A stretch of 64,000 nucleotides of DNA, from NCBI RefSeq assembly GCF_001458415.1, contig NZ_CYSD01000037.1, forward strand, positions 436,501-500,500. The letters run 5' to 3'. Positions within the stretch are counted from its first letter, which is position 1; each line of letters begins with the position of its first letter. The DNA comes from Tritonibacter multivorans. GTDB lineage: Bacteria > Pseudomonadota > Alphaproteobacteria > Rhodobacterales > Rhodobacteraceae. This document shows, piece by piece, positions 1 to 64,000 of the stretch. Under the pieces are notes generated by a model. It was not told the DNA's origin, made no database searches, and was given only the letters and a program-made list of their open reading frames with translations. The translations under genes and the position numbers were made by a program.

Positions 1-74
1 ATCAGTGTCTAAGCTTTTTGTCGGCGGGCAGGGCGATCTTGCCCGTCGACACGAAATTGGTGAGAGCTGCGGGT

Positions 75-608
75 CTAAGACCGGGGCAGCTCCTCCGCAA
101 AAATCAGACCGGCGTGGTCCTTGAGGTAGATCTTGATCCACGGCGTGAACTGTTCCGGGTGGTGGGCGATCTCTTCGTTCAGGCTCGCCACGGACATCCA
201 GCGCGTGTCCATGACCTCATCCGGGTTAAGCGCAACTTGCAGGCCTGCTGTGGCCTGAGCCACAAATACATCGACCACCTCGTGTTCTACCAAACCACCG
301 CCGACGTCCGCGCGGTATTCCAGCTGGCCGCGAAATTCGGGGGTAAGCCCCGTGATGCCAAGTTCGTCCTGCAGGCGTCTTTGCGCACAGGCGGCACTGT
401 CCTCGTCCCACATCGGATGCGTGCAGCAGGTGTTCGCCCAAAGACCCGGCGTGTGATATTTGCCAAGCGCCCGGCGCTGCATCAGGATCTCTTTGCCGCG
501 CAGCACAAAGACCGAGACCGCCTTGTGGCGCAGGCCGCGTTGGTGAACGTCCAGCTTTTCGACAGGGGTCAGTGTCCCATCGACCCAGGCGGGGATCATC
601 TGGTGCAT
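75..608 (-). CDS. idi: Isopentenyl-diphosphate delta-isomerase (type I)
   Basis: A 177-aa Nudix-fold isomerase that interconverts isopentenyl and dimethylallyl diphosphate for isoprenoid (quinone, carotenoid) synthesis. The sequence shows the type I hallmarks: RGLRHKAVSVFV near the N-terminus, the NTCCTHP block carrying the catalytic cysteine, and a Nudix-like CAQRRLQDELGI helix. The frame is open further upstream, but I chose the ATG at 608 because GAGGA sits 8 nt before it and the protein then begins MHQMIPAWVDG, normal for the family. It is the last minus-strand gene before the left window edge. Nothing supportable was found in bases 1-74. Confidence 0.93.
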   Translation of the reverse strand: MHQMIPAWVDGTLTPVEKLDVHQRGLRHKAVSVFVLRGKEILMQRRALGKYHTPGLWANTCCTHPMWDEDSAACAQRRLQDELGITGLTPEFRGQLEYRADVGGGLVEHEVVDVFVAQATAGLQVALNPDEVMDTRWMSVASLNEEIAHHPEQFTPWIKIYLKDHAGLIFAEELPRS

Positions 609-688
609 TGTAGTGTCCTCGTGGAGCATGGCTTGGCGCCTACGCGAGCCTCGGCCATTGCGCAAGCCCGGTCCGGTATCCAACCGTC

Positions 689-711
689 AAAAAGGGCCGC
701 AGGCATGGCCC
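689..711 (-). terminator. Probable intrinsic terminator after the cytochrome c gene
   Basis: On the minus strand GGGCC and GGCCC form a short GC-only stem around an 8-nt loop, followed by five T. It lies 30 nt downstream of the cytochrome c stop and separates it from idi. The stem is short, so confidence is moderate. Confidence 0.5.
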
Positions 712-741
712 GCGACCCTTAATATTCTCGATTTCGATCGC

Positions 742-1212
742 TTAGTTCGAGACGGCGTCTGCGTCGGTGGTCTCTTCTTCGACAGCGGCGTCCGTTGCGG
801 GCGCGGGGCCATTTTCAAGCAAATAGGCGTAGATGTCTTCCCCGCCTTTTTTCAGCTTAAAGCTCATCTTCGATTTGGCTTTGGTGCTGTCGAGCTGTTC
901 TTTCAGGAATTTCTTCGGGTCAGCGGTGTAGGCAACAAAGCTTGCCTCATCCCAGACCAGACCGGCTTCGCCAGCAGCAACCAGATCCTTGCCATAGCGG
1001 AAACCGTCAACAGTGCCGGCGGTTCGGCCTGCAACACCCCAGAGGTTCGGGCCGGTTTTGCCACCCTTTTTGATCACATCGCCATTGTCTGCGACGATCA
1101 TGTGGCAGGACTTGCATTTGTTGAACGCTTTTTCGCCTTTGGCGGTGTCTCCTTCGGCAAATGCAGGGGCTGCAAAAAGGCCGAGGGCTGCAATAGTCAG
1201 CAGGTGTTTCAT
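742..1212 (-). CDS. Class I cytochrome c (cytochrome c2/c550-like), periplasmic
   Basis: A 156-aa secreted monoheme cytochrome. A signal peptide (residues 1-19, ending AFA) is followed by the heme site CKSCH at residues 33-37 and, near position 116, the methionine of KSKMSF as likely distal ligand. The TGPNLWGVAGR block and an ion-pair-rich body are typical of the soluble cytochrome c2/c550 proteins that carry electrons from the bc1 complex to cytochrome oxidase. The acidic alanine-rich tail (EEETTDADAVSN) extends past the folded domain. It is probably monocistronic, with a terminator downstream and about 120 nt of noncoding DNA upstream. Whether it is the main cytochrome c2 (cycA) cannot be decided from sequence alone. 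Confidence 0.9.
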   Translation of the reverse strand: MKHLLTIAALGLFAAPAFAEGDTAKGEKAFNKCKSCHMIVADNGDVIKKGGKTGPNLWGVAGRTAGTVDGFRYGKDLVAAGEAGLVWDEASFVAYTADPKKFLKEQLDSTKAKSKMSFKLKKGGEDIYAYLLENGPAPATDAAVEEETTDADAVSN

Positions 1213-1332
1213 GAGGTAGCTCCTGTAGCGTTTGGCTGCTTTGAAATAGGAGTTTTTCAGTAAGTGAAGTCAATGCGGCAATTGTCGCAGAAGCTGCCAA
1301 AGTGAATGCGAAGGTGGCGCAAATGGTTGTAA

Positions 1333-2364
1333 TTATGAAGGTTTGCTTTCTTTCCAGCAGGGCAGGATATCGCCCGCCGCAGGGCTGGCTTCATAGACCG
1401 CTCTGGCAATCGCGCGGGCCAGACACAGCGACGCGGCATGACAGAGGGTTGCAATGTCTTCTGCGCCAGTAGGGCGGGCTGACGTGCCGGTGGCGGCGGC
1501 GAAGACCAGATCGCCGTCCAGAGGGGTATGCGCAGGCACAATGGCGCGGGCCATGCCGTCATGGGCGGCGGTGGCCAGCCGTTGCGCTTGGGCTTTGGTC
1601 AGCGTGGCGTCGGTCGCGACAATTGCGATCGTTGTATTGCTGCCTTCAGGCGATATGGAAAGGCCCGCGAGGTCTGCCATTTTCTCGATCTTGGCGGCGC
1701 GGTAGTTGCGCCCCAATCCCGCGCGTGTGTCGGGGCCCAAGCCGCCAAACTCTGCGTTAATCTCGTATGGGGCGGCCCAAAAATGCCGCTCGCCCGGGGT
1801 GGTGACGGACCCAACGGGGTTGGCTGCGACCAAAGCACCAACTGTATGGCCACTGTCCAGCACCAGTGAGGCAGAGCCAAGCCCACCTTTCTGCATGCCG
1901 GTCAGCGCACCCGTGCCTGCACCAACCGACCCCAAAGCAAAGTCTGGACTTGCAGACGCGAGTGCCGCGCGGCCCAACGCCCTGTAGGGATTTTCGTCCC
2001 AGTCCTTCTCGCCACCGTTCAATAGGTCAAACAGGATGGCGCCGGGCACAATTGGTACGACAGCCGGGCCCAGACGAAACCCGCGCCCCTGCGCGCGCAG
2101 CCCGTCCACCACGCCTGAACAGGCATCCAACCCAAAGGCAGAGCCTCCGGACAGCACCAGTGCGTCCACGGCCTCCACCGATTTATCTGGTGCGAGCAGA
2201 TCGGTTTCCCGCGTGCCCGGCGCGCCACCCATCACATGGACCGCAGCGACAAAGGGTTGGTCCCCTATCAAAACCGTGCTGCCGGATTTGAGTGTGTCGT
2301 CTTGCGCATGGCCGACCTTTAGGCCGCCAACATCCGTGATCAGGTTACGCGCGCCGGGCTGCAT
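1333..2364 (-). CDS. P1 family peptidase (DmpA-type aminopeptidase)
   Basis: A 343-aa self-processing N-terminal-nucleophile peptidase of the DmpA / L-aminopeptidase D-esterase family (S58). Supporting blocks are ITDVGGLKVGHA at the start, ALVLSGGSAFGLDA near residue 70, and EGSNTTIAIVATDA near residue 240, where Gly241-Ser242 is the likely autocleavage site giving the beta-chain nucleophile. Substrates are probably small N-terminal peptides or amides; none can be named from sequence. It lies 3 nt downstream of the cupin gene on the same strand, so the two are probably cotranscribed. Confidence 0.88.
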   Translation of the reverse strand: MQPGARNLITDVGGLKVGHAQDDTLKSGSTVLIGDQPFVAAVHVMGGAPGTRETDLLAPDKSVEAVDALVLSGGSAFGLDACSGVVDGLRAQGRGFRLGPAVVPIVPGAILFDLLNGGEKDWDENPYRALGRAALASASPDFALGSVGAGTGALTGMQKGGLGSASLVLDSGHTVGALVAANPVGSVTTPGERHFWAAPYEINAEFGGLGPDTRAGLGRNYRAAKIEKMADLAGLSISPEGSNTTIAIVATDATLTKAQAQRLATAAHDGMARAIVPAHTPLDGDLVFAAATGTSARPTGAEDIATLCHAASLCLARAIARAVYEASPAAGDILPCWKESKPS

Positions 2365-2367
2365 GGG

Positions 2368-2721
2368 TCAGATCCGGGGTTTTGGGGCGGCGGTTTCAGG
2401 GTCGCCGGTGTTGGGAACCCCTTTGGGTTCGATCAGCAGCACCTTGCATTCGGCCTCGGCGCGCGGGCGGTGCACCACGCCCTTGGGGACAATGAACAGT
2501 TCACCAGCTTGGACGGTCTGCGAAGGCTGGCCTTCAAGGTCCATGGCCATCTCTCCTGCCAGAACCAGAAAGAAATCATCGGTGTCTTCATGCAGGTGGT
2601 AGGGGAACTCGCCCTGAAACCTGACCACCATCACGTCATTGTCGTTGTAGTCTGCCACCACATGGGGATCCCAATGGCTGGTGAACTGTTCCAGTTTCGC
2701 GGCCAGATTGATCGTCTTCAT
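2368..2721 (-). CDS. Small single-domain cupin protein
   Basis: A 117-aa cupin. The two cupin motifs are visible: FPYHLHEDTDDFFLVLAGEM with metal-ligand-type His and Glu, and GELFIVPKGVVHRPRA with the second His. Such proteins are small metal-binding barrels whose substrate is usually unknown. An AAGGGGAGA Shine-Dalgarno sequence precedes the ATG. It is the upstream partner of the P1 peptidase gene (3-nt gap). Function beyond the fold is not assignable. Confidence 0.85.
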   Translation of the reverse strand: MKTINLAAKLEQFTSHWDPHVVADYNDNDVMVVRFQGEFPYHLHEDTDDFFLVLAGEMAMDLEGQPSQTVQAGELFIVPKGVVHRPRAEAECKVLLIEPKGVPNTGDPETAAPKPRI

Positions 2722-2773
2722 ACCGTCTCCCCTTTGGCATTAACGATTTATTCACGTGAAACACTGCGCGGTG

Positions 2774-3193
2774 TCAGTCGTCTTGAACCTTACCCCGTCC
2801 TGCCTTGATCTCGGATCTTTGTTTCTTGGCGTCGAGCCTGCGGCGCACGGAGCCTTTGGTTGGTTTGGTCGCAATCCGCCGCTTGGGTGCGACCAAGGCG
2901 CGGCGGATCATCTCGGCCAGACGTTCACGCACGATCTCGCGGTTGCGGACCTGACTGCGGCTTTCGTCGCATTGCAGGATGATCGCCCCATCTTTGGTCC
3001 AGCGCCGCCCCGCAATCCGTTTGAGCCGGGATTTCACAGGGCCCGGCAGAGCAGGCGAGCGTTCGGCCTCGAACCGCAGCTCCACAGCCGAGGAGACCTT
3101 GTTTACATTCTGCCCACCAGGCCCCGAGGCGCGCATGAAGCTCTCGGTCATTTCCCAGTCCTGCAGGGTAATCGTATCGTTGATCCGCAACAT
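2774..3193 (-). CDS. arfB: Alternative ribosome-rescue factor ArfB (peptidyl-tRNA hydrolase)
   Basis: A 139-aa release-factor-like protein that rescues ribosomes stalled on truncated mRNA by hydrolysing peptidyl-tRNA. The catalytic GGQ lies at residues 26-28 within RASGPGGQNVNK, and the C-terminal tail is long and very basic (KPTKGSVRRRLDAKKQRSEIKAGRGK), as needed to thread the empty mRNA channel. The frame is open 24 codons further upstream, but that stretch overlaps a terminator hairpin and does not look like family sequence, so the ATG at 3193 was chosen. The Shine-Dalgarno sequence there is poor. Confidence 0.92.
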   Translation of the reverse strand: MLRINDTITLQDWEMTESFMRASGPGGQNVNKVSSAVELRFEAERSPALPGPVKSRLKRIAGRRWTKDGAIILQCDESRSQVRNREIVRERLAEMIRRALVAPKRRIATKPTKGSVRRRLDAKKQRSEIKAGRGKVQDD

Positions 3194-3219
3194 GGGCCAA
3201 GCATATGCGGACAAACGGA

Positions 3220-3245
3220 AAAGGGCCACCCAAGCGGGCGGCCCA
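3220..3245 (-). terminator. Intrinsic terminator between the 18-aa ORF and arfB
   Basis: On the minus strand GGGCCGCCC and GGGTGGCCC pair over nine positions (one G-T) with the loop GCTT, followed by TTTTCC. It ends whatever transcript carries the small ORF at 3321-3377 before arfB begins. Confidence 0.65.
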
Positions 3246-3320
3246 TCCGAATGTTTTGAAAGCAAGGGCAGGTTAGGGCCAATATGGCCCAGCCGAGTGG
3301 CCTCCGCCCCAAGGGCTGCC

Positions 3321-3377
3321 TCAGATCAGCGCCGCCCCGGTTGTTGCTACCTCTTGCTCCAATACCTTCTTAGACAC
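3321..3377 (-). CDS. Putative 18-aa peptide with a very strong ribosome-binding site
   Basis: A GTG-initiated ORF, MSKKVLEQEVATTGAALI then TGA. The minus strand immediately upstream (plus 3379-3392) reads AAAGGAGGTGATCC, the full complement of the 14-nt 3' end of 16S rRNA, with 7 nt between AGGAGG and the GTG. That makes translation plausible despite the size. It lies 82 nt downstream of the queuosine-precursor transporter stop, and a strong terminator follows before arfB. I do not recognise the peptide. It has no signal peptide or membrane segment. It could be a small protein, a leader peptide, or a chance ORF behind an anti-16S motif. Confidence 0.45.
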   Translation of the reverse strand: MSKKVLEQEVATTGAALI

Positions 3378-3459
3378 TGGATCACCTCCTTTGCTTTGCT
3401 GTTACCGTTGGCCTCAGGCTGGCACAGAAACCGGGGATCTCCAAATCAAAAATGCGAGC

Positions 3460-4083
3460 TTATGCAGGGCGTGCCGAAAGGCGCTGAACAATCACGCGGA
3501 AGGGGATCAGCGCGATCAGCGCCAGCGACAGCTTGACCATCCAGTCCGCCACAGCCAGCGACACCCACAGCGGGGCTTCCGGGCCTGCGCCCAGGATGGG
3601 CAGGATTTCACCAGCCCAGGACACGTCATTGGCCGGTTCGATCCAGGTCAATGCGCCGGAAAAGGCGATGGTGAAGAAGATCGCGGTATCCAGCGATGAG
3701 CCAACAAGGGTCGAGGCCAGCGGCGCGCGCCACCATGCGCCCGAGCGCAGTGCGGAGAAGATCGCGATATCTGTCCGCTGTGCAATCAGGAAGGCCAGAC
3801 CAGAGCCAATGGCAATGCGCAGGGTCACCAGCGGGCCGAATTCGCCCATGATCTGGGTGCCAATCAGCGAACAGATAACGCCGACGACAAAACCAACCAG
3901 CACAACGCGGCGGGCGGGACCTGCGCCATAGACGCGATTGATGACGTCGGTCACAAGGAATGCGATCGGATAGGTAAAGGCGCCCCAGGTCAGCCATTGG
4001 CCGAACAGGAACTGGACGAGGATGTTAGAGGCCACCACAACGGCAGCCATGGCAAAAATGCCGGGCAGATAAGAGCGGGTCAT
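3460..4083 (-). CDS. yhhQ: Queuosine precursor transporter (VUT/YhhQ family)
   Basis: A 207-aa integral membrane protein of the vitamin-uptake-like family. It imports queuosine precursors (preQ0/preQ1) for the modified base at the wobble position of tRNAs with GUN anticodons. It shows about six hydrophobic segments and family blocks such as YPIAFLVTDVINRVYG near residues 38-53 and LASTLVGSSLDTAIFF near residues 122-137. A sequence resembling a preQ1-I riboswitch lies directly before the ATG, which strongly supports the substrate. The spacing from the upstream phytase-like gene (120 nt) leaves room for its own promoter. Confidence 0.9.
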   Translation of the reverse strand: MTRSYLPGIFAMAAVVVASNILVQFLFGQWLTWGAFTYPIAFLVTDVINRVYGAGPARRVVLVGFVVGVICSLIGTQIMGEFGPLVTLRIAIGSGLAFLIAQRTDIAIFSALRSGAWWRAPLASTLVGSSLDTAIFFTIAFSGALTWIEPANDVSWAGEILPILGAGPEAPLWVSLAVADWMVKLSLALIALIPFRVIVQRLSARPA

Positions 4084-4121
4084 GTTGGATCCGTTTTTTA
4101 GACAAGGTCGCGGAGACTTGT
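4084..4121 (-). promoter_or_regulatory. Candidate preQ1-I riboswitch in the leader of the queuosine precursor transporter
   Basis: Read on the minus strand, ACAAG (4121-4117) pairs with CTTGT (4106-4102) to form P1. The loop TCTCCGCGAC holds TCCG, which can pair with CGGA (4093-4090) to form the P2 pseudoknot. Between them is the run of six A, and the base after TCCG is C (4110), the position that pairs with preQ1 in this class. P2 occupies the GGA nearest the ATG, so control would be at translation initiation. An upstream hairpin (4117-4126 with 4138-4145) competes for the 5' strand of P1. Sequence, spacing and downstream gene all fit; no covariance model was run. Confidence 0.75.
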
Positions 4122-4203
4122 GTGCCTGTGTTTGGGTGGCACAAGTGATCGGCAGGCTTTAGGCGGGATTTATCCACAAGGCAAGCGATTCTGGTGGGCT
4201 GGG

Positions 4204-5100
4204 CTAGTCGGGCAGCTGGTATTCGACAATCTCGGTGCGCTGTATCCAAAGGAAATTGTCGTCTGAAATCATCGTTGCGCGCAGTGACCCCTGACTGTCA
4301 CGCCAGATCGAAACAGCTTCCAGATTGTCATGGGTCGCAACCGAGGTCTCCAGCAGCGTGGTGGCCCCGCTCAGCTGGCCTGCGCCCCAATTAAATCGGC
4401 GCAGGCGGGATCGGAACCCAATGCTGGCAAAGGAACGCTCCAGCACATAAAGCCGCCCATCTGGGCCAAAATCGGCCCCAACCGGCATAAAACCCTGTGT
4501 TTGTGGATAGTTGAATGTGGAAGCCCAGACTGCGCCATTCCAGACCCACACCCGCAGTGGATCACGCGGGACTGCGGGCAATTCGGACAGCATCACCAGC
4601 GCGCCGTCTGGGCTGATCGCCAAAGCCTCAAAGCTCTTGTTGCGACGGGCGTGCCAAAATGCACGCGGACGCGGCAGTGCGGTGGCCCGGGCGCTGGGCG
4701 CGGTATAGTGCAAAGCGCTGGGTGGGCTTTCTAAGGACACAAAAATTGTGCCATCGGCCGCAATCGCCAGCCCTTCCGTATCATCCAGGCGTGATGACAG
4801 CGGTTTGCCATCGGGCGCACGCAAATGGACGGGGGGCTGGGCCGCGACGGTATCAATCCGCCCATCGCTGTCACGCGCGATGCGCGCCTTGAAAAACTGC
4901 GCTTTGTCGTTGAGCACGGTGAAACCTGCGCCATCATCGCTGACCTCAAGACCGGAAAGCCCGCCAAACCATGGCGCGCGAATATGCCATCTGTAGCTTT
5001 GTAGATGCGTGACACCCGGCGCGAACCGTTCAGCTGCCCAGCTGGCCGGGGCCAGCATGCACACGGCAACCGCTATCTTGAGCGCAGAACGCGTGCGCAT
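4204..5100 (-). CDS. Secreted esterase-like/phytase-like beta-propeller protein
   Basis: A 298-aa exported protein of the esterase-like activity of phytase family. A signal peptide ends near residue 22 (ASWA). The body shows repeated beta-strand turns of the propeller type: GGLSGLEVSDDGAGFTVL, DTEGLAIAADGTIFVSLE, SFEALAISPDGALVMLSE and NLEAVSIWRDSQGSLRATMISDDN. The acidic residues in these turns probably bind calcium. Substrate is unknown. Its start overlaps the end of mepA by 28 nt, and mepA overlaps the MFS gene, so the three are probably one transcript. Confidence 0.82.
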   Translation of the reverse strand: MRTRSALKIAVAVCMLAPASWAAERFAPGVTHLQSYRWHIRAPWFGGLSGLEVSDDGAGFTVLNDKAQFFKARIARDSDGRIDTVAAQPPVHLRAPDGKPLSSRLDDTEGLAIAADGTIFVSLESPPSALHYTAPSARATALPRPRAFWHARRNKSFEALAISPDGALVMLSELPAVPRDPLRVWVWNGAVWASTFNYPQTQGFMPVGADFGPDGRLYVLERSFASIGFRSRLRRFNWGAGQLSGATTLLETSVATHDNLEAVSIWRDSQGSLRATMISDDNFLWIQRTEIVEYQLPD

Positions 5101-5981
5101 TGATCGGGCAGGTCAGACAGTCGAGCTTCGCGACGGGGTTTGGGTTTGGGGGCGTTGGGATCACGCGGTTTGGGTGCGGGGGGGCTCAGGATATCGCGCA
5201 CCCATTGTTCAGCGTCCGCACAGCCGTCCCCTTTGGGGGGCGCGGCCTGATCGACGCAACCTTTGGCGCCCCGCGGGCAGGCCAGACGTACATGGAAATG
5301 GTAGTGATGCCCCCACCAAGGCCGGATCTTGCGCAGCCAGCGGCGGTCCCCTTTTTCATCCTTGCACATCTGCACTTTGGCACCGGGGAAGACAAAGATC
5401 CGTGCCACACGTTTGTCTTTGGCAGCGGCCCGCAGGACGGCATGGTGCTGGGCGCTCCAGTTCTTGTTCACATAGGCGCCTTTGGCCCGGCGCAGAGAGA
5501 TGGAGGAAATATTTTCGCGCGCTTTGCGGCTCAGATCCAAACGGGTCGGCGGCAGCATCCAGATGTCGGCATCCAGACCAATCTGGTGGCTGCGGTGGCC
5601 GGACAACATGGGCCCACCGCGCGGCTGGCTGATGTCCCCCACATAGAGCCCTTCCCAACCCGGTTGCTTGGCGGCGAAACGGCTCAGGTCCTGAATGAAA
5701 TCGATGGTGTCCGGATGCCCCCAATTGCGATTGCGCGACAGGCGCATGGCCTGCCATGTGGGGCCGGTTTCTGGCAGGGCCACTGCGCCTGCGACACAGC
5801 CCTTGGAATAGGACCCCAGAGGCGCAGGGCGTTGTTGCGACCCTTTGGTTTCGGCCCCGAACAGTTGTTTTGCAGGGGCTTCAGCTTGCGCAGGAAAGGC
5901 AAGCGCGCAGAAAATACTGGCTACAAATGCGATCAGAACTGGGATCTGCTTCAACGCTGGTCTCCTTGGCTGTCCACCCAT
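5073..5981 (-). CDS. mepA: Penicillin-insensitive murein endopeptidase MepA (M74)
   Basis: A 302-aa periplasmic zinc endopeptidase that cleaves peptidoglycan cross-links. The N-terminal hydrophobic segment (residues 12-33) is a signal sequence. The M74 metal site is visible in SGHRSHQIGLDADIW (His129, His132, Asp139) and in WWGHHYHFHVRLACP (His225-His230). Paired cysteines (GCVAG near 62, CPRGAKGC near 235-242, CADAEQ) suggest disulfides. The tail is Pro/Lys/Arg-rich. The start lies 31 nt inside the MFS gene and the stop 28 nt inside the phytase-like gene, which indicates translational coupling. Confidence 0.9.
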   Translation of the reverse strand: MGGQPRRPALKQIPVLIAFVASIFCALAFPAQAEAPAKQLFGAETKGSQQRPAPLGSYSKGCVAGAVALPETGPTWQAMRLSRNRNWGHPDTIDFIQDLSRFAAKQPGWEGLYVGDISQPRGGPMLSGHRSHQIGLDADIWMLPPTRLDLSRKARENISSISLRRAKGAYVNKNWSAQHHAVLRAAAKDKRVARIFVFPGAKVQMCKDEKGDRRWLRKIRPWWGHHYHFHVRLACPRGAKGCVDQAAPPKGDGCADAEQWVRDILSPPAPKPRDPNAPKPKPRREARLSDLPDQCARVLRSR

Positions 5982-7327
5982 TTCAATAGAAGCAGACCAG
6001 CTAGGAACAGCGCAATAACCGGAGAGATGCCAATGCGTGCATTTTCCGTCAATGTGGTCACCAGACCAATCAGTGCAGGGGCAAGAAAGGCGGTGGCGCG
6101 GCCCGACAGACCATAAAGCCCAAAAGCTTCGGTCGCGTTTTCCGGTGTCGTATGACGCACCATCAACGACCGGCTGGCCGCTTGCAAAACTCCGCCAAAA
6201 CCGCCAATCAGCGCGCCGCAGGCCATGAACAGCTGGTCAGGTAGGTCGGAGCCTTCGGCCAGCGGCACGCCAAAGATCGCTTCGCGTGACATATTGACCA
6301 CGACAATGCACACGGCGGTCAGGACAAGGATAGAGGCAATGATAACCGGCTTGGGGCCAAAAGCGCGGTCGGCCTTGCCGCCAAGCCAGCAGCACAGCGC
6401 CGCTGACGTGGCACCAAGAATACCAAACACCCCGATCTGGGTCAGTTCCCAGTCCAGCACCAGTTTTGCGTAAACACCGCCGAACATATAAAGCCCGTTG
6501 AGCGCATCGCGATACAGCATGGACGCACCAAGGAAAAAAGCGAGGCTCAGGCGTTGACCCAGCGCTTTGATCGAGTTCAGAACCTGTCGCAGGGCCCCGG
6601 CAATATCACCGCCCCGGCCGCGCACATTGCGATCGCGCACCCAAAGGAAATAGGGCACCATAAAGACCGCAAACCACAGCGCGGTAAATGGTCCAACCGC
6701 ACGGGTGCCTTCCTTGGTGGCCGCCTCTAGGCCAAAGGCCGGATCAAATTCGGCGATGGTCTTTCCCGTGCCCTGTTCGACAAAAAACGCCAGCATCAGC
6801 GCCAGCGCGACAACGCCGCCCAGATAGCCAAAGGCAAATCCCGACCCCGAAATATCGCCGACCTCGTCCTTGCTGCCAAGGTTGGGCAGCTGCGCATTGA
6901 TAAAGATCCCAGCGAATTCCGCTCCAATAAAGCCGATGGCAAAGCTGATAAGCACCCATACCAGATTGCTGCCAGAGGGATCCGTGTACCAAAGGCCAAA
7001 GGCACCAATCATATAAGCAATCGAAAAGACCGAAATCCAAGGGCGGCGTCGCCCGCTTTGGTCGGCTATAGCGCCAATCAAAGGTGCCAGAAGGCCAATG
7101 GTCAGACCGATCAGGGTCATCGAGGTCGACCACATGGCCTGCGCGCGGGCCTTGGCGGCTTCGTCCTCTAGGCCAAGGCCAAGAAAGTGCTCGGTTGCGA
7201 CTGCGGCAAAGAAGGGGCCAAAGACAAAGGTGACCAGCAGCGTATGATAGGGCTGGCTGGCCCAGTCAAAGAACCACCATCCCCAGATGCGTTTGCGGTT
7301 GTTCGTGGCTGCGGAAATTTCGGCCAT
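5951..7327 (-). CDS. MFS transporter (Atg22/UMF1-like)
   Basis: A 458-aa major facilitator of the unknown major facilitator (Atg22-like) type, with about twelve hydrophobic segments. The N-terminal WGWWFFDWASQPYHTLLVTFVFGPFF is characteristic of this subgroup, as are GAIADQSGRRRPWI in the loop after the second or third helix and the RSLMVRHTTPENATEAFGLY block in the C-terminal half. Substrate is unknown; efflux of amino acids or small metabolites is a guess from the eukaryotic relative. It heads a three-gene overlapping run with mepA and the phytase-like gene. Confidence 0.85.
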   Translation of the reverse strand: MAEISAATNNRKRIWGWWFFDWASQPYHTLLVTFVFGPFFAAVATEHFLGLGLEDEAAKARAQAMWSTSMTLIGLTIGLLAPLIGAIADQSGRRRPWISVFSIAYMIGAFGLWYTDPSGSNLVWVLISFAIGFIGAEFAGIFINAQLPNLGSKDEVGDISGSGFAFGYLGGVVALALMLAFFVEQGTGKTIAEFDPAFGLEAATKEGTRAVGPFTALWFAVFMVPYFLWVRDRNVRGRGGDIAGALRQVLNSIKALGQRLSLAFFLGASMLYRDALNGLYMFGGVYAKLVLDWELTQIGVFGILGATSAALCCWLGGKADRAFGPKPVIIASILVLTAVCIVVVNMSREAIFGVPLAEGSDLPDQLFMACGALIGGFGGVLQAASRSLMVRHTTPENATEAFGLYGLSGRATAFLAPALIGLVTTLTENARIGISPVIALFLAGLLLLKWVDSQGDQR

Positions 7328-7367
7328 GGGTATTTATCCTTCAATGCTAAATACCCTAATGAAGCGC

Positions 7368-7934
7368 TCAGCCCGCTCTGGCAAGCGTCTCGGGGGTGTC
7401 CTGCATCGGCGGCCAGGGGCGTTTGTCTTCGGCATCACACCAGGCTTGCACCCAGTCTGGCAGCGCAGGGCTTTGCAGGTCGGCCTGGCCCCAGGCAGTG
7501 GCCACCTCGGTTGGCGGTACAATGCCTTTTTTGCTGGTAAAGCAGGTGCGCAACAGCGCGTGGCTGGCGCATTCACCGTTCTTTTTCCAGATGCTCTGTT
7601 CGATGTAGAAAAACTTGTCGTCCCAGCCGATGGCGCGGCTACGCATCTCAAAGGGTTCAAACGCAAAAATGCGGCGACGATAGCGGATGGTGCTGCCGGC
7701 GACGGCCACGGCCCAATTGTTGTTCTTCAAAACCGGAACCAGCCCCACCCGAACGGTCAGCATGGTGCGGCCCAGATCAAACAGGGTGAAGGTGCGCCCG
7801 TTGTTGAGCTCCATCCAGATATCCAGATCCCAAGGCCAGCAACGGTGATGAGACACATGCATGTCGAGCGGGCCCAGAGGCGCCATACGCTTGGCCTTAA
7901 ACGCGTCCTTCAACAGGCGAACAATCGGGTACAT
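7368..7934 (-). CDS. Acyl-CoA thioesterase-like hotdog protein
   Basis: A 188-aa hotdog-fold protein of the thioesterase (THEM6-like) type. Visible features are DLDIWMELNNGRTFTLFDLGRTML (residues 37-60), where an Asn/Asp-containing helix forms the hotdog active-site region, and the strand pattern AGSTIRYRRRIFAFEPFEMRSRAIGWDDKFFYIEQ. GGAGG precedes the ATG. The substrate acyl group cannot be inferred. It lies 40 nt upstream of the MFS gene on the same strand and may be cotranscribed. Confidence 0.8.
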   Translation of the reverse strand: MYPIVRLLKDAFKAKRMAPLGPLDMHVSHHRCWPWDLDIWMELNNGRTFTLFDLGRTMLTVRVGLVPVLKNNNWAVAVAGSTIRYRRRIFAFEPFEMRSRAIGWDDKFFYIEQSIWKKNGECASHALLRTCFTSKKGIVPPTEVATAWGQADLQSPALPDWVQAWCDAEDKRPWPPMQDTPETLARAG

Positions 7935-8080
7935 AGGGCCTCCGCAATGATTTTTTGATTTATTCCTGTGATTGTCTTGCCACCTGTTTAGCCCGCGTCA
8001 ACCAGCAACCTCGCGGCAGGGTTGCGAATTGTGATCAGGCTGCATAGGTGGAAGGACAAACAGCTTAGGAAACGGACCTC

Positions 8081-8380
8081 ATGTTGGCCATCTACGATCT
8101 ACTTCAACTCGTTCTGGGTGTCGTCTACACCATCATGATTGTGCACATCATCATGAGCTGGCTGATCAACTTTCAGGTTCTGAACCTGGGTCAGCAGCTT
8201 GTCGCGCAGATCTGGTACGGCATTAACCGCCTGCTGGAGCCGCTGTATCAGCCGCTGCGTCGTATTCTGCCCAACACGCACCCCCTTGATCTGGCACCGC
8301 TTGTGGCGCTGATCGCCGTGATCGCGCTGCGCGCAATCATTCTGCCTGCCGTCTTTGGTGTAGGCCGCTACGGCTTCTAA
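8081..8380 (+). CDS. YggT family membrane protein
   Basis: A 99-aa protein with two hydrophobic segments (about residues 5-28 and 65-90) flanking an amphipathic stretch, and the family block GINRLLEPLYQPLRRILPNTHPLDLAPLVALI. YggT proteins are linked to osmotic tolerance and to cell-division or photosystem-assembly membrane organisation in other bacteria; the molecular role is not settled. It sits upstream of recQ with a 99-nt gap. Confidence 0.9.
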   Translation: MLAIYDLLQLVLGVVYTIMIVHIIMSWLINFQVLNLGQQLVAQIWYGINRLLEPLYQPLRRILPNTHPLDLAPLVALIAVIALRAIILPAVFGVGRYGF

Positions 8381-8387
8381 CGTGGCG

Positions 8388-8410
8388 AAGCGCAGCACAA
8401 AGCTGCGCTT
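8388..8410 (+). terminator. Hairpin after yggT, possible terminator
   Basis: AAGCGCAG and CTGCGCTT form a perfect 8-bp stem with a 7-nt loop just after the yggT stop. There is no T tract after it, so it may be an mRNA-end stabiliser or a weak terminator rather than an efficient one. Confidence 0.35.
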
Positions 8411-8479
8411 GCCCCTTGCCGGTCGAATCGCTCTGTGGGATTGTGCAGCCCGTAAAAGAACGAGCAGCGATCCCCGTCC

Positions 8480-10531
8480 GTGACCATTACCCAAACCTCT
8501 GCCTTGCCGCTGTTGCGCGACATTTTTGGCTATGACGCCTTCCGGCCCGGCCAGGAAGAGATCGTTGATGCCGTGACCGCGGGCGAAAACGTCTTGGCGA
8601 TCATGCCAACGGGTGGTGGTAAATCTTTGTGTTTCCAACTGCCTGCGTTGATGCGGGACGGGATCACCGTGGTGATCTCTCCGCTCATTGCATTGATGCG
8701 GGATCAGGTGCGCGCCCTGCAGGAAGCGGGTGTCTGCGCCGGTGCGCTCACCTCGGGCAATACCGAGGAAGAGACCGAAGCCGTTTGGGATGCCATCGAA
8801 GAAGGTCGCCTGAAACTACTGTACATGGCGCCGGAGCGTCTGGCCTCGGGGGCTGCCATGGGCATGCTGCGGCGGATCGGGGTCAGCTTTATTGCCGTGG
8901 ACGAGGCCCACTGTGTTAGCCAATGGGGCCATGATTTCCGCCCCGACTATCTGCGGATCGGCGAATTGCGCCGCGCGCTGGACGTGCCTTTGGCGGCCTT
9001 TACCGCCACTGCGGATCAGGAAACGCAGGAAGAGATCGTCCAGAAACTGTTCGACGGCGAAGCCCCGCGCGCCTTTCTGCGTGGCTTTGACCGGCCCAAT
9101 ATCCATCTGGCCTTTGCCGCCAAAGACAGCCCCCGCCGCCAGATCCTGGACTTTGCGGCCGCCCGCCCGGGGCAGTCTGGCATTGTCTATTGCGGCACGC
9201 GCGCCAAAACCGAAGACCTGTCCAATGCGCTGAACGCGGCCGGTCATACCGCCTGCTTTTATCATGGCGGCATGGATGCCGAAGACCGCCGCATTGTGGA
9301 AACCCGTTTCGCCCGCGAAGACGGTTTGATTGTGGTGGCCACCGTGGCCTTTGGAATGGGGATCGACAAGCCGGACATCCGCTGGGTGGCCCATGCGGAC
9401 CTGTCGAAATCAATCGAGGCCTATTATCAGGAAATCGGTCGCGCCGGCCGCGACGGGGCACCGGCGGAAACGCTGACCCTATTTGGCCCCGAAGACATTC
9501 GCCTGCGCCGCAATCAGATCGACGAAGGTCTGGCCCCGGCCGAACGGCGCGCAGCGGATCATGCGCGCCTGAACGCGCTGCTGGGGTTGGCAGAGGCCAT
9601 GACCTGCCGCCGCCAGACACTGCTTGCCTATTTCGGCGAAGCGGCAGAGCCCTGCGGCAATTGCGATCTGTGTGACACCCCGCCTGCGACCTTTGATGGC
9701 ACCACGTCGGTGCGCAAGGCGCTGTCAGCAATTTTGCGCACGGATGAGACCTATGGATCAGGCCATTTGATCGACATTCTGTTGGGCAACACGACCGACC
9801 GGGTGCGGGCACGTCGCCATGATGATCTGTCGGTTTTTGGCTGCGGTCAGGAGCATTCCAAAGCGGAATGGCAGGCGGTGTTTCGGCAGATGATGGGCCG
9901 CGATCTGGTGCGTCCCGACCCCGAACGCCATGGCGCGTTGCGGATGACCGAACCTGCGCTGCCGATCCTGAAAGGCGAGGCGTCGATTACTCTGCGCAAA
10001 GACACGATCAAAGCCGCTGGTCGCCGCCCTGCGGTAAAAGCGCTGGTGTCGGATGAAGACGCGCCGCTGTTGTCGGCGCTTAAAGCCAAACGACGGGCAC
10101 TGGCAGAGGCACAGAAAGTCCCGGCTTATGTGATTTTCCCAGATCGCACCCTGATCGAGATGGCCGAAAACCGTCCGCAGACTCTGGATGCGATGGCGCG
10201 GATTTCTGGTGTCGGGGCCAAAAAACTGGACCGCTATGGCGCGGAATTTGTTGCGGTTATCAGTGGCGAAACCGAAGAGCTGCACCCGGCGCGCCGCAAG
10301 CTGGCCGCGCGCGGTGTTGGAGAGTTGTACGATCAACTGCTGGAAGTGCAGGGGCAGCTTCTATACGGAACATGTGGCACGCTGAAGCCGCTGACCTGCT
10401 CGGCGTCGATGTTGGCCAAGGTCGCAGCACTGCGCGCCGATGATGAAGCCGGGCTCGCCCGGCTGCTGGGAGAGCGCCGCACGGAACGTTTTTCTTCGGC
10501 GTTTCTGGACGTCTTGCGCGGCGCGGGCTAG
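8480..10531 (+). CDS. recQ: ATP-dependent DNA helicase RecQ
   Basis: A 683-aa 3'-5' superfamily 2 helicase for recombination and replication-fork repair. Domains in order: DEAD-type motor with Walker A MPTGGGKS (residues 42-49) and DEAH in AVDEAHCVSQWGHDFRPDY (about 138-156); helicase C-terminal domain with VATVAFGMGIDKPDIRWVAH and YYQEIGRAGRDG; a RecQ zinc site (CRRQ...CGNCDLC, about 376-400); winged helix; and a C-terminal HRDC domain (about 520-600). Translation starts at GTG. Length and domain order are normal for RecQ. Confidence 0.96.
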   Translation: MTITQTSALPLLRDIFGYDAFRPGQEEIVDAVTAGENVLAIMPTGGGKSLCFQLPALMRDGITVVISPLIALMRDQVRALQEAGVCAGALTSGNTEEETEAVWDAIEEGRLKLLYMAPERLASGAAMGMLRRIGVSFIAVDEAHCVSQWGHDFRPDYLRIGELRRALDVPLAAFTATADQETQEEIVQKLFDGEAPRAFLRGFDRPNIHLAFAAKDSPRRQILDFAAARPGQSGIVYCGTRAKTEDLSNALNAAGHTACFYHGGMDAEDRRIVETRFAREDGLIVVATVAFGMGIDKPDIRWVAHADLSKSIEAYYQEIGRAGRDGAPAETLTLFGPEDIRLRRNQIDEGLAPAERRAADHARLNALLGLAEAMTCRRQTLLAYFGEAAEPCGNCDLCDTPPATFDGTTSVRKALSAILRTDETYGSGHLIDILLGNTTDRVRARRHDDLSVFGCGQEHSKAEWQAVFRQMMGRDLVRPDPERHGALRMTEPALPILKGEASITLRKDTIKAAGRRPAVKALVSDEDAPLLSALKAKRRALAEAQKVPAYVIFPDRTLIEMAENRPQTLDAMARISGVGAKKLDRYGAEFVAVISGETEELHPARRKLAARGVGELYDQLLEVQGQLLYGTCGTLKPLTCSASMLAKVAALRADDEAGLARLLGERRTERFSSAFLDVLRGAG

Positions 10532-10562
10532 GTCATCACCAAGGATCAAAAGGGGACAGAAC

Positions 10563-11327
10563 ATGCAGGTTGTGGTTTCACCAGCCAAGAAGCTTGATTG
10601 GAGCACACGGGAGCACGACGTGACTTTCCCGGCTTTTCAGCAGGATGCGATTGCACTTGCTGCAGTTGCGCGCGATCTGTCGGTCGCTGACCTGATGAAG
10701 CTGATGCACATCAGCGAAGATCTGGCCAAGCTGAACTATGACCGTTTCCGCGATTTTGCCGATGACCCGAAAACGGAAGACCTGCGTCCCGCCGCACTGG
10801 CATTTGCCGGAGATACCTATCAGGGCTTGGAAGCAGCGTCCCTGGATGCGGAGGAAATGGCTTGGGCACAGGATCATTTCCGCATCCTGTCCGGTCTGTA
10901 TGGCTTGTTGCGCCCCTTGGATGCGATCCAACCCTATCGTCTGGAGATGGGGTCGCGGCTGAAGAACCCGCGCGGAAAGAACCTCTATGAGTATTGGGGG
11001 GCGCAGATTGCCGAAGCCCTCAATGCGCAGGCGGCGGCTATCGGGAGCGATGTTCTGGTGAATTGCGCCAGCCAGGAATACTTTGGCGCCGTCGATTTGG
11101 GCGCGCTGAAACCGCAGGTGATCACCCCTGTCTTTATGGAAGACAAGCCCGGTGGCCCCAAAGTTGTAAGCTTCCACGCGAAGCGTGCGCGTGGTGCAAT
11201 GGCCCGTTTCATTATCCAGCGCCGTCTGACAAATTCGGCTGGCATCCTGGAGTTTGACACAGGTGGCTATGCCTATCGTGCGGAGCTGTCAGAGCCGCAA
11301 AAACCGGTGTTCTTGCGGGCCGGATAA
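10563..11327 (+). CDS. yaaA: Peroxide stress protein YaaA
   Basis: A 254-aa DUF328/YaaA protein. The family limits damage from hydrogen peroxide by lowering available intracellular iron and has a DNA-binding fold in E. coli. Diagnostic stretches are MQVVVSPAKKLDW at the start, FRILSGLYGLLRPLDAIQPYRLEMG (about residues 101-125) and VLVNCASQEYFGAV. The frame is open into recQ, but the ATG at 10563 begins the conserved sequence, with AGGGGACAG before it. It lies 31 nt after recQ on the same strand. Its stop is 3 nt from the stop of the convergent histidine kinase gene. Confidence 0.93.
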   Translation: MQVVVSPAKKLDWSTREHDVTFPAFQQDAIALAAVARDLSVADLMKLMHISEDLAKLNYDRFRDFADDPKTEDLRPAALAFAGDTYQGLEAASLDAEEMAWAQDHFRILSGLYGLLRPLDAIQPYRLEMGSRLKNPRGKNLYEYWGAQIAEALNAQAAAIGSDVLVNCASQEYFGAVDLGALKPQVITPVFMEDKPGGPKVVSFHAKRARGAMARFIIQRRLTNSAGILEFDTGGYAYRAELSEPQKPVFLRAG

Positions 11328-11330
11328 GCC

Positions 11331-13568
11331 CTAGCCTGCCTGTTCCAGTGCGAGTTCCAGCGGGGCGGCATCTGTCGGGTGGTAGGCGTGGATCTTTTCG
11401 TGGATCAACGCCTTGCGTAGGGGTTTGGTCAGATAGTGGTCCAGCCCTGCGGCCAAGATCCCTTCGGAATCGCCGTCCATTGCGTGGGCTGTCAGGGCCA
11501 CAATCTGTACATGGGCGCCGGTTTCAGTTTCCAGCCGCCGGATTTCCTGCGTGGCTTCTTTGCCATCCATCTTTGGCATGGAGATATCCATAAAGATCAG
11601 GTCCGGCTGGAAACTTTGATAAAGTTCCACAGCCTCCAGGCCATTGCCCGCAAATTGCAGATCAATATCCAGTTCTTTGACCATCTTGCGGAAGACCAGT
11701 TGATTCGTGCGGTTGTCTTCGGCAGCGAGGACACGCATGCGACGCATATTGCCCGACGGGGCCGAAGGTGCCGGGGCAGACGTGGACGGTGCTGGATCGG
11801 ATTGCGTGGCCGGGGGCGTTTTGGCTGCTGCGGCGGCAGTGCCAGTTTTCTGCAGGTTGCTGAGAGCTGCAAACATCCCGCCGCGGGGCAGGGGTTTTTG
11901 CAGCACGCCATTGAAAATTTCTGCGACAGAGGCGTCCTTGTGGTCGGCAGGATCCGAGGACAGCAAAAGAATCGGAACGTCACGCCAGTCGTGCCGCAGG
12001 GCGCGGGCCAGTTTGAGCCCATCCATATTGGGCAGGTTGCGATCCGTGATCACCACGTCGATCTGAGCGTTCATCAGCTCCAGCGCCTGTGCCGCTGTAT
12101 CGGCGGTGGTCACCTGCAGGCCCATGCGGTTCAGCTGACGGGCAAGGATGTCGCGGTTGGCGACAAGGTCATCCACCAACAGCACCTGCTTCAGATTCCC
12201 GGGCAGTTCTGGCGTGGCTTGCTCGCCATTGGCGGCCTCGCTTAGCGGGATGCGGAAGCCAAAACAGGACCCTTCGCCATGGGTGCTTTCAACCCAGATT
12301 TCGCCATCCATAAGCTTGACCAGCCGTTCGGTAATGGCGAGGCCAAGACCGGTTCCTTCGAACTGGCGGTTGGTGGCATCTTCGACCTGATTAAATTCGC
12401 CAAAGATATGTTTGATCTTCTCTTCCGGGATGCCGATGCCCGTGTCCTCGATCGAGATATGGACATTGACTGTGTTTTCTTCGGGATGCGGGACGCCGGT
12501 GACGCGGGCGGTAACATGGCCTTCGCTGGTGAATTTCACCGCATTGCCAATGAGGTTGGTCAGGATCTGGCGGATACGCCCCGGGTCGCCGATGAAATTG
12601 GTTGGCATGAAGAGGTCGAAATCAACCAGCAGCTCCAAACCTTTGTCGCGCGCATTGGCCTGCAGCAGCATGACCACCTCGTGCATGCAGGCTTCGAGGT
12701 CGAAGGGTTCGGGATGCAGAACCAGTTTGTCGGCCTCGATTTTGGAATAGTCCAGAACGTCGTTGATAATGACCAGCAGTGCCTCGCCCGAGTTTTTGAT
12801 CGTATTGGCATAGAGGCGCTGGTCGTCCGTCAGGGTGGTGTCGAACAACAGTTCTGCCATGCCGACAACGCCGTTCATTGGCGTGCGAATCTCGTGGCTC
12901 ATGTTCGCGAGGAAGGCGGATTTGGCGCGGCTGGCGGCCTCGGCCTTTTCGCGGGCGGTGCGCAGTTCTTCTTCGTAGTGGACGGTCGACGTGATATCGA
13001 GCGCAAGGCTGATCATATCGCCATCATGACCGCGCTGGTCGATCACCTTGACATAGCGGTCGTTCCACAGCCGGATTACGGTCGGTTCCGGCTGTGGCGA
13101 TTGCCAGCGTTCGGACATCATGGCGCGCCAGGAATCGGCGGTCAGTTCTTCGGTATCGATCAGCCCTTCGTCGGTCAGGATCTGAAGAATGCGCTGATAG
13201 GAAATGCCCGGCGCAACCTCTTCCACACCCTCAAAAATATTCAGGTAGGCCGTGTTCGCGCCAATCAATCTGCTTTGCGAATCGAAAAAGGCAAACCCGT
13301 CCTGAAAGGCCTGGATTGAATGCCACAAGCGGCGTTCGGCCTGTTCTACTTTTTCGTTGGCAGTGTTGAGATCGCTTTTCACCTTTTCGTTTTCATCACG
13401 CACATTGGCGATGGTCGCTTGCGTCACACCAATGCGTTTGGTCAGGGCAAGCGCGTGCCGGCCCAACTTGCGGTTGGCTTCCGTCAATTCGGCTTGTTTC
13501 AGTTCTAAAAGTCGTTCAGCGGCAAGACGGGCGCGTCGTTCCTGAGCCAACTTGTCTGCAAGCGACAT
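11331..13568 (-). CDS. Hybrid sensor histidine kinase with PAS and two receiver domains
   Basis: A 745-aa cytoplasmic hybrid kinase with no membrane segment. Order: N-terminal coiled coil (about 1-80); PAS domain (about 82-195); HisKA with the phospho-acceptor His225 in SHEIRTPMNG; HATPase with Asn342 and the GTGLGL box (about 405-410); first receiver with Asp509 (ITDRNLPNMDG) and Lys558; an Ala/Pro-rich linker (575-608); second receiver with Asp661 (FMDISMPKMDG) and Lys715. Both receivers keep the phospho-Asp and Lys; the first has LVDD in place of a longer acidic cluster. No Hpt domain is present, and no cognate regulator lies beside it. A strong terminator ends only 12 nt before its ATG. 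Confidence 0.9.
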   Translation of the reverse strand: MSLADKLAQERRARLAAERLLELKQAELTEANRKLGRHALALTKRIGVTQATIANVRDENEKVKSDLNTANEKVEQAERRLWHSIQAFQDGFAFFDSQSRLIGANTAYLNIFEGVEEVAPGISYQRILQILTDEGLIDTEELTADSWRAMMSERWQSPQPEPTVIRLWNDRYVKVIDQRGHDGDMISLALDITSTVHYEEELRTAREKAEAASRAKSAFLANMSHEIRTPMNGVVGMAELLFDTTLTDDQRLYANTIKNSGEALLVIINDVLDYSKIEADKLVLHPEPFDLEACMHEVVMLLQANARDKGLELLVDFDLFMPTNFIGDPGRIRQILTNLIGNAVKFTSEGHVTARVTGVPHPEENTVNVHISIEDTGIGIPEEKIKHIFGEFNQVEDATNRQFEGTGLGLAITERLVKLMDGEIWVESTHGEGSCFGFRIPLSEAANGEQATPELPGNLKQVLLVDDLVANRDILARQLNRMGLQVTTADTAAQALELMNAQIDVVITDRNLPNMDGLKLARALRHDWRDVPILLLSSDPADHKDASVAEIFNGVLQKPLPRGGMFAALSNLQKTGTAAAAAKTPPATQSDPAPSTSAPAPSAPSGNMRRMRVLAAEDNRTNQLVFRKMVKELDIDLQFAGNGLEAVELYQSFQPDLIFMDISMPKMDGKEATQEIRRLETETGAHVQIVALTAHAMDGDSEGILAAGLDHYLTKPLRKALIHEKIHAYHPTDAAPLELALEQAG

Positions 13569-13580
13569 GCAGCAAACTCC

Positions 13581-13613
13581 AAAAAAAGGTGCGGGTGTGA
13601 TATCAACCCGCCC
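13581..13613 (-). terminator. Intrinsic terminator after the MoxR/DUF58 cluster, directly before the histidine kinase
   Basis: On the minus strand GGGCGGGT pairs with ACCCGCACC (GCGGGT/ACCCGC core, then GG/CC across a one-base bulge) around an 8-9 nt loop and runs into seven T. The T run ends 12 nt before the histidine kinase ATG at 13568, so it could also act on readthrough into that gene. Confidence 0.65.
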
Positions 13614-13664
13614 ACTTTTGCAGAGATTCCTTAATCAGGGTTTAGCGGCTGGAAACCATGTCAC

Positions 13665-15707
13665 TTATCGGCGTCCTTCGCGCAGCCATGCGACGACCAA
13701 AGTGCCCATCGCCAGCAGCAGCATCAGCCAGGGAGGCAGCAGCTGGCTTTGTCGGACTGTCGTCGTTTCGGCCGCGCCGCGTGGCAAAAGCCCAATCCAA
13801 CCGCGCCCGGCTGCGGGGCGCCCTTCGCGGATGTCGCGCAACCTTGGAATACCATCTTCAACGGCCAGCGTGCCGCCGCGCCATGTTTGGATCAGCGGTG
13901 CCAGGACAGCACCCGTTGCCAATGGCGTTTCAAATTCTCGCGGCGACTGTGGGCCAAGGCCGATGACGGTTTCCTGATCGCTTTCGCGCAGGCGATAGAG
14001 GCCCACCATAGGCCCCTCATATCGCCCTTCCCAAAGACCCGGTGCGGTCTGTGTCAGCTCGCGCGTTTCAACTTCGCCGTCCGGGCGCTGGATTTCAACG
14101 GTCCCGACCGTGTCGCCGAGGCTGCGACGACGGATGATCAGGGACTGCCCAGAAGCGGTCGCGCTCAGCACCTCTTCTTCCAGCTCTGGTTCTTTCATCA
14201 TCCAGTGGGACAGACGGCGCAGCAGCTCCAGCTGCGGTCCGCCGCCATCGTAGCCACGTGACCAAAGCCAGGCGTGATCGGATGCCAGAAGTGCGACACG
14301 CCCTTCGTCGACGCGGTCCAGAACCAGAAGCGGGCGATCATCAACGCCCTGCATCAAGGTGTGGCCACTTGTGGCAGCCAGATCGACCAGACGAAGCCAC
14401 CGGCCCCAGCTGTCGCGACCTTCAAGGTCAGCGGTCACCGGGTGTTTGTCGCCCGTCAGGGTCACGGCAGGGCGATAGGATTGTTCCAGCACACGGGCCG
14501 AGGGCTGCGCCGGCAGAACGTCGGCCAGAGGCGTGCGGAAGATACTATCCGCACTGGCAAAGTCAGGACCCGCAGCCACCAGAACCGCGCCGCCGTCACG
14601 CACATAATTGGCAACGTTATCCAGATAGATGGTCGGCAAGATGCCGCGTCGCTTGTAGCGGTCAAATATGATCAGGTCGAAGTCGTCGATCTTTTCCAGA
14701 AACAGCTCGCGTGTGGGGAACGCGATCAGGGACAGTTCCTCCACCGGCACGCCGTCTTGTTTTTCGGGGGGGCGCAGAATGGTGAAATGCACAAGATCAA
14801 CCGAGCTGTCTGATTTCAGCAGGTTGCGCCAACTGCGGCCGCCCGGATGTGGGGCACCGGACACCAGCAAAACCCGCAGGCGATCGCGCACACCATTGAT
14901 CTGCACCAAGGCCACATTGTTGCGATCTGTCAGCTCTCCCAATGCGGGGGGGGTGCGAAATTCGATCACATTGCGTCCGCCGTGGGGCAGGGTTACGGGC
15001 AGTTCAAAGTCCCGTCCCACTGGCAGGGCAAATCTTTGCGGCGCTTCGCCGTCGACGGCAATATCCAGTTCCGCATGGCTCTGGCCTGCTGGCACTGCGC
15101 CAGCGTCGTCAATGCGCAGAGTTAGCGTCAGGGGCTCGCCGATTATGCCAAAGCTCGGCGCGTTGCGGACGATCAGGCGGCGGTCCCAGTCGGTGCTGCG
15201 GCCGGTGTGCAAAAGATGCAGCGGCGCAGGCAGATCGGGGGCTTGATCCATATCGTGGACCTGCCCGTCGGACAGCGCAATGATGCCCGCAATCCGCGCG
15301 CGCGGCTCATCCGCCAGCGCCTCGCGAATGACCGTCATCAACTGTGTACCGCTGTCGTCCGCGCTGTCGGGGATGGTGATCCAGCGCACGTCTGTGTTGG
15401 GGCGATCCGATAGGGCGGATGCAAGTGCGTCACGCGCCGTTGCCATTTGATCCGGACGATCGGCCAATTGGTTCGACGCACTTTGGTCCAGAGCAACCAG
15501 GACAATATCCGACAGCGGGCTCTGGTCGGCCTCTTGGCGAATGGGACCTGAAAGGGCGGCCAGCACAAACAGAGCGGCCAATCCCCGATAGCCCCAGCCC
15601 GGCAGTCGCCGCCAAAGAGCGACGCTGAGGGCCAGCAAAGTCAGCGCTGCCAGCGCGGCCAGCACCGGTAGCGGCACCAAAGGGTCAAAAAGCAGGCTCT
15701 GGCTCAT
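13665..15707 (-). CDS. Large membrane protein of the MoxR/DUF58/DUF4159 cluster
   Basis: A 680-aa protein with two N-terminal hydrophobic segments (about residues 8-31 and 38-52), a long extracytoplasmic region and a C-terminal membrane anchor (LLPPWLMLLLAMGTLVVAWL). After the second segment, SDIVLVALDQSASNQL resembles the start of a von Willebrand A fold with an altered metal site. RLRVLLVSGAPHPGGRSWRNLL and DGGAVLVAAGPDFAS resemble glutamine-amidotransferase-like folds without an obvious catalytic Cys. The frame is open 16 codons further up; the ATG at 15707 was chosen because the hydrophobic segment follows it closely. It lies 13 nt downstream of the DUF4159 gene. The biochemical role is unknown. 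Confidence 0.75.
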   Translation of the reverse strand: MSQSLLFDPLVPLPVLAALAALTLLALSVALWRRLPGWGYRGLAALFVLAALSGPIRQEADQSPLSDIVLVALDQSASNQLADRPDQMATARDALASALSDRPNTDVRWITIPDSADDSGTQLMTVIREALADEPRARIAGIIALSDGQVHDMDQAPDLPAPLHLLHTGRSTDWDRRLIVRNAPSFGIIGEPLTLTLRIDDAGAVPAGQSHAELDIAVDGEAPQRFALPVGRDFELPVTLPHGGRNVIEFRTPPALGELTDRNNVALVQINGVRDRLRVLLVSGAPHPGGRSWRNLLKSDSSVDLVHFTILRPPEKQDGVPVEELSLIAFPTRELFLEKIDDFDLIIFDRYKRRGILPTIYLDNVANYVRDGGAVLVAAGPDFASADSIFRTPLADVLPAQPSARVLEQSYRPAVTLTGDKHPVTADLEGRDSWGRWLRLVDLAATSGHTLMQGVDDRPLLVLDRVDEGRVALLASDHAWLWSRGYDGGGPQLELLRRLSHWMMKEPELEEEVLSATASGQSLIIRRRSLGDTVGTVEIQRPDGEVETRELTQTAPGLWEGRYEGPMVGLYRLRESDQETVIGLGPQSPREFETPLATGAVLAPLIQTWRGGTLAVEDGIPRLRDIREGRPAAGRGWIGLLPRGAAETTTVRQSQLLPPWLMLLLAMGTLVVAWLREGRR

Positions 15708-15720
15708 TTGAATGTGCTCC

Positions 15721-18492
15721 TCATTGCCCCAAACGATCCAGCAGGGCCGGCACATGCACCTGATCTGATTTGTAGTTTCCGGTCAGCACATGCATCACCA
15801 GATTGACCCCAAAACGCCGTGCCAGTTCCCGCTGCCGCTCACCACCATAGCCGCGCCCTACCGGATACATCGGCGCGCCAGAGGCATCCACGGCCCAAGC
15901 GGCCGCCCAGTCGTTGCCGCCAATCACCACTGGTGTGACCCCATCGTTGAGCTGGCGGAAGGGCAAGCCTTCGACCGTTTCGGCCTCGGTGGCGATGGCT
16001 TCGACCCAGACAGGGCCTCGGAGATGCCGACCGGGAAAGTCCTGCAACAAGTAAAACGCGCGGGTCAGCACGTGGTCACGCGGCACAATTTCGAGCGGCG
16101 GAATATCCAGAGCAAGCGCGATCTGTTGCAGCCGTCGCGCGGCCGGGCTGGTGCTGCCGGTGACGGACAGATCCGAATCGCGGGTGTCAAAAAAGATCAT
16201 CCCACCGTTCGCGAGATAGGTGTTCAGCCGACCATAGGCCTCGGCCGAGGGCATCGGCTGTTGCGCGGTCATCGGCCAGTAGAGGATCGGAAACAGGGCC
16301 AGCTCGTCCCGTTCCAGATCGACTCCAAAGGGGGCTGCGGGTTCCACAGAGGTGCGGTATCGCAGCACATCAGACAGCCCGCGCAGCCCGGCCTCTGCGG
16401 TGGCATCCACTGACGCATCCCCGGTCAGCACATAGGCGAGCCGGAGTTCACCGGCCAGTTCTGCTGCGGTTTGCGCCGGAGCGGGGTTAGGATGCAGGAG
16501 CAGCCCCGCCAGAACAACAGCTGCGGTGCCTTTGGCCGCTTTGGCGGGGGACCAAAGGCCGGACACCAGCAAAGATGCGGCCACATCCAACGCCATCAAA
16601 ATCAGTGCCATGGACAGGAACAGGCCGCCAAGGGGGCGTTCCGGGCTGGCTTCAAACGCACGCACAGGAATGTCCTGTGGCCAGATGGCAGGCTGGAGCG
16701 TGGATCCAACAGGCAGGACATTGCGCGCCAGACTGCGCTTGCCGCTTTGGTACAGGCCGGGCCAGAGGTCAGGTCCAGCCGCGGCCTCAATGAGCGCGGG
16801 CCCGGCAACACCCGGTTGCGTTCCCGCGTCGCGCAAGCGCCCGAAGCCATCCAGCACGTCCACAGGCTGCCAAATGGTTCCGTCCAGTTCTGTGGCCTCG
16901 GGCGCTTTGGCTGCTGAAGAAACAGCCAGCCTCTCGAGCATGTCAACAAACAGGCCCGACAGGGGCAGGCTACTCCACTCCGCATTGGCGGTCACATGGA
17001 ACAACACGATCTGCCCCTGGCCAAGGTCTTTGCGTGTGACCAGCGGCGTTCCATCGGCCAGTTCGGCAATGACGCGATTGGCCAGTTCAGGATCCGGTTG
17101 CGCAACGACCTGGCTGCGCACGGTCACTTCGTCTGGGATCTCCAGCTTGTAAAACGGGGAGCCTTCGGCAAAAGGCGCCAGCGTTTTCGGGTCACCCCAG
17201 CTCATTGCGCCGCCAATGCTGCGTCCACCAATACGCAGGCGCACAGGCATCAAGGGTTCCTCGCGGTCGCGCGCCGTGTCCGAGGCCGCAAGCCGCGGGC
17301 CTGCAAACCGCAACAAAAGCCCCCCATCCACAATCCAGTTCACCAGAGCCTCTTCTTGAGCCGCAGGCAGATGGGCCACATCGGCCAGGACAATCACGTC
17401 CGGCTTGGCAGGCAGAAGATTGGCAAGCGTGCCTTCCAGGAGGTCTGCGCTGGGGGCCAGCGCCTCGCGCAGGTAATGAAGCGGCGACAGCAGGGCGAGC
17501 CCCTCATTGCCAGCCTGTGACGAAATCAAAGCCACTTCGCGCCGCCGCAGCCGATCATCGCTGAGTGCAATTGCTCCAGCAGAGCGTACATCGGCGAGGG
17601 CAAAGCGGCTGATCCGCGCGCGCAGCTCTGCCGGGAGCGACAGCCGGGTTTCCGCCGTCGTGGCGCCAGCCTCAAACTGAAACGCGACGCTGGCAAGGAT
17701 GCGTTCCTGCCCACCGGGGTCCAGTCCCAAGGCCTGAAGCTGGTGCGCACTGGCCGGGCCGGGATTTGCCCGTGTCGCCTGCAGCACAATGGCCCCGTCT
17801 TCAAATGCGGCGGGCAAAAGACCCACGACCTCATGTTGGTTTTGCAGCACTTCGACCGCGCCGCGGTCGCGCAGGGCTGCGATGAAATCTCTGCGCGCTT
17901 CGCGGTCGTCGACAAAGGACAGGCCATCGCTGATCCAGAGCGTGTCAAACCCCTGTTGCGCCTCTGTCACGTGGCGGGTGGCCGCCGACAGCATTTCGGT
18001 CGAGGGCTGCCAGGGCTGCGGGACCACACCAGCCAACAGCCGCGCCTGCACATCAGCCGGTTGAAATTGCAGTGGTGTAGGGTCGGTCAGGGACAGCAGG
18101 GCCACTGGCCGATTGGCGCGCGCGGCATCCTGCAGAAGCGACTGCAGTTGAGTGCGTGTCTCAGACCAATGCGCAGCCCCGGCCCAGCTGGCGTCGACCA
18201 CAAGCAGCAGGGGCTTAGGACTGTCTATGGCGCGCGCGGGATTGAGCACAGGTCCGGCCAGGCCAAGGATCACAGCGGCCAGCGCCAGCAGGCGCAGCAA
18301 GAGCAACCACCACGGTGTGCGGTCAACCTGCGTTTCTTTGTCTCCCAGCCCCAAAAGCAAAGTCACCGCCGGAAACAGCTGCCGTTTGGGGGCCGGTGGA
18401 ATGGCCCGCAGCAGAAACCATATGATCGGCAGCGCCAGCAGAGCAACCAACAACCAGGGGCTGGCAAAACCTATGCCATAAATCACGCTCAT
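15721..18492 (-). CDS. BatA/DUF4159 membrane protein
   Basis: A 923-aa protein. The N-terminus has the BatA-like pair of membrane segments (FASPWLLVALLALPIIWFLL, and a second near residues 60-78) followed by a vWA-like region beginning PKPLLLVVDASWAG. The middle is a long periplasmic-type region. A further membrane segment lies near residues 655-680. The C-terminal 200 residues are DUF4159 (LAYVLTGDASVDATAEAGL; ILYWPMTAQQP; GGMIFFDTRDSD). The ATG at 18492 overlaps the DUF58 stop as ATGA and begins a normal BatA start; the open frame upstream does not. It is probably part of an envelope complex with the MoxR and DUF58 neighbours. Confidence 0.85.
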   Translation of the reverse strand: MSVIYGIGFASPWLLVALLALPIIWFLLRAIPPAPKRQLFPAVTLLLGLGDKETQVDRTPWWLLLLRLLALAAVILGLAGPVLNPARAIDSPKPLLLVVDASWAGAAHWSETRTQLQSLLQDAARANRPVALLSLTDPTPLQFQPADVQARLLAGVVPQPWQPSTEMLSAATRHVTEAQQGFDTLWISDGLSFVDDREARRDFIAALRDRGAVEVLQNQHEVVGLLPAAFEDGAIVLQATRANPGPASAHQLQALGLDPGGQERILASVAFQFEAGATTAETRLSLPAELRARISRFALADVRSAGAIALSDDRLRRREVALISSQAGNEGLALLSPLHYLREALAPSADLLEGTLANLLPAKPDVIVLADVAHLPAAQEEALVNWIVDGGLLLRFAGPRLAASDTARDREEPLMPVRLRIGGRSIGGAMSWGDPKTLAPFAEGSPFYKLEIPDEVTVRSQVVAQPDPELANRVIAELADGTPLVTRKDLGQGQIVLFHVTANAEWSSLPLSGLFVDMLERLAVSSAAKAPEATELDGTIWQPVDVLDGFGRLRDAGTQPGVAGPALIEAAAGPDLWPGLYQSGKRSLARNVLPVGSTLQPAIWPQDIPVRAFEASPERPLGGLFLSMALILMALDVAASLLVSGLWSPAKAAKGTAAVVLAGLLLHPNPAPAQTAAELAGELRLAYVLTGDASVDATAEAGLRGLSDVLRYRTSVEPAAPFGVDLERDELALFPILYWPMTAQQPMPSAEAYGRLNTYLANGGMIFFDTRDSDLSVTGSTSPAARRLQQIALALDIPPLEIVPRDHVLTRAFYLLQDFPGRHLRGPVWVEAIATEAETVEGLPFRQLNDGVTPVVIGGNDWAAAWAVDASGAPMYPVGRGYGGERQRELARRFGVNLVMHVLTGNYKSDQVHVPALLDRLGQ

Positions 18493-19421
18493 GTGGCGTG
18501 TCCTGCGCGCCGTCCAAGCGCGCCATGCAGCCACAAAAGCCCCGCTTGCGCGCTTTGTTCCGTATGGTGAAGACCCAGCTGCCAGCCTGTTTCCCGGCAC
18601 AGGTGGTCCAGAGCGTCCCGTCGTTCAGCAAGCCGGTCTAAATACCGATCCCGCAGTCCGCGTGCCTTCAGGGTTTCATGGGCCAGTTCTCCGGTCACAC
18701 TTTCAAATCTTGTGCGCCCGGCGAAAGGAAAGGCCTCTTCGCTAGGGTCGAGCACCTGCAGCAAGACGCCACGCACGCCTCTGTCGGCGGATTTGGCCAG
18801 AGCGGTTTCCAGTTCCTGCATGGGCCCCAAAAAGTCGGAAATACACAGGGCGCGGGCATGGGGTATCAACGCGCGGTGTTCCGGCGGTGCATAAGGGGTA
18901 TCGTCGTCTTTGGTCCAGGATTCGGCCATCCGAAGGATCTGAATATTGCCGCGCCGGGGCGGCAGCAGCCCTCCGGTCAGGCCCACGCGTTCGCCGCCGC
19001 GGACCATTAAAATCGCAGTCGCCAGGGCCAGCAGACGCGCGCGGTCGGCCTTCGTGGGCAAGTGGTCGCTGGAGGCAAACCGCATGGATGCGCCGCGATC
19101 AGTCCAGAAATGCACCGTCTGGGCGATCTGCCATTCGCGTTCGCGCACAAACTGCTGATCCCCGCGGGCAGAGCGGCGGTGATCGATCATCCGTCGGGAA
19201 TCGCCGGGTTGAACGGGGCGATATTGCCAAAAATCATCCCCCATGCCGGACCGCCTGCGACCGTGATCGCCCAGCAGCACGGCCCCGGCCAATTGCTCAG
19301 CTTGCACAAGCAGGGGCGGCAGCGGACTTGCGGCTTCTTCGGCGCGCAGCCTCAATTGCCCGCCGGGTCCGCGCAGGGCGGCCTCACGCGACGCGGCGCG
19401 CGGGGGAGTGTCTGGGCTCAC
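18489..19421 (-). CDS. DUF58 domain protein
   Basis: A 310-aa cytoplasmic protein. The DUF58 hallmark is GMGDDFWQYRPVQPGDSRRMIDHRRSARGDQQFVREREW (about residues 59-97 in pieces), followed by a vWA-like fold with TVHFWTDRGASMRF. DUF58 proteins are regularly encoded next to MoxR AAA ATPases and are thought to be acted on by them. Both ends overlap neighbours by 4 nt (with moxR and with the DUF4159 gene), so it is translationally coupled. Confidence 0.88.
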   Translation of the reverse strand: MSPDTPPRAASREAALRGPGGQLRLRAEEAASPLPPLLVQAEQLAGAVLLGDHGRRRSGMGDDFWQYRPVQPGDSRRMIDHRRSARGDQQFVREREWQIAQTVHFWTDRGASMRFASSDHLPTKADRARLLALATAILMVRGGERVGLTGGLLPPRRGNIQILRMAESWTKDDDTPYAPPEHRALIPHARALCISDFLGPMQELETALAKSADRGVRGVLLQVLDPSEEAFPFAGRTRFESVTGELAHETLKARGLRDRYLDRLAERRDALDHLCRETGWQLGLHHTEQSAQAGLLWLHGALGRRAGHAT

Positions 19422-20467
19422 GCGGCGGCTCCCTGTGGCAGCAGCGCCTCAGCTGTTTCGAGGATCAGTGCCTCGAGGCTTTCGCCGCGCGCACGGGCAG
19501 CAAAGTTCAGCTGCATCCGGTGGCTGAGCACCGGTTGCGCCATGTTGAAAACATCAGCAGGGGTTGGGGCCAGCCGCCCTTCGAGCAGGGCGCGGGCGCG
19601 GACAGCCAGCATCAGGGCTTGTGCAGCGCGGGGGCCCGGGCCCCAGGCCACGGTCTGCGCCACGTGATCTGACACATCCGCTTCGTCCGGGCGGAAGGCG
19701 CGCACCAGATCAAGGATCGCTTCCATCACGCTTTCCCCGACGGGCATTCGCCGCAACAGGCGCTGCGCGGCGATCAGATCGGCGGCGGTGAACACTTCCT
19801 TGGCCTCGTCTTCGGTGACCCCTGTTGTGGCCAGAAGAATGGCGCGTTCGGTGTCGCGGTCCGGATAGGGCACATCGATCTGAAACAGGAACCGGTCCAG
19901 CTGCGCTTCGGGTAGTGGATAGGTGCCTTCCTGTTCGATCGGGTTTTGCGTTGCCAGCACGTGAAACGGCGCCTCCAGCGGGCGGGTTTCGCCTGCGACG
20001 GTGACGTGACCTTCCTGCATTGCCTGCAGCAGGGCAGATTGTGTGCGCGGGCTGGCGCGGTTGATCTCATCCGCCATCAGTAATTGGCAGAACACCGGCC
20101 CTTCGAGAAAGCGGAAGGCGCGGCTGCCATCAGCTGCGGTTTCCAGCACCTCGGACCCCAGAATATCTGCGGGCATCAGGTCTGGTGTAAACTGAACCCG
20201 GTTGCCTTTCAGGCCCATGACGGTCGAAAGGGCCTCGACCAGTCGGGTTTTGCCAAGGCCGGGCAGGCCGACCAGCAACCCGTGACCACCGCACAAGAGG
20301 GTCGACAGCGTCAGATCCACGACCCTTTCCTGTCCGATGAAGCGGCGGGTGATCGACTGCCGCGCGGCCTGAAGGTTTTCCTCTAGAGATTCGATCTCCG
20401 CCACCAGATCTTCGGTTGTCTGGCCGGAGGTCTGCTGCGTGCCTGTCCCATGGTCTGCGTCAGTCAT
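19418..20467 (-). CDS. moxR: MoxR family AAA+ ATPase
   Basis: A 349-aa AAA+ chaperone-like ATPase. Walker A is GLPGLGKT at residues 67-74 and Walker B is LLMADEINRASPRTQSALL, followed by sensor 1 in HVLATQNPIEQEGTYPLPEAQLDRF. The N-terminus is a short coiled region. The ATG at 20467 begins the family sequence; the open frame above it runs across the divergent DUF1285 start and was rejected. It heads a four-gene overlapping operon with DUF58, DUF4159 and the membrane protein. MoxR proteins mature or activate vWA-domain partners, which fits the neighbours. Confidence 0.93.
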   Translation of the reverse strand: MTDADHGTGTQQTSGQTTEDLVAEIESLEENLQAARQSITRRFIGQERVVDLTLSTLLCGGHGLLVGLPGLGKTRLVEALSTVMGLKGNRVQFTPDLMPADILGSEVLETAADGSRAFRFLEGPVFCQLLMADEINRASPRTQSALLQAMQEGHVTVAGETRPLEAPFHVLATQNPIEQEGTYPLPEAQLDRFLFQIDVPYPDRDTERAILLATTGVTEDEAKEVFTAADLIAAQRLLRRMPVGESVMEAILDLVRAFRPDEADVSDHVAQTVAWGPGPRAAQALMLAVRARALLEGRLAPTPADVFNMAQPVLSHRMQLNFAARARGESLEALILETAEALLPQGAAA

Positions 20468-20531
20468 GGCGTCCCTTTCTCTGGGGGTGTATGGTCTTAC
20501 TGTATCGCGCAAAGAGGAAATGGCAAAAGTA

Positions 20532-21110
20532 ATGAGCGGACAAAAACCTGTGACCCCGAACGCAGACGCATTGGCAACGGCTGCAAAAGCAGCGTCCAAA
20601 GGCGGCCCCGCGCCGGTTCATTTGTGGAACCCGCCGTTTTGCGGTGACCTCGATATGGAGATCAAACGCGACGGCACGTGGTTCTACCTTGGGACGCCGA
20701 TTGGCCGGTTCGAGCTGGTCCGGCTGTTCTCTTCGATTCTGAAGATGGAAGACGGCAAATACTTCCTTGTGACCCCGGTGGAAAAGGTCGGCATCCGGGT
20801 CGAAGACGCGCCTTTTGTTGCGGTGGACTTTGAGGTTGCGGGGGAGGGCGACGCGCAGAGCCTGACCTTTGAAACCCATGTGGGCGACGTCACGACCGCC
20901 AGTCCTGAAACCCCAATCCGGGTGCATTTGGATCCTGAAACCGGTGAACCTTCGCCCTATGTCATGGTCCGTGCGGGTCTAGAGGCGCTGATTGACCGCA
21001 AAAGCTTCTACCGATTGGTAGAGCTGGGCGTGCACCGGGAGGGGTGGTTTGGCCTGTGGTCCGAAGGCCAGTTTTTTCCGCTGCTGCCGTCTGAACAGCT
21101 AGAGGTCTAA
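20532..21110 (+). CDS. DUF1285 domain protein
   Basis: A 192-aa protein recognised by NPPFCGDLDMEIKRDGTWFYLGTPIGRFELVRLFSSIL and KYFLVTPVEKVGIRVEDAPFVAVD, typical of DUF1285. Function is unknown; the fold is probably beta-rich and the protein cytoplasmic. Two ATGs are possible: 20520, only 1 nt after AGAGGA, and 20532, 13 nt after it. The second was chosen because the first leaves no usable spacing. It is divergent from moxR with 64 nt between starts. Confidence 0.87.
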   Translation: MSGQKPVTPNADALATAAKAASKGGPAPVHLWNPPFCGDLDMEIKRDGTWFYLGTPIGRFELVRLFSSILKMEDGKYFLVTPVEKVGIRVEDAPFVAVDFEVAGEGDAQSLTFETHVGDVTTASPETPIRVHLDPETGEPSPYVMVRAGLEALIDRKSFYRLVELGVHREGWFGLWSEGQFFPLLPSEQLEV

Positions 21111-21241
21111 GCGCTGCGGCAACCCGAGAGTTAAAATTGCGTGAACTATGATGCTTTAATGGTGTTGCGTCCAAGGTCCTAAAATATGGATTGAAGAGAG
21201 GCAGCCCCATTGGGGCGTAAGTGGAAAATCGGGAGGAAACC

Positions 21242-22009
21242 ATGCCCAAATTCGCGGCAAACCTGTCCATGTTGTTTGCAGAACTGCCCTATCTGGAACG
21301 TTTCAGGGCGGCTGCAGAAGCCGGGTTTGAAGCGGTCGAGGTGCTGTTTCCCTATGACGTTGCAGCCAAAGAAACCCAACGCGCATTGTTGTCCAATGGG
21401 CTTGAACTGCTGCTGATCAATGCACCGCCCCCAAACTACACAGGCGGAGAGCCGGGCTGGGCAGCGCTGCCCGGCGGTAGCGATCGTTTTCAGCGCGATG
21501 TACGTAGGGTGCTGCGCTATTCAGAGGTGCTAAAAGCGCAGCGGATTCACATTATGGCGGGGGTCGCCAGCGGCGATGAGGCCCGCAAGACATTCGTGGA
21601 AAACCTGCGCTGGGCGGCAGATTTTGCCCCCTATCAGCAGTTCACCATCGAACCGCTGAACCAAGGGGATCGTCCGGGGTATTTCTTGGACGACTACAAC
21701 CTTGCCGCCGAAATTCTGGACGAGGTCGGGCGCCATAACGTGCAGCTACAATATGATGCGTATCATGCGCAGATGATCCATGGTGATGCGCTGAAGGTTT
21801 GGGAAACCTTTGGGGATCGCGCGTCGCATGTGCAGGTCGCGGCGGCGCCGTCGCGCTGTGAACCGGGCGCGGGTCCGGTGGATTTCGCAGCCCTGTTCAC
21901 CGCCATTGACAACAGTGGATACGAGGGCTGGGTCAGTGCGGAATACACCCCCAGCACCAAACGTACAGAGGAAAGCCTGGGTTGGATGCCTGCGTTTGAG
22001 GCGGCTTAA
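21242..22009 (+). CDS. hyi: Hydroxypyruvate isomerase
   Basis: A 255-aa TIM-barrel isomerase interconverting hydroxypyruvate and tartronate semialdehyde, used in glyoxylate and glycerate metabolism. Family features are MPKFAANLSMLFAELPYLERFRAAAEAGFEAVEVLFPY at the start, FTIEPLNQGDRPGYFLDD (metal-ligand Glu, about residue 139), LQYDAYHAQMIHGD and WVSAEYTPS with the final Glu. GGGAGGAAACC precedes the ATG. It stands alone in its transcription unit, with a glycerate 2-kinase 42 kb away at the right edge of this window that could use the downstream product. Confidence 0.9.
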   Translation: MPKFAANLSMLFAELPYLERFRAAAEAGFEAVEVLFPYDVAAKETQRALLSNGLELLLINAPPPNYTGGEPGWAALPGGSDRFQRDVRRVLRYSEVLKAQRIHIMAGVASGDEARKTFVENLRWAADFAPYQQFTIEPLNQGDRPGYFLDDYNLAAEILDEVGRHNVQLQYDAYHAQMIHGDALKVWETFGDRASHVQVAAAPSRCEPGAGPVDFAALFTAIDNSGYEGWVSAEYTPSTKRTEESLGWMPAFEAA

Positions 22010-22035
22010 GTACTGCCCAACCCAAATAGACCCGA

Positions 22036-22066
22036 AAATCAGCGCGCCCAAGGGGCGCGCTGTTGT
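22036..22066. terminator. Bidirectional terminator between hyi and polA
   Basis: AGCGCGCC and GGCGCGCT form an 8-bp stem with a 5-nt loop. On the minus strand it is followed by GATTTTCG, serving polA; on the plus strand by a weaker GTTGTCATT, serving hyi. It lies between the two convergent stops. Confidence 0.6.
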
Positions 22067-22081
22067 CATTATGGGCAGGGG

Positions 22082-24889
22082 TTAGTGCGCTTCGGCCCAG
22101 TTCTGGCCCTGACCCGCATCCACGACCAGTTTCACGTCCATATGCACCGCCGGATCTGCCGCCCCTTCCATGACCTTGCGCGCGGTGGCGATGGTTTCTT
22201 CCACGTGGTCTTTGGGGACCTCGAACAGCAATTCATCGTGCACCTGCAACAGCATGCGGGCGGGCAAATGGGCGATGGCATCGGGCATGCGCACCATGGC
22301 GCGGCGGATCACATCGGCGGCGGTGCCTTGAATCGGGGCGTTGATCGCGGCGCGTTTGGCAAAACCCGCCCGCGGGCCTTTGGCGTTGATCTCAGCGGTG
22401 TGGATCTTGCGCCCAAACAGCGTCTGCACATACCCGTGCTCTTTGGCGAATTCCACCGTCTGATCCATATAGGTGCGGATGCCGGGGAAGCGTTCGAAAT
22501 AGCGGTCGATAAAGTTCTGCGCCTCTTTGCGCGGGATGCGCAGGTTGCGCGCCAGACCAAAGCCCGAAATCCCGTAGATCACGCCAAAGTTGATCGCCTT
22601 GGCCTGACGACGGATCTCGGGTGTCATCTCGCTCATCGGCACGTCAAACATCTCTGACGCGGTCATGGCGTGAATGTCATGCCCTTCGGCAAAGGCCTGC
22701 TTCAGCGCGTCGATCCCCGCCATATGCGCCAGAATGCGCAGTTCGATCTGAGAATAGTCGAGCGACAGTAGGACGTTGCCCTCTTCCGGCACAAAGGCCT
22801 CGCGGATGCGGCGGCCTTCCTCTGAGCGCACGGGAATGTTCTGCAGGTTCGGATCGCTCGACGCCATTCGGCCGGTGTTTGCGCCGGTCTGCACATAAGA
22901 CGTATGCACGCGGCCAGTGTCGGGGTTGATATGGTCCTGCAGTGCGTCAGTGTAGGTGGATTTCAGTTTTTGCAGCTGGCGGTAATCCAGCACGCGAGCG
23001 GCGAAATCATGTTCCGTGGCAAGGTCTTCCAGCACATCGGCCGGGGTGGACCACTGGCCGGTCTTGGTCTTTTTGCCGCCTTCCAGCCCCATGTCCTCGA
23101 ACAGGATCTGACCCACCTGTGCCGGGCTCTGGACGTTGAATTCCGTGCCCGCAATCTCGTGCAGCTCGGCCTCGAACCCGGCCATCTTCTGGGCAAAGGC
23201 ATTGGACATGCGGCTCAGCACATCGCGGTCGACTTTGATGCCGTGACGCTCCATCTGCGCCAGCACCGGCACCAGCGGCCGTTCGAGGGTCTCGTAGACC
23301 GTTGTGACCTTCTGCACATGCAGCTGCGGTTTGAACAGCTGCCACAGGCGCAAGGTGATATCGGCGTCCTCAGCCGCATAGGGCACCGCATCGTCAATCG
23401 CCACCTTGTCAAAGGTGATCGCCGATTTGCCACTGCCCAACAGGGGTTTGATCGGGATCGGTTTGTGATCCAGATAGCGTTCGGACAGGGTATCCATGCC
23501 GTGGCCGTGCAGGCCCCCGTGCAGCGCATAGGACAGAAGCATGGTGTCATCGATCGGCGCTACATCGACGCCATAGCGGATAAAGATCTTGGCGTCATAT
23601 TTCATGTTCTGCCCGATCTTGATGATCGCCGGATCTTCGAGAACCGGTTTCAGGATCGCCAGCGCCTCATCGAGCGGCATCTGCCCCTCGGCCAGACCTT
23701 CGCCGCCAAACAGATCATCGCTGCCCGCCTTATGGGTCAGCGGGATATAGCAGGCCTTGCCTGCTTCCACACAGAGTGAGATGCCCACCAGATCCACCAC
23801 CATCTCGTCCAGACCAGTGGTTTCGGTGTCCACCGCAACCCAGCCCCGTTCGCGGATCTGGTCGACCCAGGTCTGCAGGGTCGCGGCATCGCGCACGCAG
23901 GTGTATTCGGCCTGATCAAAGCTTGGCGCTTCGGGGGCCTCAACCTCGCCTGCGGCAGCCTGCGGCGCGGCCTCGGGGATGGTCGGGGCCTCCATGCCCA
24001 GCTGATCAGCCAGACGTTTTGTCAGGGTGCGGAATTCCATCTGGCTCAGGAATTCCAGCAGGACGTCTGGCTCTGGGTCGCGCACCTCGAGGTCGTCGAT
24101 GGTAAAGTCCAGCTCCATCCCGCAATCCAGCTGCACCAGCTGCTTGGACAGTTCAATCTGATCGCGTTTTTCGATCAGGGTCTGGCGGCGCTTGGGTTGT
24201 TTGATTTCCTCGGCGCGGTCCAGAAGCTCCTCTAGAGAGCCAAATTCGTTGATCAGCAAGGCGGCGGTCTTGATGCCAATGCCGGGCGCGCCGGGGACGT
24301 TATCAACGCTGTCGCCTGCCAGCGCCTGCACGTCCACCACGCGTTCGGGACCGACGCCGAATTTTTCGTGCACGCCGTCGCGGTCAATGCGCTTGTTCTT
24401 CATCGCATCCAGCATTTCCACACCGTCACCGACCAGCTGCATCAGATCCTTATCGGACGAGATAATGGTGCAGCGCCCGCCGGCTTCGCGGGCCTGGCAG
24501 GCAAGGGTCGCAATAATATCGTCGGCCTCGAACCCTTCGATCTCTTTGCAGGCGATATTGAAGGCGCGGGTCGCATCGCGGGTCAGCGGGAACTGCGGGC
24601 GCAGGTCTTCGGGCGCGGGCGGGCGGTTCGCCTTGTAAAGATCATAGAGATCATTGCGGAAGCTCTTGCCGGAATGGTCAAAGATCACCGCCACATGGGT
24701 CGGCGCGTCCGGGCCAGTGTTGCCTTCGACATAGCGGTGCAGCATGTTGCAAAAGCCCGACACAGCGCCAATCGGCAGCCCATCGGATTTGCGCGTCAGC
24801 GGCGGCAGCGCGTGATAGGCGCGGAAGATAAAGGCCGAACCGTCGATCAGATGCAGGTGGCAGCCCTTGCCGAATTGTGTTTGTCCCAT
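22082..24889 (-). CDS. polA: DNA polymerase I
   Basis: A 935-aa replication and repair polymerase. Domains in order: 5'-3' exonuclease (about 1-300; HLIDGSAFIFRAYHALPP, FEADDIIATLA, ALAGDSVDNVPGAPGIG); proofreading 3'-5' exonuclease, apparently active because it keeps VAVDTETTGLDEM; and the polymerase domain (about 540-935) with motif A SLDYSQIELRILAHMAG, motif B KAINFGVIYGISGFG and motif C LLQVHDELLFE. The frame is open 72 codons above the chosen ATG, but the ATG at 24889 has GGAG before it and starts MGQTQFGKGCHLHLIDG, close to the family start. Confidence 0.97.
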   Translation of the reverse strand: MGQTQFGKGCHLHLIDGSAFIFRAYHALPPLTRKSDGLPIGAVSGFCNMLHRYVEGNTGPDAPTHVAVIFDHSGKSFRNDLYDLYKANRPPAPEDLRPQFPLTRDATRAFNIACKEIEGFEADDIIATLACQAREAGGRCTIISSDKDLMQLVGDGVEMLDAMKNKRIDRDGVHEKFGVGPERVVDVQALAGDSVDNVPGAPGIGIKTAALLINEFGSLEELLDRAEEIKQPKRRQTLIEKRDQIELSKQLVQLDCGMELDFTIDDLEVRDPEPDVLLEFLSQMEFRTLTKRLADQLGMEAPTIPEAAPQAAAGEVEAPEAPSFDQAEYTCVRDAATLQTWVDQIRERGWVAVDTETTGLDEMVVDLVGISLCVEAGKACYIPLTHKAGSDDLFGGEGLAEGQMPLDEALAILKPVLEDPAIIKIGQNMKYDAKIFIRYGVDVAPIDDTMLLSYALHGGLHGHGMDTLSERYLDHKPIPIKPLLGSGKSAITFDKVAIDDAVPYAAEDADITLRLWQLFKPQLHVQKVTTVYETLERPLVPVLAQMERHGIKVDRDVLSRMSNAFAQKMAGFEAELHEIAGTEFNVQSPAQVGQILFEDMGLEGGKKTKTGQWSTPADVLEDLATEHDFAARVLDYRQLQKLKSTYTDALQDHINPDTGRVHTSYVQTGANTGRMASSDPNLQNIPVRSEEGRRIREAFVPEEGNVLLSLDYSQIELRILAHMAGIDALKQAFAEGHDIHAMTASEMFDVPMSEMTPEIRRQAKAINFGVIYGISGFGLARNLRIPRKEAQNFIDRYFERFPGIRTYMDQTVEFAKEHGYVQTLFGRKIHTAEINAKGPRAGFAKRAAINAPIQGTAADVIRRAMVRMPDAIAHLPARMLLQVHDELLFEVPKDHVEETIATARKVMEGAADPAVHMDVKLVVDAGQGQNWAEAH

Positions 24890-25179
24890 GGGTGTCTCCT
24901 GCGTGTTGTGTTGGCGTGTTTCGTCGGCGTTTTGCGCGTAAATAGGGCGATTGCCGCGCCTGCGGGCAATTGTCTGAAACGACTTATCCTCCATCGCTTC
25001 GACCTCTGCAATTGCCCATTGCAGATACACCAAAGGGGATTGCCAAAATGGGGTGCCGTTAGGTAAGGGGGCGGGTGCCTTGACGTGTAGGGCAACCGTA
25101 GTCACTGTTTGAAACGACGCGAATTAGCGTCGGTTTGGACGTACCTTTTCTTGGTACGAGTTTTGGACAATTCAATTTT

Positions 25180-25716
25180 ATGCGACTGTTACTTACTCAT
25201 TTTTGTGCATTGGTTATTACGCTGTCGGGCTTTGCCTGGGCCCATGATGGCGCGGTTACACAGGCTGAAAGCACTGCTGTTTCGACCACAGCAATGCATT
25301 GTGCCACGCAACCAGGTCGCCCCCATAGCTGCACGCCGATCTTTGCTTGTATTGGTGAAAAAGGTGAATTTTTTCAAGGGCAAGCGCGCGGCTGGGGAGA
25401 GCTGGGTTTATTGCGGGGCCGCACTGGGTCTGGGGCGCATTGTTCTGGCTTTTGGCAGCGCGACGGCGAAGTCGGTGTCGGCAAAGCCAAGATCAACTGC
25501 TCCAATGGGACCCGAGCTGAGGTCAATTGGAACGCACGTCACCGCGAAGCCGGGTATTTTGTCGGCAGTGGTTCTGACAGCGAAAACCGTAAGGTTTTGG
25601 CCTGGACCGGGCGCGATATTATTGCGCGAATCTCGGCAGAAGGCCTCGGTTTCGATGTGTTTTGTTCGTCCCGCGCCCAAGATTTTGGCCGCAGACTGGA
25701 CGCTCTTGATGGGTGA
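25180..25716 (+). CDS. Secreted Cys-containing protein of unknown function
   Basis: A 178-aa protein with a clear signal peptide (MRLLLTHFCALVITLSGFAWA, one residue block cut here to the hydrophobic core LLLTHFCALVITLSGF) and cleavage before HDGAV. The mature part has about seven cysteines, in CATQPGRPHSC, FACIGEKG, HCSGF, INCSNG and VFCSS, and is glycine-rich in the middle, suggesting a small disulfide-bonded beta domain. I recognise no family name. The longer frame upstream was rejected because the ATG at 25180 places the signal peptide at the N-terminus; its Shine-Dalgarno sequence is weak. It is followed by a good terminator. Confidence 0.65.
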   Translation: MRLLLTHFCALVITLSGFAWAHDGAVTQAESTAVSTTAMHCATQPGRPHSCTPIFACIGEKGEFFQGQARGWGELGLLRGRTGSGAHCSGFWQRDGEVGVGKAKINCSNGTRAEVNWNARHREAGYFVGSGSDSENRKVLAWTGRDIIARISAEGLGFDVFCSSRAQDFGRRLDALDG

Positions 25717-25770
25717 GACGAATTGACCCAAAGCATATTTTGCTTCGGGTCAAAGTCATCTCCAGACCAA

Positions 25771-25800
25771 AGGCGCACTGCAAACGTGGTGCGCCTTTTT
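25771..25800 (+). terminator. Intrinsic terminator after the secreted protein gene
   Basis: AGGCGCAC pairs with GTGCGCCT around a 10-nt loop and is followed by TTTTT. It serves the plus-strand gene ending at 25716; the convergent zinc-finger gene ends at 25853. Confidence 0.8.
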
Positions 25801-25852
25801 CATTCCTTGGTTCAGGCCTTGGACAAACCCTCAGCCGAGCTGGGCGACAGGT

Positions 25853-26047
25853 TCAGAGCGAAGCAATATCCAGCTTATCGGCAAAATCGCGGTGGACATA
25901 TTTGCAGCCGCAGTAGGGGCATTCGACCCAGCCGATGTCTTCAGGGATCTGCAGAAACACGCGGGGATGTCCCAATGCGCCTTCGCCGCCGTCACAGGCC
26001 ACACGGTAGCTGTCCACGATCTTGGTTTCTGGCGCTTCAATGGTCAT
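25853..26047 (-). CDS. Small CHCC zinc-finger protein
   Basis: A 64-aa protein of the zf-CHCC type, related to the NDUFS6/13-kDa accessory subunit of complex I in alphaproteobacteria. Visible ligands are the Cys in VACDGGEG, the His in LGHPRVFL and the CPYC pair in [12 protein letters not shown]. The longer frame to 26092 was rejected: the ATG at 26047 begins [11 protein letters not shown], the usual start, and the longer version would overlap the divergent ABC gene region. Role in complex I assembly is inferred from the family only. Confidence 0.85.
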
Positions 26048-26117
26048 CGCTGGCGATCCTCTGGCTAATGCGTTAGGGGCTTTATGAGCCATGGTAATTC
26101 CGGGAGCAAGGGCCGCG

Positions 26118-27047
26118 ATGACTGAGGACGCAATCCGTTTGGAAGCTTTGCGTAAAACCTACAAAGGTCGCAAAGGGCAGCCAGAGAAACAGGCCCTGAA
26201 GGGCATTGACCTGAGCGTGCCGCGTGGATCGGTCTTTGGGCTCTTGGGGCCCAATGGCGCGGGCAAGTCGACCCTGATCAATATTCTGGCCGGTTTGGTG
26301 CTGAAAACCAGCGGCAAGGTGACGATCTGGGGCTTTGATCAGGACCGAAACCCACGACAAAGCCGCGCCTCGATCGGGGTGATGCCACAAGAGTTGAATT
26401 TGGATCCCTTCTTCACCCCGCGTGGTGCGCTGGAGGTGCAGGCGGGCTTGTATGGGGTGCCGAAATCCGAACGGATGAGCGATGAGATCCTGCGGCTGAT
26501 CGGTCTTGAAGACAAAGCCGAAGCCTATGCACGCACCCTGTCTGGCGGTATGCGGCGGCGGCTTTTGTTGGGCAAGGCGCTGGTGCACCGGCCTAATATC
26601 CTTGTGCTGGATGAGCCCACCGCAGGTGTGGATATTGAGCTGCGCCAGATGCTTTGGGAGAATGTGCGCCACCTCAACGAGCAGGGGATGACCATCATCC
26701 TGACCACGCATTACCTCGAAGAGGCGCAGGAAATGTGCGATCAAATCGCCATTATTAATCAAGGCGAGGTCGTGGCGCAGGACAGCACCGCCAATATGTT
26801 GTCGCGGTTGGATGCACGCGCCATGGTGGTGCAGCCCGCAGACACCTGCACGGCGCTGCCCACAGGCCCCGGCATCCAGGCCGAAGCCCGGGCAGATGGA
26901 TCCATCGTCCTGCGGTATCACAGCAACGAAACCCCTGCCGAAGCCGTGCTGGAAGCGGTGCGTGCCGCCGGGATCACCATTCGCGATGTCAAAACCGAAG
27001 AGGCGGATCTGGAAGATGTATTCCTTGCGCTGACGTCTTCGAAATGA
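26118..27047 (+). CDS. ABC transporter ATP-binding protein (ABC-2 type)
   Basis: A 309-aa nucleotide-binding subunit. Walker A is GPNGAGKS at residues 44-51, the Q-loop is [13 protein letters not shown], the signature LSGGMRRRL and Walker [13 protein letters not shown]. The C-terminal 80 residues form the extra domain seen in drug or polysaccharide exporters of the ABC-2 type (ending [15 protein letters not shown]). No permease gene is adjacent: the next gene is a GNAT acetyltransferase overlapping by 4 nt. An earlier ATG at 26091 is possible, but the one at 26118 starts nearer the conserved domain and has AAGGG before it. Confidence 0.88.
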
Positions 27048-27526
27048 CCTCGGGTCTGTGTATCAGGCCTTTTGAATCGCGTGACGCGGGCGACTGGGGG
27101 CGCATTTTTCATGCGGCTGTCCATGCGGTTGGTGCGCGGTTTTATTCCCCCGAGCAATGCGCAGCCTGGAGCCCGGAGGTGCCGCCAGTCGAACGGGTAT
27201 TAGCCCATGTCGAAGGGAGGCAGGTCTGGGTTGCCGTGGATGACACGGACCGGGCACAGGGCTTCATTGAGCTGGAGCCGGATGGTCACATCGACTGTTT
27301 CTATCTTTCCCCTGATTGTTCTGGGCGCGCGGTCGGCGGGCTGCTCTATGCGCAGCTTGAGGCCGCAGCACGCGTGGCGTGCATGCCCCGCCTTTATGTC
27401 GAGGCCAGCGAACCTGCGCGTCGTTTTTTCCTGCGTCAGGGGTTTCAGGAAGACGCGCGGCGCGATTTCGACCTGCGTGGCGTCGCCATGTATAATTTTG
27501 CCATGTCGAAGCTTTTGAGGGGCTAG
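27044..27526 (+). CDS. GNAT family N-acetyltransferase
   Basis: A 160-aa acetyltransferase. The acetyl-CoA-binding motif region is DCFYLSPDCSGRAVGGLLYAQLEAAAR (about residues 82-108), followed by LYVEASEPARRFFLRQGFQ, typical of GNAT strand 5 and helix 4. The N-terminus CIRPFESRDAGDWGRIFHAAV also fits. It overlaps the ABC ATPase stop by 4 nt (ATGA), so the two are coupled. Its stop overlaps the stop of the convergent frameshifted gene. Substrate unknown. Confidence 0.87.
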   Translation: MTSGLCIRPFESRDAGDWGRIFHAAVHAVGARFYSPEQCAAWSPEVPPVERVLAHVEGRQVWVAVDDTDRAQGFIELEPDGHIDCFYLSPDCSGRAVGGLLYAQLEAAARVACMPRLYVEASEPARRFFLRQGFQEDARRDFDLRGVAMYNFAMSKLLRG

Positions 27527-28274
27527 GGCGTCTGGGCAGTGAGGTGCCAGTCTTCGGCTTTCACCTCGAGCGTTTCATCGCGGAAATAGAAATGAAAGTG
27601 GCGTTGTCCTTGCCCGCGCAGTTTTGTCCATGGGGTGACGTCCATTTCGTCACGCGTGTTCCCGGAGATTTCGTAGAATTCCCCCAAGCTGGTGCCAACC
27701 CGCTAAAGCGGCACTGACCGCCGTACCAGCCGTGATCATTGACCGGCGTGATGCGAAAGCGACTACAATTCTGGAAGGTCAACGAGATTTGAGAGACGCC
27801 CTCGTAGTGTCCGTATTGATAAGTGTTTGGCGCAAAACTTACCGTTAGAGTCTTTCCTGCTGCAATGGCTTGGGGTTTCGGAGCATTGGGATGCGCGTTC
27901 CAATCCACATTGAGCTTTTCAAACTCTGGTAAATCGGCTTCGTGGAAATGCCATGGGGCGTCTTGCTTTGGCGTCCATTGCACCAATTGTTTTTTGCGGG
28001 CCCGGTCTGTGTGGCGAATGGCTGTGCTGTCGGTGGCGACGGCAATTTGGCCAAGCCCAAACAGGGGCCATCGCGTCAGACAATTGCGAGTGTTGCGTGT
28101 GCTTACTTCTAGAATTTCCAAGTTTGCGTTGCCCAGATGCAGAATGTCGCCGGGTTCTGGGAGATTTGTGAGTTTGTCCAACATCCAAATGAGTCGTGGC
28201 TGGCCGGTGGCCTTATCCTTGATCTCAAACACATCTGTCAGGCGGGCGCTGGGAAGGCGGCGAAATTTTAGCAT
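27523..28274 (-). pseudogene. Hypothetical protein gene with a single-base frameshift
   Basis: An approximately 250-codon gene of unknown function. It starts MLKFRRLPSARLTDVFEIKD at the ATG at 28274 and reads well to SGLAPAW near 27685. The frame is then broken at a run of five G on the minus strand (plus C5 at 27681-27685). Restoring one G gives the continuation GEFYEISGNTRDEMDVTPWTKL and an end ETLEVKAEDWHLTAQTP with a stop at 27523-27525, and makes the total length a multiple of three. It may be a recent mutation or a homopolymer sequencing error. The gene looks less GC-rich than its neighbours. No domain is recognised. Confidence 0.65.
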
Positions 28275-28348
28275 TGGGGACCGAAAGAACCGCGTCAAAT
28301 ATGCGATGAAGCATATCCAGTGTTCCTTGCGCAAAACAAGAGGGGGGC

Positions 28349-28363
28349 GCTCTTGTGATGTTC
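28349..28363. promoter_or_regulatory. Possible LexA box upstream of dnaE2 (one mismatch)
   Basis: GCTCTTGTGATGTTC matches the alphaproteobacterial SOS box GTTC-N7-GTTC except for one base, ending 13 nt before the dnaE2 ATG. A second one-mismatch site, GAACAAAACGGGAAT, lies at 28381-28395 just inside the ORF. Neither is exact, so this is tentative. Confidence 0.35.
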
Positions 28364-28376
28364 GGCAGGACTCGCA

Positions 28377-31295
28377 ATGAGAACAAAACGGGAATATTAT
28401 ACCTCCATGTTTGCTGAGCTTTCCTGCCTGTCCAACTTCACCTTCCTGACCGGGGCGTCGCACCCGGAGGAATATATGCGCGCGGGCCTTGAGACTGGCG
28501 TGGAGGCGCTGGCTGTTGCCGATGTGAATTCCGTGGCCGGGATTGTCCGGGCGCATGTCTGGGCGCGGGAAGTGGCGCGCAAGGTCAAAGAGCGTGCCGC
28601 TTGGGACGCAGAATACGGAGAGATTGGGCCGCCCCGGCCGCCGCATTTACCCGTGGTGCGCTCCTACCCTGTCACAGCCCAGCCGCGTTTGATCCCGGCG
28701 GCGCGGCTGCGGTTTACCGATGCGCCGGATGTGATTGCCCTGCCGCAGACCCGGATCGGTTGGGGGCGGCTGTCGCGACTGTTGTCTGTGGGGCGGCTTC
28801 GGGCGGAAAAAGGGGACTGCAGTCTTCAGATTGCGGATCTTCTGGAACATGCGGAGGATCTCCATCTGCTTCTGGTGCCACAGGCGCACCCGCAGCCCGA
28901 CGGCGCAGGCGGATGGGGGCCGCATATGGATGCTTTGACGCGCTGCTTTGCCGGGCGGATACACCTGATGATGGCTCCGCAATATGACGGCCGGGACCAT
29001 GCGCGTTTTGCCCATCTGACCGGCTTTGCGCAGACCTGGGGCATCCCAACCCTGGCCTCTGCCGCGCCCTGTCTGCATCACGGCAGCCGTCGCCGTCTGG
29101 GCGATGTGCTGACGGCGATCCGGTCTGGGTGCCGGGTCGAGGATCTGGGGCGCGCGGCCCTGTGCAATGGGGAACAGCGCCTGCGCTCCGAGGCCGAGAT
29201 GCTGCGGATTTTCAAAGGGTTCGAGGATGCTGTCCACCGCGCCGGCGATCTGGCCGGATCGCTAACCTTTTCACTGGACGAACTGCGATATGACTACCCG
29301 GATGAGGGGCAGGGGGAAACGCCGACAGAACGGCTTGCCCGATTGGCGCATGCGGGGCTGCGCTGGCGCTATCCGGCGGGGGCGCCGCAGAAGGTGCAGG
29401 ACATGCTGGAGCATGAGCTGACCCTGATCGGCAAGCTGAACTACGAGCCCTATTTTCTCACCGTGAACGACATTGTCGATTTCGCGCGGTCGCGGAACAT
29501 TCTGTGCCAAGGGCGGGGATCGGCGGCCAATTCCGTGGTGTGTTATGCGCTGGGCGTGACCTCGGTCAGCCCCGAGATCGGCACGATGGTGTTTGAACGC
29601 TTTGTCAGCGAGGCCCGCGATGAACCGCCCGATATTGACGTGGATTTCGAACATGAACGCCGCGAGGAGGTGATCCAGTGGATCTATGAGCGTTATGGTC
29701 GCGAACGCGCCGGGCTCTGCGCGACGGTGATCCACTATCGGGGCAAACGTGCCATCCGCGAGGTGGGGCGCGCGATGGGGCTGTCTGAGGACACGATCTC
29801 TGCCATGTCCTCGCAGCTTTGGGGATTTTATGCGACCGACGCGGTGATGGACCACCGGCTGCGCGAAATTGGCCTCGATCCGTCGGATCGCCGGTTGCGC
29901 CTGACGCTGGATCTGGTCGAACAGATCATCGGCTTCCCCCGCCATCTGTCGCAACATGTGGGTGGGTTCATTATCACCCAGGGCCGTCTGGACGAACTGG
30001 TGCCGATTGAAAACGCCACGATGGAGGGGCGGACGGTCATCTGCTGGGACAAGGATGACATTGACGCGCTTGGCATCCTGAAGGTCGATGTGCTGTCGCT
30101 GGGCATGCTGACCTGCATCCGCAAGGCGTTTGATCTGATGCAGCGCCACCATCGGCAGGAGTTCAATCTGGCGACCCTGCCGCCCGAAGACCCCGCAGTC
30201 TATGACATGCTGTGCCGCGCCGACAGCATTGGGGTGTTTCAGGTGGAGTCACGCGCGCAGATGAACTTTCTGCCGCGTATGAAACCTAGGAATTTCTATG
30301 ACTTGGTGATCGAGGTGGCGATCATCCGCCCCGGGCCTATTCAGGGCGATATGGTGCATCCCTATATTCGGCGGCGGAACGGGGAGGAGGCGGTGTCGTT
30401 TCCCTCTGATGCGCTGGGCGAGGTGCTGGGTAAAACCCTGGGCGTGCCACTGTTTCAGGAACAGGCGATGCAGATCGCCATGGTGGGAGCGAATTTCACG
30501 CCCGAACAGGCCGATCGCCTGCGCCGGTCGCTTGCGACTTTCAAGAAACACGGCACCGTCAGCGAATTTCGCGGGCTGTTCATGCGCGGCATGGCGAAGA
30601 ACGGCTATGACGCGGATTTTGCCGAACGTTGCTTTTCCCAGATCGAAGGGTTCGGGTCTTATGGCTTTCCCGAAAGCCACGCGGCAAGCTTTGCGCTGTT
30701 GGTCTATGCCTCGGCTTGGATCAAATGCCATCATCCGGGCATTTTTGCCTGCGCGCTGCTGAATTCGCAACCGATGGGGTTCTACGCGCCTGCACAGATC
30801 ATTCGCGATGCCCGCGAACACGACGTAGAGGTGCGCCCGATCTGCATCAATACATCCTATTGGGACAATGTGATGGAGCCTGACGGGCGCGGTGGGTTCG
30901 CGTTGCGGCTGGGGTTTCGGCAGATCAAAGGCATAAGCGAAGAGGACGCAGGCTGGCTCACGGCGGCACGCGGCAATGGCTACCGCGAGGTTGAGGACCT
31001 GTGGCGTAAGGCCGGGCTGATCCCTGCGGTGATTGAACGGCTGGCCGAGGCGGATGCTTTTGCGAGCCTTGGTTTGGGCCGCCGCGAGGCGCTGTGGGCG
31101 GCCAAGGCGCTGGCCAAAACCAAACCCCTGCCGCTGTTTGCCCGCGAGCTGGAGGGGGAGGGGATCTATGAACCCGACGCCCAGCTGCCGCAGATGACTT
31201 TGGGGGAAGAAGTGGTGGAAGATTACGTGGCCACGCGGTTCTCGCTCAAGGCGCATCCTTTGGCTTTGTTGCGGGACCGGCTGACGCCGCCTTGA
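28377..31295 (+). CDS. dnaE2: Error-prone DNA polymerase DnaE2 (ImuC), apparently C-terminally shortened
   Basis: A 972-aa C-family translesion polymerase that works with ImuA/ImuB in SOS mutagenesis. The PHP domain is at the start (ELSCLSNFTFLTGASHPEE). Catalytic acidic residues lie in PPDIDVDFEHERREEV and in LKVDVLSLGML; NILCQGRGSAANSVVCYALG and GFGSYGFPESHAASFALL are classic DnaE2 blocks. The start used has AGGA 6 nt upstream; the ATG at 28407 is an alternative. The protein ends just after RFSLKAHPLALLRDRL, where family members usually continue for about 100 residues with an OB fold. A dispersed repeat begins 3 nt after the stop. Confidence 0.92.
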   Translation: MRTKREYYTSMFAELSCLSNFTFLTGASHPEEYMRAGLETGVEALAVADVNSVAGIVRAHVWAREVARKVKERAAWDAEYGEIGPPRPPHLPVVRSYPVTAQPRLIPAARLRFTDAPDVIALPQTRIGWGRLSRLLSVGRLRAEKGDCSLQIADLLEHAEDLHLLLVPQAHPQPDGAGGWGPHMDALTRCFAGRIHLMMAPQYDGRDHARFAHLTGFAQTWGIPTLASAAPCLHHGSRRRLGDVLTAIRSGCRVEDLGRAALCNGEQRLRSEAEMLRIFKGFEDAVHRAGDLAGSLTFSLDELRYDYPDEGQGETPTERLARLAHAGLRWRYPAGAPQKVQDMLEHELTLIGKLNYEPYFLTVNDIVDFARSRNILCQGRGSAANSVVCYALGVTSVSPEIGTMVFERFVSEARDEPPDIDVDFEHERREEVIQWIYERYGRERAGLCATVIHYRGKRAIREVGRAMGLSEDTISAMSSQLWGFYATDAVMDHRLREIGLDPSDRRLRLTLDLVEQIIGFPRHLSQHVGGFIITQGRLDELVPIENATMEGRTVICWDKDDIDALGILKVDVLSLGMLTCIRKAFDLMQRHHRQEFNLATLPPEDPAVYDMLCRADSIGVFQVESRAQMNFLPRMKPRNFYDLVIEVAIIRPGPIQGDMVHPYIRRRNGEEAVSFPSDALGEVLGKTLGVPLFQEQAMQIAMVGANFTPEQADRLRRSLATFKKHGTVSEFRGLFMRGMAKNGYDADFAERCFSQIEGFGSYGFPESHAASFALLVYASAWIKCHHPGIFACALLNSQPMGFYAPAQIIRDAREHDVEVRPICINTSYWDNVMEPDGRGGFALRLGFRQIKGISEEDAGWLTAARGNGYREVEDLWRKAGLIPAVIERLAEADAFASLGLGRREALWAAKALAKTKPLPLFARELEGEGIYEPDAQLPQMTLGEEVVEDYVATRFSLKAHPLALLRDRLTPP

Positions 31296-31297
31296 AG

Positions 31298-31360
31298 AGG
31301 GGGCTCTGCCCCCTTGGCCTGTGGCCAATTCCCCCGGGATATTTCAGAAAAGATGAAAGC
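31298..31360 (+). repeat. Dispersed palindromic intergenic repeat, copy A
   Basis: GGGGGCTCTGCCCCC forms a hairpin (6-bp stem, 3-nt loop). About 20 nt later comes CCCCCGGGATATTT and then AGAAAAGATGAAA. The same order of elements recurs in inverted orientation at 45078-45152. It starts 3 nt after the dnaE2 stop. Confidence 0.65.
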
Positions 31361-31473
31361 ATGGGCCCTTGGTTGCGCGCGGTGAGATGTGTCGCGGCAA
31401 ATTGGTTCCCCCGGCGCGACTGAGGCTGTAGAAGGCTTGCGAACATGTCCATTTCGAAGCGGAGCCCGAGCCC

Positions 31474-32994
31474 ATGAGCACACCGAAACCTGTCGTCCTT
31501 TGTATCCTTGATGGCTGGGGCAGCGCCGAAGCCGGGGCCGCCAATGCGCCGCATCTGGCAGCGACGCCGACCTTTGATGCGATCATGGAGCAGGGCCCGC
31601 AGGCACGGTTGATCACCCATGGCCCGGACGTGGGCCTGCCGACCGGTCAGATGGGCAATTCCGAGGTCGGCCACACCAATATTGGTGCAGGGCGCGTGGT
31701 GGCGATGGATTTGGGCCAGATCGATCTGGCGATTGAGGATGGGTCCTTCTTTGACAATGAGGCGTTGCAAGCGTTTATCGCCAACCTGAAAGAAACCGGC
31801 GGTGCGGCGCATTTGATGGGTTTGGTGTCCGATGGTGGCGTGCATGGCCACGTGACCCATATCCTCGCTGCGATCAAAGCGATCGTTGATGCGGGCGTGC
31901 CGGTCTGGCTGCATGCGGTCACCGATGGCCGCGATGTGGCGCCGCAGTCGGCACTGGAATACATTGCACAGCTTGAGGCGCAGATGGCGGGTGGCGCAAA
32001 AATCGCAACCGTCACAGGCCGTTACTTTGCAATGGATCGCGACAACCGTTGGGAACGGGTGAGCCAAGCCTATGCTGCCATGATCAAAGGCGAAGGCCAG
32101 CATGTGGCTGCCAATGCAGGTAGCGCGGTAGAGGCGAGCTATGGCCGCGAGGCGCTCGATGAATTTGTTGAGGCCACGGTGATCGAAGGGTTTGCGGGCG
32201 TGCAGGATGGCGATGGGTTTTTCTGTTTGAACTTCCGCGCTGATCGTGCACGTGAAATCCTACGTGCCATTGGCGAGCCGGGCTTTGCGGAATTTGACAC
32301 CGGTGTGCGCCCCGCACTGGCAGGCCTTTTGGGCATGGTGGAGTATTCTGCCGGTCACAATGACTATATGACCACCGCCTATCCGAAACGTGCCATTGTG
32401 AACACGCTGGGGGAATGGGTGGCGAAGCAGGGTAAAACCCAGTTCCGTCTGGCCGAGACCGAGAAATACCCCCATGTGACCTTCTTCCTGAACGGCGGGG
32501 TTGAGACACCTTATGAGGGCGAAGCGCGGTTCATGCCGCTGTCGCCGAAGGTTGCGACTTATGACCTGCAGCCGGAAATGTCCGCCCCGGAGGTGACCGA
32601 GAAATTCGTGGAGGCAATCGAGGCTGGTTATGACCTGATCGTTACCAACTATGCCAACCCGGATATGGTCGGTCATACCGGCGACCTGAAAGCGGCGATG
32701 GCGGCTTGTGAAGCGGTGGATCAGGGGCTGGCCAAGGTTGTGGCTGCGCTTGATGCCGCCGGTGGCGCCATGATCGTCACCGCCGACCACGGCAATTGCG
32801 AACAGATGCTGGACCCGGAAACCGGCGGGGCGCATACGGCGCATACCACCAACCTTGTGCCGGTTGCACTGGTTGGCGGCCCGGGCGGCGCAAGCCTGAA
32901 AGATGGCCGTCTGGCCGATCTGGCGCCGACCATTCTGGATCTGATGGGCCTTGAACAACCCGAGGAGATGACCGGGGAAAGCCTGCTGGCATGA
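31474..32994 (+). CDS. gpmI: 2,3-bisphosphoglycerate-independent phosphoglycerate mutase
   Basis: A 506-aa binuclear-metal enzyme interconverting 3- and 2-phosphoglycerate in glycolysis and gluconeogenesis. VVLCILDGWG carries a metal-ligand Asp (residue 13), and GNSEVGHTNIGAGR the phosphoserine nucleophile Ser63. Later blocks are HAVTDGRDVAPQSA, NFRADRAREI, NYANPDMVGHTGD and the metal site VTADHGNCEQM. Length is normal. The stop overlaps the start of the EnvC-like gene by 4 nt. Confidence 0.96.
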   Translation: MSTPKPVVLCILDGWGSAEAGAANAPHLAATPTFDAIMEQGPQARLITHGPDVGLPTGQMGNSEVGHTNIGAGRVVAMDLGQIDLAIEDGSFFDNEALQAFIANLKETGGAAHLMGLVSDGGVHGHVTHILAAIKAIVDAGVPVWLHAVTDGRDVAPQSALEYIAQLEAQMAGGAKIATVTGRYFAMDRDNRWERVSQAYAAMIKGEGQHVAANAGSAVEASYGREALDEFVEATVIEGFAGVQDGDGFFCLNFRADRAREILRAIGEPGFAEFDTGVRPALAGLLGMVEYSAGHNDYMTTAYPKRAIVNTLGEWVAKQGKTQFRLAETEKYPHVTFFLNGGVETPYEGEARFMPLSPKVATYDLQPEMSAPEVTEKFVEAIEAGYDLIVTNYANPDMVGHTGDLKAAMAACEAVDQGLAKVVAALDAAGGAMIVTADHGNCEQMLDPETGGAHTAHTTNLVPVALVGGPGGASLKDGRLADLAPTILDLMGLEQPEEMTGESLLA

Positions 32995-34127
32995 GATGGC
33001 TCTGCGCCCTTCTGGTGATGCTGGGGCTTGCTGCGCCGGTCTGTTCTGCCGAAGATCCTGCGGTGGCGGCTGAACAGGCCGCCGCGCAATTGCAGGCGGC
33101 CGCGGATGGGTTGGCTGCTGCGCAAAAGGCCAGCGACCGGGTCAAGGCGCTGACAGAAACCGTGCGCGCCTATGAGGCGGGCCTTCAGGCCATGCGCGAA
33201 GGGCTGCGCCGGGTAACTCGCCGGGAAACCGCGTTGACCCAGCAGCTTCAGGCGCGCGAGGGCGAGGTTGCGGATCTGATCGGGGTTATTACTACGATCG
33301 AAACCTCAACCCCGCCGGTTCTGATGTTGCACCCTTCGGGGCCATTGGGCGCGGCGCGCTCTGCCATGATGCTGGCCGAGGTCACACCCGGCCTGCAGGC
33401 CCGTGCCGATGCGCTGAAAGGCGACCTGCAAGAGGTGCAAGAGCTGCGCCTGTTGCAGATGAACGCGGCGCAGCAGCTGGAAAAAGGGCTTGATGGGGCG
33501 CAGACCGCGCGCATTGCGCTGTCGACGGCCATGGCAGACCGCCAGGATCTGCCGCAACGCTATATTGAAGATCCGGTGCAGACCGCGATCCTGATGTCGT
33601 CGGCGGATACGCTCACGGGATTTGCCGATGGTCTGGCGATGATCGCCGAGGCCGAGGATCTGCCGGAAAGCGACGGGGATATCTCGGCGCGGCGCGGGAG
33701 TTTGGCGCTGCCGGTCCAAGGGATCTTATTGCGCGGCTATGGCCAGCGGGACGCGGCAGGCATTGCACGGCCCGGTTTCCTGATCGCCACGCGCCCGCGT
33801 GCGCTGGTGACCAGCCCGACGGCGGCGACCATCCGCTATCGCGGCCCGCTCTTGGATCTGGGCAATGTGGTGATCTTGGAACCGCAGGCGGACATGCTTC
33901 TGGTGGTGTCCGGTCTGGCCGAGGTTTTTGGCGACGTGGGGCAAGTGATCCCCGAAGGCACACCCATTGGGCTGATGGGCGGAGAGACGCCCGAGGCGGG
34001 CACGATTTTGCCATTGAGCGGTGAAGGGGCTGGTACTGACCGCACAGAAACGCTCTATATAGAAATCAGAATGGAAAACAGTCCTGTGGACCCGGCGACG
34101 TGGTTCCGGACCGGACAAGGTGGATAG
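32991..34127 (+). CDS. EnvC-like murein hydrolase activator
   Basis: A 378-aa periplasmic protein: signal peptide (residues 1-19, ending CSA), a long alanine/glutamine-rich coiled coil (about 20-215) and a C-terminal LytM domain (about 235-375, GSLALPVQGILLRGYGQRD onward). The LytM domain lacks the metal-binding His residues of active M23 peptidases, as in EnvC, which activates amidases rather than cutting murein itself. It is coupled to gpmI by a 4-nt overlap, and the ctpA gene follows within 8 nt. This gpmI-envC-ctpA order is common in alphaproteobacteria. Confidence 0.88.
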   Translation: MRWLCALLVMLGLAAPVCSAEDPAVAAEQAAAQLQAAADGLAAAQKASDRVKALTETVRAYEAGLQAMREGLRRVTRRETALTQQLQAREGEVADLIGVITTIETSTPPVLMLHPSGPLGAARSAMMLAEVTPGLQARADALKGDLQEVQELRLLQMNAAQQLEKGLDGAQTARIALSTAMADRQDLPQRYIEDPVQTAILMSSADTLTGFADGLAMIAEAEDLPESDGDISARRGSLALPVQGILLRGYGQRDAAGIARPGFLIATRPRALVTSPTAATIRYRGPLLDLGNVVILEPQADMLLVVSGLAEVFGDVGQVIPEGTPIGLMGGETPEAGTILPLSGEGAGTDRTETLYIEIRMENSPVDPATWFRTGQGG

Positions 34128-34134
34128 GCATTCT

Positions 34135-35472
34135 ATGAAGAAATTTGCGATGGCCGCTCTGGGCGGCACGCTGGCGGGGATCGTGGCGACAACCTATGTT
34201 GCAGCCCCCCTTCTGGCGCAAGAGGCCCGGGAGACCAATGTCTACGAACAGCTGGATCTGTTTGGCGATATTTTTGAACGCATTCGTGCGCAATACGTGG
34301 AAGAGGTCGACGAGAAAGAGCTGATCGAGGCAGCCATTGGCGGCATGTTGCAATCGCTGGACCCGCACTCCAGCTATCTGTCGCCCGATGATGCCGCCAA
34401 GATGCGCGTGCAGACCCGTGGCGAATTTGGCGGTCTGGGCATCGAGGTGACGCAGGAAGACGGCTTTGTCAAAGTGGTCTCACCCATTGATGGCACCCCT
34501 GCCGATGAAGCAGGCATCGAGGCCGGCGACTTTATCACCCATGTAGATGGTGAAAGCGTTCTTGGCCTTGCGCTGGATGGCGCGGTTGAGCTGATGCGCG
34601 GCCCGGTGGGGTCCGAGATCGTCATTACCGTGGTGCGCGAAGGCGAAGAAGAACCCTTTGACGTCACCATTATCCGCGACACCATCAAGCTGACTGCTGT
34701 GCGCACCCGTACTGAGGGCAGCACTGTTGTTCTGCGGGTGACAACCTTCAATGAACAGACCACCCCGAACCTTGTGGCCGGCTTTGAAAAGCAGGTTGAG
34801 GAACTGGGTGGCATGGACAATGTAAACGGCGTTGTGCTGGATCTGCGCAACAACCCCGGCGGTCTGCTGACCCAAGCGATCAGCGTATCAGACGCCTTCC
34901 TTGAAAGCGGTGAGATCGTTTCGACCCGTGGGCGCAATCCGGAAGATGGCGAGCGTTTCAACGCAACCCCCGGCGACCTGATTGAAGGGAAGCCGATTGT
35001 CGTGCTGATCAATGGCGGCTCGGCCTCGGCGTCGGAAATCGTGGCTGGTGCACTGCAGGATCACCGCCGCGCCATTGTCGTGGGCACCAAATCCTTTGGT
35101 AAGGGTTCGGTTCAGACCGTGATGCCCCTGCGCAGCGATGGGGCCATGCGCCTGACCACCGCGCGGTACTACACCCCGTCGGGCCGTTCGATCCAGGCGC
35201 TGGGTGTCAGCCCTGACATCGTGGTCGAACAGCCACGTCGCAGCCCCGAGGCAGAGGAAGAGGACGAAGCAACCGCAGCACGTCGTCAGCGGTCCGAAGC
35301 GGACCTGCGCGGTCGTCTGAACAATGACAGCCTGTCCGAGGACGAGGTCCGCCAGATCGAGGCAGATCGCGAGAAGGCCGAGAAGGCCGCCGAGCTGCGC
35401 AAACAGGACTATCAGCTGGCCTATGCCATCGACATCCTGAAGGGTCTTGTGGCGCTGGGTCCGAAGAACTGA
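34135..35472 (+). CDS. ctpA: S41 carboxyl-terminal processing protease
   Basis: A 445-aa periplasmic serine protease. It has an N-terminal signal sequence (residues 1-28), a PDZ domain (about 95-175, GLGIEVTQEDGFVKVVSPIDGTPADEAGI) and the S41 core. The catalytic serine lies in NGGSASASEI (residues 293-301) and the catalytic Lys323 in FGKGSVQTV. A charged coiled tail (about 365-430) follows. A GTG 15 nt upstream is possible; the ATG at 34135 was chosen because it gives a compact Met-Lys-Lys signal start. Together with EnvC it points to control of cell-wall hydrolases. Confidence 0.93.
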   Translation: MKKFAMAALGGTLAGIVATTYVAAPLLAQEARETNVYEQLDLFGDIFERIRAQYVEEVDEKELIEAAIGGMLQSLDPHSSYLSPDDAAKMRVQTRGEFGGLGIEVTQEDGFVKVVSPIDGTPADEAGIEAGDFITHVDGESVLGLALDGAVELMRGPVGSEIVITVVREGEEEPFDVTIIRDTIKLTAVRTRTEGSTVVLRVTTFNEQTTPNLVAGFEKQVEELGGMDNVNGVVLDLRNNPGGLLTQAISVSDAFLESGEIVSTRGRNPEDGERFNATPGDLIEGKPIVVLINGGSASASEIVAGALQDHRRAIVVGTKSFGKGSVQTVMPLRSDGAMRLTTARYYTPSGRSIQALGVSPDIVVEQPRRSPEAEEEDEATAARRQRSEADLRGRLNNDSLSEDEVRQIEADREKAEKAAELRKQDYQLAYAIDILKGLVALGPKN

Positions 35473-35494
35473 TCCGGTTCATTATGTCATGTCA

Positions 35495-35522
35495 GAGGGC
35501 GTCCCAAGCGGGCGCCCTTTTT
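35495..35522 (+). terminator. Intrinsic terminator after ctpA
   Basis: GGGCG-T-CCC pairs with GGG-CGCCC around the loop AAGC and is followed by five T. It ends the gpmI-envC-ctpA unit; the T run touches the stop of the convergent gene at 35522. Confidence 0.75.
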
Positions 35523-35977
35523 CATTTTGGGGGGCTGTTTTTCGGCACAAAATCCGCAGGCAGCCCGGCCTGCGGCCAGGCAGAGAAGTCGCAGTAGATG
35601 ATCTGCCAGTCTTGTCCCGTCATGCGAAACCGCAGCCGTGTTGGAAAAGGCGGCTGCAGCTGGGTGCCTGCATAGACCAGCCGTGCTTCGCAAGCCGCAT
35701 CAATGTTCAGTGTATTGCGAAAGTCTGCGGAGACGCAGCGCTGATCAAACAGGGTCACTCCGAGAAACCGGAACTGATTGCGCAGGGCGACAAACAGATC
35801 ACGCAGGTCAGAGCGCCCTTTGAGGTGCAATGGGCCCAACGGGCTGCGCAGGCTTTGCGGCAGATGAAACGCACGTTCAAAGTCGCCAAACACCCCATGT
35901 GTGAGCGCGAGGCTCACGGGATCGAGGACAGACTCACTGATTTGTTTGGCCGTAATCGAACCGGAAATGGCAACCAC
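35522..35977 (-). CDS. Hypothetical protein, possibly NTF2/SnoaL-like
   Basis: A 151-aa protein beginning at GTG. No catalytic motif is recognised. Size and the end of the domain (TRLRFRMTGQDWQIIYCDFS, a strand pair common at the end of NTF2-like folds) suggest a cone-shaped NTF2/SnoaL-type fold, but that is an impression. There is no signal peptide. The Shine-Dalgarno sequence is poor. It is convergent with ctpA and divergent from ada. Confidence 0.5.
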   Translation of the reverse strand: MVAISGSITAKQISESVLDPVSLALTHGVFGDFERAFHLPQSLRSPLGPLHLKGRSDLRDLFVALRNQFRFLGVTLFDQRCVSADFRNTLNIDAACEARLVYAGTQLQPPFPTRLRFRMTGQDWQIIYCDFSAWPQAGLPADFVPKNSPPK

Positions 35978-36136
35978 CTACTGGACACTCACAGAACAAC
36001 TGAACAATCGTTAAATTACCACAATTTTCAATAGCATGCAAAGTTACACGTTTTGCGTGAACGTCTTGACAGGAAATCGAAATAGCTGCCCGATTTTCGG
36101 CGACACCGCCCTCTTTACCTGCGCTAGAGTAGCTTC

Positions 36137-37201
36137 ATGATGTTTGAATTACCTGATCACGAAACCCTCTATGCTGCGTTGCTGGCGCGCGATCCCGACT
36201 ATGACGGGCGCGCCTATGTTGGCGTGACGTCGACCGGCATTTTCTGTCGGCTTACCTGTCCTGCCCGCAAGCCTAAGTTCGAAAACTGCCGTTTCTTTCA
36301 CACGCCAGGCGAATGCATTGATGCTGGGTTTCGTCCGTGCAAACGCTGCAAACCGCTGAGCGCGGCTGCTGGAAATGATCCAATGATTCAAGGGCTTTTG
36401 GCTGATTTGGAAGCCGCGCCCACCAAACGCTGGGCAGAGGCGGACCTGATCGCGCGGGGCCTTGACCCTTCGACCGTGCGCCGGGCCTTCCGGCTGCAGT
36501 TCGGCATGACATTCCTTGAGATGGCGCGCCAGCGCCGATTGCGCGAGGGGTTTACGACGCTCAAGGCCGGGGAACCGGTGATTGCGGCGCAGATTGACGC
36601 GGGATTTGAAAGTGCCAGCGCGTTTCGCGCGGCCTTTGCCACCTTGTTGGGGCAGGCACCGGGACATTTCCGCAAGGATGCTGAACTTCTGGTTGATTGG
36701 ATTGACACGCCGCTTGGCGCCATGGTGGCCATTGGATGCCGCCATCGCTTGCATCTATTGGAATTTGTCGACCGCAAAGCTCTGCCGCGCGAGGTCGCGC
36801 GATTGCAAAAGGAGCAGCCGGGTGGGCTTGGCTTTGGACGCCCTGCGGTGATCGACCAGGCCGCCGAAGAACTGGAGCGCTACTTTGCCGGTCAGTCTGC
36901 AACGTTCCAGACGCCGTTGACCTTGCACGGCACCCCGTTCCAGCGGCAGGTCTGGCAGGCTTTGCGTGAAATACCCGCGGGGCAAACCCGCAGTTATGGG
37001 GCCTTGGCTCAGGATCTTGGCCGCCCGACCGCCAGCCGGGCTGTGGCGCGCGCAAACGGGTCCAACCAGATTGCCATTATGGTGCCCTGCCATCGCGTCC
37101 TAGGCGCGGATGGGTCGCTCACGGGCTATGGTGGGGGGCTTTGGCGCAAGCAGCGGTTGGTCGAAATCGAAAGCGAACTGGCGCGCGCAGTGCAGCTCTG
37201 A
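36137..37201 (+). CDS. ada: Bifunctional adaptive-response regulator and O6-methylguanine-DNA methyltransferase Ada
   Basis: A 354-aa protein that repairs methyl phosphotriesters and O6-methylguanine and activates the adaptive response. The N-terminal zinc/methyl-acceptor site has Cys37, Cys41, Cys68 and Cys71 (FCRLTC and CKRC). An AraC-type helix-turn-helix follows (about 95-180). The C-terminal transferase has the acceptor Cys318 in MVPCHRVLG. All parts are present and full length. It is monocistronic, divergent from the hypothetical at 35977 across a 159-nt AT-rich region. Confidence 0.95.
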   Translation: MMFELPDHETLYAALLARDPDYDGRAYVGVTSTGIFCRLTCPARKPKFENCRFFHTPGECIDAGFRPCKRCKPLSAAAGNDPMIQGLLADLEAAPTKRWAEADLIARGLDPSTVRRAFRLQFGMTFLEMARQRRLREGFTTLKAGEPVIAAQIDAGFESASAFRAAFATLLGQAPGHFRKDAELLVDWIDTPLGAMVAIGCRHRLHLLEFVDRKALPREVARLQKEQPGGLGFGRPAVIDQAAEELERYFAGQSATFQTPLTLHGTPFQRQVWQALREIPAGQTRSYGALAQDLGRPTASRAVARANGSNQIAIMVPCHRVLGADGSLTGYGGGLWRKQRLVEIESELARAVQL

Positions 37202-37585
37202 TTAGCCGTCGTGCTGGGTGTCGCGGCAATGGCGACGGAACGCGCCTTTCAGCATGTCGAGTTCCGCGCGCAACAGTTCGACCTCGGCGCGCAGATCATC
37301 GGCAACTGCATCGCCCGCAATCAAGGTCAGCTCGCCCAGTGTTTCATTGCTGCTCTGATCGCAGATCAGAAAGCTTTGGACGCCATCGGTCAGTGCCGAG
37401 TTCGGCACTTTGAAGGACAGTGACCATTGGTTGCCCTCTGGTTCTGGGGCCAAGTTTACCTCGGTCAGGGGACGATCGAGATGCAGGACCTGAACGGCGG
37501 GTGCATCGGTTGCATCTGGCGCTTCGAGAAGCCCTTCCCAAAGCCCGTTCTGAAAGCGGATTTTATGCAGCTTGAGCGTGCTCAT
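37202..37585 (-). CDS. Conserved Rhodobacteraceae hypothetical protein
   Basis: A 127-aa acidic protein with no signal peptide. The first two thirds look beta-rich (WEGLLEAPDATDAPAVQVLHLDR, WSLSFKVPNSALTDG) and the C-terminal third is a helix, probably coiled coil (VADDLRAEVELLRAELDMLKGAF), ending in RRHCRDTQHDG. The ATG at 37585 was preferred over one five codons up. It follows the DUF6478-like gene by 11 nt on the same strand, suggesting a functional pair. Function unknown. Confidence 0.65.
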   Translation of the reverse strand: MSTLKLHKIRFQNGLWEGLLEAPDATDAPAVQVLHLDRPLTEVNLAPEPEGNQWSLSFKVPNSALTDGVQSFLICDQSSNETLGELTLIAGDAVADDLRAEVELLRAELDMLKGAFRRHCRDTQHDG

Positions 37586-37596
37586 CAGGACCTCAT

Positions 37597-38358
37597 TCAA
37601 AAAGTCGCACGCAGATAGCGCGCAAAGGTAATGTCGCGGATGATCACCTGATTCATGTCCGGAGCTTCAAAAATCAGGTCCACCCAGGCTTTCTCGAGCC
37701 GTTTTTCGTTCATGTCGCTGTGGGCGAGATCAAATTCCGCAGACACTGAAGTCTGGGACTGAGGCAGTTCCTGCACGATCTGAACGGTGTTGGGGCCGTG
37801 TTGCAGATTGAGCCGGGCAAAGATTTCAAGCGGGCGCTCGCGCTCGACAATTGCATCCACGCGAATGACGTGCTGGCGTCCCAATCCCTCGAGCGCGGCA
37901 GAGGGAAGGTCCAGCACCAGCGACAGGAAAGAGCCATCAAACTGGAACACATCCATCCGCAGGCCAAACGGCGCGAGGTCCTCTTCGCGGGTGTTGCGCA
38001 GCTGGCGCAGGGTCAGCTCTGAGATGCGGCAATCGTGGAACAGCTGCACCTCATGGCCAAGCCGGGCCTTGGAGGGAACAGCGGCGACGCCTGCGACAGG
38101 CAAGGGGCCGCGCCAGGGTTCCGGCCGCCAAGACCAATCGGTGCCATGGGGGCGGGAAAAACGGTCCGAGCCAATGTGAGGCATGGCAAGCTTCCCGTCG
38201 GCGCGGTGGATCAGCTCGCTCAGGTGTTGGCGCAGCTTGCGGGCCTGATTGCGCTGGCTGCGCAGCCGGTGCAACGGCGTGCGGTCGGCCAAAGCCGTGT
38301 CCCGACGCCAACGGCGCAGGGCTGTGGTGTGCACCAAGCGGTCCAGAAAGCTGCCCAT
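37597..38358 (-). CDS. DUF6478-like family protein
   Basis: A 253-aa protein starting MGSFLDRLVHTTALRRWRRD, with an Arg-rich N-terminal helix (RLRSQRNQARKLRQHLSELIHRAD) and a beta-rich C-terminal part (FQFDGSFLSLVLDLPSAALEGLGRQHVIRVDAIV). It resembles a protein family confined largely to Rhodobacteraceae; the DUF number is given from memory of similar sequences and should be checked. No enzymatic motif is seen. It precedes the 127-aa hypothetical by 11 nt. Confidence 0.6.
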   Translation of the reverse strand: MGSFLDRLVHTTALRRWRRDTALADRTPLHRLRSQRNQARKLRQHLSELIHRADGKLAMPHIGSDRFSRPHGTDWSWRPEPWRGPLPVAGVAAVPSKARLGHEVQLFHDCRISELTLRQLRNTREEDLAPFGLRMDVFQFDGSFLSLVLDLPSAALEGLGRQHVIRVDAIVERERPLEIFARLNLQHGPNTVQIVQELPQSQTSVSAEFDLAHSDMNEKRLEKAWVDLIFEAPDMNQVIIRDITFARYLRATF

Positions 38359-38496
38359 TGAAATCCTGTTTTGCCTGTGGATGCCCGCCAAGCCTGCCGT
38401 TTTGGAGGCGGCGCGGGTCGGTTTCCGTCACAATAAATCAGGGCGACTGGAAAATGAACGGGGAAACTCACAACAGCTGCGGCGGTCGTGACGTGA

Positions 38497-39300
38497 TCAG
38501 CCGTTTTGGTCGTCTGCTGACGCGCTGGTGGTTTCGCTTTGCTGCAGCTGCGGGCGCAGGCGAGGCCGTGGCGAGCTGCCTGCCGGATCCACCGTGGGTT
38601 TCGACAGCTGGGCCAGCTCGGTTGCGCTGCGGCTTGCGCGCATGAAATCGCGGATCAGCTTTGCACCGCGATCCCCAAGGTAGCTGCTGCCTGCAGGCGC
38701 ATAGAGCGCGACGGCGACCATATGGCTGTTTTGGACAAAAGCGCCGCGCCAATGGGTCGGGCTGGCGCCGGGGGTCGTGTCGTCCGGCTGCATATGCAGC
38801 TTCACCAGCGGGATCTGCGCATCTTCGCGCTGTTCCAGAAGCCGTGCGTCGCTGCGGGCGCGGGTAAAGGCCTTGTGCAGCGCAGTGGCAGAAGGCGTCG
38901 CTGTATTGGCGGCAACAGATCCAATGGAAGCGGTGACAATAACCCCTTCCCCACGACCCAGCCGACGCGCGCCGCGCATACGGTCACAGCGTGCAAGCAG
39001 GGCGAAACCGCCTTTGCTGGTGTGCTGTTCCATCTGCGAGTCAAAACAGAACCCGTTTGGGGCCGCGAGCACAAGCTGGCCTTCGTCGAACGCGGTGGTC
39101 ACCACAGGGTTGGCCCGGCCAAAAAAGCCGCCGCGTTGCCCGCTGTTTGCGGTTGAGGGGTCGGGTGCAAAGGCAAACTGACTGCCTTCCATGCAGCAAG
39201 CCAACACCAGTGGCATCATCACCGCGGCAACGGTCAGGCCCAGACGTCGGAACGTAAGCCCGCGCGGCGTAAGTGCTTTTGAACCGGTCGTCCCTGTCAT
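38497..39300 (-). CDS. Hypothetical membrane-anchored or lipoprotein-like protein
   Basis: A 267-aa protein. After a short basic N-terminus there is a hydrophobic stretch LGLTVAAVMMPLVLACCMEG (about residues 20-39) whose LACC resembles a lipobox. The rest is predicted exported, with GFCFDSQMEQHTSKGGFALLARC near residues 82-104 and a Pro/Arg/Gln-rich C-terminus. The ATG at 39300 was chosen because AAGGGA lies 6 nt before it; the frame stays open to 39450 without a good ribosome site. Function unknown. Confidence 0.6.
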   Translation of the reverse strand: MTGTTGSKALTPRGLTFRRLGLTVAAVMMPLVLACCMEGSQFAFAPDPSTANSGQRGGFFGRANPVVTTAFDEGQLVLAAPNGFCFDSQMEQHTSKGGFALLARCDRMRGARRLGRGEGVIVTASIGSVAANTATPSATALHKAFTRARSDARLLEQREDAQIPLVKLHMQPDDTTPGASPTHWRGAFVQNSHMVAVALYAPAGSSYLGDRGAKLIRDFMRASRSATELAQLSKPTVDPAGSSPRPRLRPQLQQSETTSASADDQNG

Positions 39301-39615
39301 GTCTGTCCCTTGTGTGGCCCCGCGACCTGATTTCTTTCGGGCGAGGGCCATGATCAAATGCGTCAATTTTATTCCAATTAACGTTTGCAAAAGGTGTAGA
39401 CCTCCCGGTTTCAACGGGCAAGGACATTCCCGGCCAAAGGCTGGCAACAAAGACGCGCTGTGAAAGAAGGCTTGAAGATCAGCGGATTGGTGCCTACCTC
39501 CTGCGGTCTTTACCGGCTAAGTTGACGTTAAGGCGTCACAAAGCGGTGTTTCCTGTCCCTGCGGTCAGGGTGCGAAATGCCAGAGGCCGACAACCGATTC
39601 GAGAGAGGACGGGGT
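39301..39615. other. Intergenic region between two divergent genes, no gene seen
   Basis: This 315-nt stretch separates the start of the lipoprotein-like gene (minus) from the pseudo-ABC gene (plus) and must hold both promoters. It includes an AT-rich patch near 39360-39390 (ATTTTATTCCAATTAACG). I could not place a clear -35/-10 pair or a known operator, and no ORF with a ribosome site was found. Confidence 0.5.
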
Positions 39616-42600
39616 ATGGAGCCCAGCCTGTTTGCCTTCATTTGGCGCTATTCGCGCCCGCAGCAGATTGGTCTGCTGTTGTTCACGTTGGCAAGTTTTC
39701 CCTTTCTCTATGCCACGCTGGAACTGCCCAAGCGAATCGTAAATGACGCCATTGGCGCGCCGGTGTCCGTGATCGATGTCTTCGGCTGGCAGCTGCATCC
39801 GGAACAATACCTGCTGGTCTTGTGTTTCGGATTTTTGGCTGCCGTCTTGGCGTCGGGGCTGATGAAAATGCGGCTCAATACGCTCAAAGGTATCCTGTCC
39901 GAACGGCTCTTGCGGCGGCTGCGGTATCAGATGATCGCACGTATGATGCGGTTCCCATCAACGTATTTCCGGACCACCTCTCAGGGCGAAATGGTCGCTA
40001 TGGTCACCGCCGAAAGCGAACCCATGGGCGGGCTGATGGGCGATGCGGTGGCACAGCCGGTGTTTCAGGCGGGCCAAATGCTGACCATTGTCAGCTTTCT
40101 GTTCATGCAAAGCGTCTGGTTTGGCCTTGCATCGGTGGCGTTGATCCCGTTGCAGGCCTGGCTGATCCCCTTGTTGCAGCGCCAGATCAACCTGCTGAAC
40201 AAAGACCGCATCCGCGAAGTGCGCGCCCTGTCGGCAGAGATCGGTGAAACGGCGGCGGGTCTCAGCGATCTGCGCGCCAATGGCGGCTGGCGGTATCGGC
40301 TGGCCCAGGTTTCCAATCGGCTGGGGCATCTGTTTGAAATCCGCCGCCGGATCTACATGAAGAAGTTCTTCATGAAGTTCCTCAACAACCTGATCGGCCA
40401 TCTGACGCCGTTCTTTTTCTATGCAATCGGCGGGGTGCTGGCGATCCGCGGGGAAATCACCGTCGGCGCGCTGGTGGCAGCTTTGGCCGCCTACAAAGAC
40501 CTGTCGTCGCCGTGGAAAGAACTGCTGACCTATTACAATCAGGTGCAGGACATGTCCCTGCGCTGGCAGGTGATGACCGAAAAATTTTCCCCTGCGCAGA
40601 TGATCAAGCCCGAGTTGTTCGATGGCGAACCAAAGGACATTCCGCATCTGCGCGGCGATATTGAGCTGCGCGATGTGGTGGTCAAAGACAGCGAAGGCAA
40701 TTCGGTTTTGGATGGTCTGACCCTGACCTTGCCTGCGGGGGGGCGGGTCGCAGTTCAATGCAGATCGGAACGGGAACGCGCGGCTTTTGCCCAGCTGTTG
40801 ACCCGTGAAATTCTGCCCTCGAGCGGCACGGTGACCATTGCTAACCACCCGCTGAACGACCTGCATCAAGGGGTGATTGCGGCGCGGATTGGCTATGCCT
40901 ATTCCGACCCTTACCTGTTTGATGGGTCTGTCGGGGACAATGTGCTGATGCCGCTGCGCAACCGCCCTCGGGGCGATGCAGCGCAGGAGCTGATGGGACG
41001 GATCGAGGCGGTGAAGGCCGGCAATAGCCCCGATACGCTGGATGCGGACTGGATTTCACCGGAACTGGCCGGGATTGCGGATCAGGACGGCCTGCGGGAT
41101 TGGTGGTTCCAACTGGTCGAGGCCATGGGCATTGATGGTCAGCTGTTTCACCGCACCCTGCACACGCGTTTGCAGGAAAACCACCGCGGGTTGGAAGAAC
41201 AGATCACAGCGCTGCGTCCGCAGATCGAAGCCAAGCTTGTCGAGAAGGGCATCCGGGACGCGATTTTCCGCTTTGTGCCCGAGCGCTACAACCCGACCCT
41301 GACCCTCGCGGAAAACCTGCTGTTTGCTTTCCCGGTTCAACCGGTGCCCGAAACGCTGTTCACCGACCCCGACGGCCCGTTTCAGCGGCTTCTGCGCGCC
41401 GAAAAACTGGATCTGGAGGTGCGCCAGATCAGCCTTAACCTGCTGGATATGCTGGAACGGACCTTTGGACGCGATGGCACCAACCACCCGCTGTTCCAAC
41501 GCATTGGTCTGGACGAAGCCCTGTATCGCCGCATTCTTGCGGCGGCCGAGCGGTTGCGCTCGCAACGCATATTGACCGACGAGGAAAAAGCGCTGCTGTG
41601 CACGCTGCCTTTCCTGCTGACCGAAGAACAATTCCGTCCGGGCCTGCCCGAGACTTTCAAAGATCTGATCCTCCGCCTGCGCAAAACTCATGGCGATCTG
41701 CTTTTGTCGCAGTGCAAAGGCGTGTTCCGCCGACTGCGGGTTGACGAATACGCCCGCAAACTGACCGTTCTGGAAAATGCCCTGTTTGGCCGGGTTTCCG
41801 ATTTTGCAGGGGCGCGGTCAGAGGCCGTTGAGGATGCAGTGGCCGAAGTGCTGGCGGCCCATGATCTGCGCGCGCGTCTTGCGCTGATGCTCTATGATCT
41901 GCCGACCGGTCTCGGCGGGAGCTTGCTTGAACCCGTCTTTCGCGAACGCGCCGCGTTTACGCGCGCGGCGATCAAGCGACCGGATGTACTGATCCTGGAC
42001 CGTGCCCTGGCCAGCCATGATGCCGAAAGCCGTCTGGGTACGCGCCGCAAATTGCAGCAGCTGTTGCCGCATACCACCATGATTTACATGGAAGATCATT
42101 TTGCCCATCCGGAACGCTATGATGTGTTCATCGAAATCAAGAAGGGGCGGCTGGACGGTATCCCTGCATTGCGCCAACCGGTCAACGAAGGGGATGTTGC
42201 TGATTTTGATCGAAAGCTTGCCGAACTGCGCAATGTGGAGCTGTTCTCCAAACTGGATCCGCGCAATCGCCGTCTTCTGGCCTTTTCGGCGCAATGGTGC
42301 CCGGTCGCTGCGGGCGAACCTGTCTTCCTGAGTGGTGAACCGGGGGATGCGGTCTATCTGTGTTTGTCGGGGCGCGCGGAAATCCGCTGGGCCGGGCGCG
42401 ATGAGGCATTGGATGATGTGCTGCCGGGGCGTCTTATTGGCGATCTCGCGGTGATCCTGAATGCCCCGCGTCAGCTGGATCTGGTTGCTGGCGAAGACAG
42501 TCTGTTTCTGCGCATCGGGGCAGAGGAATACCGCGCCGTGATCGAAAGCGATGCCAGCGTCGCGGTGGAGTTGCTGAAAACCGTCTCCACCCATCTTTTG

Positions 42601-42684
42601 AATGTCACAGATGCCTTGCGGCAGGTGCACGGCGGTCCGGAGGCGTTAGAAAACGGCGATACAGGCCGCTCTGAGCCCTCCTGA
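39616..42684 (+). CDS. ABC-exporter-like protein with degraded ATPase and cyclic-nucleotide-binding domain
   Basis: A 1022-aa protein. Residues 1-320 form an ABC exporter membrane domain (about six segments). Residues 345-450 and 745-850 form the two halves of a nucleotide-binding domain, split by a helical insertion of about 300 residues. The ATPase motifs are lost: the Walker A region reads GGRVAVQCRSERERAAF, the Q-loop Gln is Ser430 (YAYSDPYLFDGSVGDN), the signature is GLGGSL, and the Glu after Walker B is Arg796 (VLILDRAL). Residues 875-1000 are a Crp-like cyclic-nucleotide domain (FLSGEPGDAVYLCLSGRAEI). The ATG at 39616 follows GAGAGGA. The role is probably sensory or regulatory rather than ATP-driven export. 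Confidence 0.8.
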   Translation: MEPSLFAFIWRYSRPQQIGLLLFTLASFPFLYATLELPKRIVNDAIGAPVSVIDVFGWQLHPEQYLLVLCFGFLAAVLASGLMKMRLNTLKGILSERLLRRLRYQMIARMMRFPSTYFRTTSQGEMVAMVTAESEPMGGLMGDAVAQPVFQAGQMLTIVSFLFMQSVWFGLASVALIPLQAWLIPLLQRQINLLNKDRIREVRALSAEIGETAAGLSDLRANGGWRYRLAQVSNRLGHLFEIRRRIYMKKFFMKFLNNLIGHLTPFFFYAIGGVLAIRGEITVGALVAALAAYKDLSSPWKELLTYYNQVQDMSLRWQVMTEKFSPAQMIKPELFDGEPKDIPHLRGDIELRDVVVKDSEGNSVLDGLTLTLPAGGRVAVQCRSERERAAFAQLLTREILPSSGTVTIANHPLNDLHQGVIAARIGYAYSDPYLFDGSVGDNVLMPLRNRPRGDAAQELMGRIEAVKAGNSPDTLDADWISPELAGIADQDGLRDWWFQLVEAMGIDGQLFHRTLHTRLQENHRGLEEQITALRPQIEAKLVEKGIRDAIFRFVPERYNPTLTLAENLLFAFPVQPVPETLFTDPDGPFQRLLRAEKLDLEVRQISLNLLDMLERTFGRDGTNHPLFQRIGLDEALYRRILAAAERLRSQRILTDEEKALLCTLPFLLTEEQFRPGLPETFKDLILRLRKTHGDLLLSQCKGVFRRLRVDEYARKLTVLENALFGRVSDFAGARSEAVEDAVAEVLAAHDLRARLALMLYDLPTGLGGSLLEPVFRERAAFTRAAIKRPDVLILDRALASHDAESRLGTRRKLQQLLPHTTMIYMEDHFAHPERYDVFIEIKKGRLDGIPALRQPVNEGDVADFDRKLAELRNVELFSKLDPRNRRLLAFSAQWCPVAAGEPVFLSGEPGDAVYLCLSGRAEIRWAGRDEALDDVLPGRLIGDLAVILNAPRQLDLVAGEDSLFLRIGAEEYRAVIESDASVAVELLKTVSTHLLNVTDALRQVHGGPEALENGDTGRSEPS

Positions 42685-42747
42685 TTGCAATTGACGCAAA
42701 GTCGCCTTATCTGAGGGGCAAATGCCCCCCTTGAGCAGAGGCTCCTG

Positions 42748-43698
42748 ATGAACTGGATCACCAATTACGTCCGGCCGCGGATCAATTCCATCTTCTCGCG
42801 CCGCGAAGTGCCCGAGAACCTTTGGAAGAAATGCGACTCCTGCGGCACCATGTTGTTTCACCGCGAACTGAGCGACAACCAGAACGTCTGCACCAGCTGC
42901 GGCCACCATATGAACATCACCCCGCGCGAGCGTTTTAACGCGTTGTTTGATGGCGGTGTGTTCGCCGAGGTCGACGTGCCGGAGCCGATCACCGACCCGC
43001 TGAAGTTCCGCGACCAGAAGCGCTATCCCGACCGGATGAAAGCGGCGCAGAAGAAGACCGGCGAAAAAGAAGCCATGCTGGTCGCTGCCGGTGAAATCGG
43101 CCGCACCCCGATCGTGGCCGCCGCACAGGATTTCTCGTTCATGGGTGGCTCCATGGGCATGTATGTGGGCAACGCCATCATTGCTGCCGCAGAAGAAGCT
43201 GTGAAACTGGGCCGCCCGCTGGTTCTGTTTTCTGCCGCAGGCGGCGCACGTATGCAGGAAGGCATCCTATCCCTGATGCAGATGCCGCGCACCACGGTCG
43301 CGATCCAGATGCTGAAAGAAGCAGGCCTGCCCTACATCGTTGTGTTGACCCACCCCACCACCGGCGGTGTGACCGCGTCTTATGCGATGCTGGGCGACGT
43401 GCATATTTCCGAACCCAATGCGCTGATCTGTTTTGCCGGTCCCCGCGTGATCGAACAGACCATTCGTGAAAAACTGCCCGAAGGCTTCCAGCGCGCAGAA
43501 TACCTGCTGGATCACGGCATGCTGGACCGTGTGATCCCCCGCACCGAGATGCGCGACGAGCTGATCACCATTATCCGCATGCTGATGAACCTGCCGCCGC
43601 AGGTGGTGGGCGATCTGCCCGCACCAGAGCCCGCCGCTGCGGAAGAAGACGGAAACACACCCGAGGCTGCCGCCTCTGAGGAAGAAAAGGCAGGCTGA
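42748..43698 (+). CDS. accD: Acetyl-CoA carboxylase carboxyltransferase subunit beta
   Basis: A 316-aa subunit that, with AccA, transfers the carboxyl group from biotin to acetyl-CoA in the first step of fatty-acid synthesis. The N-terminal zinc ribbon has Cys29, Cys32, Cys48 and Cys51. The crotonase-fold core shows [31 protein letters not shown] and [16 protein letters not shown]. The C-terminus carries an acidic alanine-rich tail (about 285-316). It is followed by a terminator and folC, the usual accD-folC order. Confidence 0.97.
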
Positions 43699-43722
43699 GC
43701 CTGCTAACCTGACACCAACACG

Positions 43723-43752
43723 GGCCCGCCTTATCAAAGGGCGGGCCTTTTT
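43723..43752 (+). terminator. Intrinsic terminator between accD and folC
   Basis: GGCCCGCC pairs with GGCGGGCC around a 9-nt loop and is followed by five T, starting 25 nt after the accD stop and ending 20 nt before the folC ATG. Confidence 0.8.
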
Positions 43753-43771
43753 CGGTTCAAGAGCTGAGACC

Positions 43772-45043
43772 ATGACCCAACAGAACTCTGACGCGATCCT
43801 CGCCCGCATGATGGCGTTGCACCCCAAGATCATTGACCTGACGCTGGACCGGGTCTGGCGCCTGTTGGCTGCGCTGGACAATCCGCAGGAAAAGCTACCG
43901 CCGGTGGTCCATATTGCGGGCACCAATGGCAAGGGGTCGACCCAGGCGATGATCCGCGCGGGTCTCGAGGGCTGGGGCAAATCGGTGCACGCCTATACCT
44001 CGCCGCATCTGGCGCGGTTCCACGAACGTATCCGTCTGGCAGGCGCGCTGATTTCCGAGGATCACCTGACCGAAATCCTCGACGAGTGTTATGTCAAAAA
44101 CGGTGGTGAAAACATCACCTATTTCGAGATCACAACGGTGGCAGGGCTGTTGGCGTTTGCGCGAAACCAGGCGGACTACACTCTGCTCGAGGTCGGCCTT
44201 GGCGGACGTCTGGATGCCACCAATGTCATCACGCCGGAACTGTCGGTGATTACTCCGATTTCCATCGATCATGAACAATTCCTGGGCAATACCCTGACCA
44301 AGATCGCGGGCGAAAAGGCAGGCATTATCAAACGCGGCGTGCCAGTTGTGGTCGGCCCTCAGTCTGAAGAAGCCATGGATGTGATCGAGGCGACGGCAAT
44401 GCGCCTTGGTGCGCCGGTGATCGCTTATGGCCAGCATTGGCATGTGAGCGAAGAACGAGGCCGTCTTGTTTATCAGGATGAACGCGGCCTGTTGGACTTG
44501 CCGCTGCCCGCGCTCTTGGGCAAGCACCAGGTCCAGAACGCAGGTATCGCGATCGCTGCCCTGCGCCATCTGGGGGCGGATGAGGCTGCCTGCGAAGCGG
44601 CGATGGTGGATGCCATCTGGCCCGCGCGGATGCAGCGCCTGAAAACCGGCCCACTGGTCGATGCCGCGGGCGAAGCCGAGCTGTGGCTGGACGGTGGCCA
44701 CAATGCAGCGGCTGGCGTGGCTTTGGCAGAGGTTCTGGCAGGTCTGCCCAAACGCCCGACACATCTGATCTGCGGCATGCTGAACACCAAGGATGTGACC
44801 GGCTATATGGCGCCACTGGCGCAACAAGCCACCAGCCTGACAGGAGTGTCCATCCCCGATGAGATGAACACGCTCTCCGCCGAGGAAACCTGCGCAGCGG
44901 CAGCCGAGGTCGGCCTTGACGCAAGTACCGCCGAGAGCGTCGACGCTGCGCTGCGCGCAATTGTGGCCAAAGACCCCTCCGCACGCGTTCTGATTTGCGG
45001 ATCCCTTTACCTTGCAGGCCATATCCTGCGCAGCAACGGTTGA
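43772..45043 (+). CDS. folC: Bifunctional dihydrofolate synthase / folylpolyglutamate synthase
   Basis: A 423-aa Mur-ligase-type enzyme that adds glutamate to dihydropteroate and to folates. The ATP loop is HIAGTNGKGSTQAM (about residues 48-61). Further blocks are YTSPHLARFHERIRL, TLLEVGLGGRLDATNV, ISIDHEQFLGNTLTKIAGEKAGIIK and LWLDGGHNAAAG. Length is normal. It follows accD after a terminator, so it may need its own promoter in a very short space or depend on readthrough. Confidence 0.95.
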   Translation: MTQQNSDAILARMMALHPKIIDLTLDRVWRLLAALDNPQEKLPPVVHIAGTNGKGSTQAMIRAGLEGWGKSVHAYTSPHLARFHERIRLAGALISEDHLTEILDECYVKNGGENITYFEITTVAGLLAFARNQADYTLLEVGLGGRLDATNVITPELSVITPISIDHEQFLGNTLTKIAGEKAGIIKRGVPVVVGPQSEEAMDVIEATAMRLGAPVIAYGQHWHVSEERGRLVYQDERGLLDLPLPALLGKHQVQNAGIAIAALRHLGADEAACEAAMVDAIWPARMQRLKTGPLVDAAGEAELWLDGGHNAAAGVALAEVLAGLPKRPTHLICGMLNTKDVTGYMAPLAQQATSLTGVSIPDEMNTLSAEETCAAAAEVGLDASTAESVDAALRAIVAKDPSARVLICGSLYLAGHILRSNG

Positions 45044-45077
45044 CCCAAAGGGGACGCGGCCATTGGACCGTGTCCCT

Positions 45078-45152
45078 GTTTCTTCTTTTGGCGGCAAATA
45101 CTCCGGGGGTGAGGGCGCAAGCCCGAGGGGGCAGCGCCCCCTATTCCCGGCC
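45078..45152 (-). repeat. Dispersed palindromic intergenic repeat, copy B
   Basis: Read on the minus strand: GGGGGCGCTGCCCCC hairpin, about 25 nt, CCCCCGGAGTATTT, then GCCAAAAGAAGAAAC. It matches copy A at 31298-31360 in order and spacing and fills the gap between the convergent folC and zapE genes. Confidence 0.65.
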
Positions 45153-46208
45153 CCAATCCTTGTCCTGCATCTCCCGCAGGCGCGAGGCCGTGCGCTCAAA
45201 CTCGAACACCCCTTCACCTTCCAGATACAGGTATTCCGGCTCCGCAGAGGCCGAACAGATCAGCCGCACCTTCGCCTCGTAAAGCGCATCAATCAGGGTC
45301 ACGAAACGCTTGGCCTCGTTGAAGTTGCTGCGGCTGAGCGCAGGGATATCATCCAGAACAAGCACTTTGACTGCCTCTGCCACCGCCAGATAGTCACCGG
45401 GGCCCAACATCGTGCCGCATAGATCAAAGAAGCTTGCACGCGCCACGCCATTGCGGAACGCAGGCAAGGTGACCTCGCGGCCCTTGACCGTCAGCGTCAG
45501 CGGGCTGGCAGCGCCGCCGGTGAGGTCTGTCCAGATGCCGTTCATCTCTGCGCGGGTTTCCGGCCCCAGCGGCGTGAAATACACCCGGCTGCCGGTCAAT
45601 CGATCCTGCCGGTAATCGGTGGGAGAGACCATCTCCCAGACATCCAGCTTTTCTTTGATCAGCGCGATAAAGGGCAGGAACAGCTGTCGGTTCAGACCGT
45701 CTTTGTACAGGTCATCTGGCACCCGGTTCGAGGTGGTCACAACTGTGACGCCTGCCTCGAACAGCGCCTCGAACAGGCGGCCAACAATCATCGCATCGGT
45801 AATGTCGGTGATCTGCATTTCGTCAAAGGCCAGCAGCCGGACGGATTTTGCAACTTCGGCAGCCACGGGTGCCAGCGCGTCTTCGACCCCGTTTTGGCGG
45901 GCTTCGTGCATTTGCGCATGAATTTCCTGCATGAAGGCATGGAAATGCACGCGGCGACTGGGCACATCCGGCAGGCTGTCGACCAGCAGGTCCATCAGCA
46001 TGGATTTGCCGCGTCCCACCCCGCCCCAGAGATAGAGCCCAGAGACTGGCTCGTGCACGGCTTTGCGGAAAAAGCCGCGTTTCACCGGCTCGGCGCGCAG
46101 GCCTGATGCGATGCGATCAAAATGGGGCAGAACCGCCTCTTGGGCCGGATCCGGGCGCAGCTCGCCCGCGGCGATCTTGGCCTGATACTGGTTTGAAATA
46201 TCCGTCAT
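45141..46208 (-). CDS. zapE: Cell division protein ZapE (AFG1-like ATPase)
   Basis: A 355-aa P-loop ATPase that associates with the Z ring in E. coli and belongs to the AFG1/LACE1 family. Walker A is GGVGRGKS at residues 62-69 (LYLWGGVGRGKSMLMD). Walker B is VRLLAFDEMQITDITDAMI, followed by VTVVTTSNRVPDDLYKDGLNRQLFLPFI. Its end overlaps the repeat element. Divergent from the MFS gene. Confidence 0.93.
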   Translation of the reverse strand: MTDISNQYQAKIAAGELRPDPAQEAVLPHFDRIASGLRAEPVKRGFFRKAVHEPVSGLYLWGGVGRGKSMLMDLLVDSLPDVPSRRVHFHAFMQEIHAQMHEARQNGVEDALAPVAAEVAKSVRLLAFDEMQITDITDAMIVGRLFEALFEAGVTVVTTSNRVPDDLYKDGLNRQLFLPFIALIKEKLDVWEMVSPTDYRQDRLTGSRVYFTPLGPETRAEMNGIWTDLTGGAASPLTLTVKGREVTLPAFRNGVARASFFDLCGTMLGPGDYLAVAEAVKVLVLDDIPALSRSNFNEAKRFVTLIDALYEAKVRLICSASAEPEYLYLEGEGVFEFERTASRLREMQDKDWGRE

Positions 46209-46379
46209 GGCACGTCAAATACCCTGCGATGGCGCGCATTTAAAGCGCCGCTTTCAGGGAGTTTAGCGCCATTTGGTTCAGAAATCCTGATGTGAGCGTC
46301 CAAACATCCTGAATTGACCCATGGGGTGAAACCAAAGATGGTGGCGACAACCTCCGACCTGCCCCAGAAGGGACCTCTT

Positions 46380-47621
46380 ATGGACCAGCCCAAAGCAAAT
46401 CTGTTCACGCCCGTTCTCATCGTGGGCTGTCTCATTATCATGGTGAGCTTTGCCGTGCGGGCGTCCTTTGGTGTGTTCCAGATCCCGATTGCCGAAGAAT
46501 TCAACTGGCTGCGGGCCGAGTTCTCGCTGGCGATTGCGATCCAGAACCTTGCCTGGGGCATTGGTCAGCCGATCTTTGGCGCGCTGGCGGAAAAGATCGG
46601 GGATCGCAAAGCCATTGTGCTGGGTGCCATCGTGTACGCTGCCGGTCTGGTGCTGAGCGCAGGGGCGACGACGCCGTTTGAGATGCAAGCCTATGAATGG
46701 CTGGTGGGCTTTGGCATTGCGGGCACCGGTTTTGGCGTGGTGCTGGCGGTTGTGGGCCGGGCAAGTTCGGATGAAAACCGGTCGATGTCTTTGGCGATTG
46801 TGACGGCTGCGGGCTCTGCCGGGCAGATCGTCGGCGCACCGGTGGCGGAATTCCTGCTGACACAGATGAGCTGGCAGATGGTGTTCTTTGTCTTTGCGGG
46901 GGCTGTTCTGGCGTTGATCTTGTCCCTGCCGCTGATGCGTGCGCCCGAGATGGCCAGCAAATCCGAACTGGAGGAAAGCCTGGGCCAGATCTTGGTCAAG
47001 GCCTTCAAAGACCCCAGCTATACAATGATTTTCCTTGGCTTCTTCAGCTGCGGCTATCAACTGGCCTTTATCACCGCGCATTTCCCGGCCTTTGTGACCG
47101 AGATGTGCGGCCCTATTATGCCGGGCGGTATTCTGCATTCGGTCGGTGTCACCACCACCTCGGCCCTTGGGGCGGTGGCGATTTCGCTGATTGGCGCGGC
47201 CAATGTCGGCGGCACGCTGCTGGCTGGTTACTTGGGCAAACGCTACACCAAGAAATACCTGCTGGCGGGGATCTATACCGCGCGTACCGTGGTTGCGGCA
47301 TTGTTTATCCTGCTGCCGATCACGCCCATGTCGGTGATCATCTTCTCGGTTGCGATGGGATCGCTGTGGCTGGCCACTGTGCCGCTGACCTCGGGGCTGG
47401 TCGCCCATATCTACGGCCTGCGCTACATGGGCACGCTTTATGGCATTGTGTTCCTGAGCCACCAGATCGGCGGTTTCCTTGGCGTGTGGCTCGGCGGGCG
47501 CATGTATGATGTTTATGGCGACTACACCATGGTCTGGTGGATCGGCGTGGGCGTCGGCGCGTTCAGCGCGATTGTCCATCTGCCGATCCGGGAAAAGCCG
47601 CTGCAGGCACAGGCGGCTTAA
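46380..47621 (+). CDS. MFS transporter (monocarboxylate/oxalate-formate-type)
   Basis: A 413-aa major facilitator with about twelve membrane segments. Features are IIMVSFAVRASFGVFQIPIAEEFNW in the first helix, FGALAEKIGDRKAIVLGA as the loop 2-3 motif, and QIGGFLGVWLGGRMYDVYGDYTMVW near the end; these are usual in the OFA/monocarboxylate branch. Substrate unknown. The ATG at 46380 has AAGGGA 6 nt upstream; the open frame 22 codons further up was rejected. Its stop overlaps the stop of the convergent HAD gene by 4 nt. Confidence 0.87.
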   Translation: MDQPKANLFTPVLIVGCLIIMVSFAVRASFGVFQIPIAEEFNWLRAEFSLAIAIQNLAWGIGQPIFGALAEKIGDRKAIVLGAIVYAAGLVLSAGATTPFEMQAYEWLVGFGIAGTGFGVVLAVVGRASSDENRSMSLAIVTAAGSAGQIVGAPVAEFLLTQMSWQMVFFVFAGAVLALILSLPLMRAPEMASKSELEESLGQILVKAFKDPSYTMIFLGFFSCGYQLAFITAHFPAFVTEMCGPIMPGGILHSVGVTTTSALGAVAISLIGAANVGGTLLAGYLGKRYTKKYLLAGIYTARTVVAALFILLPITPMSVIIFSVAMGSLWLATVPLTSGLVAHIYGLRYMGTLYGIVFLSHQIGGFLGVWLGGRMYDVYGDYTMVWWIGVGVGAFSAIVHLPIREKPLQAQAA

Positions 47622-48238
47622 GCGGCGGCTTCTTCGGTCAGCAGACCTTCAGCCACCAAACGCGCGGCAAAAGCCTCGGGCTGGTCAAACAGATGGGTGT
47701 GCCAACCCCGCGCTGCGGCGGCCTCGATGTTTTCGGGGCGGTCGTCGGCAAACAGTAGGGATGCACCAGCAAGACCGGACCCCTCTTCCAGTTTCTCATA
47801 GATCGCCGCATCCGGTTTGATGCAGCCCAGATAGCCCGAGATATAGGGTTGGTCGAATTCGGTCAGCACCGCGTATTCGCGCGCTGCCAGTTCAAAGGTG
47901 CCAATGCCAAAGTTCGACAGGGCAAAGACCTGTACGCCCTTGGCTTTCAACGCCCGCAGCAGGCGCGCAGTGTGGGGAATGTCTGGGCTGGCCATCTCTA
48001 ACCAGCGGTCGTGCCACCAGCGGATTTCAGTCGCCCAGTTGGGGTGCGCCTCGGCCAGCGCGTAGACGGTTTCCTTCCACGGTGCGCCGGCATCAATGTC
48101 GAGGTTGGTCTGATGCATCGGCACCTCCGCAAAGAAGGCCTTGCGGCGTGCCTCGCCGATCTGGGCGTCATAAAAGGCTTCTGGCTCCCAATGGATCAGG
48201 ACGCGGCCAATATCGAAAACAACGGCTTGGATGGTCAT
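47618..48238 (-). CDS. HAD family hydrolase (subfamily IA)
   Basis: A 206-aa haloacid-dehalogenase-fold phosphatase. Motif I is VVFDIGRVLIHW, where the usual second Asp of DxD is Gly, as in the YihX-like group. Motif II is FALSNFG, motif III includes GCIKPDAAIYEKL, and motif IV is LLFADDRPENIEAAAARGW. The small cap between motifs I and II is helical. The substrate is probably a sugar phosphate or similar phosphomonoester but cannot be named. It follows the DMT gene on the same strand by 21 nt. Confidence 0.86.
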   Translation of the reverse strand: MTIQAVVFDIGRVLIHWEPEAFYDAQIGEARRKAFFAEVPMHQTNLDIDAGAPWKETVYALAEAHPNWATEIRWWHDRWLEMASPDIPHTARLLRALKAKGVQVFALSNFGIGTFELAAREYAVLTEFDQPYISGYLGCIKPDAAIYEKLEEGSGLAGASLLFADDRPENIEAAAARGWHTHLFDQPEAFAARLVAEGLLTEEAAA

Positions 48239-48259
48239 AGTTATCTACCTTTTGAAAAC

Positions 48260-49213
48260 TTATCCGGTGTTGCGGGGATTGGGGCGCGTTGGCGGTTTGG
48301 ATACCCGTGTTTCGCGCCATAGGGACAGAAGGCCAGCGCTGACGATCAGGCCCGACCCAATCCAGACCGGCAAGCCCGGCCATTCGCCAAAGATCAGAAC
48401 ACCCCAGATCACCGCCATCGGCATGGCAACATATTCAAAAGGCGCAACAAGAGCGGCCTCGCAGAGCCGGTAAGACTGGCTGATCAAATAGACGGCGACC
48501 GATCCGGCGACGCCGGAAAGCAGCATCAGAAACAGCTCGAACGCATTGGGCCAGACCCAGGGGCGCAGGACCACATCAAAAATCGGCACGCCGGTCTGCC
48601 ATTGTCCCTGTCCAAAGGCGAGCCCGGCGAGGGCGCTGAAGATCAGGAACCCAAAGGCCGGAAAAAACGCCATAGTCGCCGCTTTGTCCGCGCCGCCAAT
48701 ATGCCGGGTCAGAACGTGCAGAATGGCATAGGAGCTTGCCCCGATCAGCGGCAAGAGCGCGATGGGCTGGAATGTTTCGGGCCCCGGTCGCAGAATGATC
48801 AGAACGCCAAGAAACCCAATGGCCACCGCACCCCATCGCCACGGGCCCACATGTTCGCGCAGGAACACCGCCGACAGGACGGTGACGACCAGAGGCGTGA
48901 CAAAGGTGATGCTGACGGCCTCGGCCAGTGGCATCAGGGCAAGGCCGGTAAAGTAGGTGATATTGGCAATCAGAACAGCGGTCACGCGGGCCAGATGCAG
49001 CGGCAGATGCGCGGTGCGCAGGATGTGCAACCCGCCGTCAATGGGCACCAGCACAAACATCACAAAGGACAGCGCCACAATCGAACGGGTGAACACCATC
49101 TGATACAGCGGGTAGTCTCCCGAGAGGAACTTGAACAGCAGGTCAATAACGGAAAAGCCAACAGCGGCACCGGCAGCGGCAGCCATGCCAAAGAGCTTCA
49201 GTCGCTGCTCCAT
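48260..49213 (-). CDS. DMT/EamA family transporter
   Basis: A 317-aa membrane protein with ten hydrophobic segments in two EamA repeats (about 10-140 and 165-300). Typical stretches are GFSVIDLLFKFLSGDYPLYQMVFTRSIVAL and LALMPLAEAVSITFVTPLVVTVLSAVFLREHVG. It probably exports or imports a small metabolite; the substrate is unknown. It lies upstream of the HAD gene on the same strand. Confidence 0.88.
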   Translation of the reverse strand: MEQRLKLFGMAAAAGAAVGFSVIDLLFKFLSGDYPLYQMVFTRSIVALSFVMFVLVPIDGGLHILRTAHLPLHLARVTAVLIANITYFTGLALMPLAEAVSITFVTPLVVTVLSAVFLREHVGPWRWGAVAIGFLGVLIILRPGPETFQPIALLPLIGASSYAILHVLTRHIGGADKAATMAFFPAFGFLIFSALAGLAFGQGQWQTGVPIFDVVLRPWVWPNAFELFLMLLSGVAGSVAVYLISQSYRLCEAALVAPFEYVAMPMAVIWGVLIFGEWPGLPVWIGSGLIVSAGLLSLWRETRVSKPPTRPNPRNTG

Positions 49214-49318
49214 CCAGGTGTCCTTTGATCAGGCGTCTTTTCGCGCTGACCCTAGGTCGGGCAGGGGCGGCAGACAAATGCTTCCGCCCCTTTGGTACAA
49301 TTTAGAAAGGATGCGCCC

Positions 49319-49783
49319 TTAACGGTGCGCCTGCGATTTTGCGGCGCGGATCTCGCGTTCCAGCGCATCGAGAAACCGCGAACGATCGGCTTTGGAAAAG
49401 GCCTTGCCGCCGCCCTGCATGCCCAGCGGATTGGCCGCGCGCAGGTCGGCCATCAGGTCGCGCATGGCCAGCTGCTGGCCGATGTTGGCCTGGGTGAAAG
49501 CCTCGCCATTGTGGCGCAGCACGCGGGCGCCGGCCTCGATGCATTTTGAGGCCAGCGGGATGTCGCCGGTTACGACCACATCGCCCGGCCCGCAACGTTC
49601 GGCGATCCACATGTCGGCCACATCCGCGCCTTCCGAGACGATAACCGTTTCGACCAGCGGATTGGGCGAGGGGCGCAGACCGCCGTTTGACACAACGAAC
49701 ATGCGCCACCCATGACGGGTGGCGACACGTTCGGCCTCGGCTTTCACCGGGCAGGCATCGGCGTCAATATAAAGCGCGCTCAC
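49319..49783 (-). CDS. UPF0178 (YaiI/YqxD) family protein
   Basis: A 154-aa protein of the UPF0178 family, a PIN-like nuclease fold by structural relatives. Marks are [18 protein letters not shown] at the start, [30 protein letters not shown] in the middle, and [22 protein letters not shown] at the end. The clustered Asp residues could bind metal. Function unknown. It overlaps the transhydrogenase gene by 4 nt and is translationally coupled to it. Confidence 0.9.
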
Positions 49784-51285
49784 TCGGCGGCCTTATCTGC
49801 CTTCTCCCCGGCCTTTTCTTCGGCTTTCTTCTCCGCCTTGGGGGCGGCTTTCTTGGCCTTGGAGGAGCGCGCGTGGACCTTGTATTCTTCGGGGATCGGC
49901 ATGCGGTTGAACGCATCCAGACCCGCGATTTTATAGGCCTCTGCGAGGGTCGGGTAGTTGAAGGTGTTCTGGACGAAGTAATCCACGGTGCCCTGCAGGT
50001 TCAGAACGGCTTGGGCAATGTGGATCAGCTCGGTTGCGCCTTCGCCGACAATCTGCACGCCCAGAACCCGGCGGGTCTTGAGGCTGAACAGCATTTTCAA
50101 CATGCCATGTTCCAGACCCATGATGTGCCCGCGCGAAGTTTCGCGGAACCGGGCAACGCCGACCTCGTAAGGCACGCCGCGCTCTTTCAGCTCTTCCTCG
50201 GACATGCCGCAGGTGGACATTTCCGGAACCGAGTAGATGCCGTAAGGGTACCAGGGGCTTTCCGGCACGGTCGGCACTTCCATTGCGTGGCAGGCTGCAA
50301 CGCGCCCCTGCTGCAAGGAGGTTGACGCCAGCGACGGGTGGCCGATCACATCGCCAGTGGCATAGATATGCGGCACGGCGGTCTGATAGGTTTTACGTTC
50401 CACCTCAAGACGGCCACGGTGGTCGGTTTCCAAACCCACAGCCTTGAGGTTCAGCTTCTCGGTGTTGCCCATGCGACCAGCCGCAAACAGCAGCATCTCG
50501 CCACGGATGTGACGGCCGTTTTCTAGGGTTACCTCAATGTGGGAGCCTTCGTCATCGATCGTCGAAATCGCCGACCCCAAACGCAGATCGACACCGTTTT
50601 CGCGGATCTGATGGGTGAACTCATCGATCAGCGTGCGGTCGATGAAATCAAGGAAGCTGTCGCGCGGTTCGATCAGGGTGACGCGCACATCCAATGCGGC
50701 AAACATTGTGGCGTATTCAACGCCAATGACGCCTGCGCCCACAACAACCAGCGAACGCGGGATTTCGTCCATTTCGAGGAACTCATCGCCATCCACAACG
50801 GTCTTGCCGTTGAAAGGGACATAGTCCGGGCGATAGGTGCGGGTGCCGGTGGCGATCAGGAACTTTTCGCCGGTCACGCGGGTGGTGTCGCCTGCCTCGA
50901 TTTCCACCTCGACCTCATTGGGGCCGACAAAATGCGCCATGCCCGCCAGTGTTTCCACGTGGTTGCGGTTGAACTGGTGTTCCAGCACGTCAACTTCGTA
51001 GTCGAGGGTCATATGCAGGCGCGCCTTCAGGTCGTCTGCTTTGATCTGGTCTTTCACCCGGTAAGAGCGGCCATAGAAGGACCGCTCGCGCCAGCCAGTG
51101 AGGTTCAGCACGGTTTCGCGCAGGGTCTTGGACGGGATGGTGCCGGTGTGCACCGACACACCGCCCAGACGATCCTTGCGGTCGATCACCAGTACCCGGC
51201 GCTTGAGCTTTGCGGCCTGGATTGCCGCAGTGCGTCCCGACGGGCCGGAGCCGATGATGATCAGGTCATAGTCAAAATCAGTCAT
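49780..51285 (-). CDS. sthA: Si-specific (soluble) NAD(P)+ transhydrogenase
   Basis: A 501-aa FAD flavoprotein that moves reducing equivalents between NADPH and NADH. The FAD-binding loop is [18 protein letters not shown] (about residues 8-25). The position of the redox disulfide in related lipoamide dehydrogenases reads [13 protein letters not shown] with no cysteine pair, as expected for the soluble transhydrogenase. The NAD-binding loop is [17 protein letters not shown] tail of about 30 residues after [10 protein letters not shown] is almost only Lys, Ala and Glu, unusual for the family. It lies 6 nt after fghA. Confidence 0.92.
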
Positions 51286-51291
51286 GTGTCT

Positions 51292-52125
51292 TTACTCCCC
51301 ATAAAGGGCCTCCGCATGGAAGGACACGTGGTCCTCCATGAAGGTGGAGACAAAGAAATAGCTGTGGTCATAGCCCTTCTGCAGACGCAGGGTGGCATGT
51401 TGACGTTTGGTGGCGACGGCGTTCGCCAGTGCCTCGGGTTTCAGGAGGTCAATGAACTGGTCATTGGTGCCGGTGTCGACAAGAACAGGACCGTCAAAGC
51501 CAACTTCTGCCATCAGAAGGCTGGCGTCATGTTTGGCCCATGCGGCCTCATCATCACCCAGATAGGCAGACAGCTGCTTGCGGCCCCAGTCGCTGGCGGT
51601 CGGGTTGGAGATCGGCGCAAAGGCCGAGACCGATTTGAACCGGCCCGGCAGGTTCATCGCCAGCGTCAGCGCGCCATGACCGCCCATGGAATGGCCGGTG
51701 ATCGCCTGGCGGTCCATATCGAGGTTGAATTTCTCGCCCAGCAGGGTGGGCAGTTCTTCGGCGATATAGTCCCACATCTGGAAATGCGGCGCCCAAGGTT
51801 CCTCAGTCGCGTTCACATAGAAACCAGCGCCCTGACCCAGATCGTAGGCGTCGTCATTGGCCACCCCTTCGCCGCGCGGGCTGGTGTCGGGGAACACAAT
51901 CGCAATGCCCTGCTCGGCGCACCAGGCCTGCGCGCCTGCTTTGGTCATGGCGTTTTCATGGGTGCAGGTCAGACCCGAGAGATACCACAGCAAAGGCACA
52001 GGGCCGTCCTTTGCTTCTTCCGGCAGGAACAGACCGAAGGTCATCTCGCAGTTGGTGGATGTGCTGGTGTGACGATAGACGCCCTGTGTGCCGCCAAAGG
52101 CCCGGTTCTCCGAGACGGTTTCCAT
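51292..52125 (-). CDS. fghA: S-formylglutathione hydrolase
   Basis: A 277-aa alpha/beta hydrolase that releases formate from S-formylglutathione in glutathione-dependent formaldehyde oxidation. The nucleophile is Ser146 in GHSMGG, with Asp222 (TGTNDQF) and His254 (YDHSYFF) completing the triad. The N-terminal WYLSGLTCTHEN block is typical of the esterase D family. The ribosome site is AAGGAGGT, 6 nt before the ATG. It is followed closely by sthA. No formaldehyde dehydrogenase gene (adhC/flhA) is in the window. Confidence 0.95.
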   Translation of the reverse strand: METVSENRAFGGTQGVYRHTSTSTNCEMTFGLFLPEEAKDGPVPLLWYLSGLTCTHENAMTKAGAQAWCAEQGIAIVFPDTSPRGEGVANDDAYDLGQGAGFYVNATEEPWAPHFQMWDYIAEELPTLLGEKFNLDMDRQAITGHSMGGHGALTLAMNLPGRFKSVSAFAPISNPTASDWGRKQLSAYLGDDEAAWAKHDASLLMAEVGFDGPVLVDTGTNDQFIDLLKPEALANAVATKRQHATLRLQKGYDHSYFFVSTFMEDHVSFHAEALYGE

Positions 52126-52262
52126 GGGGTGACCTCCTTCTAATGTCTTTGCCCCTTCGCTACCTGCGTGGGCGACGCAAATCCAGTGTCGTCACGTCAG
52201 CATTTGTGCTTTTCGCGTCATAAGGTTGCAAAACATTGAAGGCTGCGTTTCCGATTGGCACG

Positions 52263-53195
52263 TCAGGGCAGGGTATTCACCCATGCGACGACCAACGGGA
52301 AAGAGACAATCGACACCACGGTAGAGATCAGGATCGCCGCAGATGCGCGCTGCGGAGCCACGCCATAATGCTGCGCCAACATGAAAACATTGCCCGCAAC
52401 AGGCAATGCGGCGGCGGCGATGGCAATCCCTGCCACATAGGTCGGCACCGGCATCAGCCACAGAACGCCCACCGCAACCAGTGCCGGATGGAGCGCCAGT
52501 TTGGTAAAGGACAGCCAAGCCGCGACCTGCACCCGCTCTGCCGATTTGGAAGCAAGCGACGCGCCAATGGCAAAGAGCGCTCCGGGCGTGGCCGCGCCGC
52601 CCAGAATAGCCAGAAAATCATTCATTGGTCGGGGGATCGGCAGTTCAGAGGCCGACCACGCAAGACCTGCGACAATCGACAGAATCATCGGATTGCTGAC
52701 CAGCCCCATGCCCACCAGCCGCAGGGTGGTCAGGCTGGCACCTGCGCCGCGATGGGTGTTGATCACCATGACGATCAGCGAGGAGAACACCACCAGATCT
52801 ACGGTCAACACGGTCATCATCGGCGCCACAGCAGCCTCACCGAACAGCAGCACCATCATCGGCAGACCTAAGAACCCCACATTGCCAATGGCGGCGCATT
52901 GGGCCTCGACCGCGGCGGTCGACATGTCCTGACGGCGGATGAAGGCGATGAAATTGGCCACCAGATAGGTCGCCATGGTGCCCGCCAGATATCCGATGAT
53001 CAGATTGGGCTGAAAAATATCGTCAATCGACAGGTTGGCCGCAAAGCGGAAAATCATCGCCGAGAGCGGGAAGAAGAACACAAACCGGGTCAGATAGGCC
53101 GTGGCTTCTTCGGTGAAAAACCGACTGCGCCCGGCCCAAAAACCCAGGCCAATAATGGCAAAGAACGGAAGCGTGCGCAGAAAAATCTCGATCAT
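52263..53195 (-). CDS. AEC family transporter (auxin efflux carrier-like)
   Basis: A 310-aa carrier with about ten membrane segments, including IFLRTLPFFAIIGLGFWAGRSRFF at the start, AAIGNVGFLGLPMMVLLFGEAA (with the conserved Asn-Gly-Pro type break), and a second half ending VAWVNTLP. Members move organic anions such as malonate or malate. Substrate not assignable. It is on the same strand as fghA, 137 nt upstream. Confidence 0.88.
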   Translation of the reverse strand: MIEIFLRTLPFFAIIGLGFWAGRSRFFTEEATAYLTRFVFFFPLSAMIFRFAANLSIDDIFQPNLIIGYLAGTMATYLVANFIAFIRRQDMSTAAVEAQCAAIGNVGFLGLPMMVLLFGEAAVAPMMTVLTVDLVVFSSLIVMVINTHRGAGASLTTLRLVGMGLVSNPMILSIVAGLAWSASELPIPRPMNDFLAILGGAATPGALFAIGASLASKSAERVQVAAWLSFTKLALHPALVAVGVLWLMPVPTYVAGIAIAAAALPVAGNVFMLAQHYGVAPQRASAAILISTVVSIVSFPLVVAWVNTLP

Positions 53196-53303
53196 GGGGC
53201 CAGTGGTAAAGACTTTTGACCACTTCGCCTAGTCACCTATTACATGTCGCGTAAAACGGGTGGCCGGTTGTGATCCCTTTGAGCGAATTGCGCCGCAGGT
53301 CAC

Positions 53304-53852
53304 TTAGTGCGTGGTGAATTCCCGGTCATGATCGCGAAACCCCTGATGGCAGCTGATGCAGGCCTGCACCATGGGTGGCAGGGTCTTGCGCAGTCGGATG
53401 ACATTTCGTGTTGCGATCCCACGTGCGGCCTTGTGGGCTGTGACAGCACGGGCTTTGAAATCTTTGGGGTGTTGCCAAATCTCGGGCAGCGCATGGGACT
53501 GCAGCCCTTGGCGATTTTTCTTGAATGCCTTGGGAATGGCCTGTGTCGTGTCGATCAGGCTTTTGCGGGCGGCGCGGGCCAGTTTGGGGTCAAAGACGTG
53601 ACGCCCTGCGGCCATATCGCTCAGCAGTTCCATTGCTTCTTTCTGACGGTTCATCAGGGCAATGCGCTGGGCCATTGCCGGGTGCATCTGGCGCGGCTCG
53701 CTGGCGTGGGTGCCATTGGACGCGGGGACAAAGAGAGTGGCCAACAACAGCAGCGGCAGGATTGATCGAATCGCAAAATAAGAACATAAAGAGAACAAAC
53801 TGCCCTCTCTGCTCTTGCTGCTCTTCTTGTCCCGGTCGATCTGATGGTCCAT
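53304..53852 (-). CDS. Cytochrome c'-like protein, exported
   Basis: A 182-aa single-heme cytochrome with CISCHQGFR (heme site at residues 165-169) near the C-terminus and a mostly helical body, as in cytochromes c'/c-556. The hydrophobic segment (about 27-46, ending THA) is a signal peptide. The start is uncertain: the ATG at 53852 gives a 26-residue hydrophilic extension and overlaps imuB by 9 nt, while the TTG at 53798 would give a shorter, normal signal peptide but lies on the LexA box. Possible roles are NO or O2 binding or small-scale electron transfer. Confidence 0.75.
   Translation of the reverse strand: MDHQIDRDKKSSKSREGSLFSLCSYFAIRSILPLLLLATLFVPASNGTHASEPRQMHPAMAQRIALMNRQKEAMELLSDMAAGRHVFDPKLARAARKSLIDTTQAIPKAFKKNRQGLQSHALPEIWQHPKDFKARAVTAHKAARGIATRNVIRLRKTLPPMVQACISCHQGFRDHDREFTTH
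53782..53796. promoter_or_regulatory. LexA (SOS) box of imuB
   Basis: GAACATAAAGAGAAC is an exact match to the alphaproteobacterial LexA operator GAAC-N7-GAAC. It ends 47 nt before the imuB ATG, the right distance for promoter repression, and lies within or at the start of the divergent cytochrome c' gene. Confidence 0.8.
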
Positions 53853-55511
53853 CGCCGTATCCTTTCCCTCTGGTTCCCGCATCTTGGGGCCGACCGCATC
53901 CTCCGTGGAGCGCGCGGCCATATTGACGCGCCATTGGCCGTCGTGGCCGAAGTGTCCAATGCACAGGTTATTTGTGCGTTAAGCCCGGCGGCAGAAACGG
54001 AAGGTCTGTATGTCGGCCAGCCTTTGCGCGATGCCCATGCCCTGTGTTCACACCTGCTGACACGTCCGCAGGACAAGTTGGCCGAGGCCCGGTTTCTGGC
54101 GGCATTGCAGCGCTGGGCAGGTAAGTTTTCGCCTTGGGTTGCGGTGGCTGATCCGGACGGTCTGACGGTGGATCTGACGGGGTGTGCGCATCTTTTTGGT
54201 GGCGAGTCCGAGTTGATCCTGCAGGTTGAACGCGATTGCGCTGAGATGGGGTTATCCGTGCGGCTGGGGCTTGCGGATACGCTGGGGGCGGCCTGGGCTT
54301 TGGCGCGCTATGGCGGGGCCGAAGTGGGGTCGGACCGCACAGGTGACGCCATCGACCAAGAGGCCCGCGCCACGCGGTCCCGCGCGCATCCGCGCAAAAA
54401 GGGCAAAACCCGTCACTGGACCCGCGGCGGCACCGCACCTGAGGTCGCGGTTCATGGTGGCGCGGGGCGGATTATCCCGGCCGGTCAGGCCTATAGCGCG
54501 CTCAGCCCCTTGCCTGTTGCGGCGCTTCGGTTGGAGGCAGGCATCGTGGCGCAGCTGAACCGGCTGGGGCTGCGGCAGATTGGGGATCTGCTGGGGCAGC
54601 CGCGCGCCAGTCTCGCCCGGCGCTTTGGGCGTGGTCTTGTTGATCGGTTGGATCAGGCGATGGGCTCAGCACCGGAGCCGATTTCCCCCGCCCGTGCTCC
54701 GGATCATTTCGCCGTGCGCATGGGATTTCCCGACCCGATTGGGCTGATCGAGGATCTGATGGCGGGAGTGGACCGGATGTTGCCCCGGCTCTGTGCACGG
54801 CTTGAAGCACGCGGCAAGGGCGTGCGGCTTTTGCGGCTGGAGGCGCATCGCGCGGATCAGGAAACCGAGGTGCTGACACTGGGGCTGGCCCGTGCCACAC
54901 GCGACCCCGCCCGCATCCGCCCGCTTCTGGAGATGAAACTGGATCAGATCGATGCCGGATTTGGCATCGACATGCTGCGCCTAGAGGGGCTGCAGGTCGA
55001 AGCGCTGCATGATCGCGCGCCCGCCGGCCATGCGGATGCGCGCCGGGCCGCCCGCACCCGCCAGGAAGACGGCACAGCGCTCGAAGATCTGATGGGGCGG
55101 CTGGGCGCACGGGTGGGGCTGGAAAACCTCACCCGCCTGCATCCAGCCGACAGCCATATTCCTGAAAAGACGTCCAAAACTCTTGCCGCAGCGTGGTCAG
55201 AACCTGCGCAGGACTGGCCCACGCCGCCGCGTCCCCGCCCGCTGCTGCTGTGGCCCCCCGAGCTGGTCATGGCACCCGATGTGCCGCGTCTGGACGGTAC
55301 ATTTCGGTGGCGTGGGCGGGACTGGCAGCTGGCCGGTGCCACAGGTCCAGAACGGATCGCGCCGGAATGGTGGCTGGATGACCCCAACTGGCGCAGCGGG
55401 GTGCGGGATTACTGGTGTGTCGTGACCACCTGCGGCGCGCGGCTGTGGCTGTACTTTGCGCATGGGGGCACGATGTCGAGGGGATGGTTTTGTCAGGGCA
55501 GCTTTGCATGA
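53844..55511 (+). CDS. imuB: Y-family polymerase-like protein ImuB
   Basis: A 555-aa catalytically inactive Y-family polymerase that recruits DnaE2 (ImuC) to the clamp in SOS mutagenesis. Marks are RILSLWFPHLGADRI at the start, WVAVADPDGLTVDLTGCAHLFGGE (active-site acidic residues of true Y polymerases absent), and helix-hairpin-helix-like LNRLGLRQIGDLLGQPRASLARRFG. The partner DnaE2 is 25 kb away in this window, whereas they are usually adjacent with imuA; imuA is not in the window. An exact LexA box lies upstream. Confidence 0.9.
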   Translation: MVHRRILSLWFPHLGADRILRGARGHIDAPLAVVAEVSNAQVICALSPAAETEGLYVGQPLRDAHALCSHLLTRPQDKLAEARFLAALQRWAGKFSPWVAVADPDGLTVDLTGCAHLFGGESELILQVERDCAEMGLSVRLGLADTLGAAWALARYGGAEVGSDRTGDAIDQEARATRSRAHPRKKGKTRHWTRGGTAPEVAVHGGAGRIIPAGQAYSALSPLPVAALRLEAGIVAQLNRLGLRQIGDLLGQPRASLARRFGRGLVDRLDQAMGSAPEPISPARAPDHFAVRMGFPDPIGLIEDLMAGVDRMLPRLCARLEARGKGVRLLRLEAHRADQETEVLTLGLARATRDPARIRPLLEMKLDQIDAGFGIDMLRLEGLQVEALHDRAPAGHADARRAARTRQEDGTALEDLMGRLGARVGLENLTRLHPADSHIPEKTSKTLAAAWSEPAQDWPTPPRPRPLLLWPPELVMAPDVPRLDGTFRWRGRDWQLAGATGPERIAPEWWLDDPNWRSGVRDYWCVVTTCGARLWLYFAHGGTMSRGWFCQGSFA

Positions 55512-55577
55512 AACGCTTCGATGGTGGGCGAAGTGATTTCCTTGGGCAGATGTGCCTGCTGCGGCTAAGCTGAGGGC

Positions 55578-56279
55578 ATGGTAACCCCACGTTTCGATAT
55601 CATTGGTCAGGCTCTTGGTGATGCCAGCCGGACCCGTATGCTTTGCGAGTTGATGGAGGGGCGGGCCTTCACCAACAAGGAACTGGCCAGCGCCGCCAGC
55701 GTGACCCCGCAAACCGCCACGGCGCATTTGCGCATGCTGCAGGATGCAGGCCTTGTGGTGTCAGAAAAACGCGGCCGCTGTGTGTTTCACCGGCTTGCAG
55801 GCCCCGAGGTTGCACAGGCGCTTGAACAGCTGGCGGCCTTGGCGCCCCGTGACAGTCTGCACCGCGCGCAGAAACGCAAAGCGGGCGGGCTGGCGCAGTT
55901 GCGCAGCTGTTATGACCATCTTGCCGGGCCATTGGCGGTGGCCATGACGGAGAGCTTGCAAGTGCGCGGGCTGTTGCGGCGTGACGGCGGCCGCTTTGTT
56001 GCCCAAGACAGCGCGGTCTGGGCCGGGCTTGGCGTGACGCTTGCGCCAGACAAAGGCGCGCGCCCCTTTGCCCGTCCCTGCATGGACTGGACCGAACGAC
56101 GCGATCACATTGCAGGCCCCATGGGGACACAGATCCTCAACCACGGGTTAGAGGCAGGTTGGCTGCGCCGCGCTGGGCAAAATCGAGAGCTGCTGCTGAC
56201 CACGCCGGGGGCGCGGGCGTTCCACCAGATGCTGGGGCTGCCGGTGGCCGATCTGCCACATGTGACGCAAGAGGCTTGA
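55578..56279 (+). CDS. ArsR-type winged-helix transcriptional regulator
   Basis: A 233-aa regulator. The N-terminal 90 residues are an ArsR-type winged helix (IIGQALGDASRTRMLCELMEGRAFTNKELASAASVTPQTATAHLRMLQDAGLV in part). The longer C-terminal half has no metal-site Cys pair of classical ArsR and may bind a ligand. Target genes are unknown. The DUF2794 gene follows on the same strand after 32 nt. Confidence 0.88.
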   Translation: MVTPRFDIIGQALGDASRTRMLCELMEGRAFTNKELASAASVTPQTATAHLRMLQDAGLVVSEKRGRCVFHRLAGPEVAQALEQLAALAPRDSLHRAQKRKAGGLAQLRSCYDHLAGPLAVAMTESLQVRGLLRRDGGRFVAQDSAVWAGLGVTLAPDKGARPFARPCMDWTERRDHIAGPMGTQILNHGLEAGWLRRAGQNRELLLTTPGARAFHQMLGLPVADLPHVTQEA

Positions 56280-56311
56280 TTTGCAGCGCAAGAGCGACGA
56301 CCCTTGGGGGC

Positions 56312-56656
56312 ATGAGCTACCAACCCATTGAACCTTTTCCCCGTCAGACCTTTCCGACACAGGTGCATTTCGACCGGAGCGAACTGTCGGTGATCATGTC
56401 CCTTTATGGCCGCATGGTCGCTGCCGGAGAGTGGCGGGACTATGGCATGTCATCGCTGCGAGAACTGGCGGTTTTTGCCGTGTTTCGGCGCACCGCTGAA
56501 CATCCGCTGTACCGGATCGAGAAACGCCCGAAACTGCGCCACAAACAGGGGCAATACGCTGTTGTCGGCACGGATGGTCAGATCCTGAAACGTGGCAAGG
56601 ACCTCAAAGCGGTGCTGCGCGTCCTGGAACGCAAGCTGATCCGGTCAGTCGAATAA
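56312..56656 (+). CDS. DUF2794 domain protein
   Basis: A 114-aa protein typical of alphaproteobacteria: TQVHFDRSELSVIMSLYGRMVAAGEWRDYGMSSL, then VFRRTAEHPLYRIEKRPKLRHKQGQYAVVG. Cytoplasmic, function unknown. The ATG at 56312 was chosen because the conserved start MSYQPIEPFPRQTF follows it; the frame is open upstream through the ArsR gene end. Its stop lies 12 nt inside the convergent NlpC/P60 gene. Confidence 0.9.
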   Translation: MSYQPIEPFPRQTFPTQVHFDRSELSVIMSLYGRMVAAGEWRDYGMSSLRELAVFAVFRRTAEHPLYRIEKRPKLRHKQGQYAVVGTDGQILKRGKDLKAVLRVLERKLIRSVE

Positions 56657-57385
56657 CCGCTTATGGGCCGTCACCGGCCCGTCGCCCTGTTCCGCGATCC
56701 GTGTGATCGCTGCGTCGAGGGGTTCCAGGGCCACGGCCATGGCATGCACATTGGCATGAAGCAGCGTGTCCGGGTCCCGCACCCAGGCCACATGGCCTTT
56801 CCAGAACAAAAGATCGCCGCGCTGATAGGCGCTGCCCTCGGGCAGGCGGGTGCCAAGAGCGCGCTCTTGCGGGCCGCTGTCGCCGGGGCAGGGCAGACCA
56901 CAGGCAAGGCACGCCACCTGCACCAGTCCCGAGCAATCGATACCAAAGCGGCTGTTGCCGCCCCAGAGATACGGCGTGCCGATCAGCGTCTCTGCAACAG
57001 CGACGGGGTCTGCAAGGGGATCGCCGATCGCGCGCAGATGTGCCTTGGGGACATACCCCTGATCGGTTTTGGCAAATCTATCGCCTGTGCTCTGCACCCG
57101 CAGCTGCGTGCCAAATGAAAAACTGGCGCGGTCTGGGGATTTAAAATCCTCGGCCTCGTAGGCATGTGTCGCAGGTGCACTGACCCAATGGGTTGCCCGC
57201 GCAGTGTCCCGCACAGCATCCGAGGGCAGAAAACCGCGATAGCCGTCCTTTGCAGCCGCCACCTCGACCCACCCTTCGGTGCGCGCCAACACAGTGACGT
57301 CATCTCCGAACAACAGCTGTCGGTCACGCGGCCCATTGGGGGTGCGCAGCAGGTCGACAACGGGATGTGCGATAGACAGGCTCAC
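56645..57385 (-). CDS. C40 (NlpC/P60) cell-wall peptidase
   Basis: A 246-aa protein: SH3-like region (about 1-120) followed by an NlpC/P60 domain with the nucleophile Cys in RFGIDCSGLVQVACLACGLPCPGDS and a His in FWKGHVAWVRD. Such enzymes cut peptidoglycan stem peptides (gamma-D-glutamyl-meso-diaminopimelate bonds) and often recycle murein. No signal peptide is evident. The GTG start at 57385 overlaps the aminopeptidase stop as GTGA; a longer frame exists but runs into that gene. It is thus translationally coupled to pepA, and both may process murein or cytosolic peptides. Confidence 0.85.
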   Translation of the reverse strand: MSLSIAHPVVDLLRTPNGPRDRQLLFGDDVTVLARTEGWVEVAAAKDGYRGFLPSDAVRDTARATHWVSAPATHAYEAEDFKSPDRASFSFGTQLRVQSTGDRFAKTDQGYVPKAHLRAIGDPLADPVAVAETLIGTPYLWGGNSRFGIDCSGLVQVACLACGLPCPGDSGPQERALGTRLPEGSAYQRGDLLFWKGHVAWVRDPDTLLHANVHAMAVALEPLDAAITRIAEQGDGPVTAHKRLFD

Positions 57386-58779
57386 AGGTTCAGCATGTCT
57401 GGCAGGGCCGCAAACAGCGCGCGGGTGCCTTGGCCAACACCGCCTTTCCGGCGGGCGGGCTGGTTGGACTGGCACCAGCCGTAGATATCGAAATGCATAT
57501 AGCGCGCCTCATCCGTGAAGCGGCGCAGGAACAGCGCGGCAGTGATCGAACCGGCAAACCCGCCCGACGGTGCATTGTCCAGATCCGCAATGCTGGGTTC
57601 AATCTGTGCTTCGTATGGGGCGTGGAAGGGCATGCGCCAGACCGGATCAGCCATCTCTGTCGCCGATTTGGACAGGGCCGCGGCATCGCCTTCGTCATCG
57701 GTGTAGAACGGCGCAAGGTCGGCGCCCACCGCAACACGGGCCGCACCCGTAAGCGTTGCCATTGAAATCAGCAGATCCGGCTTATCCTCTGTCGCCAGTG
57801 CAAGCGCGTCTGCCAGCACCAAGCGCCCTTCGGCGTCGGTGTTGTTGACCTCAACCGTCAGCCCCTTGCGCGAGGTCAGGACATCGCCGGGGCGGAACGC
57901 GGGGCCAGAGACAGCATTTTCAGCCGCCGGGATCAGAACGCGCAGGCGCAGCGGCAGTTTCGCGGTCATGATCATCGACGCCAGCCCCAAAACATTGGCC
58001 GCGCCGCCCATGTCTTTCTTCATCAACCCCATGCTGCCGCCGGGCTTGAGGTTCAGGCCCCCGGTGTCAAAACAGACGCCCTTGCCGACCAGCGTCAGGG
58101 TCGGGCCAGAGCTGCCCCACAGCATCTCGACCAGACGTGGGGCACGGTTTCCGTCACCGGCGGCGCGTCCCACAGTATGGATCAGCGGGAAGTTCTGGGT
58201 CAGCAGGTCTTCACCGGTGATCGTCTTGACCGTCGCCCCATGGGTTTCCCCCAAGGTTTCAACGGCCTGCTGCAGCGCGCCAGGCCCCATGTCTTCGGCA
58301 GGGGTGTTGATCAGGTCGCGGGTCAGCCACTCTGCGGCGGCGAGAGCTTCGACAGTCGCGACCTCGATCCCGTTTGGGGCCACCAGCTGCGCACCAGAGG
58401 GCGTGCAGGATTTGTAGCGATCAAAGCGATATTGGCTCATCAACCAGCCGAAAGCTTCGGTTTCGAGGTCAAACCCTTCGGGCAGCGTGTCGGTCAGGGC
58501 GTAAGTGCCCGCAGGCAACTTTTCAGCCGCAGCCGCTAGGGCAAACCGCTGGCGTTTGCGTTGTGCGGCGGTGCCAAATCCAACCAGCGCCCGTTCAATA
58601 TGACCTTCGGTGTTGGCGATGGTCAGGCATTGCCCCCAGCCGCCCGTGAACCCCTGCACTTGCGCCCAGTTGCGCACAGCCTCAGGTTGGCCGACGAGAA
58701 ATTCTTCGCAGTGATCGGCAGAGACCACATGAACCGCAATGGCCTGATCTGAGGGCAGGGCGAAGGAAGGCGTCGGCAT
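57382..58779 (-). CDS. pepA: Leucyl aminopeptidase family protein (M17)
   Basis: A 465-aa di-zinc aminopeptidase releasing N-terminal residues from peptides. The M17 signature NNTDAEGRLVLADAL is present, as are LVGKGVCFDTGGLNLKPGGSMGLMKKDMGGAANVLG and the DVLTSRKGLTVEV block. The ATG at 58779 (GGAG about 11 nt upstream) starts MPTPSFALPSDQ; the open frame further up lacks a ribosome site. It is coupled to the NlpC/P60 gene. The symbol follows family usage and may not reflect orthology to E. coli PepA. Confidence 0.92.
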   Translation of the reverse strand: MPTPSFALPSDQAIAVHVVSADHCEEFLVGQPEAVRNWAQVQGFTGGWGQCLTIANTEGHIERALVGFGTAAQRKRQRFALAAAAEKLPAGTYALTDTLPEGFDLETEAFGWLMSQYRFDRYKSCTPSGAQLVAPNGIEVATVEALAAAEWLTRDLINTPAEDMGPGALQQAVETLGETHGATVKTITGEDLLTQNFPLIHTVGRAAGDGNRAPRLVEMLWGSSGPTLTLVGKGVCFDTGGLNLKPGGSMGLMKKDMGGAANVLGLASMIMTAKLPLRLRVLIPAAENAVSGPAFRPGDVLTSRKGLTVEVNNTDAEGRLVLADALALATEDKPDLLISMATLTGAARVAVGADLAPFYTDDEGDAAALSKSATEMADPVWRMPFHAPYEAQIEPSIADLDNAPSGGFAGSITAALFLRRFTDEARYMHFDIYGWCQSNQPARRKGGVGQGTRALFAALPDMLNL

Positions 58780-58911
58780 GGAGGATACTCCGATCAAAGG
58801 GCGTAAGGGTTCTTTTGCCCACAGAGTATCCGCCATAGCTGCAGCCGCAAGCCCCAGCGGGCCTCAAAGCTGTGTGAAAATCATGTTCACTGCTAGCTAA
58901 GCATATGTTTT

Positions 58912-58953
58912 CAAAACAGCTGTGCCCAGGTCGCTAAAAGCGCCCGGGCACAG
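58912..58953 (-). terminator. Terminator-like hairpin downstream of the small helical protein gene
   Basis: CTGTGCCC and GGGCACAG form an 8-bp stem with further pairing inside; on the minus strand it runs into CTGTTTTG. It follows the minus-strand gene ending at 58975. Confidence 0.55.
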
Positions 58954-58974
58954 ATCCAGTCTGGACGAAGTGGA

Positions 58975-59358
58975 TTAGACCGACAGGTCTTGCTGTTCCC
59001 AGACGGCGGTCAGAGACCGCTCCCCCACGCGGATCAGACGGAACAGCGTTGCCGCTGTGGCCGGATGGTCGCTTGCGTCGATCGCGACGGTCACGTCGCG
59101 TGCAATGCTGGCCATATCGGTCAGACCGATCTGCTCTGAGATCGCGATCAACGACCGCGCGCTTTTGCGGAGTTTCTCCACATCGTTTTGTCGCCAAAGA
59201 CGTTCACAATGCGTCAGACGCACGGCAAGCTCTTCAATGGCGCGACAGACAACGTCCTCTGCGCTGACTTCGCCCAGCTGTCGGTAGAGTTCCGAAAGCT
59301 TTTGCGAGTCCAGATGGACGTTTTCCCTATGATTGACTGTAAGAATATTAGCCACCAC
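58975..59358 (-). CDS. Small helical protein, possibly Hpt-like
   Basis: A 127-aa protein without signal peptide, predicted mostly helical (residues 14-65 and 70-115). It has no clear phospho-accepting His in an Hpt consensus; His50 in RLTHCERLW is the only candidate. The helical pattern and length make an Hpt-like or antisigma-type adaptor possible, but this is a guess. The gene is minus strand and divergent from carbonic anhydrase. Function unknown. Confidence 0.55.
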   Translation of the reverse strand: MVANILTVNHRENVHLDSQKLSELYRQLGEVSAEDVVCRAIEELAVRLTHCERLWRQNDVEKLRKSARSLIAISEQIGLTDMASIARDVTVAIDASDHPATAATLFRLIRVGERSLTAVWEQQDLSV

Positions 59359-59513
59359 GATTCACCCCGTATTCGGTATGCCCCCACGGCACGGAACCAA
59401 TCTGACGTTGAACGGTTGTCAAAAGGTTGCTGACGGATCTTGATATCTGTCGAATTTGGTAACAATTGCGGCAAAGAGGGGCGCACCGCGCGTTTGCAAG
59501 GAAAGACGAAAAC

Positions 59514-60164
59514 ATGAATCATGCCAAACCTTTGCCCGGATATCTGGTCACGCGCTATCAAGGGTGGAAAGCCACCGGTTATGCAGAAAACCAACATTGG
59601 TATCGCCGCCTTGCCGAAGAAGGACAGCGCCCGCGTGCGATGGTGATTTCCTGCTGTGACAGCCGGGTGCATGTGACCTCGATCTTTGGCGCTGATCAGG
59701 GCGAATTTTTTATTCATCGAAATATCGCCAACCTGGTTCCCCCCTATGCGCCTGATGGGGATCATCACGGGACCTCTGCCGCAATCGAATACGCGGTGAC
59801 AGCTTTGAAAGTGTCGCATCTTATTGTGCTGGGGCATTCCCAATGTGGTGGTGTGCAGGGCTGTATTGACATGGCCAAGGGCAATGCCCCGCATCTGGAA
59901 GCAAAGACCAGCTTTGTTGGTCGATGGATGGAGATCCTGAAGCCAAAGTTTGAGCAGGTGGCTGACATCCAAGATCCCGTCGAACAAGCCCGCCGTTTCG
60001 AACGCCAAGCTGTTGTTGCTTCATTAGAAAATCTGATGACCTTCCCGTTTATTGACAGCGCGGTACAGGCCCGAGAGCTGAGTTTGCATGGGCTGTGGAC
60101 CGATATTGGCGAAGGCGATCTGGAGTATTATGACGCGGTGCAGGACAGGTTCCTCGCGGTCTGA
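59514..60164 (+). CDS. can: Beta-class carbonic anhydrase
   Basis: A 216-aa zinc enzyme hydrating CO2 to bicarbonate. The zinc and catalytic residues are visible: Cys47, Asp49 and Arg51 in SCCDSRV, and His108 and Cys111 in LGHSQCGGVQGC. HRNIANLVPP (about residues 68-77) also fits. The ATG at 59514 begins the family sequence; the frame is open 16 codons further up with no ribosome site. It supplies bicarbonate for reactions such as acetyl-CoA carboxylase. Confidence 0.95.
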   Translation: MNHAKPLPGYLVTRYQGWKATGYAENQHWYRRLAEEGQRPRAMVISCCDSRVHVTSIFGADQGEFFIHRNIANLVPPYAPDGDHHGTSAAIEYAVTALKVSHLIVLGHSQCGGVQGCIDMAKGNAPHLEAKTSFVGRWMEILKPKFEQVADIQDPVEQARRFERQAVVASLENLMTFPFIDSAVQARELSLHGLWTDIGEGDLEYYDAVQDRFLAV

Positions 60165-60184
60165 TGTCCGGTGGTCCAGGGCAG

Positions 60185-61342
60185 CTATTTGCCTTGCGCC
60201 CGAAGCATCTGTGCAGCCCGTGCGTAGCCACCCGAAGCGCCGTCCACAAAGTGCATATGATCTGCGCGCATGGCCGACGGTACGATGCAGGTCACCATCG
60301 CTTCGTCCTGTGCAAACAGCCCATAGCGCACCAGCCCCGCAGCCCTTGCATCGGCAAGCAACCCTTCGATCTGATCGTGCGTTTCTTGCGGGCAGTCCAA
60401 GGTCAGTTTCAGCCCGTCGTCATACTTGCGGAAATCCGCGTTGGCGGCGATTTCGGCGCGGTAGCTGACGGGGTCAAAATTACCCAGTTTTCGACCGCGC
60501 CAAAACAGCACTGCAACCAGTGCAGTGCCCAGTGTCAGGGTGACTTTTCGTAAAATCGCCGCGGTTTTGCCGCGGCCCAAACGGGCCTCCAGCATCAGGC
60601 CTTTGGGTGGGAATCGGAAACCCGGCCCCTCTTTTGGCAAGGGGTGGCCGCCGCGATCCAGGCCATTGGCCAGTTGCAGAATCGCCTGAGTGACCTCGGC
60701 AACCGCCGCAAAGGGGGCTGTGGGCTCTGGTTTCACGAGCACCGATAGGATCATGTCATTGCGGGCTTTGACCGAATCCCAGCGACACGACAGCCCCGTC
60801 AGATCCGGCGGTGTGCCATCGCTTTGCGTGCTCAGCGTGCGGTCGTTTCCCTTCATCTGGCTTTCCAGCCAATTGAGCCCCCCGCCATCAAACATCGCAT
60901 AGTCGACATCGCGCGACGCGCCAAAGCGTGCCACGCGAACGTCCTGCCCGCTGGCGCGCACATCTGCGACAGGGGCCAAAGTGGCGCGCAGATCAATCGC
61001 AAATTCTTGGGCCACCCAGGCCTGCAGACGGGCCAATTCGCGTGCGGCCAGATCCGCGCAATCCGGCGGCAAGGCGAAACCGGCCCCATCGCCGCCGAAA
61101 ACAAAGGGAAAAGCCCGATCCGGCAACGTATTGCGCAGCGCCGCAATCGCGGCGGCCCCAATCATGTTGACGGTTTTGAACTGCCCCCGATCGATCAGCG
61201 CAGTGGAGTCTACAATGTCGCAACATCCAAGCAGCCAGTCGTCTGGCAATGGGGTGAACGCGTCCTGTTGCAAACCTGAGAACTCTGCAAAAAGCGGCAG
61301 GTCATCGTAGAAGGTATCTGGGTTGGATTGGGTGTCTTTCAT
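60185..61342 (-). CDS. DUF3095 domain protein (nucleotide-cyclase-like fold)
   Basis: A 385-aa protein recognised by LLGCCDIVDSTALIDRGQFKTVNMIGAAAIAALRN and FPFVFGGDGAGFALPP, the two blocks that recall adenylate/guanylate cyclase catalytic domains (DIVxST and GGDGxx). A hydrophobic segment (about 285-300, VTLGTALVAVLFW) follows, so it may be membrane-attached. The ATG at 61342 begins MKDTQSNPDTFYDDL. Cyclase activity is not shown for the family. Divergent from asd. Confidence 0.85.
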   Translation of the reverse strand: MKDTQSNPDTFYDDLPLFAEFSGLQQDAFTPLPDDWLLGCCDIVDSTALIDRGQFKTVNMIGAAAIAALRNTLPDRAFPFVFGGDGAGFALPPDCADLAARELARLQAWVAQEFAIDLRATLAPVADVRASGQDVRVARFGASRDVDYAMFDGGGLNWLESQMKGNDRTLSTQSDGTPPDLTGLSCRWDSVKARNDMILSVLVKPEPTAPFAAVAEVTQAILQLANGLDRGGHPLPKEGPGFRFPPKGLMLEARLGRGKTAAILRKVTLTLGTALVAVLFWRGRKLGNFDPVSYRAEIAANADFRKYDDGLKLTLDCPQETHDQIEGLLADARAAGLVRYGLFAQDEAMVTCIVPSAMRADHMHFVDGASGGYARAAQMLRAQGK

Positions 61343-61597
61343 GGTCTCACAGGGCTTGGGGGCTGCCATGGTCTATGTGGTGCAGAGCGAAAGCAGGGCA
61401 AGTTCAAAGGGAATCACGCTTTCGTTGGATCCAATTTCGCAGGAAATTTCGGAGCCGATAGCGATCAAATTTTGCGGAAATCGACGAAAACACCGGAAAA
61501 CCTCCACCAGCGCTGCAATCGCGGCTTTTCTAAAGGGATGAGGTTCTATATCACACGTCAGCCGGTCACGAGGCCGGATCATAGTTGGAGAAACAAA

Positions 61598-62620
61598 ATG
61601 GGTTATCGCGTCGTTGTCGTCGGCGCCACGGGCAACGTGGGCCGTGAAATGCTGAACATCCTGGCCGAGCGCCAGTTTCCTGTGGACGAATTGGCCGCAC
61701 TGGCGTCTCGTCGTTCGCTGGGGACAGAGGTGACTTTTGGCGACAAGACGCTGAAGACCCAGGATCTGGATACCTTTGACTTTGCGGGTTGGGACATGGC
61801 GCTGTTTGCTGTGGGCTCTGAGGCAACCAAACAGTACGCGCCCAAGGCGGCAGCGGCTGGCTGTGTTGTCATCGACAACTCCTCGCTCTACCGCTACGAT
61901 CCGGAAGTTCCGCTGATCGTGCCGGAAGTGAACCCGCAGGACGTTCACGGGTACAACCAGAAAAACATCATCGCCAACCCCAACTGCTCGACTGCGCAGA
62001 TGGTTGTGGCCCTGAAGCCGCTGCATGACCGCGCGACCATCAAACGTGTGGTTGTGTCCACCTACCAGTCGGTTTCCGGTTCGGGCAAAGAGGCGATGGA
62101 AGAGCTGTGGGAACAGACCAAAGCGGTCTACAATCCTACCAAAGATGTCCCGCCGACCGTCTACACCAAAGAGATCGCGTTTAACGTGATCCCGCACATC
62201 GACGTTTTCCTCGACGATGGGTCCACCAAAGAAGAGTGGAAGATGGTTGCCGAGACCAAGAAAATCGTCGATCCGGCGATCAAGGTCACCGCGACCTGCG
62301 TGCGTGTGCCCGTGTTCGTTGGTCACTCTGAATCCATCAACATCGAATTCGAAGACTTCCTCGATGAAGATGAAGCCCGCGACATCCTGCGCGAAGCGCC
62401 GGGCATCATGGTGATCGACAAGCGTGAAGACGGTGGCTACGTCACGCCGAAAGAATGCGTTGGCGATTTCGCAACCTTCATCAGCCGCATCCGTCAGGAC
62501 TCCACTTTGGACAATGGTCTGAACCTGTGGTGTGTGTCCGACAACCTGCGCAAAGGCGCGGCCCTGAACGCCGTCCAGATCGCAGAGCTGCTGGGCCGTG
62601 AGGTTCTTAAGAAGGGTTGA
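61598..62620 (+). CDS. asd: Aspartate-semialdehyde dehydrogenase
   Basis: A 340-aa NADP enzyme making aspartate semialdehyde for lysine, threonine, methionine and diaminopimelate (cell wall). The NADP loop is VVVGATGNVGREML, and the catalytic Cys lies in NPNCSTAQMV. STYQSVSGSGKEAM and the substrate-binding ATCVRVPVFVGHSE are present. GGAG lies 8 nt before the ATG. It ends with an excellent terminator, so it is probably monocistronic. The longer open frame upstream has no ribosome site. Confidence 0.96.
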   Translation: MGYRVVVVGATGNVGREMLNILAERQFPVDELAALASRRSLGTEVTFGDKTLKTQDLDTFDFAGWDMALFAVGSEATKQYAPKAAAAGCVVIDNSSLYRYDPEVPLIVPEVNPQDVHGYNQKNIIANPNCSTAQMVVALKPLHDRATIKRVVVSTYQSVSGSGKEAMEELWEQTKAVYNPTKDVPPTVYTKEIAFNVIPHIDVFLDDGSTKEEWKMVAETKKIVDPAIKVTATCVRVPVFVGHSESINIEFEDFLDEDEARDILREAPGIMVIDKREDGGYVTPKECVGDFATFISRIRQDSTLDNGLNLWCVSDNLRKGAALNAVQIAELLGREVLKKG

Positions 62621-62645
62621 TACCGCTAACCCTGACGAGAATTCG

Positions 62646-62673
62646 AAAGGCGCTCTTCGGAGCGCCTTTTTTT
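62646..62673 (+). terminator. Intrinsic terminator after asd
   Basis: AAAGGCGCTC and GAGCGCCTTT pair perfectly over ten bases with a TTCG tetraloop and run into a T tract. This is the clearest terminator in the window. Confidence 0.9.
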
Positions 62674-62888
62674 GTGCCTGCGCAGTGGGTTGGGGTGAGG
62701 TGCGATTTTTCGTTTCTTTCAAAACTGTTGCGGGAAGATTGGTCGTATTTGAGATGTTTGAGGGGTTAAAATATTTCATAAATTTGAACTCGGCTGCCTT
62801 CAAAAGGCTGTATCCTCGACCGTCCAAGGACCCATTTGTGCCTTAAAATGGGAGTTGTTTGTTAATGAGTGTTTTTGGAGGGTAAAAC

Positions 62889-63224
62889 GTGAAACAGGAT
62901 GGGGACTATACACCTGAAACCGAAGTTCACGACGATCTGTCTTACAAGCAAACGCCATGGGCCAGCGCGCGACAAAGGCAGGGGCTTGATTCTGAAGCCC
63001 TGGTTCAGTTGCGGGTGAACCTGAATGAGTCGTTTGGTCTCGCCAGTAACTGGCCGAGCCTGAGGCAATTGCTGCGACAGAAGGGCTTTGATATGCGCCC
63101 GCGCGCTGGCCGACTGCGTTTGGTGGATCTGCAAAGCCAGGTGGAAATTTGCACCTTTGGCAAGCTGGGTCACCCGCGCCTAGAGCTGGAGCGCCGGTTC
63201 GGTTCCCTGCCGAACGCGCACTGA
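62889..63224 (+). CDS. Small hypothetical protein
   Basis: A 111-aa protein starting at GTG, with TTGGAGGGTAAAAC before it. The C-terminal half (NWPSLRQLLRQKGFDMRPRAGRLRLVDLQSQVEICTFG) looks like a small alpha/beta domain with basic surface; no known motif is seen. It is preceded by an AT-rich leader with two small hairpins (GCCTT/AAGGC at 62796-62808 and CCCATTT/AAATGGG near 62830-62851). Function unknown. Confidence 0.6.
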   Translation: MKQDGDYTPETEVHDDLSYKQTPWASARQRQGLDSEALVQLRVNLNESFGLASNWPSLRQLLRQKGFDMRPRAGRLRLVDLQSQVEICTFGKLGHPRLELERRFGSLPNAH

Positions 63225-63294
63225 CGTTAGGGATCGACGACATCGCGGTCCGGGGGACGGTTTTTCTAGACTCCGCCCCTCGGGCATTTTGTAG

Positions 63295-64000
63295 CTAGGG
63301 TTTTATCAGCAGAACTTGGACATCGGCCACATTGGTGCCAGTCCCGCCCGTGCGGATCAGATTTCCGGCGGCGTGAAGCGCATGATGACTGTCATTATTA
63401 TCCAAAAGCGCCTGAGGATCTTCGCCGGCGGCCGTTATCCGGGACCAGCTTGCGGCATCGACCAAAGCGCCCGCAGCATCCGTCGGACCGTCCCGCCCGT
63501 CGGTTCCGCCAGAGAGAAAGACCCAATCGCCATCGTCGTTCTGGCACAGGCGCGCAATATGCAGGGCAAGTTCCTGATTGCGGCCCCCCCTGCCATTCCC
63601 GCGCAGGCGAACCGTGGTTTCACCGCCAAACAGCAGCGCGGTGGGGCGATCAGCCTTTGACGCGCGCAGAGACGCCGCGATTTTCTGGGCGGCCTCTTCG
63701 ACATCGCCTGTCAGCGCATTGTCCACAATCTCTGCCTGCCATCCCTGAGCCTCCGCGCAGGTTTTCATCGCCAGCAAGCTCTGTTGGTTCGAGCCGACCA
63801 AATGGTTCTGAGCCTCCGGTAAGGCCTCGCGCTGCGGTGTCGCGGCCTCGAGGCATGTTTGAACGGCATCGGGCAGTTGGCGCAGCAGGCCGTGGGTACG
63901 CAGCAAGTCGCGGGCATCCGTTGGAGTGCCCAGAGGGGCAACCGTGGGGCCCGAGGCAATGGCCCGCAGGTCGTCGCCGATGACATCCGACAGCAGAAAC
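63295..64000 (-). CDS. Glycerate 2-kinase (MOFRL family), 5' end beyond the window
   Basis: The C-terminal 234 residues of a class II glycerate kinase (GckA/TtuD type), which phosphorylates glycerate to 2-phosphoglycerate. Visible blocks are SDVIGDDLRAIASGPTVA near the cut edge, ALLFGGETTVRLRGNGRGGRNQELALH and the MOFRL motif VFLSGGTDGRDGPTDAAGALVD, ending VQVLLIKP. The reading frame continues beyond base 64000, so the N-terminal part is missing here. With hydroxypyruvate isomerase at 21.2 kb it fits glyoxylate-derived C3 acid use. Confidence 0.93.
   Translation of the reverse strand, partial: FLLSDVIGDDLRAIASGPTVAPLGTPTDARDLLRTHGLLRQLPDAVQTCLEAATPQREALPEAQNHLVGSNQQSLLAMKTCAEAQGWQAEIVDNALTGDVEEAAQKIAASLRASKADRPTALLFGGETTVRLRGNGRGGRNQELALHIARLCQNDDGDWVFLSGGTDGRDGPTDAAGALVDAASWSRITAAGEDPQALLDNNDSHHALHAAGNLIRTGGTGTNVADVQVLLIKP

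Follow-up and report, generated by a model that had tools for sequence, protein, structure and literature searches.

The yhhQ locus and its leader

On the minus strand of the window, that is, the whole 64,000-nucleotide stretch of Tritonibacter multivorans DNA analysed here, lies yhhQ (3460–4083), encoding a 207-aa queuosine-precursor transporter of the VUT/YhhQ family. The original prediction had named such a transporter, and the protein indeed matches PF02592 (Vut_1) with 100.8 bits (cut-off 27.2) and the queuosine precursor transporter model TIGR00697 with 91.1 bits (cut-off 50.95). The gene is flanked on the same strand by arfB (2774–3265, above the NCBIfam cut-off) and by a phytase-like esterase gene (4204–5100), the end of which, judged by eye, is also found upstream of yhhQ in many related loci. 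The minus-strand stretch 3321–3391 holds AAGGAGGTGATCCA, the complement of the 3' tail of 16S rRNA, which has this single match in the window, where none was expected. It is directly followed on this strand by an 18-codon GTG frame (VSKKVLEQEVATTGAALI), a candidate peptide or RNA element, and in 43 of 80 related loci the 12-base core of AAGGAGGTGATCCA, together with a similar 18-codon frame, recurs on the downstream side of yhhQ.

The leader discussed below comprises the 120 intergenic bases of the minus strand between the end of the esterase gene (4204) and the start of yhhQ (4083), and all its features lie on that strand. It was compared with the leaders of the best 80 of 480 confirmed relatives obtained by protein search, giving 81 leaders with that of the window. 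Sequence matching identifies a putative promoter, comprising the -35-like TTGCCT (4179–4184) and, 17 nt from it, the -10-like TAAAGC (4156–4161). The pattern TTG-N17-TA, with the end of the -10 element 19–40 nt before the first aptamer helix (P1), is present in 74 of the 81 leaders; in base-shuffled leaders the same pair was found on average in 0.67 and at most in 5 of 81 (200 shuffles). The position of the putative -10 element suggests a transcript start near 4149, just upstream of a stem designated P0. The strands of P0, UGUGCC (4138–4143) and GGCACA (4121–4126), form a hairpin and covary strongly, and the 3' strand ends directly at P1.

P1 is formed by CAAG (4117–4120) and CUUG (4103–4106), or by ACAAG (4121–4117) and CUUGU (4106–4102) if the fifth pair A4121-U4102 is included, and it closes a 10-base loop, UCUCCGCGAC. 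The loop carries UCCG (4111–4114), the 5' strand of the P2 helix and a putative anti-Shine-Dalgarno element, which can pair with CGGA (4090–4093). The latter is the sole Shine-Dalgarno-like stretch before the start codon and is separated by six bases from the ATG (4083–4081). Loop L3, UCUAAAAAA (4094–4102), connects the two helices; it includes a six-A run (4099–4094) and ends with AAAA in 81 of 81 leaders. The presence of a hairpin loop able to pair with the 3' tail indicates an H-type pseudoknot, as judged from the sequence, and P1, UCCG (4114–4111), the A-run, CGGA and the possible 4-bp pseudoknot all appear as originally described. The minimum-energy fold of the window leader contains both P0 and P1. 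Its folding as a single strand is unremarkable (z = 0.19), by a method that cannot represent a pseudoknot.

The register of the loop was set against the Tte aptamer sequence given in an excerpt of PMC10639078. Position by position, the two loops share U6, C7, a variable position 8, positions 9–11 engaged in P2, and a three-base L2 ending in A14, followed by C15 and then by P1. The equivalent of U6, which contacts preQ1 in solved structures, is U4116 (U in 81 of 81 leaders), and that of C7, part of the C7-G11-C30 ceiling triple, is C4115 (C in 72 of 81). In this register L2 is the CGA at 4108–4110, C4110 included, while C4107, located after an A and directly 5' of the P1 3' strand, is equivalent to C15. 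Because the length of the loop and its key bases match the solved Tte type II aptamer, the ligand-pairing cytosine is predicted to be C4107 and not C4110, to which the original prediction had given this role; by the same analogy C4110 would be a base of the L2 loop.

Conservation and paired changes

According to their titles, the 80 relatives belong to Rhodobacteraceae/Paracoccaceae or recognised genera of these families, apart from two titled as a Rhodobacterales and an "Alphaproteobacteria" bacterium, respectively. With both A and G allowed as the second base of P1, yhhQ is preceded by the motif in all 81 leaders (in 80 under the first pattern), the search pattern itself demanding CCG, the ligand-pairing C and at least AAA. 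Since these relatives are close, identity of sequence alone proves little, and the weight falls on spacing, on paired changes and on the solved aptamers. The loop has 10 bases in 72 leaders, 11 in five and 9 in four, with the consensus G-U-C-N-C-(A/C)-G-N-N-A-C-C; the base before the ligand-pairing C, equivalent to A14 (A4108 in the window), is A in 71 of 81 and C in 10. L3 consists of 6 nt in 58 of 80 leaders. A fifth P1 pair can form in all 12 leaders with an L3 of 8 bases or more, as against 12 of 69 with a shorter one, a link behind which shared ancestry may stand.

A generic description of the fold was also used for scanning: P1 of 4–6 bp closed by G-C, a loop starting with U and ending with C, a tail ending with AAA, and P2 of at least 3 bp within 20 bases of ATG. 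It was written after the motif had been seen, and the E. coli yhhQ switch played no part in its writing. This description fits 80 of 81 yhhQ leaders; of the remaining ATG triplets on the plus strand of 31 related loci, 3053 in all, it fits one. It also picks up the E. coli yhhQ switch. The fold in yhhQ leaders is more than chance.

Among 61 distinct leaders, P1 is paired in 100% of cells, with A-U replaced by U-A in two and a single G-U; in divergent genera P1 takes the forms GGAAG/CUUCC, GAAG/CUUC and CGAG/CUUG. The three inner pairs of P2 are invariant in the 61 leaders, so that they neither support nor contradict this helix. At the outer P2 position, 39 of 81 leaders have U-A and 10 have C-G, and none has C-A or U-G. 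The remaining 32 carry G8 or a U-U mismatch; the pair is non-standard in 26 (GG 13, GA 12, UU 1) and can form G-U in 6. At least three changes between U-A and C-G are needed at this pair on the YhhQ tree, but taken alone it provides modest evidence, because one independent row pair is left when only well-supported branches are considered. Four divergent leaders have a fifth P2 pair (UUCCG/CGGAA).

Of all the helices P0 varies most, its sequence changing while its pairing is mostly kept. The five outer pairs are complete in 59 of 81 leaders; when the 3' strands were swapped among leaders (500 swaps), this was so in 24.9 on average and in 36 at most. Sliding the strands by one base gave 62, and by four bases 11. 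On the YhhQ tree, the pairs of P0 require no fewer than 8 to 12 switches from one Watson-Crick type to another. Judged singly, 44 of the 81 leaders have a P0 that surpasses 95% of shuffles, and one leader is practically devoid of it. The gap between P0 and P1 is 0 nt in 68 of 81 leaders (gaps of 0–2 nt were tried), and in the window the two helices share at most one base, A4121.

The proposal of a preQ1-I-like riboswitch before yhhQ is thus borne out by the occurrence of the motif in all 81 leaders and by compensatory changes in P1, those in the outer P2 pair being weaker. Two checks had been suggested with the original prediction. The comparison of leaders found P1, the A-run and the CGGA/TCCG pairing to be conserved; the search with the Rfam preQ1-I model returned no match.

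Distribution and the queuosine pathway

Rfam at curated thresholds gives no match anywhere in the window, and a search of 3900–4400 at E up to 10 lists no riboswitch. Likewise, RF00522 yields nothing above its cut-off (39 bits) in 41 genomes and 20 related loci. Matches of 14.7 and 13.7 bits in the genome of T. multivorans itself were dismissed as chance, the same search producing matches in 14 of 14 control genomes. RF00522 also misses the validated switch of E. coli yhhQ at E up to 10, and of the queC aptamers of the genus described below, 10 of 14 are listed at 21 to 31.9 bits, below the cut-off; the silence of Rfam is therefore little counter-evidence, and the failure of RF00522 to match the window at 39 bits reads as a limit of the model. 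Among other Alphaproteobacteria, where a VUT protein was matched above the cut-off in 142 of 289 genomes, RF00522 found no match at E up to 10 in 19 scanned VUT loci of 30 fetched.

A covariance model was built from the yhhQ leaders, 11 of the 72 distinct ones being left out of training (all with a 7-nt L3 and misaligned by MAFFT). It scores the window, itself a member of the training set, at 48.7 bits, and at E up to 0.01 it finds a match, in some cases a weak one, in 269 of the 292 genomes searched in the order. In the class, where 385 genomes were searched, five family members reach at least 39.6 bits and all other matches stay at 24.1 bits or below. The weak matches in 93 genomes outside the family (24.1 bits at best) were taken as chance; the one viewed had no switch-like leader. 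In a set of 61 genomes, matches of at least 31.8 bits are present in 30 of 37 from the family and in none of 24 from outside, where the best is 19.8 bits.

YhhQ was sought in 30 genomes of the family, namely 20 of the 23 without a model match and 10 with weak matches. It was not found in 14 of these 30, two of which have weak model matches, indicating that a few of the 269 are chance. The 16 yhhQ leaders recovered from genomes with weak matches or none include seven with a divergent version of the fold; of the others, judged by eye, two are bulged-like, one looks degenerate and six have no motif. These six leaders precede yhhQ orthologues and the scan finds no motif in them, so that they are candidate losses of the switch.

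Genes of the queuosine pathway were examined in the same 61 genomes, QueF being counted above 100 bits. QueC is encoded by 14 of the 37 family genomes, all of them from the same genus as the window; a match of 58.5 bits at 28% identity and one of 21 bits, both outside this genus, were too weak to be counted. QueF above 100 bits is present in 16 of 37, the weaker, uncounted matches all being under the family cut-off, while QueA and Tgt are encoded by all 37. Among the 30 genomes bearing the motif, 18 have neither QueC nor QueF but possess QueA and Tgt, or 17 if the distant match at 28% identity is taken as QueC. According to an excerpt of PMC5372724, preQ1 is the sole precursor that can be salvaged without QueF plus QueD, QueE and QueC. 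The absence of QueC and QueF combined with the retention of QueA and Tgt, the best evidence on the ligand, points to preQ1 as the probable substrate of YhhQ and ligand of the switch, an assignment that also leans on solved relatives. The rule is not strict: three genomes of the window's genus have QueC and no strong motif match, three genomes (one of them 82% complete) lack QueC, QueF and the motif, and one has QueF without the motif. In different bacteria yhhQ is controlled by preQ1 switches of various classes (PMC5372724, in part).

The genome of T. multivorans contains a second aptamer. The genes queC, queD, queE and queF, all above NCBIfam cut-offs, form a cluster on the contig that also carries yhhQ, at a distance of about 107 kb from it; with its aptamer, this operon occupies contig positions of about 331170–333440, outside the window. 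Upstream of it lies ACCGG-UCGCAGCCUAC-CCGGU-ACAUCAAAA-CAAGG, which is nearly the Tte aptamer. A Tte-like aptamer precedes 14 of 14 queC genes of the genus, 13 having been read directly and one through an adjoining RF00522 match, with an outer P1 pair that is A-U, or U-A in three. The aptamer of T. multivorans itself is not listed by RF00522 even at E up to 10. It shares with the window switch the preQ1-I type II register and the pathway; it differs in its 5-bp GC-rich P1, the 11-nt loop UCGCAGCCUAC, the Tte-like CAAGG tail and the lack, by eye, of P0.

A probable variant of the preQ1-I riboswitch

The window leader has the features expected of the preQ1-I class: a specificity cytosine adjoining the P1 3' strand on its 5' side (required by the search pattern), U as the first loop base, an A-rich L3 with its last A at P2, and a location in the leader of a queuosine uptake gene. 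The primary paper on the subtypes of this class is reportedly McCown 2014. In the parts of PMC11625349 consulted, type II is marked by AC before the P1 3' strand and type III by UU after the P1 5' strand and an AAGG tail, and the C7-G11-C30 triple sits above the ligand. The window has A4108 and C4107 before the P1 3' strand, as in type II, and UC and CGGA instead of the type III UU and AAGG; UU after P1 is found in 2 of 80 leaders, and also in divergent genera.

Like the type II Tte aptamer, it has a 10-base loop with U6, C7, C9, G11, A14, C15 and C16 (PMC10639078 and PMC11625349, both in part), an A-rich L3, of 9 nt in the window too, and Shine-Dalgarno bases in P2; all three bases of the triple are kept. 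In contrast to Tte, with a P1 of 5 bp and an L3 of 9 nt, the family variant mostly has a P1 of 4 bp and an L3 of 6 nt; its P2 core CCG/CGG is wholly of the Watson-Crick type, whereas two of four Tte P2 pairs are canonical, and its P0 abutting P1 is a further difference. With the type III switch of E. coli yhhQ it shares, according to an excerpt of PMC10622847, the downstream gene, a loop rich in pyrimidines, the AC that precedes the P1 3' strand, and a P2 pairing Shine-Dalgarno bases directly after the A-run. Besides UC for UU and CGGA for AAGG, it departs from that switch in its 10-nt loop (9 nt in E. coli), shorter L3 and P0. The type II AC mark and the Tte register, combined with the yhhQ context and the Watson-Crick pairing of the Shine-Dalgarno bases, make this switch type II in its register and type III-like in its P2. 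We rate it as a presumably new variant of preQ1-I and not a new class. In the literature searched, including the consulted parts of PMC4448311, PMC2258182 and PMC9495176, no mention of a preQ1 switch before yhhQ in Rhodobacteraceae was found.

Very probably, then, the leader carries a variant form of the preQ1-I riboswitch, seen here in Rhodobacteraceae alone, through which preQ1 would shut off translation of YhhQ. Conservation, spacing, covariation, gene association and distribution argue for the preQ1-I assignment; solved relatives serve as the guide to the ligand, its contacts and the off-switch logic. The transcript would begin just upstream of P0, which would abut a P1 of 4–5 bp, and the P1 loop would fold back to pair with the Shine-Dalgarno bases CGG(A/G) of the tail, creating P2. 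Abundant preQ1 would sit between P1 and P2, pairing with C4107 and being read by U4116 and the last adenine of L3; thus bound, it would lock P2 and leave the precursor importer YhhQ untranslated. When preQ1 is scarce, P2 would open and YhhQ would be made. In the original prediction, P2 would hide the GGA near the ATG; by analogy with the solved relatives, an off-switch acting through P2 on CGGA is predicted.

The same fold could sense another 7-deazaguanine, such as preQ0, queuine or a related base imported by YhhQ. Parts of PMC5372724 report that E. coli YhhQ is essential for preQ0 transport and that COG1738 members were proposed as queuine carriers in some bacteria, and loop L2 is unlike that of Tte. 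The equivalents of the preQ1 contacts U6, C15 (pattern-required) and the last L3 adenine are, however, kept; preQ0 would be useless for queuosine to the 18 motif-bearing genomes without a QueF match above 100 bits, and queuine is rated low because QueA, which a queuine-only user would not need, is retained in 37 of 37 family genomes. A ligand other than preQ1 is accordingly considered improbable. Still less credible, and indeed very hard to sustain, is the reading of the CAAG-N10-CTTG palindrome as a DNA operator for a transcription factor with the RNA fold as its by-product. The inverted repeat does lie just downstream of the conserved promoter-like pair and is almost invariant in sequence, yet its distance to the ATG is near-constant through the A-run and CGG, much of the 10-base spacer is conserved as strongly as the arms, the arms change jointly (GGAAG/CUUCC, GAAG/CUUC, CAUG/CAUG), and those of the Tte-like aptamer before queC are unrelated.

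The status of P0 bears on a further alternative, in which it competes with P1 and creates a second state, as originally proposed. The upstream hairpin (4143–4138 with 4126–4121) is real, and in the window A4121 is common to P0 and to the fifth P1 pair. The second state, on the other hand, is judged improbable, given that P0 ends exactly at P1 in the 68 leaders noted above, which is the geometry of stacked neighbours, and that the minimum-energy fold keeps the two helices together. A bolder version of the riboswitch reading, which we advance tentatively and at somewhat short of even chances, is a fourth preQ1-I subtype between types II and III. In it, the aptamer proper would include P0, stacked on a P1 of reduced length; most Rhodobacteraceae would carry such a switch, which would govern uptake of preQ1 where preQ1 is not made.

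The switch went unreported by the Rfam model in the sequences scanned, yet our own model matches 269 of 292 genomes of the order at E up to 0.01, weak matches included. The variant may be an evolutionary link between the type II and type III switches of the preQ1-I class, and as a small natural experiment it addresses whether part of P1 can be taken over by a 5' stem stacked on it. Many of these bacteria are predicted to depend on preQ1 taken up from others.
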